A DNA stretch of 24,748 nt from a virus, in the IMG/VR virus record IMGVR_UViG_3300037882_001188, positions 1 through 24,748 of that record. One strand, given 5' to 3'. Of the stretch, positions 1 through 24,748 are shown in pieces (position 1 is the first letter of the stretch; each line of letters begins with the position of its first letter). The translations under genes were made by a program, and so were the position numbers. A model generated the notes under the pieces. That model was not told the DNA's origin. It searched no databases and saw only the letters and a program-made list of their open reading frames with translations.

Positions 1-191
1 TAAACTCCGAGAGAAGCAGTTAGGTCGGAAATAATTACACCAGAGCCTACATCGAAAGTCTGTGGCACTGTCCAAGTGTTGGGGTTGGCGAGGTTGATGA
101 TTGCGTCTGAACCAGCAATGGTGAGGGAGTTGTCGGATGAGCCGGTTACGCCACCACCGCCTGTGGCAAAAGCATTAATTCTTATGCTCAT
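1..191 (-). CDS. Fibre-like or other virion structural protein, N-terminal fragment
   Basis: This is a partial gene. Its ATG is at 191 and the frame stays open for 63 codons to the window edge, so the C-terminus is missing. The visible N-terminus is Gly/Thr/Ser/Asn-rich and includes NTWTVPQTFDVGSG followed by LTASLG. Repeats of the type TWT..QTF...V..LTA are common in phage tail fibres and other surface-exposed beta-structured virion proteins; the assignment rests on that resemblance and on position at the end of the leftward virion operon. The start codon overlaps the stop of the upstream gene as ATGA, so translation is probably coupled. Too little is visible to tell a fibre from a tail or head decoration protein. 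Confidence 0.55.
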   Translation of the reverse strand, partial: MSIRINAFATGGGGVTGSSDNSLTIAGSDAIINLANPNTWTVPQTFDVGSGVIISDLTASLGV

Positions 192-463
192 CCTTGGCGT
201 GTCCTTTCCCAATAACGCACATTGATTGAGCCAGACCCCGCAGAACCATAAATATCAGCACAGAACATCTTGGTTCCACCAGAGTCCTCTGTGAACGACC
301 CGCCTGCCGGAATTTCAATGCCGTTTGATGCTGTAACCGAGGCATCATCACCAAGGTAGAGCTTAACGGACGAGTCGGTATTCGTGATGATAAGCCCTAT
401 CCTATTTGGATTTGCCGATACGATTTTAGTACCTGTTGATACGGTTACAGCACCATAGGCCAT
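188..463 (-). CDS. Small beta-rich virion protein
   Basis: A 91-residue protein with short beta-prone segments (IGLIITNT, VKLYLGDD) separated by turns, ending in a basic tail. The pattern NPNRIGLIITNT...LYLGDDASVTASNGI, followed by an IPAGGSF segment, is typical of small beta-sandwich phage proteins found among head and tail genes. I recall the type, but I cannot name a characterised member. An SD-like GAGGG precedes the ATG by a suitable distance, and the stop overlaps the next start as ATGA. The YLGDD segment resembles the IYLGEDD segment of the 88-residue protein at 5256-5522. A decoration or head-fibre-like role is inferred from fold type and position only. Confidence 0.65.
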   Translation of the reverse strand: MAYGAVTVSTGTKIVSANPNRIGLIITNTDSSVKLYLGDDASVTASNGIEIPAGGSFTEDSGGTKMFCADIYGSAGSGSINVRYWERTRQG

Positions 464-464
464 T

Positions 465-935
465 TTAGACCCTCGACTTTAATGCTCCAGAAGGAACGTC
501 GGTTGGCTCGCCCATTCCTCCAGAGCGATGTTTTCCACTACCTGAATAATCACGACCACCGCCCAACTCTTGAATAGGGGTCGCTAATTTTGATTCACCT
601 TGCTTAGTATGCGGACGAAGTTTAGCAATCTCAACATCAGCAAGCTTCTCGGCAGACTCACGGTCATAGTTGTAGACTTCCTTGAGGAACTTGTAGACGT
701 TATCAAACCCGAACTGCCTAGCCCTCAAAATCATATCGCTATTTTGGTGAGGTTCAGTCCCTGGGGTATCGAGAATCTTTCCGTTCTCGTCCAACATGCC
801 GAGTTCTCTGAGCTGTTCAAGCGCACCTCTATCCGGCCCCTTGTAGATGGGGTCTTCCCCAGGCTGGGCATCGGCATTCACATAAAACTCCTGAACCGGC
901 TTCCACTTTCCTACTTTCGATATGTAACGGGGCAT
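465..935 (-). CDS. Hypothetical protein in the virion operon
   Basis: A 156-residue hydrophilic protein that I do not recognise. It opens with a short basic segment (MPRYISKVGKWKP), has a charged, probably helical middle containing FGFDNVYKFLKEVYNYDRES, and ends in a Gly/Ser-rich, probably disordered tail. There is no signal peptide, membrane segment or catalytic motif. A very strong Shine-Dalgarno, AAGGAGGG, lies just upstream of the ATG, which suggests high expression. It sits 1 nt from the 91-residue gene and 29 nt after the 100-residue gene, so it belongs to the late leftward operon. A minor virion or assembly role is inferred from position. Confidence 0.7.
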   Translation of the reverse strand: MPRYISKVGKWKPVQEFYVNADAQPGEDPIYKGPDRGALEQLRELGMLDENGKILDTPGTEPHQNSDMILRARQFGFDNVYKFLKEVYNYDRESAEKLADVEIAKLRPHTKQGESKLATPIQELGGGRDYSGSGKHRSGGMGEPTDVPSGALKSRV

Positions 936-964
936 TGTCCCTCCTTTTGGACTCTCGTCCAGGG

Positions 965-1267
965 TTAGGCTGACGTGACGTTGTATGTAACTGCGACTGA
1001 CGTTGTGTTGGCATCCACATCGACGTAGAGACCGGCGGGGAATACAATTCCGCCCTCTCCGTAGGTGATGGTTTTGCCAGTTGAGGCTGTGCCGGTTTCG
1101 GTCAAGTAGGTTGTGCCACCTGAGCCACCGGACTTAAAGCTGACGACTGCGGCTCCACCACCACCTGAGATGATGTGGATAGCGTAGACTCTGACAATAT
1201 ACCCAGTCGCAACGGTCTGAGCATCGGCTGTGACAAGGGCGGTAGTACCGTTTCCGTAATTAAGCAT
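965..1267 (-). CDS. Small Gly/Thr-rich virion protein
   Basis: A 100-residue protein made almost entirely of beta-prone, Gly/Thr/Ala/Val-rich sequence, including the segments TGYIVRVYAIHIISGGGGAA and FPAGLYVDVDANTTSVAVTY. Such composition is usual for small decoration or fibre-associated proteins of tailed phages. The ATG follows an AGGAG Shine-Dalgarno, and the start overlaps the 3' end of the glycosyltransferase gene by 8 nt. It resembles its neighbours at 188-463 and 5256-5522 in size and style, but I see no convincing alignment. A surface role is inferred and no domain can be named with certainty. Confidence 0.65.
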   Translation of the reverse strand: MLNYGNGTTALVTADAQTVATGYIVRVYAIHIISGGGGAAVVSFKSGGSGGTTYLTETGTASTGKTITYGEGGIVFPAGLYVDVDANTTSVAVTYNVTSA

Positions 1268-2183
1268 GAACTGGTTCTCCTATTAAGTTGTGTTCACGAG
1301 CCTTCTCCAGCATAAACTGGAGACGCTTCTCGAAGGTATGATTTTGGATGACATGGCGATAGCCTGCTTCGGCAATCTTCCTACGCTCATCGTCATGCGA
1401 GAGGTAATATCGAGCCTTCTCGACCATGTCATTGAGAGAGTCGTAGAGGACAAGGTGTTTGCCGTCCTCGAAGATTTCCTCAATGGTGTCGATTCGGTCA
1501 GTAAGTAGGAAGGAACGGGAGCCAAGGGTCTCGAAGCATCTCATGTTGACATCATTCTTCATGGCGATATTGAAGACAATCTTCGACTGGGCGTACTTGA
1601 GGGCTGCGTCGTTAAAGAGTTTCTGGCCGTAGTAGAAGTTGGGGAATTCACGGAAGACTCGGTCGAGGGCGTCGATTCTGTTCTGTGAGCTGACGTGACC
1701 GACGAAGCAGAGGTCGTACTTCTTCTGCACGTCGAATGGGTTTCCATCCTTCGACTCTGGGTCATTATAGGCGGTTGGCTCAAATGCATGCGGCATCCAA
1801 TAGACTGGTGCTGTTACACCATCCGCCTTGAAGCGTTCAACCGCATCTTTTTGAGCAACGAATACAAGAGAAGCTTTTTTGGCTGTTTCCATCCTGTACT
1901 GGTAAGACGCTTGGTGAATGTGTGTATCTGATGCCCAGTAAATAAATGGCTCTTTTGGAAATTGAATCTGATAAGGAATGAGTCCAGTAAGCCCGTCTTC
2001 ACCCCAATCCATCCACATCCCTAAGTCGTATTTCCCAAAATACTTTGTGTCTCCGTTTGGAATTAAATGGTCTGCTAGCAAGATTCCTTTTGACTCTAGT
2101 TGCTTAAGAGCATGGGTTATGTATAAAGGGTTTCCATCATTACGCCCAAGTCTCGATTCGTAGTAATTTGCTATGCGTAGCAT
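1260..2183 (-). CDS. CgeB-like glycosyltransferase (GT-B fold)
   Basis: A 307-residue protein resembling the CgeB/YkvP group of GT-B glycosyltransferases (group 1-type C-terminal domain). The N-terminal half (residues 1-155) is Rossmann-like. The C-terminal nucleotide-sugar half starts with the segment DLCFVGHVSSQNR (about 157-169) and carries NMRCFETLGSRSFLLTDR (about 213-230), in which the conserved Glu and Gly bind the donor sugar nucleotide in related enzymes. Residues 255-300 form the usual C-terminal helices. No membrane segment is present, so it should act in the cytoplasm. It is the last member of a three-enzyme cassette inside the virion operon, so the likely acceptor is a virion protein or a sugar already attached to one; DNA or host glycans are alternatives. 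SD is AAAGGAAA. Donor and acceptor cannot be read from the sequence. Confidence 0.85.
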   Translation of the reverse strand: MLRIANYYESRLGRNDGNPLYITHALKQLESKGILLADHLIPNGDTKYFGKYDLGMWMDWGEDGLTGLIPYQIQFPKEPFIYWASDTHIHQASYQYRMETAKKASLVFVAQKDAVERFKADGVTAPVYWMPHAFEPTAYNDPESKDGNPFDVQKKYDLCFVGHVSSQNRIDALDRVFREFPNFYYGQKLFNDAALKYAQSKIVFNIAMKNDVNMRCFETLGSRSFLLTDRIDTIEEIFEDGKHLVLYDSLNDMVEKARYYLSHDDERRKIAEAGYRHVIQNHTFEKRLQFMLEKAREHNLIGEPVHA

Positions 2184-2323
2184 GTGTTGTTTCCTTTACT
2201 GTTCTCGATATAAATAGACTTGAGAACCTGCAAATTATGACTCACACACAACACAACTCGCTTCACAAGTCCGAAGAAGCCAAAACTCGCAAAAGAGCTT
2301 CTGATGGTTCGTTCTTGCCACAT
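2171..2323 (-). CDS. Small hypothetical protein (50 residues) between glycosyltransferase genes
   Basis: This short reading frame fills what would otherwise be a 139-nt gap. Its ATG at 2323 overlaps the TAA of the GT2-methyltransferase gene as TAATG, and AGGGGG stands 8 nt upstream. The same AGGGGG-type ribosome site precedes other genes here (5522, 19339, 21050). The frame runs 50 codons and overlaps the start of the CgeB-like gene by 13 nt. The product is rich in Ser, Phe and Val, with a moderately hydrophobic stretch SSFASFGFFGLVKRVVLCV that is too broken by charge to be a confident membrane helix. No family is recognised. The overlap and ribosome site argue for a real gene. Confidence 0.5.
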   Translation of the reverse strand: MWQERTIRSSFASFGFFGLVKRVVLCVSHNLQVLKSIYIENSKGNNTCYA

Positions 2324-3651
2324 TAGTCATTCCCCCTAACTACATAAGCCTCAAGCGGGATGACTGAGCAGTCACCTTCGTAGGCTCGGTCAAGTGTCAT
2401 CTCTAGTCTAGCAGGCTTGTCAAAGATTGAGATGAAGCTTACCCCGTTCTTTGGGTCAAGAACCGAGGAAACAGTTAACCCGACAAGCTTGGCGAGACGA
2501 CCGAGGGACTTTCGGTTGAAGGCGTGTACATGTTCGATGTTCATCGGAATGCCCCTGATGAGGTCTTCATCGGGGACGGCGATAATCAGACGACCACCTG
2601 GTTTGAGAACCCTTACCCATTCACGGAGTGTTTCGACGGTGTCCAAGCAATGTTCTAGGACATGGCGGGCGATTACTACATCGTAGGTGTTGGACTCAGC
2701 GGGGATTGATTCTGCGCTACCGACGATGTCAGCAACTGACTTAGCCCCTTGGAGATTTGGAATCATCTCGCCTGCAGGGATTCTGTCTAGTCCTACGGAG
2801 TCAGCCACGGTCTTCGTTGCCCCACACCCAATTTCGAGAACTTTCTCACCTTGGGAGATGTTGTTGGAAATCAACTTGCCCTCGGAGTCGTCAGAGGGAG
2901 CTGATGGAATCTGGATAACTTGACCGCACATCGTCTCGTAGAACTTCTTGAACCCGTGCTTGTCAATCAACCCCTTGTTGGTGCGCTCTTGCATCTGGGG
3001 AGAGTTCCAACCGCCGTCGGTGTTGTGGTCGCCGTGGACTCGTTGGCCAGTCTTGAAGCCGTGATGGATTAGGAAGGCGGTGGGAGTCACTAGGAGACGG
3101 TAACCGGCATCACGCATGCGGATGGAGATGTCGAAGTCGTCCCCACCTGGGAGCGTAGTGTCAACGCCGCCACATGCGTCTAGGGCTGTGCGCCTGACCA
3201 TCATACAGAACCCAATCATCCAGCGGACATCAGTTGGGTCGCATGGTGAGCCAGGGTGGTAGATTGATTGGATGCCTGCGGCGGTGGTGGTTGTGGGGCC
3301 GACCATCCCAACGGTAGGGTTGCTGAACAAGGTGACCAAATTCTCGTAGAACCGGAAGGATGACTGCGGGATGTAGACATCGTCATTCTGGAAGCAGACA
3401 AAGGGAGCGTCGCTAGACTTGAGCCCTAGTGCCAACCCGCCTTCCCAGCCTAGGTTGTCGGGAGCGTCCACGACGAGCAAGTTGGGTATATGTGCGAACT
3501 CTTGTTTGCATGGCTGCTTCCCGTTATTGACGATGATGAGGCGAACAAAACCGTTATGCAGATGGCCAGTTTTGACCATTGATTGAACCATGGGGTTCAG
3601 GAACTGCGGGTTGTTGAACGAGGGGCAAATTATATCCACCATCGGCTTCAT
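2323..3651 (-). CDS. GT2 glycosyltransferase fused to a class I SAM methyltransferase
   Basis: A 442-residue two-domain protein. Residues 5-245 are a GT-A family 2 glycosyltransferase: the opening VDIICPSFNNP strand, an FQNDDVYIP metal-binding motif (about 87-95; the DxD equivalent), GGDDFDISIR (about 169-178) with probable catalytic acids, and a HHGFKTGQ segment. Residues 265-365 are a type 11 class I methyltransferase: VLEIGCGA (about 271-278) is motif I, YDVVIARHVLEH (about 323-334) is the post-motif acceptor strand, and LKPGGRL (about 349-355) is motif III. All key motifs look intact. The fusion suggests one protein that adds a sugar and methylates it or a linked group. It overlaps the upstream gene by the stop-start pair TAATG. 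The substrate is unknown; a virion glycan is the simplest guess. Confidence 0.88.
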   Translation of the reverse strand: MKPMVDIICPSFNNPQFLNPMVQSMVKTGHLHNGFVRLIIVNNGKQPCKQEFAHIPNLLVVDAPDNLGWEGGLALGLKSSDAPFVCFQNDDVYIPQSSFRFYENLVTLFSNPTVGMVGPTTTTAAGIQSIYHPGSPCDPTDVRWMIGFCMMVRRTALDACGGVDTTLPGGDDFDISIRMRDAGYRLLVTPTAFLIHHGFKTGQRVHGDHNTDGGWNSPQMQERTNKGLIDKHGFKKFYETMCGQVIQIPSAPSDDSEGKLISNNISQGEKVLEIGCGATKTVADSVGLDRIPAGEMIPNLQGAKSVADIVGSAESIPAESNTYDVVIARHVLEHCLDTVETLREWVRVLKPGGRLIIAVPDEDLIRGIPMNIEHVHAFNRKSLGRLAKLVGLTVSSVLDPKNGVSFISIFDKPARLEMTLDRAYEGDCSVIPLEAYVVRGND

Positions 3652-4532
3652 TAGACGTAATCTCCTGTTACGAAGACCGCCTCTTTACCGTTTTCCTTGT
3701 ACTTGTCGTACACAGGATGAATCTTGTTGAAGTCGGGCATCTCCTTCGCCTTCATCTTCTCCACATAGTCCTCATCCACATTGATGGGGGCTCCGAGGTG
3801 GCCGATTGAGCAGGCGGTGTCCATGAAGACACGAGCGCCGATTTTCTTCGCTTTGTAGCAAAACAGAATGTCTTCGCCAGTCCCGCAGGTGGACATGAAC
3901 CAGGGCTTCTCCATCTTGTGGAGAGTCCAGGTTTTGATGAGTACTGCGCCGAAGCCGACAGCGTCGCATTCGACCAGCTCACCCTTGGGGTAATTCTGGA
4001 TAACATGATTCTTGAAGTACTCCTTGCGGGCCACGGGGTCGTAACCTTCGAGGGCGCTGTACATGACAGGGCGATGAGGGTAGTTGCGAGTGAAGGCAAG
4101 GGCAGCAACGATGTCCTTGTCGTGGGCGTACAGCTTCTGGAACATGTCATCGGGACAAATCATATCGTCATCAATCATGAAAAGGTAGTCACAATCATTC
4201 TCAACCGCCATCTTAGCTGCTTGGTCACGGGCGACGGGGGTGAAGATTCTACCGATTACTGCGAAGTAGAACTCGAAGCGAACCCCTTGGTCATTGGAGC
4301 TAATGATTTGCAAACCCTCAAGGAAGTTCTTAAAAACCCTCGCCTTGGTCTCTGCATCTTCATCCTTCAATGATTCTGCCAACTTGTGAATTAGCCTGCC
4401 CTCTTTTTCAAGACGACCCATGTGCATGAAGTTAGCGAGGCGGTTACAGTAGGCTTCGGCATGTGTATAGCCCATGCTCGGTATGCTTACCATAACTTTA
4501 ACAACGCTCTTAGCGGGTGAGCTTGAGTTCAT
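3651..4532 (-). CDS. GT-A type glycosyltransferase
   Basis: A 293-residue cytoplasmic GT-A-type glycosyltransferase. After a start segment with MVSIPSMGYTHAEAYCNRL, the conserved metal site is YLFMIDDDMICP (about 116-127, with the triple Asp). The later segment STCGTGEDILFCYKAKKIG carries the usual catalytic-acid region, followed by a GHLG motif. Phage proteins of this kind commonly sit in virion operons. The ATG at 4532 is chosen because AGAGGA stands 8 nt upstream; an in-frame TTG at 4535 is possible. The start overlaps the 71-residue gene by 23 nt, and the stop overlaps the GT2-methyltransferase start. It is probably the first enzyme of the sugar cassette, which is inference from gene order. 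Confidence 0.82.
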   Translation of the reverse strand: MNSSSPAKSVVKVMVSIPSMGYTHAEAYCNRLANFMHMGRLEKEGRLIHKLAESLKDEDAETKARVFKNFLEGLQIISSNDQGVRFEFYFAVIGRIFTPVARDQAAKMAVENDCDYLFMIDDDMICPDDMFQKLYAHDKDIVAALAFTRNYPHRPVMYSALEGYDPVARKEYFKNHVIQNYPKGELVECDAVGFGAVLIKTWTLHKMEKPWFMSTCGTGEDILFCYKAKKIGARVFMDTACSIGHLGAPINVDEDYVEKMKAKEMPDFNKIHPVYDKYKENGKEAVFVTGDYV

Positions 4533-4725
4533 CAATGATGTCCTCTATTTCTTGTTCAGTTAGGATGACGGGTTGATTGAGATGATGTCCGCTGTGAGCG
4601 CTGAAGGCAGGAGCGCTATCATAGCCTTTTGCTTTGATAACAATCCCACCATCAGCGTCACAACGGAACAATTCCACTTCCAAGTCGTCAATCATCAAGT
4701 GACTGGCGGGTTTGGAGAGTGGCAT
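4510..4725 (-). CDS. Hypothetical acidic protein (71 residues)
   Basis: A small protein of unknown function. It has alternating charged and hydrophobic beta-prone residues in the first half (DDLEVELFRCDADGGIVIKA) and an acidic amphipathic C-terminal helix (TEQEIEDIIDELKL). There is no membrane segment or catalytic signature. No Shine-Dalgarno is visible, but the ATG lies only 3 nt past the TAA of the 148-residue gene, so coupled reinitiation is likely. It overlaps the downstream glycosyltransferase. It could be a small chaperone or adaptor for its neighbours; nothing in the sequence decides this. Confidence 0.6.
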   Translation of the reverse strand: MPLSKPASHLMIDDLEVELFRCDADGGIVIKAKGYDSAPAFSAHSGHHLNQPVILTEQEIEDIIDELKLTR

Positions 4726-4728
4726 AAC

Positions 4729-5175
4729 TTAGAGTCCGAACACCACAGCCGAAGTCCACGAAGGATTCGCAGAGATTGTCTGCGTAGTCGCAACGTATGA
4801 GACTCGGTAGAGAAGTGTGGACATCGCAGCGTCAGTCACGGACGAGAACATCGTTCCCGCAACGCCACCAGGCTTAAGCGTGTCGCCAGCGGTAACGGTG
4901 ATGGATGAACCAACCGCCGAGATTTGAACGCTATTGCACAATCCCCACGCCTGGACAAGTCCAAATGCGTTGATTGCGATGTCGCTGTTGGCAAAGCCGA
5001 TGAACGACTTGATGCTACCAGCACTTGATTTGACGGCTGAGAGTCCGTCGATAGAGGCACCTGCGGCGACAAGGCACACGCCTAAGCCGGTCGTAAGCGA
5101 ACCGCTACCGTCGACATTCTTAACCACGATAAACACCTTCTCGGCGTTATCCTTATTGACCTGTTGAATCTGCAT
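4729..5175 (-). CDS. Probable capsid decoration or other small virion protein
   Basis: A 148-residue protein with a beta-rich, Ser/Ala/Gly/Thr/Val composition and hardly any long helices. The N-terminus (MQIQQVNKDNAEKVFIVVKN) is charged and followed by Gly/Ser-rich strands, ending in an aromatic VVFGL tail. This fits proteins that coat phage heads, and the gene lies two genes after the major capsid gene, where decoration proteins often are. It has a strong AAGGAG Shine-Dalgarno preceded by a stem-loop (5193-5240) that could tune its expression. No named family is recognised, and the assignment is by composition and context. Confidence 0.65.
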   Translation of the reverse strand: MQIQQVNKDNAEKVFIVVKNVDGSGSLTTGLGVCLVAAGASIDGLSAVKSSAGSIKSFIGFANSDIAINAFGLVQAWGLCNSVQISAVGSSITVTAGDTLKPGGVAGTMFSSVTDAAMSTLLYRVSYVATTQTISANPSWTSAVVFGL

Positions 5176-5192
5176 GATTTCTCCTTGTTAGT

Positions 5193-5240
5193 CCGTCACC
5201 TGTAGCTTGGGTATCTCTACCACCGGCCCTGGGGTGACGG
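5193..5240 (-). promoter_or_regulatory. Candidate structured RNA leader between two virion genes
   Basis: The leftward transcript contains CCGTCACC (5240-5233) and its exact complement GGTGACGG (5200-5193), an 8-bp stem around 32 nt. Inside the loop, GGTA-GAGA-TACC can form a hairpin with a GNRA-type tetraloop. The outer stem ends about 10 nt before the AAGGAG ribosome site of the 148-residue gene and begins 15 nt after the stop of the 88-residue gene. There is no T-run, so a plain intrinsic terminator is unlikely. A translation- or stability-control element, or an RNA-processing site, is inferred. Confidence 0.45.
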
Positions 5241-5255
5241 CTTAACGGTTAATGT

Positions 5256-5522
5256 TTACGAACGTGCCAAAACGAGCAGGTTGACCGCAGTATCGTCTTC
5301 ACCCAAGTAGATAGTGACGGTAGAGCCGCTGAACGACGCTCCCGCACCTGCACTTGCTTGAGTAGTAACTGCGCCACCCTGAGAAGCAAATACGGCAACA
5401 ATGCCAGGGATTCCGCTCGCCCACGTGTCACCAGTATCTGTGGTGTCCGCAAACGAAGCGTAATACCCTTTCAAGTCACCGACGCTGAATTGAGTCAGCG
5501 TAGCTGGAGTAACTGCTGCCAT
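5256..5522 (-). CDS. Small virion protein downstream of the major capsid gene
   Basis: An 88-residue Ala/Gly/Thr/Ser-rich protein. It starts with MAAVTPATLTQFSVGDLKGYYASFAD and ends in a short beta segment (STVTIYLGEDDTAVNLLVLA) that recalls the YLGDD stretch of the 91-residue protein at 188-463. A strong AGGGGGA ribosome site lies 6 nt before the ATG. It is the first gene after the major capsid gene, 16 nt away, so it should be made in quantity. A head decoration or capsid-associated role is inferred, with no catalytic residues and no membrane segment. Confidence 0.65.
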   Translation of the reverse strand: MAAVTPATLTQFSVGDLKGYYASFADTTDTGDTWASGIPGIVAVFASQGGAVTTQASAGAGASFSGSTVTIYLGEDDTAVNLLVLARS

Positions 5523-5538
5523 TGTGTCCCCCTACCGC

Positions 5539-6504
5539 TTAGGCGGTGATTCCGGTTAGCTTGAAATGTCTGCGCCGGTTGTTAGTTGTCAGGTTTCCAC
5601 GGAACAGGATGAAGGCAACCTTCACCGTCTGGTTCACGGGGGTAACAAACGGAGTCATCGCCATGTCGGTCTGAGAGTCAACCACATATTCGATGTAGTT
5701 TTCGTTCAAGCCGAACAGGAGACCGCTGCCGATGAAGTTACCATAGACCACGGGAACGCCTTTGAAGGTGAAGTTCTTGAAGCCAGCGTTGGCAGACAAG
5801 TCACCGTTCTGGATGCGTTCCAACGGAAGACGGGTATTCTCAAAGTATTGGAATACAGTCTTGTTGGTCATGTAGATGGTAGGGTTGTCGATGTTGGCCG
5901 CTGAGGAGACCGCATAGGTCGCCGTGGTCATGTCGCTCATACCCTGGGCTGCGAAGCTACCGGAAGCGGTAACTGTGGACTGCCAGAAGGTCTGGGTGCC
6001 ACCTGCGATTGTTCCAAGAGTGCCCGTGTTCACCAGGGTCTCAAGGTCAATCAGGTTGCCTGCGCCGGATACGGGTGTGGAGAACGCCTGTTCAAGACGC
6101 TTCGCCAACGCCAGTTCTGACCGTTCGATTTTCTCGCCAACCAAGTCGATGATTTTGTGGACATCACCGCTGTTGTAGCGTTCTTCGTCACGGGTGAGCT
6201 GGATGGGCTCGTAGGCATTCTGCCACTTGTATTCGCATTGCGTCTCTTGGTCAGTTTGAATGACGTTAAGAGCCTGCGCACCTGTGTAGAAACCACCAGC
6301 GTTCTGGTCACCTTTAATAAGCGGGTACACGATTGACAGACCACCATCAACGGTACGCTTGCGACCGTTCAACCATTTAAGGAGAACGTTGGCGTTGTAC
6401 ACGTTGTCGGTAATCGTCTTTGAGTATTCGGGGAGCGATGTCGCCAGAGCTGCGTCGAGGTTCGACGAGTTCGGGAACGTCGGTATGAAGAATTCATTAG
6501 CCAT
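5539..6504 (-). CDS. Major capsid protein
   Basis: A 321-residue protein with the hallmarks of a phage major capsid subunit of presumed HK97 fold. The N-terminal arm contains PEYSKTITDNVYNANVLLKW, followed by a typical turn with DGGLSIVYPLIKG (about 53-65). A long charged 'spine' helix carries EKIERSELALAKRLEQAFS, then strands with NIDNPTIYMTNKTVFQYFEN and a basic RGNLTTNNRRRHFKL tail. I recognise the NVLLKWL...R..DGG pattern from metagenomic phage capsid proteins. Length and position after a scaffold-like gene agree. There is no protease gene in view and no obvious cleaved delta domain, so the separate scaffold protein probably does that job. The ribosome site is AAAGGA. Confidence 0.85.
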   Translation of the reverse strand: MANEFFIPTFPNSSNLDAALATSLPEYSKTITDNVYNANVLLKWLNGRKRTVDGGLSIVYPLIKGDQNAGGFYTGAQALNVIQTDQETQCEYKWQNAYEPIQLTRDEERYNSGDVHKIIDLVGEKIERSELALAKRLEQAFSTPVSGAGNLIDLETLVNTGTLGTIAGGTQTFWQSTVTASGSFAAQGMSDMTTATYAVSSAANIDNPTIYMTNKTVFQYFENTRLPLERIQNGDLSANAGFKNFTFKGVPVVYGNFIGSGLLFGLNENYIEYVVDSQTDMAMTPFVTPVNQTVKVAFILFRGNLTTNNRRRHFKLTGITA

Positions 6505-6525
6505 GACTTGATTCCTTTAGTTAAA

Positions 6526-7434
6526 TTATTTTTGCAGTCGAGAGAGGTTACGCTCTGCGATGCGCTTGAAGAACGAGCGTGTTGGCTCATTCGGATTGCG
6601 CTCCAAAGCGTCAGGCGAAACATTCGTCTGTACCCCATTCATCGACATACCACCGACCTTTTCGGTGATATTTGTGTTCCGGTCTTCCCAACCCATTTTA
6701 TAGGCTTGACGAACCTTATCTTCCGCTTTCAACGCTTTGTAGGTCAGCTCAAAGATTTCCTGTTGAGTCATTTGACCAGAGTTGGCGCGGTTGATAACCT
6801 CCTCAACCTCATTTGGGTTGTAATCAGGATACTGAGTTCTCAGCGTCTGATGGTAGCTTGACAGTTGCATCGAGTTTAGCTGATTGCGTGTGGAACGTGC
6901 CTCTGCAATAGCCTGCTGAACCAACTGTTTGTCATTGTCACTAAGAGCAGACCATTCTTCAGTAGACCGGTTCCAGCCTTCTGGGGCCGATTGCTGCTGA
7001 TAGGTTTGGACTGCCTGCACGAAATCCGGTCGATTAATCAACTGTTGGATGTCCGTGGCTGAATAAGATTTGTTGCGAACTTGCTCGATTTGACCCTCCA
7101 GCTCCTTGACCTGCTTCATTAGCCGAGCTTTTTCGCCGCCGAGCTCACCGAAGGTCTTGGATATAGCGTTGTTGGCTTCCTTCAGCTTGGCTTCCAAGTG
7201 TTTTTGGACGATTCCACGCTGTACGGGGTCTTTGATGTCATCGAGACTAATATTTACTTGAGGAGGGGCGACTTCCTGGGATGCGGGGGCTTCTGCTGGT
7301 GCTTGAACCTGGGAAGTACGCTTAAAGATGTCAGACGGAGCAGTGGCGGTACTCTGAGGAGGCGCAGCGGGTGCTTGGGGCGCTGCGGGAGTCTGTGCCT
7401 GCGGTGTCGGTGCTGTAATCTGCTCGTTTGCCAT
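6526..7434 (-). CDS. Probable capsid scaffolding protein
   Basis: A 302-residue hydrophilic protein. The first 60 residues are Pro/Ala/Gln-rich and probably disordered. Residues about 80-130 form a charged coiled coil (KHLEAKLKEANNAISKTFGE onward), and more helices follow, including TQQEIFELTYKALKAEDKV. The C-terminus is basic (SFFKRIAERNLSRLQK). Disordered arm, coiled-coil core and basic end, placed directly upstream of the major capsid gene, is the classic scaffolding layout; the basic end would bind the capsid subunit. It is separated from the capsid gene by 21 nt. Sequence similarity between scaffold proteins is low, so this rests on architecture and position. Confidence 0.75.
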   Translation of the reverse strand: MANEQITAPTPQAQTPAAPQAPAAPPQSTATAPSDIFKRTSQVQAPAEAPASQEVAPPQVNISLDDIKDPVQRGIVQKHLEAKLKEANNAISKTFGELGGEKARLMKQVKELEGQIEQVRNKSYSATDIQQLINRPDFVQAVQTYQQQSAPEGWNRSTEEWSALSDNDKQLVQQAIAEARSTRNQLNSMQLSSYHQTLRTQYPDYNPNEVEEVINRANSGQMTQQEIFELTYKALKAEDKVRQAYKMGWEDRNTNITEKVGGMSMNGVQTNVSPDALERNPNEPTRSFFKRIAERNLSRLQK

Positions 7435-7448
7435 CTATTTACCCTCCA

Positions 7449-7706
7449 TCAAGGTGTAGGTGTGTAAGAGGACTTGGCTAGAGTCCTAATATTCTTGGTT
7501 ATTTCTTCCATCTTAACGCTTAGGTCAGCCGAACCGCGTTTAGAGACGATTTTCTTGAGAACATCGAACGATAAGTTGACGCTAAGTTCCTTCAGACCTT
7601 CAGATAACTCGATGTAAATGGTGGTACGCTCGCCATCACGGGCGATTCCCTTTACATGTTCGAGGTTTATGATGAGGTCATCAGCGACTGAGAGCCAACT
7701 TGCCAA
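7449..7706 (-). CDS. Hypothetical head-region protein (85 residues, TTG start)
   Basis: I start this gene at a TTG (7706) because GGAGG stands 8 nt upstream and the TTG lies just beyond the TAA of the preceding gene. A longer reading to ATG 7763 would overlap that gene by 56 nt and lacks a ribosome site. The 85-residue product has a beta-prone first half (DDLIINLEHVKGIARDGERT) and a charged helical second half (SFDVLKKIVSK, KMEEITKNIRTLAKSS). No family is recognised. Sitting between portal-side genes and the scaffold gene, it is probably a minor head or assembly protein, which is inference from position. Confidence 0.6.
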   Translation of the reverse strand: MASWLSVADDLIINLEHVKGIARDGERTTIYIELSEGLKELSVNLSFDVLKKIVSKRGSADLSVKMEEITKNIRTLAKSSYTPTP

Positions 7707-7707
7707 C

Positions 7708-7908
7708 TTAGCATCCTCCGGTGGTCTTAACTTGCTTGGAACCACGCTTGCTGGGCTTGCCACCGTAAAAACTGTCGTTGGTACGACTGGGTTTGGTTAC
7801 GCTAGTCTTGATTCCATAGCCAGATTTGGACGATGACTGACCTACGATGTCATATCCGCCAGTTTTTCCACCCTTCATCGGAACATTCGCACTTGTCTTG
7901 ATAGCCAT
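7708..7908 (-). CDS. Small basic Gly/Ser/Lys-rich protein
   Basis: A 66-residue protein, strongly basic, built from Lys, Gly, Ser and Thr with few hydrophobic residues, so it is probably disordered. Examples are KTSANVPMKGGKTGGYD and KPSKRGSKQVKTTGG. It has a clear AAGGAG ribosome site and directly precedes a gene whose ribosome site lies within its last codons, so the two are translationally coupled. Small basic proteins in head gene clusters sometimes bind DNA or capsid interiors. No homologue is recognised and no function is claimed. Confidence 0.6.
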   Translation of the reverse strand: MAIKTSANVPMKGGKTGGYDIVGQSSSKSGYGIKTSVTKPSRTNDSFYGGKPSKRGSKQVKTTGGC

Positions 7909-7920
7909 TTTGTCTCCTTG

Positions 7921-8202
7921 TTAACGTGGTTGAGCTAAAGTTGAGTGACGCTGGGCGATAATGTCGAGAAGACGACCGCTGGGCTTGAAGTTCCCCTTTT
8001 TATCCTTGGACTTGGCGATTTCGCTGACGATTGCACGGGTGTCAGAGGATAGCGAGTAGGATTTCCGCTTGGGCTCATTCTCCATGGATTGCCCTTTTGG
8101 GATAAATTCTAGTCCCTTTGCCTTCATATCCTTGGTCATGTCACGCTCGCTGCGGTAATATTTTCCAAGGGCACGATTGAAGTGAGCGTAAAACCTAGGC
8201 AC
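7921..8202 (-). CDS. Hypothetical basic protein downstream of portal (GTG start)
   Basis: The preferred start is GTG 8202, with GGGAG 9 nt upstream and an 8-nt overlap with the portal stop. A longer frame to a TTG at 8250 has no ribosome site and would begin inside the portal coding sequence. The 93-residue product is highly basic (PRFYAHFNRALGKYYRSERD, later KDKKGNFKPSG) and ends RHSTLAQPR. It contains no membrane segment or metal site. The position after portal is where small head-completion or DNA-binding proteins occur, but I cannot place it in a family. Confidence 0.6.
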   Translation of the reverse strand: MPRFYAHFNRALGKYYRSERDMTKDMKAKGLEFIPKGQSMENEPKRKSYSLSSDTRAIVSEIAKSKDKKGNFKPSGRLLDIIAQRHSTLAQPR

Positions 8203-10237
8203 CGACCACTCTCCCTGCCTTGGGCTGCTTCTTTTCTTCTTCTTCGGCAAGTGCTGAGTGAGCCATGATTAGCTGATTGAGGATTTTCGCTGCGGGCGAG
8301 TCCCCAAGTTCACTAATTAGCTGGAGCATCTCGTTGTAGAGGAAGATTCTAGCCTTGTGGTCTTGACCCATCTCGGGCATATTGGTTGGCATTTGACCAG
8401 CCAACGCAGCCTTCACATTCTCACCGGCTTGAGTCATGTCGAATACCTTGACGAAGCCTTCGGATTCATCCTGACGGATTCGGCGGAAGACCTCTGGGTT
8501 TCGAATCTTCATGCGGCTGAGTAGGTTCTCGATGATTGGGGCGACGTTGAACATATAACCCTCTTGACCGAGCTTGGTCATAAGGGGCGGGTTGTTCAGC
8601 GCCTGCGTCGCCATGTCCAACATCATCTTGTTTTCCTGCATCTCCTTTTCGGGAGACTCCGGCAACATGGAGATGACATCAATTTCGATGTCGGTCGGTG
8701 CTTGGATTTCGTCTTCCGTAAAAGAATCAGACCATTCTGCGTCGAGTGAACCCACAATTCGTACTGCGTCTTCGACTGGAACATACTGTTTAATAAGCTG
8801 CAGGAGGTAATCAAACGAGTCTTTGATATAGTCGGACATTTGGTCTTGGCGGTACTGGGCTCGGACTGAACCGCCTGCGTTGCGAATCGCTGCCGAGGTT
8901 GCTGATTCTTCGCCACTTTGAAGGAATCCTTTCCTTAAGTCTGTAACGCCCGAAGCATTCTCGAGATTTCTCTGGATTCTTTCATCGATAAGGTAAAGCT
9001 CGCTAGATGCGCTCCCTCCAGCGCTCGCAACAAACATTTTGTCTCTAGGATTTCCGCCCTCAAACGCAATGACCGTCTGGTCGCCGACTCTGACCTTCTC
9101 GACATCTTCTTCATTTGTGCCTTCCTTGGAGATACCAACCCAGACCTTGGAATTCTCTTTTGCGTTACGCAACTGGAGGTTCACAATCATGTTTTTCTGG
9201 TCGGCAATCTGGCCGTAAACCTCGAAGTCTGCCATACCGAATGGTTCGTCGCAGACGGGGTTGAATTGGAGAATCTTGGAGGGCCAGCCTTTTGCCTTGT
9301 AGGGGAACTTTGAGACACGGAGGGGTTTCTCTTGTTCTTTGCAGTAGAGAACCAGCCAACCTTTTTCACCATTGCGCTTCTGCTTGGGAGTCGGGCGCAC
9401 GAAGCATTCGTAGATGGTGACGAAGCGGAACTGCCGAGCCGATTGGTTCTCACGGGAAAGGAAAGACGATAGTGGTTTGGTTCCCATGGAGCCAGGTCTG
9501 AAGGAGTCGCCGCCGTTCATCGCAGTAGTGATATTGTCCTTCGTGCCGACAAGTTCACCATAGCCGAGCTTCCCATTGACTAAATTCTTGTCAACGTCGA
9601 GCGTGTCATCTTCCAGCAGGTCACTAAGAGGAATCTCAATCGTGCGAGCTACCCACCAGGCTTCATCGAGGCGGTCGATGGGGACACTGGGGTCTTTAAG
9701 GAACCGCATGGGGTTGATGCGCTGGACGAATACATCATCTTCTTCGATGTACAACGACTTTTCCTCGGTCATACCGAAGGAACCCTTATACCCATGCCAC
9801 ATTACGCCGTGGGGGAAGATGAGAGCGTCGAGGAGAGTCCGCTGAACTTCTGGCTTGTAACGAATATCGTTAATCTTAAAGTTGAGAACTGCCTCTTGGG
9901 TCTTGGCAGATTTCGTGGAGTCGAGTTCGACTTCAACCATTTGTCCGGTGTTGGGGTCACGGCGCTTGGCAATAAAAGTTTTTGTGCGGGCTTTGCAGTA
10001 AGCACGTGGGTTGCGGAAATAGATTGAGGGGATTTCGTACTGGACGACTGGGTAAATTTCGTTGAGGATAACATCCCATCCCCATGGAGACTGCACATCG
10101 GGGATATGACGACCGATGTATCGGGCGAGACCTTCCCGCATCTTGGGTTCAAGTTCTTGCTCGTTGATTTTCTCAGCGAGAATGACCTCTTGGCGAAGCT
10201 TCTCAAAAGTTTCTTTTGGAATCTTAACATCTGACAT
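8195..10237 (-). CDS. Portal protein
   Basis: A 680-residue portal (head-tail connector) subunit, the dodecameric ring through which DNA is packaged and ejected. The N-terminal clip/wing region contains SPWGWDVILNEIYPVVQYEI and a long charged stretch. The centre has LYIEEDDVFVQRINPMRFLKDP, typical of the strand-rich wing in large portals. Residues about 405-450 include ERIQRNLENASGVTDLRKG, the long stem/crown helix and tunnel-loop region in this group, followed by SGEESATSAAIRNAGGSVRA. The C-terminal 150 residues are helical and acidic. Its size fits large portals such as those of P22-type phages. It follows terL by a 122-nt gap and has an AAGGAG ribosome site 10 nt before the ATG. The end overlaps the next gene by 8 nt. 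Confidence 0.85.
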   Translation of the reverse strand: MSDVKIPKETFEKLRQEVILAEKINEQELEPKMREGLARYIGRHIPDVQSPWGWDVILNEIYPVVQYEIPSIYFRNPRAYCKARTKTFIAKRRDPNTGQMVEVELDSTKSAKTQEAVLNFKINDIRYKPEVQRTLLDALIFPHGVMWHGYKGSFGMTEEKSLYIEEDDVFVQRINPMRFLKDPSVPIDRLDEAWWVARTIEIPLSDLLEDDTLDVDKNLVNGKLGYGELVGTKDNITTAMNGGDSFRPGSMGTKPLSSFLSRENQSARQFRFVTIYECFVRPTPKQKRNGEKGWLVLYCKEQEKPLRVSKFPYKAKGWPSKILQFNPVCDEPFGMADFEVYGQIADQKNMIVNLQLRNAKENSKVWVGISKEGTNEEDVEKVRVGDQTVIAFEGGNPRDKMFVASAGGSASSELYLIDERIQRNLENASGVTDLRKGFLQSGEESATSAAIRNAGGSVRAQYRQDQMSDYIKDSFDYLLQLIKQYVPVEDAVRIVGSLDAEWSDSFTEDEIQAPTDIEIDVISMLPESPEKEMQENKMMLDMATQALNNPPLMTKLGQEGYMFNVAPIIENLLSRMKIRNPEVFRRIRQDESEGFVKVFDMTQAGENVKAALAGQMPTNMPEMGQDHKARIFLYNEMLQLISELGDSPAAKILNQLIMAHSALAEEEEKKQPKAGRVVGA

Positions 10238-10305
10238 TAAATTTGGTCTCCTTCTATCAGCATACCATTAGTAGTGCGTAGTAAGTCAAGTAAGCCCACT
10301 ATATT

Positions 10306-10339
10306 GAGTCCAGTCCGCGCCTTCGGCTGTAACCAGAGC
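10306..10339 (+). repeat. Dispersed repeat, copy A
   Basis: Three blocks, GAGTCCAG (10306-10313), GCGCCTTCGGC (10317-10327) and GTAACCAGAGC (10329-10339), recur in the same order and orientation at 22264-22300. Together that is 30 identical bases with short variable spacers. This copy lies 20 nt beyond the terL stop and about 68 nt before the portal start. The middle block can form a small GCC-GAA-GGC hairpin on the minus strand. The function is unknown; a terminator, RNA-processing signal or protein-binding site are all possible. The rest of the 122-nt gap has a weak minus-strand promoter-like pair (TTGACT and TATGCT, 19 nt apart) upstream of portal. Confidence 0.6.
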
Positions 10340-10359
10340 CAGGAAATTCAATACGGTAA

Positions 10360-12021
10360 TTAGAGAGGTGATGTGTTGGCGTGGACAACGGGGCGGCGGG
10401 ATTTTGATGGATACCTCAGCGGCTTGTGGGCCTTCGCCTCGATGGTAAGCTGGCGCATCCTATTAAAAGGATTGTCTCCGCTCGTGTCTACACCTTTACG
10501 AACTTGTTTAGGATAGCGGAGAAGCTGCACTAAGCCTTGCAGCGCATCGGGTAAATCATCATGCGTACCGTAGGGGAATCGCTCAAGCTCACTCTCCAGG
10601 TCGCCTTGCCCGCGCTTGTGAAAGATGACATGTTGGGCATATCGCGGCTGGAGTCGTGTCTCAATGCGGGTATTCTTATCAGCATCCCAGACTAGCTCGG
10701 TGGTAGTGATATAAACATTCTCCCGCTTCATCTTCTGGCGCAGCAAGTACTGAGTAACATTCTCTAGCATCGCTTTCTCGAAGCCCACAGGCACATCGCT
10801 ACCGGTGACCCTGCGCAACTTGTCCACAATGGTGAATAGGTGGTCGCCAACTTCATCCGGCTTCATGCCGCGCTTGGCCACATAGTCACCAACAAGAATT
10901 TCATTCTGCGGAGTCAGGAATCCTGGGAGAATAACACTCCTGTCGTTCTCCCGCTTCTCCTTCCAGGCCAAGTCGCAGGCCACCGCCGCTCGGCAGTCCC
11001 CTATGCTACCCCCTCCCACCATGTTTCCATCTTGGTCAAGTAGGGTATACCGCCCCTCACCCTCCCGCCAGTAGCGGAAATCTTCCCTCTTGAACCTGAC
11101 ATTCTGCCCAGCAACGGGGTCATTCTGGTACTCCTTGGCGAAGACTGTGGGCTTGGCCTTCTCAAGATTGTTGAGTTCCTCTACTGACCATTGCTCTGGC
11201 CAGAGGCTTCGCATCTCACCATGCTTCTCATATCGCGCTCGGTAGAATAACTTGGTATACTCTGGGTAGTGGTCGGTACCAACGAGCCGCGCTATTAGCG
11301 CATCGTCATGGAGAACCGTCCCGATGAAGATGAACTGACAGGCATCTTTGTCTCCTGCTGGGATAAGCGCGTCGTCGAAGTCACCCTGTAGCTGTAGACG
11401 GCGTTCACTCGACCTGACAAGTTCATCGTCCTCCATGTCATCCCCGATGATGAGGTCTGGACGCCAAGCCCCGAACTTGACACCACGGATGCTACCAATC
11501 TGGTCAACACCCTTACATAAAATCTTTGTTTCGAAGCCGTCGGGATGGCGAACAACGCTGTCACCCTCAGCATCCTTGGAAATCTCAACCCCTTGGAAGT
11601 GGGTGCGCAGCTTCTGGTTCTCCCTAATCTCCTTCTTGATGGTGTCGAGGGACATCGCGGACTTCTTGAAGGTATTCTGGACAATGACGATAAACCGCTT
11701 TTGCTTGAACATGATGGCGTGGATTGGTTTTAGGAACATGAGAATCGTGGACTTTGCGCTTCCACGAGGCGCAGCCACAGCCAGGTGCCGCTCGGTGATT
11801 GACTTCTCCATAAGCTGGAGATGAAACGGCGGCGTATTCTTGCGGGTATGCTCACCGAAGAACATGTGGAAGAACACCACGGGGTTAGCCTTCAGCTTAT
11901 TGTAGATTTCCTGGGCGATATCGACTGGCGGCGCGGGTGGTGGCGCAGCCTCTGGAACTTGCGCGTTTTCAGCGATTTTACGAGAGCGCTTTGCTACTGG
12001 ACGGCGAGGTTTAATCGACAT
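10360..12021 (-). CDS. terL: Terminase large subunit (packaging ATPase and nuclease)
   Basis: A 553-residue motor protein that pumps DNA into the prohead through the portal and cuts concatemers. After a Pro/Ala-rich N-terminus (residues 1-35), the ATPase has Walker A APRGSAKST (about 84-92), Walker B DLIIGDDMED (about 189-198), and the coupling motif FIFIGT (about 230-235). The RNase H-like nuclease has Asp350 in AVACDLAWKE, a second acid in FEKAMLENV (about 414-422) and a third in HDDLPDALQG (about 487-496). All key residues are visible. The ATG lacks an obvious ribosome site, which is odd for such a gene. The array of DnaA-like boxes lies directly upstream, between it and terS. Confidence 0.95.
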   Translation of the reverse strand: MSIKPRRPVAKRSRKIAENAQVPEAAPPPAPPVDIAQEIYNKLKANPVVFFHMFFGEHTRKNTPPFHLQLMEKSITERHLAVAAPRGSAKSTILMFLKPIHAIMFKQKRFIVIVQNTFKKSAMSLDTIKKEIRENQKLRTHFQGVEISKDAEGDSVVRHPDGFETKILCKGVDQIGSIRGVKFGAWRPDLIIGDDMEDDELVRSSERRLQLQGDFDDALIPAGDKDACQFIFIGTVLHDDALIARLVGTDHYPEYTKLFYRARYEKHGEMRSLWPEQWSVEELNNLEKAKPTVFAKEYQNDPVAGQNVRFKREDFRYWREGEGRYTLLDQDGNMVGGGSIGDCRAAVACDLAWKEKRENDRSVILPGFLTPQNEILVGDYVAKRGMKPDEVGDHLFTIVDKLRRVTGSDVPVGFEKAMLENVTQYLLRQKMKRENVYITTTELVWDADKNTRIETRLQPRYAQHVIFHKRGQGDLESELERFPYGTHDDLPDALQGLVQLLRYPKQVRKGVDTSGDNPFNRMRQLTIEAKAHKPLRYPSKSRRPVVHANTSPL

Positions 12022-12063
12022 AAAAAGGTAGATAATTAGGTGAAAAAGTTATCGGCGCGTGGG

Positions 12064-12117
12064 AGAGGGGTTTGCCCTCGCACCCGCCAGGGGGGGAGCC
12101 CCCATGTTAGCCCCTCT
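12064..12117. repeat. Inverted repeat enclosing a G-run/C-run hairpin
   Basis: AGAGGGG (12064-12070) and CCCCTCT (12111-12117) are exact complements. They enclose a second possible stem in which GGGG and CCCC (12093-12102) flank a short loop. The structure lies between the DnaA-box array and the terL start, on the late transcript. It could slow transcription between terS and terL, or mark a packaging site. The 43 nt from here to the terL ATG are A/T-rich and show nothing else. Confidence 0.4.
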
Positions 12118-12125
12118 GCACAACC

Positions 12126-12259
12126 TGTGTATAAACTGTGTACAACTTGTGGGTAACCCTGTGCATAAGCTGTGGATAACTTGTGTACAACATTGTGTAC
12201 ATCCTGTGGATAACCCTGTGGATAACCTGTGAAAATAGTTGTGGACAAACTGTGGGCAA
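12126..12259 (+). other. Phased array of twelve DnaA-box-like 9-mers (candidate replication origin)
   Basis: Twelve 9-mers of the form TGTGNNNAA, or one or two bases off it, begin at 12126, 12137, 12148, 12160, 12171, 12182, 12194, 12205, 12217, 12228, 12240 and 12251. All have the same orientation and steps of 11 or 12 nt. Three (12171, 12205, 12217) are TGTGGATAA, the exact reverse complement of the DnaA box TTATCCACA; others are near matches such as TGTGGACAA and TGTGCATAA. The step of about 11.4 nt puts every box on nearly one face of the helix, as expected for a cooperative protein filament. Host DnaA binding is the simplest reading. Because the array separates terS from terL, a packaging-site role is an alternative. 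Confidence 0.75.
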
Positions 12260-12264
12260 CTGTG

Positions 12265-12756
12265 CTAGGCATCCGCGTCGGCGCGCAACCGCTGCGCGAC
12301 CGCTTCAATCTTGGCCAGTGTATCGGTCAACTGAGACGCGGTCTCATTCGTGATATTGAACGACACCGAACGCGCATCAACTTGCGGCGCGTCGCTGAGT
12401 ACTCCATGAATTTTTAGGCATGTTTGCACCGCTGATAATTGAACCTGGCCGTCGGGAGTTTTTGCTATCAGCTTGCCGTCTTTGTCGAGTACATGACGCT
12501 TAAATCTCCTGAGCCGTTGCAAATCTGCGCTGACGCGCTCTATCGGATTGAACCGCAAAACCAGCTGACGCGCTCTATCCTGCACCTCATTGTTATTTGT
12601 TAGCAGGCGCGTCGCGCCGCTTCTTGCCGCCGCTGGTGTAGCTCGTGGAAAAACCTCGCTGTAAACTGCGCTTTTGGTGACCATATCGGCCGATTGTGTG
12701 GCCAGCTGACGGGCATATGCCTGAGCCAGCTTTTCGTGGCGGGGATTCTTTAACAT
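12265..12756 (-). CDS. terS: Terminase small subunit
   Basis: A 163-residue probable small terminase, which recognises phage DNA and loads TerL. The N-terminal third reads as the usual helix-turn-helix of this family: EKLAQAYARQLATQSADMVT, then the segment SAVYSEVFPRATPAAARSGA and RLLTNNNEVQDRARQL, closely matching the pattern in which recurring (G/A)Y...A...AA..G..LL.N..V..R appears. A long charged helix region (about 65-100) suits oligomerisation, and the LSAVQTCLKIHGVL segment matches the family's second conserved region. Base composition is like the G+C-rich segment rather than terL. No ribosome site is visible: a promoter -10 ends 6 nt before the ATG, suggesting a leaderless message. Confidence 0.75.
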   Translation of the reverse strand: MLKNPRHEKLAQAYARQLATQSADMVTKSAVYSEVFPRATPAAARSGATRLLTNNNEVQDRARQLVLRFNPIERVSADLQRLRRFKRHVLDKDGKLIAKTPDGQVQLSAVQTCLKIHGVLSDAPQVDARSVSFNITNETASQLTDTLAKIEAVAQRLRADADA

Positions 12757-12762
12757 GTGAAT

Positions 12763-12791
12763 AGAGTACCGCCAGCGGCTGACCTTGTCAA
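12763..12791 (-). promoter_or_regulatory. Sigma70-type promoter for terS
   Basis: On the minus strand a perfect -35 TTGACA (12791-12786) is followed after 17 nt by TACTCT (12768-12763) as a weak -10. Transcription would begin at or next to the A of the terS ATG (12756). This gives terS its own promoter, separate from the MoxR-VWA operon. The 85-nt gap from terS to the membrane-protein gene holds nothing else I can support. Confidence 0.55.
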
Positions 12792-12841
12792 ACGCGCTCT
12801 ACGGCTGTTAGGCGATGAGCCGGAAAAAAACCGCTTGCCGC

Positions 12842-12991
12842 CTATGGCCGCATAACCTGACCACCATGCGCGACACCAGCGCAACCAGCGCACAAGATTA
12901 GCACCGCAAGGATTAGCGCAACCGCGAACAACATCGCCTTGTGGCTGGCGCGCTCTAGCGCCGGACGGTCAACGCGCCGCTGGTGATTCAT
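12842..12991 (-). CDS. Small single-pass membrane protein
   Basis: A 49-residue protein. The ATG at 12991 overlaps the upstream stop as ATGA; a longer reading to 13024 would intrude further into that gene. Residues 1-18 are charged (MNHQRRVDRPALERASHK), followed by one strong hydrophobic segment with AMLFAVALILAVLILCAGCA, then a short tail. The Cys residues near the end of the helix do not form a good lipobox. It is the last gene of the AAA-VWA operon. A holin-like, membrane-anchor or accessory role for that operon is possible; size and topology fit but do not prove any of them. Confidence 0.55.
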   Translation of the reverse strand: MNHQRRVDRPALERASHKAMLFAVALILAVLILCAGCAGVAHGGQVMRP

Positions 12992-13569
12992 CGCGCACCG
13001 CCCATGCACCGCTGGCAAGCGCATACGCGCCTGTTCAACTCGCGGATTGCTTGCGGCAACTCGCTGGCCGCTTCAAATCCTGCGAACTGCGCACCGCCTG
13101 TGATTGCTTCAACCTCGGCCGCCGTCAAGCTTGTGCCGCTTTCTGTGGTGAACTCGCCACCGCCGCGCTTGCCTGTGGCTGACCCGCTGGCCGGACGCTC
13201 GGCCGGACGCGCACCAGCTGGGGCTGTGGGCTGTGTGGCTGTGGACTCCGGCGCGCTGGCCTCCGGTAAACCGCTTCCGGCTGACCCTGGGCTAGTGCCA
13301 CCGCCGGACGCTGTGCCTGCTGTGGGCTTGCCGAATAGCTCGTCAAGTATCGCCTCTAGTGTGGGAATACCGCGCTCGTAAAATCCGGCCGCCACTTGTG
13401 CCGCGTCTTTTGCCCAAGCCTCGCGCTTGCTGTAACTCCTAATTGGAACCTTAGCCGCAACCGCACCGATTTGGACACCATGCAATATACCGCGCACCGA
13501 ATGACTCGCCATATATTTGTTGGCCATCTCCCATTGCGCGTCGGTGAATTTATCTTTCCATGTGGCCAT
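12988..13569 (-). CDS. Protein of unknown function in the MoxR-VWA operon
   Basis: A 193-residue protein. The ATG at 13569 follows GAGGG by 7 nt and lies 1 nt after the VWA stop. Three parts are visible: a helical N-terminus (residues 1-80, with WKDKFTDAQWEMANKYMASH and later AWAKDAAQVAAGFYERGIPT), a long Ala/Pro/Gly/Ser/Thr linker (about 85-145) that is certainly disordered, and a short C-terminal part with AAEVEAITGGAQF and two Cys residues (VCACQRC has three in a row of alternation). The linker's composition is typical of the G+C-rich segment. No family is recognised. Tight coupling to the VWA gene suggests it is the module's partner or effector. Confidence 0.6.
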   Translation of the reverse strand: MATWKDKFTDAQWEMANKYMASHSVRGILHGVQIGAVAAKVPIRSYSKREAWAKDAAQVAAGFYERGIPTLEAILDELFGKPTAGTASGGGTSPGSAGSGLPEASAPESTATQPTAPAGARPAERPASGSATGKRGGGEFTTESGTSLTAAEVEAITGGAQFAGFEAASELPQAIRELNRRVCACQRCMGGAR

Positions 13570-13570
13570 G

Positions 13571-14371
13571 TTAGCGCCCTCGCTTAATGACGCGCCCGAC
13601 CTCGCCAAGCAAGGCGGGATAAAGCTCGTCTAGGTTATTCACAACCGCGTGCCGCTTGTACAAGCTGGTGACTGCGTCCGACTGTATGCCGACACCGACC
13701 ACCGCAAGGCCGGAAGACTCGCACCGCCTGATTACCTGCCGGACTCCGTCGGCCTGCGGGTAGAACCAAGCGGCGGCGCGCTCGTAGCTGGCTTTTAGCG
13801 ATTGCTCGATTGCATTGCTGGGGTGACCGTCGCTGAGTACTACGATTAGCCGGACGGACTCCGGCTGACGCTGTACATGGCGGCGCATTAACTCCAACGC
13901 TGTGGCATCATAGTTTTGATGGGACCCGATATCCCATACCATTTTGGAGTATTCGGCAAATAATCGGGGTGACGCTTTCAATAGCTCGTCGGTCTTCCAA
14001 AACCGGACGAACTGATTAAAGGCCGCCGCCGATACTGTGCAACCGGAAGACACCAGCGAACGCGCTAGGCCATGAGCCGCGGCAAATGCCGCTTCATACC
14101 TCGCGGGGTTATCCACCTGACCGCGGCCGCGCTCGCCATCATCTCGGCATTGCATAGAGCCGGACGCGTCGACAAGTATGCCAATGTGGTAACTCGTATG
14201 CCTGCGCTTCTCCACCTCTGCGAATACCGCCGGACGCGACCCGCCGGAAGTGAACAGTTGGCTAACCCTGCCGCTGTCTAGCAACCCGCTAACCTTGCCG
14301 CGTAGTAACCGCCTGCCGCCGTTATCGCGTAGTGTGCCGCGTAGCTTTTGGGTAAATGTGGCCTGATTCAT
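13571..14371 (-). CDS. VWA-domain protein with intact MIDAS (CobT/MoxR-partner type)
   Basis: A 266-residue protein dominated by one von Willebrand A domain. The metal-ion-dependent adhesion site is complete: DASGSMQ (Asp68, Ser70, Ser72), Thr157 in NYDATAL, and Asp181 in VVLSDGHP. Residues 1-55 are basic and mention LLRGKVSGLLDSGRVSQLF, like the linker before the C-terminal VWA of CobT-type cobaltochelatase subunits. VWA proteins of this class work with a MoxR/CobS AAA+ ATPase, which is the next upstream gene, 2 nt away. Together such pairs remodel or load metals into a client protein. No cobalamin gene is present, so chelatase activity is unlikely. Client and role in infection are unknown. 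Confidence 0.85.
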   Translation of the reverse strand: MNQATFTQKLRGTLRDNGGRRLLRGKVSGLLDSGRVSQLFTSGGSRPAVFAEVEKRRHTSYHIGILVDASGSMQCRDDGERGRGQVDNPARYEAAFAAAHGLARSLVSSGCTVSAAAFNQFVRFWKTDELLKASPRLFAEYSKMVWDIGSHQNYDATALELMRRHVQRQPESVRLIVVLSDGHPSNAIEQSLKASYERAAAWFYPQADGVRQVIRRCESSGLAVVGVGIQSDAVTSLYKRHAVVNNLDELYPALLGEVGRVIKRGR

Positions 14372-14373
14372 GA

Positions 14374-15357
14374 TTACACCGCCGCCGCTGTTTTCGATTT
14401 CTCCGGCGATTCACCTAACGCGGCAACCAGCTGGGCAACCTTGGCCAACTTGGCAACCTCGCGCTCAGACTTGGCTAGGGCTTTCTCAAGGTCTGCGACG
14501 CGGCCGGACGCGGCAACTAGTTCCTCGACTGTGGCAACCGTCTCGACCTTGCGGCCGTCTAGCTTCACTCCTGCAGCTTCAATCGCGGCGCGGTCTGCCG
14601 CTTCCAGCTTGCCTACAATCGCGTACTTTACTGCCAGCTTGTAGGGCATGCCGTCGCGCAACATCTGAAGCGCGGATACTCCCTCGCGGATACTGAGCCG
14701 CGCCGACACCTCGCCGGATATCTGCAAATCTCCGACCTTTTCGAGAATTGCCGCGATGTTCACAATATCTACGTCGGCGGCTGTGGGAACCTGTGCCTTT
14801 AGTGCCTCGACGAGCCGGACACCGGACAACCGCGGGAACTCGACCGTTAGGCCAAAGCGCGATTTTAAGGCATGCGACAACTCGCGGGTACCAGCATAAT
14901 CTGCTGTGGGATTCATCGTCGCAACCAAGCAAAAACCGTCGGCGGCTGTGAACCGTTCTCCGGTCTCTTTGATAGTGAGTGAGGGCTTACGCTCGGCGAC
15001 TGAGTAAACCAGCGCAAGTACTTCGGCGGGTGACATATTCACCTCATCAAGGATTAGCACCGCGCCGCGCTTCATGGCCTGCGGGAGTATACCGACCTCG
15101 AAGAATGTACGCGCACCGTCGGCCGCACCGCGCCCAATGAATTGGTCTGCTGTGACATTACCGTCCATGTTTAACCGGATGACCTCAAGGCCTAGTGACT
15201 CGGCGACCTCGATTGCTAGCGATGTTTTTCCGGTACCTGTCTCGCCGATTAGTAATGACGGCATGCCGCTAGCCATTGCGTAGCGTAGCGCGTCGCGCTC
15301 TGCGTCAAGGCCGATGAGAGTAGAACTTTTGGCTGGCTGAACTTTGAATTTTATCAT
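14374..15357 (-). CDS. MoxR/CobS-type AAA+ ATPase
   Basis: A 327-residue AAA+ ATPase. Walker A is GETGTGKTS (38-46), Walker B LILDEVNM (101-108), sensor 1 is ATMNP with Asn149, and the arginine finger is in SRFG (Arg167). The pattern DQFIGRG after the first strands (about 71-77) and ERKPSLTIKETGE match MoxR/CobS proteins. The C-terminal 50 residues (about 275-315) form a charged coiled coil, then an Ala-rich tail; this extension is unlike short MoxR proteins and may bind the VWA partner. The ribosome site GGAG lies 10 nt before the ATG. It forms an operon with the VWA gene. Phages do carry CobS-like ATPases, but their function is unclear. Confidence 0.88.
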   Translation of the reverse strand: MIKFKVQPAKSSTLIGLDAERDALRYAMASGMPSLLIGETGTGKTSLAIEVAESLGLEVIRLNMDGNVTADQFIGRGAADGARTFFEVGILPQAMKRGAVLILDEVNMSPAEVLALVYSVAERKPSLTIKETGERFTAADGFCLVATMNPTADYAGTRELSHALKSRFGLTVEFPRLSGVRLVEALKAQVPTAADVDIVNIAAILEKVGDLQISGEVSARLSIREGVSALQMLRDGMPYKLAVKYAIVGKLEAADRAAIEAAGVKLDGRKVETVATVEELVAASGRVADLEKALAKSEREVAKLAKVAQLVAALGESPEKSKTAAAV

Positions 15358-15384
15358 GGTAATAGGTCTCCGTTTTGGTGTGTG

Positions 15385-15690
15385 TTATTTGGACTCGGTG
15401 ATATCGTTATCGCGTACGAATGCGTCCAGCTCGCTGTGTAGGTCTGCGGCTTGCTTGGCTGTGACCTCGGCAACCTCGGCGGCAACGCTGGACGCGTCGA
15501 CGATATTGCAGGTTAGCGCGATTCCATCGAAGCCAAGAAGTGCGAACGCTGGGGCTAACATGTCATTTATCATGCGCTGAACCACCTCGGCCAAGTGACT
15601 CGGGGATAACCTCGGCGCGCTTCCGGCGGCCGTCTCCGCGGTCAAGGTCAAGCGGATTTTTTTGTCCTGTGGGAATTCTGACTTGCTCAT
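15385..15690 (-). CDS. Hypothetical protein, first gene of the MoxR-VWA operon
   Basis: A 101-residue protein. The ATG at 15690 has GGAG 8 nt upstream; a TTG further out (15732) lacks one and would begin within the promoter. The sequence starts with a charged stretch (MSKSEFPQDKKIRLTLTA), continues with a helix carrying SPSHLAEVVQRMINDMLAPA and a hydrophobic beta segment (LLGFDGIALTCNIVDASSVA), and ends in an acidic helix (LHSELDAFVRDNDITES). No family is recognised. It follows a strong promoter and precedes the AAA+ gene by 27 nt, so it is probably produced with the module and may be an adaptor or client. Confidence 0.6.
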   Translation of the reverse strand: MSKSEFPQDKKIRLTLTAETAAGSAPRLSPSHLAEVVQRMINDMLAPAFALLGFDGIALTCNIVDASSVAAEVAEVTAKQAADLHSELDAFVRDNDITESK

Positions 15691-15732
15691 TTTCTGTTCT
15701 CCGTTTTTGCTGGGGTGATTCCCAACAACCAA

Positions 15733-15762
15733 ATTTTAGCACCGCTGGCGCGTATGTGTCAA
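15733..15762 (-). promoter_or_regulatory. Sigma70-type promoter for the MoxR-VWA operon
   Basis: The minus strand has a perfect TTGACA (15762-15757), 18 nt, then TAAAAT (15738-15733), 5 of 6 bases of the consensus -10. The predicted start is about 35 nt before the ATG at 15690. This is one of the best promoters in the window and would drive five genes leftward. Confidence 0.7.
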
Positions 15763-15816
15763 GCACCGAATGCGCCTTATATATGGAACCCTGCGGATAC
15801 CCTGATTGCTTCATAC

Positions 15817-15845
15817 TTGCAATGTACCGGACTCGGTGATATACT
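15817..15845 (+). promoter_or_regulatory. Sigma70-type promoter for 15885-16288
   Basis: TTGCAA (15817-15822), 17 nt, then TATACT (15840-15845), 5 of 6 bases of the -10 consensus. The start would be near 15852, giving a leader of about 33 nt with an AAAGGA ribosome site before the ATG at 15885. It is divergent from the MoxR-VWA promoter, with about 80 nt between the two elements. Confidence 0.55.
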
Positions 15846-15884
15846 CTCGGCTGACAGATAAACAACCTAACCGAAAGGATACCG

Positions 15885-16112
15885 ATGTATACAACCCAAC
15901 ATCATACCCGCGCTGGAGTATCAACTATTGGCTGGCCGACCCGCGCTGAGGCCGAACACCAAGCGGCGGCGATGACTGCCGACAGTGGCGGCCGCTGTGC
16001 TGTGCTGGCCGACTCCGGCGACCTCGTCACTATCTTTTGGGACGGCGCGCTGGTGTGGGCTAATGACCTCGCCGGATACCGGACGACTGACGGCCGCTGT
16101 GTGACGCTGTGA
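15885..16112 (+). CDS. Hypothetical small protein (75 residues)
   Basis: A 75-residue protein of mixed composition with several short beta segments (RCAVLADSGDLVTIFWDGAL, then LVWANDLAGYRT) and two His near the start. AAAGGA lies 5 nt before the ATG. It is the first gene of a two-gene plus-strand unit in the G+C-rich segment, divergent from the MoxR-VWA operon, and ends with a GTGA overlap into the next gene. The GRCAVLADSGDLVTIFW region looks like a small beta-barrel fold but matches no family that I can name. Confidence 0.65.
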   Translation: MYTTQHHTRAGVSTIGWPTRAEAEHQAAAMTADSGGRCAVLADSGDLVTIFWDGALVWANDLAGYRTTDGRCVTL

Positions 16113-16288
16113 CGCGGCGCGATTATGAGCGGCTGGCGGCGGCCTTGCGATTCGTTTCCGCTGGCCTTCCTGCTGGTAAAAGCTTAGGCGGCCTGACGCT
16201 GGAAGCCGTAGCGCATGCGCTAGCCGACGCGCTGGCGGCTGACAATCCGAACTTCGACCGCGACCGCTGGCTTGCGGCCTGCCTGTAA
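16109..16288 (+). CDS. Conserved small phage protein (59 residues, GTG start)
   Basis: A GTG start at 16109 overlaps the upstream TGA as GTGA and opens a 59-codon frame. The product is helical, beginning MTRRDYERLAAALRFVSAGL and ending DALAADNPNFDRDRWLAACL. The ending pattern DNP.FDR.R(F/W)LAAC is one I know from many small proteins in actinobacterial and proteobacterial phages and prophages; their function is unknown. Recognition of this pattern and coupling to the upstream gene make it a likely real gene despite its size. The stop lies 10 nt before the second DnaA-box cluster. Confidence 0.72.
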   Translation: MTRRDYERLAAALRFVSAGLPAGKSLGGLTLEAVAHALADALAADNPNFDRDRWLAACL

Positions 16289-16297
16289 AGCGCGCCG

Positions 16298-16340
16298 ATA
16301 TCCACAAGTTTTCCACAAGCTGGGGATAACCTGTGGATAA
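16298..16340. other. Second DnaA-box cluster, mirrored arrangement
   Basis: Four 9-mers start at 16298 (ATATCCACA), 16309 (TTTTCCACA), 16321 (TGGGGATAA) and 16332 (TGTGGATAA). The last is a perfect box and the others differ from TTATCCACA or its complement by one base. The first two face one way and the last two the other, again in 11-12-nt steps. The next 60 nt become A/T-rich with a run of eight T. Together with the three repeats that follow, this is a plausible origin or replication-control region. Confidence 0.6.
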
Positions 16341-16400
16341 CTTCTGCGCCCCCGCGACCGGCGACCCAGCTATATACGAATAAAAACTGCTCGCTATTTT

Positions 16401-16557
16401 TTTTACTTGAGTTCACGAAAATATATGGGGTTGATTGAAAGTGGGTCGGGGGAATTTTACTTGAGTCCTGCGGAATTATGGGGACGAATCAAAAGTGGTT
16501 GGGGGGAATTTTACTTGAGTGGTGAGAAATTGGGCAATTCAAAGTGATTCCCCAAAG
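16401..16557 (+). repeat. Three 54-bp direct repeats in the early control region
   Basis: The block TTTTACTTGAGT occurs exactly at 16401, 16455 and 16509, a 54-nt period. Each is followed by a variable part and then a shared AAAGTG with a G/C-rich end: AAAGTGGGT, AAAGTGGTT and AAAGTGATT. The third unit is about 5 nt shorter. The 370 nt between the gene ending at 16288 and the one starting at 16659 contain this array, the second DnaA cluster and a promoter, and no gene. Repeated sites this close to a promoter usually bind a regulator or a replication initiator. Confidence 0.7.
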
Positions 16558-16586
16558 AGGATAATTGTAGCCCACTATCTTTCTAG

Positions 16587-16615
16587 TTGACAGAGATGTA
16601 GATAGTGTGTATAGT
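16587..16615 (+). promoter_or_regulatory. Sigma70-type early promoter
   Basis: Perfect TTGACA (16587-16592), 17 nt, then TATAGT (16610-16615). The predicted start is near 16622 with a 37-nt leader carrying GGAGG before the ATG at 16659. It lies about 30 nt after the last 54-bp repeat and is the probable start of the rightward early unit. Confidence 0.75.
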
Positions 16616-16658
16616 GTGCGCAGGTGTCGAGTACATAACATGTAAAACGGAGGATGAT

Positions 16659-17057
16659 ATGAGTAATAAGAAGAAAGTGGTTAGGTATGCGTTGGTGAGT
16701 TTGAATCATGAGCAAGCCAAGAGTATCGGGGAAGGTAAGACGACCCAGGTAACTCGTCATATTGGTGATGAGAGATGGTTCCTCAGGTTTCAGATTACCG
16801 AGAAGGTAGACCACAAGGTTGAGAAGGCGAAGGTTCAGTTGGAGGTGCTGCGGGCTAAGATGGAGAAGTTGGAGAGGTTGGTAGGTGGGGAGAGTAAGCC
16901 GAGGGTGGTCGTTGGGCGCAAGAAAGCCTACCGACGGGCTTGCCCAATCTGTCACCTCAAGTTCAGGGGGCTTAAGCTACATATCGCCATGAAGCATGAG
17001 GGTCGGGTGAAGTCTAACCTTAAGCACTTAAAGCCTAGTGAGCTACAGACGGCTTAA
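16659..17057 (+). CDS. C2H2 zinc-finger protein with coiled coil
   Basis: A 132-residue protein. The ATG at 16659 is preceded by GGAGG and 5 nt; an in-frame upstream start (16605) would lie within the promoter. Residues 1-45 are mixed, 45-75 form a charged coiled coil (EKVDHKVEKAKVQLEVLRAK) that suggests a dimer, and 95-113 hold a zinc-finger motif CPICHLKFRGLKLHIAMKH (Cys95, Cys98, His108, His113). The end is basic. This looks like an early DNA- or RNA-binding regulator. It could bind the 54-bp repeats upstream, which is speculation. It overlaps the next gene by 20 nt. Confidence 0.75.
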   Translation: MSNKKKVVRYALVSLNHEQAKSIGEGKTTQVTRHIGDERWFLRFQITEKVDHKVEKAKVQLEVLRAKMEKLERLVGGESKPRVVVGRKKAYRRACPICHLKFRGLKLHIAMKHEGRVKSNLKHLKPSELQTA

Positions 17058-17448
17058 TAGGGTCAAGGTGGTCGTTAGCCTCATTTGCGGGGTGATTACC
17101 GCATTTGGGGTTAACGAGCCTGCCTGCGCCAAATCTAGGGGGTTTGCGAGCTATTATACTGAGGCGTCTTGCAAAGCTGAGGGTACTAGTGGGATTCTTA
17201 CCGCCTCTGGTGATAGGTACCGTGAACGCTCGATGACCTGCGCTCTACCTTGGAAGCCCGATGGTAGGTGGTATAAGGTGACTGGTACTGCCGGTTCTGT
17301 TTATGTCAGGCATAATGACCGAGGCCCAGGTCGTAAGCCCAGGCGTCGTGGGGTAATCGTTGACTTGACCCCATCCGCATTTAAGTTAGTATGCGGAGAC
17401 CTATCGCTCGGTCGCTGCGAAGTCACCCTCCAACCTGTTAATAGATAG
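17038..17448 (+). CDS. Secreted RlpA-like double-psi beta-barrel protein
   Basis: A 136-residue protein with an N-terminal signal peptide (basic MSYRRLNRVK, then VVVSLICGVITAFG, cleavage probably after ACA at residue 31). The mature part is an RlpA-type barrel: ASYYTEASC (37-45), TASGDRY (55-61), VYVRHNDRGP (88-97) and VDLTPSAFKL (108-117). In RlpA these barrels bind or cleave denuded peptidoglycan. The Asp in NDRGP is kept, but the family's active-site His (in the sequence AHxTLP) is replaced by Leu in CALPWKPDG, so lytic activity is doubtful. The GTG start at 17038 gives a proper basic signal; a GTG at 17068 would lack it. A cell-wall-acting lysis, spanin-like or exclusion role is inferred. 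Confidence 0.75.
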   Translation: MSYRRLNRVKVVVSLICGVITAFGVNEPACAKSRGFASYYTEASCKAEGTSGILTASGDRYRERSMTCALPWKPDGRWYKVTGTAGSVYVRHNDRGPGRKPRRRGVIVDLTPSAFKLVCGDLSLGRCEVTLQPVNR

Positions 17449-17464
17449 CGTAGAATAATATACC

Positions 17465-17490
17465 ACGGGGGGACTCTAAACACCCCCCGT
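17465..17490. terminator. Bidirectional terminator between convergent genes
   Basis: ACGGGGGG (17465-17472) and CCCCCCGT (17483-17490) form an 8-bp stem with a 10-nt loop. The flanks are A/T-rich but lack a long T-run in either direction. It sits between the stop of the RlpA-like gene and the stop of the oppositely oriented ATPase gene, as expected for a shared terminator. A second hairpin (17598-17616) overlaps the last codons of the ATPase gene. Confidence 0.7.
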
Positions 17491-17580
17491 ATATATTCCT
17501 TACCCCCCATAATAAGAGTGCAGTCGACTATACGGGTAAACATAAGTAATCTGGTAAACTTAGATGTATACCGTAGTCAT

Positions 17581-18591
17581 CTAACTTTTGACAGCATCGG
17601 GCGCTTTTGACGCCCGTAATGTAAAAGCCCGCTCCTTGCCGATATCTTCGTAAACAACCTTTTTATCCTTTATCAGAATATTCATGGATTGTTTGAGGGT
17701 GATGAGCGCTAGACCGGTGAACTCCATCAGTTCTTTGTATGAGACGCATTGGTGAAGCTTGATTTGGTGGAGAATCATTTCGGCGGATGGTGTGTAGTCC
17801 CCCTTTATTTGGAAGCACAAGGGGGCTGGTTCGACGAGAATGAGCGATAGGCGCTCCTCGCTTGTCTTCGATGACCTAGTGGTATCGCAGGACAACATTC
17901 GTGTTTTGTCCTTCATCTTCTTGAGGTAGAAGATGTGGTCGACATAGGCACGAAGGAAGACGCTACCGTAGCTGCCCTTGTCGCCCCGCTCAATCTCACC
18001 CTTAGTCTTGTCATCACGCCATTCCTTGGAGTCGTGGTGGATGAGGATGATGGAGGCGTGGTAGCGGGAGATGAATTCATCAAGTGCGTTGGTGAATGCG
18101 ATTACATCGCTGTTGTCATTAAGGTCGCCGTCCATGGCCTTGTAGACCGAGTCGATGATGATGGCGACGGGAGGTTCACCCCACACAAGTATTTGAGCGT
18201 CGATGAGGTCGAATACCGCTTGGCGTACAGGTTCGTGGTTTAGGGGCATGAACTTCTTGAAGATGTGGAGAAATTTGGAGTCCACAAATCCTTCCATCGA
18301 CATGCAGATGTTGTTGAGGCGGTCGACGAATTCATCCCGCTTACCTTCCGCTTGGATGTAGACAACTGGGCCAGGTTTCTCTACTTTGAACTTATCGAGG
18401 AATGGGCGACCTGTGACTATTGACATGGCAAGTTGTTGTGCGCCGATTGACTTACCGGCCTTCTCACTACCAAGCCACATCGCTACATCTTCTTTCCAGA
18501 CAAAGTTTTCAACGATTGTTTCTGGTGGGGTACTGTTGGTGCGCAGCGTTTCTCCGCAGAACGCCTGTAATTTCAGATGCTTCATTGTCAT
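17581..18591 (-). CDS. RepA/AAA_25-type RecA-fold ATPase with C-terminal winged helix
   Basis: A 336-residue P-loop ATPase of the RecA/RepA-helicase class. Walker A is GSEKAGKSI (41-49), Walker B VAIIIDSVY (142-150), and ILIHHDSK (182-189) is the His-containing motif of hexameric RepA-like helicases. Residues about 268-326 look like a winged helix (SAEMILHQIKLHQCVSYKEL and NILIKDKKVVYEDIGKERAF), which could bind DNA. It is the only long minus-strand gene in the right arm, convergent with the RlpA-like gene and divergent from the zinc-ribbon gene. GGAG lies 7 nt before the ATG. It may be a replicative helicase or its loader; a Sak-type recombination ATPase is the alternative. There is no primase in view. 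Confidence 0.82.
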   Translation of the reverse strand: MTMKHLKLQAFCGETLRTNSTPPETIVENFVWKEDVAMWLGSEKAGKSIGAQQLAMSIVTGRPFLDKFKVEKPGPVVYIQAEGKRDEFVDRLNNICMSMEGFVDSKFLHIFKKFMPLNHEPVRQAVFDLIDAQILVWGEPPVAIIIDSVYKAMDGDLNDNSDVIAFTNALDEFISRYHASIILIHHDSKEWRDDKTKGEIERGDKGSYGSVFLRAYVDHIFYLKKMKDKTRMLSCDTTRSSKTSEERLSLILVEPAPLCFQIKGDYTPSAEMILHQIKLHQCVSYKELMEFTGLALITLKQSMNILIKDKKVVYEDIGKERAFTLRASKAPDAVKS

Positions 18592-18621
18592 AACTTTTCT
18601 CCGTTTTTGGTTAATGTATAC

Positions 18622-18653
18622 TTGACTTCTAAGAACGATGTGGAGTATACTCC
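18622..18653 (+). promoter_or_regulatory. Promoter and palindromic operator for the zinc-ribbon gene
   Basis: TTGACT (18622-18627), 18 nt, TATACT (18646-18651). The -10 lies inside a perfect 12-bp palindrome GGAGTATACTCC (18642-18653), a likely repressor site. A second GTATAC sits at 18616-18621, 29 nt away centre to centre, on the side of the ATPase gene. The ribbon-helix-helix protein encoded at 19339 is an obvious candidate ligand. The predicted transcript start is at 18658-18659, the A of the next ATG. Confidence 0.6.
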
Positions 18654-18658
18654 TGAGT

Positions 18659-18847
18659 ATGGAAAAAGTAAAGAGGCCAGAAATAGTTTGTCATTGTTGC
18701 GGGTTGCCGAGGCTTTATTTTGATGACTTCGGATATACCTGTCACGACTGTTGGGGCGACCATTGCCCTGGGTGTTTCTTCCTTGATACGCCAAGGTGTC
18801 CAAAGTGTGAGAAGAAAAAGAGGAAGAAGAAGCGTGTATCACAGTAG
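18659..18847 (+). CDS. Small four-CxxC zinc-ribbon protein
   Basis: A 62-residue protein with nine Cys, arranged as four CxxC knuckles (11-14, 28-31, 36-39, 47-50), enough for two zinc ions. The C-terminal tail is KKKRKKKR, so it probably contacts nucleic acid. The ATG at 18659 is preferred over an in-frame ATG at 18638, which would be upstream of the promoter's start site. The message would be nearly leaderless, with GGAG only 13 nt away. Phages have many small proteins of this kind, often host-transcription modulators; this one is not recognised. Confidence 0.65.
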   Translation: MEKVKRPEIVCHCCGLPRLYFDDFGYTCHDCWGDHCPGCFFLDTPRCPKCEKKKRKKKRVSQ

Positions 18848-19031
18848 GCGGTGTCCTTGGTGTCATGACCGGTTCGCGTTCAAGGCGCCTGACTTCGAGA
18901 ACAACATCGCCCAGTTCACAAGGCTCTATGCGATTTACTGGGCGCCGTGGAACGCTGAGGTTGAGAAGCATGTGGATTACTGCGAAGCAAAGTGGGCAGA
19001 GTTCGTTAAAAACGGAGTGGGGGAATTATGA
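18834..19031 (+). CDS. Small zinc-binding protein (GTG start)
   Basis: A 65-residue protein. The GTG at 18834 follows AGGA by 9 nt and overlaps the preceding gene by 14 nt. CPWC (7-10) and HVDYC (46-50) give a C2HC metal set with a long helical insert carrying FENNIAQFTRLYAIYWAPWN. The stop overlaps the next start as ATGA. The frame continues upstream to an ATG at 18720, but that part is a shadow of the zinc-ribbon gene. No family is recognised; role unknown, probably early regulation. Confidence 0.6.
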   Translation: MYHSRRCPWCHDRFAFKAPDFENNIAQFTRLYAIYWAPWNAEVEKHVDYCEAKWAEFVKNGVGEL

Positions 19032-19276
19032 AGGCGCTAAATTTCGAGCAGTTCATGGAGGCGTGGTATATCGACGAGCATCCTGAGGAACTAGATGACG
19101 ATATCGCGGATGCCGTAAGTGGTTGGCTTGCGGAGATGACAAGTGAGGAACTCTTTGAGTATGCCGAGGCATGGCGGGCGTATAGGAGAGAGGCCAAGGT
19201 TCAGGATTGCCAGGGTTGTCAGACGGCTAAGTGTGCGGCAAAGTGCGCCTGCGCCTGTCATGTGGCTACGGAGTAA
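19028..19276 (+). CDS. Acidic protein with Cys-rich tail
   Basis: An 82-residue protein with two parts. Residues 1-55 are very acidic and helical (MKALNFEQFMEAWYIDEHPE and later MTSEELFEYAEAWRAYR). Residues 60-78 hold six Cys and one His (CQGCQTAKCAAKCACACH), a likely zinc- or metal-binding tail. GGAG with the run GGGGGAA precedes the ATG, which overlaps the upstream TGA. An acidic, DNA-mimic-like body would suit an inhibitor of a host DNA-binding protein, but that is only a possibility. Confidence 0.65.
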   Translation: MKALNFEQFMEAWYIDEHPEELDDDIADAVSGWLAEMTSEELFEYAEAWRAYRREAKVQDCQGCQTAKCAAKCACACHVATE

Positions 19277-19285
19277 AAATAATGC

Positions 19286-19314
19286 TTGACAATACTGGTG
19301 ACACCATGTATCCT
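19286..19314 (+). promoter_or_regulatory. Sigma70-type promoter for the regulator-nuclease unit
   Basis: Perfect TTGACA (19286-19291), 17 nt, TATCCT (19309-19314), a weak -10. The start near 19321 gives an 18-nt leader that contains the AGGGGG ribosome site of the regulator gene at 19339. Confidence 0.6.
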
Positions 19315-19338
19315 GCGAGTACCAAATAGGGGGATATC

Positions 19339-19497
19339 ATGGCTGAACAAGTACACTTTACTGTTATACTGGACAAAGAGATGAGGGATGAGCTGGATAA
19401 GGCGGCGCAGCGGGTTGAGCGGAACTCGTCATCCCTTGTGCGCATCTTGATTAAGAACTACCTTGAGGAGCAAAATGCCGGTCTCCAAAGACGGTAA
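19339..19497 (+). CDS. Ribbon-helix-helix (Arc/CopG-type) transcription regulator
   Basis: A 52-residue protein with the compact MetJ/Arc/CopG plan. A short strand (VHFTVILDK, about 5-13) provides the antiparallel beta-ribbon that reads DNA. Helix 1 has MRDELDKAAQRVERN, a turn follows with SSS, and helix 2 is SLVRILIKNYLEEQ. The length is typical of these dimeric repressors. The ATG has AGGGGG 5 nt upstream. Its end overlaps the nuclease gene by 23 nt. The perfect palindrome GGAGTATACTCC at 18642 and the promoter just upstream are possible targets; autoregulation is common in this family. Confidence 0.8.
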   Translation: MAEQVHFTVILDKEMRDELDKAAQRVERNSSSLVRILIKNYLEEQNAGLQRR

Positions 19498-20143
19498 TCA
19501 CTATGAGCGGGATGGGAGGTTGTACACCCGCGTGACCAGGGTGCTTGACTATTTCCAGACCCCTGAGCTTGTTGACTGGAAGATTAAGGTGGGTAAGCGG
19601 GAAGCCAAGAGGGTGTCCACGATTGCCCTTAAGACCGGTACGCGGGTGCATGAGGCCTGCGAGCAGCTACTCAAGGGGGTTGCCTTTGATGATGTTCTGC
19701 GAGCTGGGGACTCCATCGAGGCGGTGAATGCGGTCAAGGCCTTTGATGACTGGATGAGTTCCTACATGCCTAAGGGCGTGAAGATGGAGCAGACGCTATT
19801 CTGTGATGACCGGTTGATTGCAGGGACTTATGACTTGATTGTGGACTCCCTTGACACCCTGATTGATATGAAGTCCAGCACCCGAATTGGTCACTCTTAC
19901 TGGTTGCAGCTTGGCGCCTACTGGTCGATGTTGCCAGGGCTCATGTGTGATAGGCCGAAGTATGGAGCGATACTGCGCCTTGACAAGACCACGGGGATGT
20001 ATGAGTATGTTAGAACCGAGACTGATGAGATGCCGTACAAAATTGAGGCGCTTGCCGCAATGTACGATGAGGCGCTCAGTCTCTACAGATTTTTCAATAG
20101 ACCCTCGGCGTTACGCGCTGAGTTAACCGCAGAACCCGAATAA
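19475..20143 (+). CDS. Cas4/RecB-like PD-(D/E)XK nuclease
   Basis: A 222-residue nuclease of the Cas4/RecB group. In order: a conserved His in GTRVHEACEQ (His59), Glu105 in KMEQTLF, Asp120 in GTYDLIV, and DMKSS with Asp131 and Lys133, the DxK catalytic pair, then the supporting Gln in WLQLGAYW (Gln145). All core residues are visible. No Fe-S Cys set is present, so it is closer to the phage exonuclease type than to Cas4 itself. The ATG at 19475 has GGAG 4 nt upstream. It likely resects DNA ends to make substrate for the Sak4-like protein that follows. Confidence 0.85.
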   Translation: MPVSKDGNHYERDGRLYTRVTRVLDYFQTPELVDWKIKVGKREAKRVSTIALKTGTRVHEACEQLLKGVAFDDVLRAGDSIEAVNAVKAFDDWMSSYMPKGVKMEQTLFCDDRLIAGTYDLIVDSLDTLIDMKSSTRIGHSYWLQLGAYWSMLPGLMCDRPKYGAILRLDKTTGMYEYVRTETDEMPYKIEALAAMYDEALSLYRFFNRPSALRAELTAEPE

Positions 20144-20144
20144 C

Positions 20145-20159
20145 TGGGGTAGACCCCCA
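20145..20159 (+). other. Short hairpin after the nuclease gene
   Basis: TGGGG (20145-20149) and CCCCA (20155-20159) form a 5-bp stem with a 5-nt loop, 1 nt after the nuclease stop. No T-run follows, so it may protect the 3' end or space the two genes rather than terminate. Confidence 0.35.
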
Positions 20160-20208
20160 AGTTCGTGGTTCTAAAAGTCCCAGGTTACGCTTGGGCAAAG
20201 GAGATGAG

Positions 20209-21027
20209 ATGAGTGATACACCTGTTACTGTGATTGTGCCTACCGTATCCCCGCCCCCGACCGATGTAAACCTAGCCGCACTAGCCCAGCTTGGATTCAA
20301 TATGCAGATGCCAGAGTTGTCGAAGGTCTGGCGTAAGCAGAAGTTTGTCATGCTTGGAGAGCCGAAGACTGGCAAGACCAGATTCTGGGCATCTGCGGGT
20401 CACAAGGCCTACTTCATCAGGACTGAGCCTGGGCACACCCATGTTCAGACCTTGGGTGAGGATTGCAGGACGCTTGGGGACATCCAAGCGGTGCGTTCTC
20501 GCCTTATGAGGGCGAAGACGACTGGGGTTCTACCGTTTGACACCATCGTGATTGATACTGGCGACCGAATGATTGACTGCATCCATGAGAATGTGCTTGA
20601 GATGGGGCGTGAGAAGTTCCCGAAGAACCAGATTGAGGCCATTGGGGATATCCCTGAGGGCATTGGGTGGTTCTGGGCTTCTACCAAGCTTAAGCAGTTG
20701 CTCAAGCAGTTCGAGGAGCTTGACTGTGCGATTGTCATAATCTGCCATATCGCGCAGGATGAGCGGGAGGATGAGCTCACGAAGAAGAAGTACAAGAAGG
20801 ACACGATTGCGATTGGCGGGAAGACCGGCAAGGCGATTAGTGGGTGGGCTGACCACATCCTTCATGTAAGGTCTGCTTATGTGGGTGACATCTTAGCCCG
20901 TCAAATGGTCACTAGGGGTTCTAAGCTCGTTGAGGCGGGTAGCCGTCTCAAGGAGATGGCGCCGGTTATCCAATGGGTGGATGATGATGCCAAGAACTTT
21001 ACATCGTTTCGTAACTTGTTCGTTTAA
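20209..21027 (+). CDS. Sak4-like RecA-fold recombination ATPase
   Basis: A 272-residue P-loop protein of the AAA_24/Sak4 type, single-strand annealing or RecA-like proteins of phages. Walker A is GEPKTGKTRF (50-59), Walker B FDTIVIDTGDR (110-120), and the IICHIAQDERED segment (177-188) is the usual sensor region, then GKTGKAISGWADHILHV (204-220). An in-frame ATG at 20191 exists, but AAAGGAG stands 5 nt before the ATG at 20209. The N-terminus (1-35) is Pro-rich and flexible. Placed between a nuclease and a possible ssDNA-binding protein, it most likely anneals or pairs single strands in phage recombination. Confidence 0.82.
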   Translation: MSDTPVTVIVPTVSPPPTDVNLAALAQLGFNMQMPELSKVWRKQKFVMLGEPKTGKTRFWASAGHKAYFIRTEPGHTHVQTLGEDCRTLGDIQAVRSRLMRAKTTGVLPFDTIVIDTGDRMIDCIHENVLEMGREKFPKNQIEAIGDIPEGIGWFWASTKLKQLLKQFEELDCAIVIICHIAQDEREDELTKKKYKKDTIAIGGKTGKAISGWADHILHVRSAYVGDILARQMVTRGSKLVEAGSRLKEMAPVIQWVDDDAKNFTSFRNLFV

Positions 21028-21049
21028 ATAACCAACGAAGGGGGATGCT

Positions 21050-21517
21050 ATGAGCTTACTTGATATGCTGAAGGATTACACGCCGGTTGAGAATGGTTCC
21101 AAGAAGGAGTTGAGTGGGGATGCGGTCTGCCAGGTTGCCGAGGTCAAGCAGATTGTGTCTAAGAAGGGTGGGGAGTATATCGTGTTCAAGGCGAATGCGA
21201 TTAACTGCTTGAATGATGCCCAGGGACGGCCTACGACCATCTCCGTTGGTGACGAGGTGGTTAAGTTCTACGATGTAGCCAAGCCCCGTGATGTCCAGCA
21301 GTTCTCAAACGACATGTTTACTGCGGGACTGGAGTTAGACAAGTCAAGTGAACAGGCATTTCTGGTGTCGCTGCTCAACATGACTGACAAGCTGGTCTAC
21401 ATGCGCACCTGGATGCAGGTGGACAAGGTTGACCCGACCAAGCGTTACCAGCGGCTTGCCATCAAGTCAAAGTCGATGCTGACCCCTGAGAACTCGACCC
21501 CGAACCTGAAGTTCTAG
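21050..21517 (+). CDS. Possible single-strand DNA-binding protein
   Basis: A 155-residue protein. It opens MSLLDMLKDYTPVENGS and continues with strands that could form an OB-fold (AVCQVAEVKQIVSKKGGEYI, then ANAINCLNDAQGRPTTISVG, later KLVYMRTWMQVD). The C-terminus is polar and ends NLKF with no acidic tip, unlike bacterial SSB. Context is the main argument: phage Sak4-type proteins are commonly followed by an ssDNA-binding gene. Its ribosome site is AGGGGG, which the regulator at 19339 also uses. A DUF669-like assignment is possible. Direct family recognition is weak. Confidence 0.5.
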   Translation: MSLLDMLKDYTPVENGSKKELSGDAVCQVAEVKQIVSKKGGEYIVFKANAINCLNDAQGRPTTISVGDEVVKFYDVAKPRDVQQFSNDMFTAGLELDKSSEQAFLVSLLNMTDKLVYMRTWMQVDKVDPTKRYQRLAIKSKSMLTPENSTPNLKF

Positions 21518-21675
21518 AAGCGTCTTTGGGGGTTATCTCCGTAATCCTCCAGAGCCGACGGTGGCGCATGTCGGTTAACAACACGCCAACTTTGTTTCCT
21601 TCTCTATTACCGTATTGAATTGGACGCGTACTCGCGCCTGACCTTCGGGCGCAAGCCCGTTACTGGAGTCAAACG
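21518..21675 (+). promoter_or_regulatory. Noncoding leader with GNRA hairpin before the ERCC4-type nuclease
   Basis: No gene is seen in these 158 nt. A clean hairpin CGGGC-GCAA-GCCCG (21646-21659), with a GNRA tetraloop, ends 4 nt before the GGAG ribosome site of the TTG-started nuclease. A second inverted pair CCGAC/GTCGG lies near 21554-21573. Such structures could hold back translation. I find no convincing promoter here. Confidence 0.4.
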
Positions 21676-22125
21676 TTGAAAATCAAGACCGATTCCCGCG
21701 AACAGCGCCCGCTCGACTTCCCAGAGTCCGAGGTGGTAACGATGCCCTACGGGGACTACGGCGGTTGCTGGGACTGCGGGGCTGGGATGCCGATAGTGTT
21801 TGAGCGCAAAGGTTTCAGCGACCTGTGGACAACCCTGGGGAATGGCGAGGGGCATGAGAGGTTCAAGAGAGAGTTGGAACGGGCGAAGGCGGACAAGGTG
21901 AAGTTGGTTCTGGTGGTTGAGGCGACGATGAACGAGGTTTATGCGGGTCACCCACGGGCCAAGATGCTGGGTACAACCATGATGAAGAAGCTATTCACCT
22001 TCTGGGTAAAGTACGATTTGCAGGTAATGTTCTTCAACAACCGCAGCGACATGAAGCGGTACATCATTGAGACTTTTGAGGCGATTGAGCGGAATTATCA
22101 ACCAAAAACGGAGGTAAGGTTATGA
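21676..22125 (+). CDS. ERCC4-type nuclease
   Basis: A 149-residue nuclease of the ERCC4 (XPF/Mus81-like) fold. The catalytic motifs are all in the first third: DSREQ (6-10), GDY (26-28) and FERKGFSDL (42-50) with the ERK..D signature. The later part is helical (GHERFKRELERAKADKVKLV). Phage members are taken to cut branched or flap DNA. The start is TTG at 21676, with GGAG 8 nt upstream; no ATG fits before the motif. It ends ATGA into the next gene. It fits with the nuclease, Sak4-like and ssDNA-binding genes as one recombination group. Confidence 0.85.
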   Translation: MKIKTDSREQRPLDFPESEVVTMPYGDYGGCWDCGAGMPIVFERKGFSDLWTTLGNGEGHERFKRELERAKADKVKLVLVVEATMNEVYAGHPRAKMLGTTMMKKLFTFWVKYDLQVMFFNNRSDMKRYIIETFEAIERNYQPKTEVRL

Positions 22126-22199
22126 AAAAGTGGACACTAGTTCGTAGTATCGTGTTCCATGATGAGTACAGGTTCGAGTTCGCCTGGGTGAACCGCTAA
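22122..22199 (+). CDS. Microprotein (25 residues)
   Basis: A 25-codon frame with a strong GGAGG 7 nt before the ATG, which overlaps the ERCC4 stop as ATGA. The peptide MKKWTLVRSIVFHDEYRFEF continues to WVNR. It is charged and aromatic with no known family. A good ribosome site on so short a frame makes it a plausible small gene or a translated leader for its neighbours. Confidence 0.5.
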   Translation: MKKWTLVRSIVFHDEYRFEFAWVNR

Positions 22200-22264
22200 T
22201 GTGGATACCCATGTGGGTAATCATATTTATCGTTATTGCTCTGCTCATGCACCGCGATGATTAG
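22199..22264 (+). CDS. Membrane microprotein (21 residues)
   Basis: Starts at an ATG that overlaps the previous TAA as TAATG. The product MWIPMWVIIFIVIALLMHRD, plus one more Asp, is a single hydrophobic helix with a charged end. It looks like a tiny membrane peptide, such as a holin-like or toxin-like peptide, but no match is known. Its stop codon is followed at once by copy B of the dispersed repeat. Confidence 0.5.
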   Translation: MWIPMWVIIFIVIALLMHRDD

Positions 22265-22300
22265 AGTCCAGAAAGCGCCTTCGGCGCCGGTAACCAGAGC
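22264..22300 (+). repeat. Dispersed repeat, copy B
   Basis: GAGTCCAG (22264-22271), GCGCCTTCGGC (22275-22285) and GTAACCAGAGC (22290-22300) match copy A at 10306-10339. Here the middle block extends to GGCGCC, so it forms a stronger 5-bp hairpin (GCGCC-TTC-GGCGC). It begins on the last base of the membrane microprotein stop codon and ends 14 nt before the next gene. Both copies are next to the end of a gene but face opposite ways relative to transcription. Confidence 0.6.
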
Positions 22301-22314
22301 AGAAACACGGTGAT

Positions 22315-22509
22315 ATGGAAGAAACCCCAGAATTCATAGGTGAGACGCTGCCGGTGAAGCGGATGGTTGTGGAATGCGGGTGTCAGAAGACTCGGATGCA
22401 TCCTGTGATTCTCGTCCCAGCGCTTGACCAGCGGTGGTATATCGGGGAATGTCACAGGTGCGGTAAGCGGATTGCTGTGAAGCATGGGTTTGATGCCAAG
22501 CGCAATTAA
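22315..22509 (+). CDS. Small zinc-binding protein
   Basis: A 64-residue protein with a CxC pair (Cys21, Cys23) and CHRCG (Cys46, Cys49), probably a zinc ribbon, with a basic end (RIAVKHGFDAKRN). It overlaps the PAPS-reductase-like gene by 26 nt. The ribosome site is weak. No specific family is recognised. Confidence 0.6.
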   Translation: MEETPEFIGETLPVKRMVVECGCQKTRMHPVILVPALDQRWYIGECHRCGKRIAVKHGFDAKRN

Positions 22510-23284
22510 GGTCATGTCCTTTGGTGGTGGTATACAAACCGTCACCCTCGCCGCAATGTCCTGCCTTGGGGACTTCGAGATGCCAGACTACGCTGTCTTC
22601 GCAGATACCCAATGGGAGACGGAGGAGACCTACGCTTACCTCAACTGGTTCATACCGTGGTGTGCGGAGCGGGGGCTTACCATCCATACCACCAGTCTCG
22701 GTAGCCTGCGCAGCACCACCCTACACGACCCCACCAGAGGCATAATCATCCCCGCTTGGATGAAGAACAAGGATGGCAAGACCGTACCACTTAGTCGCCA
22801 ATGCACCCGAGAATACAAGATTGAGCCTGTTCGCCAGAAGATTCGTGAACTCTGCGGGGTCAAGTACCACTATCCCATGAAGACTCAAGTGGAGCTGTGG
22901 TTAGGTATCTCCGGTGACGAGGCTCACAGGATGAAGTTCAGCAGGGTCGGCTGGATGAAGAACCGGTACCCGTTTATCGAGCTTGAGATGGTTAGGTATG
23001 ACTGCGAGCTTTACCTCAAGAAACATGACCTTCCAGTACCACCCAAGTCCGCCTGTATCGGCTGTCCCTACCACTCCAACACTTACTGGGAGAATCTCAA
23101 GAAGAATGCCCCGAGCGACTGGGCAGATGCCGTGGAGTTTGATGAAAAGTTGAGAGGGTGTCTCAAGAAGATGGCAACGAAGGCATACCTACACCCCTCA
23201 TGCAAGCCGCTTAAGAACTTTGACCCAGATGGTAATTCTTCCGACTGGTTCGGCAACGAATGTGAGGGATTTTGTGGACTGTAA
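22484..23284 (+). CDS. PAPS-reductase-like PP-loop protein
   Basis: A 266-residue adenine-nucleotide alpha-hydrolase-fold protein of the phage 'phosphoadenosine phosphosulfate reductase' type. The PP-loop is SFGGGIQT (12-19), shifted from the usual SGGxxS. Further motifs are DTQWETEETY (41-50), RQCTREYK (105-112), GISGDEAHRM (141-150), and SACIGCPYH (189-197), whose Cys could bind metal or an Fe-S cluster. Such phage proteins are thought to act in nucleotide or nucleic-acid sulfur or modification chemistry rather than sulfate assimilation; no partner genes are present. The start is uncertain: ATGs at 22484, 22493 and 22514 are possible, and the first strand (AIKVMSFGGG) argues against 22514. 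Confidence 0.8.
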   Translation: MGLMPSAIKVMSFGGGIQTVTLAAMSCLGDFEMPDYAVFADTQWETEETYAYLNWFIPWCAERGLTIHTTSLGSLRSTTLHDPTRGIIIPAWMKNKDGKTVPLSRQCTREYKIEPVRQKIRELCGVKYHYPMKTQVELWLGISGDEAHRMKFSRVGWMKNRYPFIELEMVRYDCELYLKKHDLPVPPKSACIGCPYHSNTYWENLKKNAPSDWADAVEFDEKLRGCLKKMATKAYLHPSCKPLKNFDPDGNSSDWFGNECEGFCGL

Positions 23285-23292
23285 TTTAGTTG

Positions 23293-23321
23293 TTGACACC
23301 ACCTTACTTATCATATAGAAT
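23293..23321 (+). promoter_or_regulatory. Sigma70-type promoter for the late-end small-gene cluster
   Basis: Perfect TTGACA (23293-23298), 17 nt, TAGAAT (23316-23321). Transcription should begin at 23328-23329, the A of the ATG at 23329, so the first message is probably leaderless. Confidence 0.75.
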
Positions 23322-23328
23322 CATGGCT

Positions 23329-23466
23329 ATGAAGTACAAATTACCAAGTAATGAGTGTCGTCGTTGTGGTCATGTCTGGACGCCTCGCACAGAGGCAACC
23401 AAGATGTGTCCGAAGTGTAAATCGTATCATTGGAAAACGGAGAAGAAACAATGCGTTACAAAGTAG
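23329..23466 (+). CDS. Zinc-ribbon protein (45 residues)
   Basis: Four Cys in CX2C-X13-CX2C form (Cys10, 13, 27, 30), within CRRCGHVWTPR and MCPKCKSYHW. This is a pattern I know from many small phage zinc-ribbon proteins. An ATG at 23323 in the same frame would lie upstream of the predicted transcript start, so 23329 is preferred. There is no ribosome site. It overlaps the next gene by 16 nt. Confidence 0.75.
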   Translation: MKYKLPSNECRRCGHVWTPRTEATKMCPKCKSYHWKTEKKQCVTK

Positions 23467-23657
23467 GCGATAAGGTCTGGGTCAAGGTTCAAATTGATAA
23501 GGTTATCGAAACATCAACCGGCATGTTCATTGAGGTCAAGAAGCTAGGTGACGAGTTCGCTGCCTTCAACACTATCACCATGCCCGCTGACAACGACAAC
23601 ATCATGCCGGTAGAGCCCGTGGTGGACGATGAGTTCCGTGCGAAGCACCAAGACTAA
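23451..23657 (+). CDS. Small SH3-like hypothetical protein
   Basis: A 68-residue protein. GGAG stands 8 nt before the ATG at 23451. MRYKVGDKVWVKVQIDKVIE and FIEVKKLGDEFAAF look like strands of a small SH3-like barrel, as in many phage DNA- or protein-binding proteins. The end is acidic. An upstream in-frame TTG (23430) is not needed. No specific family is recognised. Confidence 0.65.
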   Translation: MRYKVGDKVWVKVQIDKVIETSTGMFIEVKKLGDEFAAFNTITMPADNDNIMPVEPVVDDEFRAKHQD

Positions 23658-23847
23658 TGGGGTCAGCCATGGGAACCCAAAAGAGGTGTACAAAGGAGTG
23701 CGTCCGCATGGAAACCCAAAGGCTCATGGAGCAGGCAAAACTTCAAGAACAGGATGCCGCTACAAGTGTATTTGCGGGTTTACGACTAGCGATTTTTGGG
23801 CCTCAAAAGACCACTTCGGTATGGGTGGGAGCCATGACTCCTATTGA
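23629..23847 (+). CDS. Small Cys/His protein, preferred frame
   Basis: A 72-residue protein with HGNPK twice (in HGNPKEVYKGVRPHGNPKAH), then RTGCRYKCICGFTTSDFWAS and a His-rich end. GCRYKCICGF recalls small phage proteins with HG....GCR..C motifs. The two HGNPK stretches come from a 16-nt direct repeat 39 nt apart, which keeps the frame. The start is uncertain: ATG 23629 overlaps the upstream gene by 29 nt. A competing frame (23657-23896) overlaps it fully. I prefer this frame for its metal-binding motif. Confidence 0.45.
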   Translation: MSSVRSTKTNGVSHGNPKEVYKGVRPHGNPKAHGAGKTSRTGCRYKCICGFTTSDFWASKDHFGMGGSHDSY

Positions 23848-23896
23848 CAGTTGGGAACCATATGTCGTGCGTAACCTGCGTAGGTACATCTACTAG
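23657..23896 (+). CDS. Competing overlapping frame (79 residues)
   Basis: This frame begins TAATG on the stop of the previous gene and ends TAG-TG on the start of the next, a neat stop-start fit at both ends. The product, however, has no motif I recognise and mixed hydrophobic content. Either this frame or the Cys/His frame at 23629 is real, or both are expressed. Confidence 0.3.
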   Translation: MGSAMGTQKRCTKECVRMETQRLMEQAKLQEQDAATSVFAGLRLAIFGPQKTTSVWVGAMTPIDSWEPYVVRNLRRYIY

Positions 23897-23988
23897 TGAG
23901 ATGCGCCCAGCATTACTGGAAGTACACAAAGCGGGGTGCCATAAGGTGCGCTCGCTGTAACAAGCTAAAACGGAGAAAGAAAACATGA
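23896..23988 (+). CDS. Tiny zinc-ribbon-like protein (30 residues, GTG start)
   Basis: GTG 23896 opens a 30-codon frame. The product MRCAQHYWKYTKRGAIRCAR continues with CNKLKRRKKT. Cys3, His6, Cys18 and Cys21 could bind one zinc, and the tail is basic. The stop overlaps the next start as ATGA. No strong ribosome site is present (AGG is 11 nt away). It is plausible because of the metal set and coupling. Confidence 0.5.
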   Translation: MRCAQHYWKYTKRGAIRCARCNKLKRRKKT

Positions 23989-24182
23989 GTAACGATATCG
24001 ACGCTGTGAGTGGTCACTTGGACAAACACCTGTACGCCGAGCAGCGCTACGAGATGTGGTTGGATGAGAACCAAGAGGACTTAGCTGATGAGTACTACGA
24101 GACCTACGGGCTCAATGGGTTCGACTCCCGCATGTGGGAGAAGTTCTTGGAGAGCCGGTATGAGACCAAGGACTTGGAGTAA
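23985..24182 (+). CDS. Acidic hypothetical protein (65 residues)
   Basis: A 65-residue strongly acidic helical protein (QRYEMWLDENQEDLADEYYE), with a GGAG ribosome site about 11 nt before the ATG. It resembles the acidic body of the 82-residue protein at 19028 in style (both carry W/Y with D/E runs), but I see no clear alignment. A DNA-mimic role is possible and unproven. Confidence 0.6.
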   Translation: MSNDIDAVSGHLDKHLYAEQRYEMWLDENQEDLADEYYETYGLNGFDSRMWEKFLESRYETKDLE

Positions 24183-24185
24183 GCC

Positions 24186-24290
24186 ATGAAGACAAGCGAG
24201 CTACAGCAGGCTAAGGTGACACTAAAGCAAGCGAAGCTTACGCAGGACTTGGTGAATGTTGTGATTGATTTGCAGGAGAGGGGGGATTAA
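24186..24290 (+). CDS. Small helical protein (34 residues)
   Basis: A 34-codon frame 3 nt after the previous stop. The product, with KTSELQQAKVTLKQAKLTQD and then LVNVVIDLQERGD, is a single amphipathic helix, likely a coiled-coil peptide. No ribosome site is obvious except weak AAGCC, so coupling is likely. It is followed after 2 nt by the next gene. Confidence 0.45.
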   Translation: MKTSELQQAKVTLKQAKLTQDLVNVVIDLQERGD

Positions 24291-24292
24291 GC

Positions 24293-24445
24293 ATGGCTTG
24301 TGAAGCTTGTGAAGATATGCAGGATGAGATGAGGCGGACATTCTACAGGTGGAAGGCGGCTAACCTGTTGATTGTGGGGTGTGATATGCACTTGAGGGAG
24401 GTCTTTGAGGCGCTTAACATGGCACAGAAGAAGGTGAAGTCATGA
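24293..24445 (+). CDS. Small helical protein (50 residues)
   Basis: A 50-residue protein starting MACEACEDMQDEMRRTFYRW and containing LLIVGCDMHLREVFEAL, mostly helical with three Cys. GGGGGG stands 7-12 nt before the ATG. The stop overlaps the next start as ATGA. The role is unknown. Confidence 0.55.
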   Translation: MACEACEDMQDEMRRTFYRWKAANLLIVGCDMHLREVFEALNMAQKKVKS

Positions 24446-24525
24446 GTGACGGAGAATTTGGTGAGTTTGACTTCCACCATGAGATAGAGGTTAAGAAGCC
24501 TAAACCAAAGAAGGGTAAATCATGA
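24442..24525 (+). CDS. Small charged peptide (27 residues)
   Basis: A 27-codon frame joined to both neighbours by ATGA overlaps. The product MSDGEFGEFDFHHEIEVKKP ends in KPKKGKS. It is acidic at one end and basic at the other. It is included because of the coupling; no function is visible. Confidence 0.4.
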   Translation: MSDGEFGEFDFHHEIEVKKPKPKKGKS

Positions 24526-24557
24526 CCACCACTCACACAGACGATGTGAAGATATGA
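24522..24557 (+). CDS. Very short coupled frame (11 residues)
   Basis: ATG 24522 overlaps the previous stop and the frame ends ATGA at the next gene after 11 codons (MTTTHTDDVKI). It may only carry ribosomes from one gene to the next. Confidence 0.2.
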   Translation: MTTTHTDDVKI

Positions 24558-24748
24558 AGCCCGACCGTTATGACAAATTAGCAGTTAATTACTTTTACAA
24601 GAGAGCGTCTGGGATAGACAAGGACTACGATGACTTAGATGTAAGGTCACTTGCCAAGCTCATCCGCCGTGTAGCAAAAGAAGCGTTTAAAAAAGGCAGA
24701 GAGCATGGTTTACATGTTGGAGAGGTTAAGGGGAGGTTGGAGAGATGA
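24554..24748 (+). CDS. Basic helical hypothetical protein (64 residues)
   Basis: A 64-residue protein whose TGA is the last codon of the window, so it is complete. It is basic and helical (RSLAKLIRRVAKEAFKKGRE), with an acidic patch (GIDKDYDDLD). The start overlaps the upstream stop as ATGA. It may bind nucleic acid, which is inference from charge. Confidence 0.55.
   Translation: MKPDRYDKLAVNYFYKRASGIDKDYDDLDVRSLAKLIRRVAKEAFKKGREHGLHVGEVKGRLER

Follow-up and report, generated by a model that had tools for sequence, protein, structure and literature searches.

What might a long array of DnaA-like boxes be doing between the two terminase genes of a phage, when DnaA boxes are usually interpreted as replication origins? 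The question is raised by an uncultured phage known from IMG/VR record IMGVR_UViG_3300037882_001188, whose 24,748 bases were analysed as a whole and are called the window below. The first-pass annotation had described the array and proposed that replication and packaging may be joined there.

The array and the terS-terL gap

The features of the locus are the following.
12126 to 12259, plus strand: array of 12 DnaA-like boxes (TGTGNAYAA-like), read directly, tested by shuffling and by column conservation
12115 to 12123, plus strand: a further, degenerate box (the 13th), TCTGCACAA, which keeps the phase of the array, found by chain search
10360 to 12021, minus strand: terL, terminase large subunit (PHROG 38, E=4.4e-71)
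12265 to 12756, minus strand: terS, probable terminase small subunit of 163 aa (35% identity to a gene of relative L004, E=2e-33)
12090 to 12114, minus strand: G-run element, AGGGGCTAACATGGGGGCTCCCCCCC on that strand, abutting the array on the terL side
12056 to 12070, minus strand: conserved motif resembling TCTCMCACGCG, with a T-run after it, upstream of terL, from an alignment of the window with relatives L004-L007

All 12 boxes were found at the positions given by the first-pass annotation, in a single orientation on the plus strand. Three of them, at 12171, 12205 and 12217, equal TGTGGATAA, the claimed number of consensus-complement copies. Five of the 12 match TGTGNATAA exactly and those outside this set differ by 1-3 bases, in line with the claimed strays of one to a few. 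As in a DnaA-box cluster, multiple 9-mers fit TTATNCACA with few mismatches (five exact, the rest with 1-3 changes). The mean step, given earlier as about 11.4 nt, was measured as 11.36 bp (successive steps of 11, 11, 12, 11, 11, 12, 11, 12, 11, 12 and 11), with gaps of 2-3 bp between successive 9-mers. It had also been supposed that such a step would put the boxes on almost one helix face; this does not hold, as at 10.5 bp per turn they rotate through 326 degrees with a mean resultant of 0.09. A close array of 9-mer boxes nonetheless requires this spacing, of 9+2 or 9+3 bp.

The location between terS and terL was confirmed by the PHROG 38 match of terL and, for terS, by homology with the relatives L004 and L005. 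The terS homologue in L004 is the gene upstream of terL and that of L005 has a sub-threshold match to Terminase_2. A coding origin of the array was rejected, the crossing frames 12036-12308 and 12107-12259 (-) encoding the repeat only. A DNA hairpin was likewise discarded, the folding energy (z -1.7) lying only weakly under that of shuffled sequences. An Rfam search for an RNA element at the array gave no match, and a search of the terS-terL gap for a promoter or terminator gave nothing above chance level.

Identity of the boxes

The array is very unlike what chance would produce. Its chain score, defined as that of the best same-strand chain of boxes in the window, was 39.5, whereas dinucleotide shuffling of the entire window, repeated 150 times, gave scores with a mean of 4.8 and a maximum of 7.5. 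A comparison of the copies column by column showed TGTG and A8 to be invariant (0 of 60 changed, against 29 of 84 in the remaining box and spacer positions, p=1.7e-8); the alignment itself was anchored at TGTG, so that this test is not wholly register-blind. Variation within the box is greatest at the N of the DnaA consensus. Given the invariant TGTG and A8 and a freest position at N, the array was taken to consist of DnaA boxes, and on this pattern it probably is an array of sites that DnaA would bind.

A search for the same motif covered 2.9 million viral contigs. At steps of 11-12 bp, three exact boxes occurred in at least 120 contigs and the mirror-image motif in one; at steps of 13-14 bp, three boxes occurred in nine. 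The remark that phages rarely have so long an array is correct, five relaxed boxes running being present in 17 stretches of the 2.9 million viral contigs; 13 such stretches were found in 85,000 bacterial and archaeal species genomes. A BLAST search with a perfect consensus array returned no matches, probably owing to low-complexity masking. The earlier reading thus stands as to the boxes themselves, on the consensus match, the column pattern and the scarcity of mirror-image and wrong-period boxes; it falls as to the helical phasing that had been invoked for a filament.

An improbable alternative is that the array is a neutral tandem-repeat expansion, or that its repeats are recognised by one of the phage's own proteins, for instance TerS, and merely look like DnaA boxes. 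The higher-order periods of 45 and 57 bp reported by TRF, a sign of slippage, would suit such an expansion, as would the TerL relatives that have no array. Neither form of the idea accounts well for TGTG and A8 fixed in 12 copies with most freedom at the DnaA-box N, or for a motif that recurs in phages with unrelated terminases when its mirror image does not. Two further loci were noted. L091 is an 85-kb contig in which 30 DnaA-like boxes, spaced by exactly 12 bp, run through positions 5-361 inside an open reading frame. In L133 (765-910), another regular repeat, GTCACCGGTGAC, occurs in several copies after an array of five boxes.

Is the array a replication origin?

If the array were an origin, DnaA would be recruited to it, the nearby DNA would melt and replication would proceed from the terS-terL junction as from oriC. 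Arrays of low-affinity DnaA sites are known from the oriC of E. coli (Rozgaja et al. 2011, reviewed in PMC4285127), and that review presents arrays of boxes in one orientation as an oriC architecture. The E. coli arrays resemble that of the window in having close, same-orientation boxes in which consensus and weaker sites are mixed. The phage also encodes an AAA_25 RecA-like ATPase (17581-18591) that resembles replicative helicases/primases, and the phage would need a start site. The window array differs from oriC in its place among packaging genes, in its unbroken run of 12-13 boxes and in having no adjacent unwinding element: no oriC-type AT-rich element abuts it, and the 50-bp stretches that flank it both rank within the 1-3% of the window with the highest stability. 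No oriC-type change in GC skew was seen at 12 kb. The change occurs instead at 15-16 kb, the skew being weak as far as 16 kb and distinctly positive after it, although the skew is biased in its own right because gene direction switches in the same region. A second group of boxes was found close to this change.
16298 to 16340, no strand assigned: DnaA-box cluster with two boxes on each strand in a 19-bp imperfect inverted repeat, from the box scan and GC skew

Beside this cluster lies AT-rich DNA, followed by 54-bp direct repeats (16401-16531; AAAGTGGGTCGGGGGAATTTTACTTGAGT...). On these features, the region at 16.3-16.6 kb appears the likelier replication-origin candidate of the two. Hence, because of its stable flanks and of the better candidate at 16.3-16.6 kb, the array is not favoured as a replication start. 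That the T7-like phages bearing arrays (see below) encode their own RNA and DNA polymerases also counts against the origin reading, which is regarded as unlikely.

Relatives of the window phage

The relatives of terL are 46-62% identical in TerL. No comparable array was found in the whole records of eight of them or in the flanks of 23 related loci. Conservation in close relatives, which the first-pass annotation had made a test of its reading, was therefore found to be lacking in the TerL family of the window phage, and the array, being missing from these relatives, is not essential there.

What the relatives do have is the neighbouring noncoding element. A G-run element is also present in the array-less relatives L004-L007. 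In several relatives, in or near the same gap, the G-run (e.g. CGGGGGAGGGG) is followed by TCTCMCACGCG and a T-run; the combination of G-run and TCTCMCACGCG upstream of terL was recorded in the window (12056-12114) and in L004, L005, L006, L007, L163 and L171. By analogy, this element is a candidate for the site where packaging is initiated (cos/pac-like), and it does not depend on the array; the odds that the G-run element here is a cos or pac site are put at about even. In L004, the conserved element begins directly after the terS stop codon. Since the array abuts the element in the window and the L004 element follows terS directly, the array has the look of an added piece of some 135-145 bp, placed between terS and a conserved element at which packaging may begin.

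Gain and loss could be followed in another TerL family, that of L060, for which 63 relatives (TerL at least 86% identical) were sampled regardless of arrays. Arrays were present in 12 of the 63, every time 1254-1518 bp upstream of terL, and the mirror-motif array in none. One member, L265, has ten exact boxes, and no boxes are present in two others with TerL 100% identical to it, L266 and L267. The alignment of L265 with L266 starts about 1264 bp upstream of terL and continues from there, the two differing on the array side. Near this position, a G-run element is found in most members of the family with or without an array; in L265 and L288, 3-8 bp separate it from the end of the array. On the alignments, arrays are gained and lost at a fixed site in this family; the fixed position, the gain and loss and the persistent G-run indicate that the array is an optional module there. 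The lack of arrays in the relatives of the window phage hence leaves the positional signal standing. Between L265 and L266/L267, a block of about ten boxes at 1.2-1.6 kb upstream of terL is either present or replaced, and this difference is possibly a noncoding cassette exchange.

Arrays near terL in unrelated viral contigs

A set of 133 array-bearing viral stretches was assembled, of which 45 contain a TerL, with representatives checked against PHROGs. An L095 protein first taken for a TerL proved to be a portal and was removed. In 35 of the 45 loci, the array is found upstream of terL at a distance of no more than 2 kb, compared with 18-22 expected if arrays were placed at random in the intergenic DNA of these stretches (0 of 200,000 simulations reached 35), many of these loci being related to one another. 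With one locus for each TerL lineage (<40% identity), the count is 12 of 19 against 6.9-7.9 expected, with a median P of 0.002-0.006 and 0.056 in the worst draw, so that the enrichment near terL at the level of lineages is modest though significant. A second pattern set yielded seven stretches with a TerL, which represent about three or four lineages, and in six of them the array was within 2 kb upstream. The site near terL is not exclusive, because no TerL was detected in 87 of the 133 array loci, in the stretches examined. Over all array loci, G-run elements occur at 0.56 per kb within 150 bp of arrays and at 0.05 per kb elsewhere, a difference of about 10-fold. PHROG scans comparing array-flanking with distant proteins were too sparse for stand-alone use. 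The position of arrays in unrelated phages nevertheless supports a putative link with packaging, and this half of the proposed joining of replication and packaging is retained, on comparative grounds; the other half, a replication start at the array, was not favoured above.

The distribution also bears on the idea that the array is a sink, in which multicopy phage boxes would titrate DnaA and halt initiation in the host. On the bacterial chromosome, datA titrates DnaA with the help of IHF and a few boxes; it too is a box cluster without an origin, and the window array differs from it in being tied to terminase genes. Twelve clustered boxes with no unwinding element would serve such a purpose, and gain and loss among near-identical phages fits a dispensable anti-host function. 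A sink could be placed anywhere, yet the arrays favour terL-proximal noncoding DNA with a G-run as neighbour, and most of them have just 3-5 boxes. This reading is considered slightly less probable than the already unlikely origin.

Arrays at phage genome ends

In several sequenced phages, arrays lie at or near the end of the genome. In the Arthrobacter phages Seahorse and Auxilium, GGGGGG follows the array after 5-6 bp, the deposited right end, where the record ends, is 48-49 bp beyond the array, and terL starts at base 599 from the left end. The T7-like phages A7 and phiEap-1 have arrays at both record ends, inside the terminal repeats, and P483, nasanit and BD1 have them in the corresponding noncoding region. 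Shorter box runs occur within the first few kb of the T5-like phages ESCO30 and River4. The arrays of the Berlinvirus phages A7 and P483 and of the Eapunavirus phiEap-1 are like that of the window in that TTATCCACA-like boxes follow one another every 11-12 bp beside a terminus, a putative one in the window. They differ in that these phages are T7-like, with unrelated terminases, and carry the boxes within their direct terminal repeats. No description of these terminal arrays was found in the literature searched. The record of Shigella phage A7 carries no annotation of boxes, although its terminal repeats (L236:22-147 and 39903-40028) are rich in them.

For T5, PMC13250531, which cites Davison 2015 and Heusterspreute 1987, describes repeats and DnaA boxes in the injection-stop region. 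That region is comparable to the window array in its DnaA boxes and repeats, which in T5 lie near a genome end. That region is part of the terminal pre-early region, in contrast to an array between packaging genes, and no pre-early gene of the A1/A2 type was found in the 24,748-base fragment. It could be argued from what is proposed for the T5 injection-stop signal, and from the T5-like and T7-like phages with boxes near genome ends, that array-bound DnaA halts DNA entry or, between terS and terL of the window phage, RNA polymerase. The array precedes terL amid packaging genes, a place where the phage would pay dearly for a strong block, and arrays are further upstream of terL in other phages. 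The boxes also lack a constant orientation with respect to terL (12 same, 8 opposite), which weakens a strict version of the architectural role proposed below as well. A pause or roadblock is thus given little credence. In order of rank, the rivals are the origin, titration, the entry pause or roadblock and neutral repeats.

Proposed role of the array

The preferred reading, to which a probability of roughly 0.4 is assigned, is that the array is a docking site for host DnaA beside a packaging-initiation or terminus site, carried as an optional module. DnaA would nucleate at the five consensus boxes and spread over the weaker ones by steps of 11-12 bp, so that a nucleoprotein filament would form next to terS-terL and the G-run element. 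At the terminus, the filament might serve in cis as an architectural or occupancy factor, as IHF does at lambda cosB, and might tune terminase loading or the handling of the terminus (entry, circularisation, replication start) to host DnaA. The module would be optional, phages gaining and losing one at such sites. The cis role at the terminus is itself proposed tentatively.

In lambda, cosB provides an IHF site at the terminase recognition region. The likeness lies in a site for a host DNA-binding protein next to a region that terminase recognises or, in the window, may recognise; as at cosB, the window array stands beside terminase genes and a conserved noncoding element, here the one common to L004-L007. 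The differences are that DnaA is proposed rather than IHF and that there are twelve sites.

It is more doubtful, though conceivable, that unrelated tailed phages repeatedly acquire such arrays beside the packaging terminus and that DnaA is a general cis factor of genome-end handling. If so, terminus arrays would connect the control of host replication with phage packaging in a way not yet described, whether at the start of packaging, at entry or at circularisation. A host replication protein would gain a possible second job at phage DNA ends. If the terminus is a recurrent place of DnaA boxes in phages, origin calls in phage genomes would also need revising. In the literature searched, in which few subscription papers were covered, no description was found of DnaA boxes tied to terminase genes, cos or phage termini; the kind of site is known and its recurrent place is apparently undescribed. 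Direct testing is possible because the cultured phages Seahorse, Auxilium, A7 and phiEap-1 have arrays.

Other genes of the window

Two further observations concern genes of the window. Close to terS (13571-15357), adjacent AAA_5 ATPase and VWA/CobT_C-like genes form a cobaltochelatase-like pair, and a gene resembling phosphoadenosine phosphosulfate reductase (PHROG 424) lies at 22484-23284.
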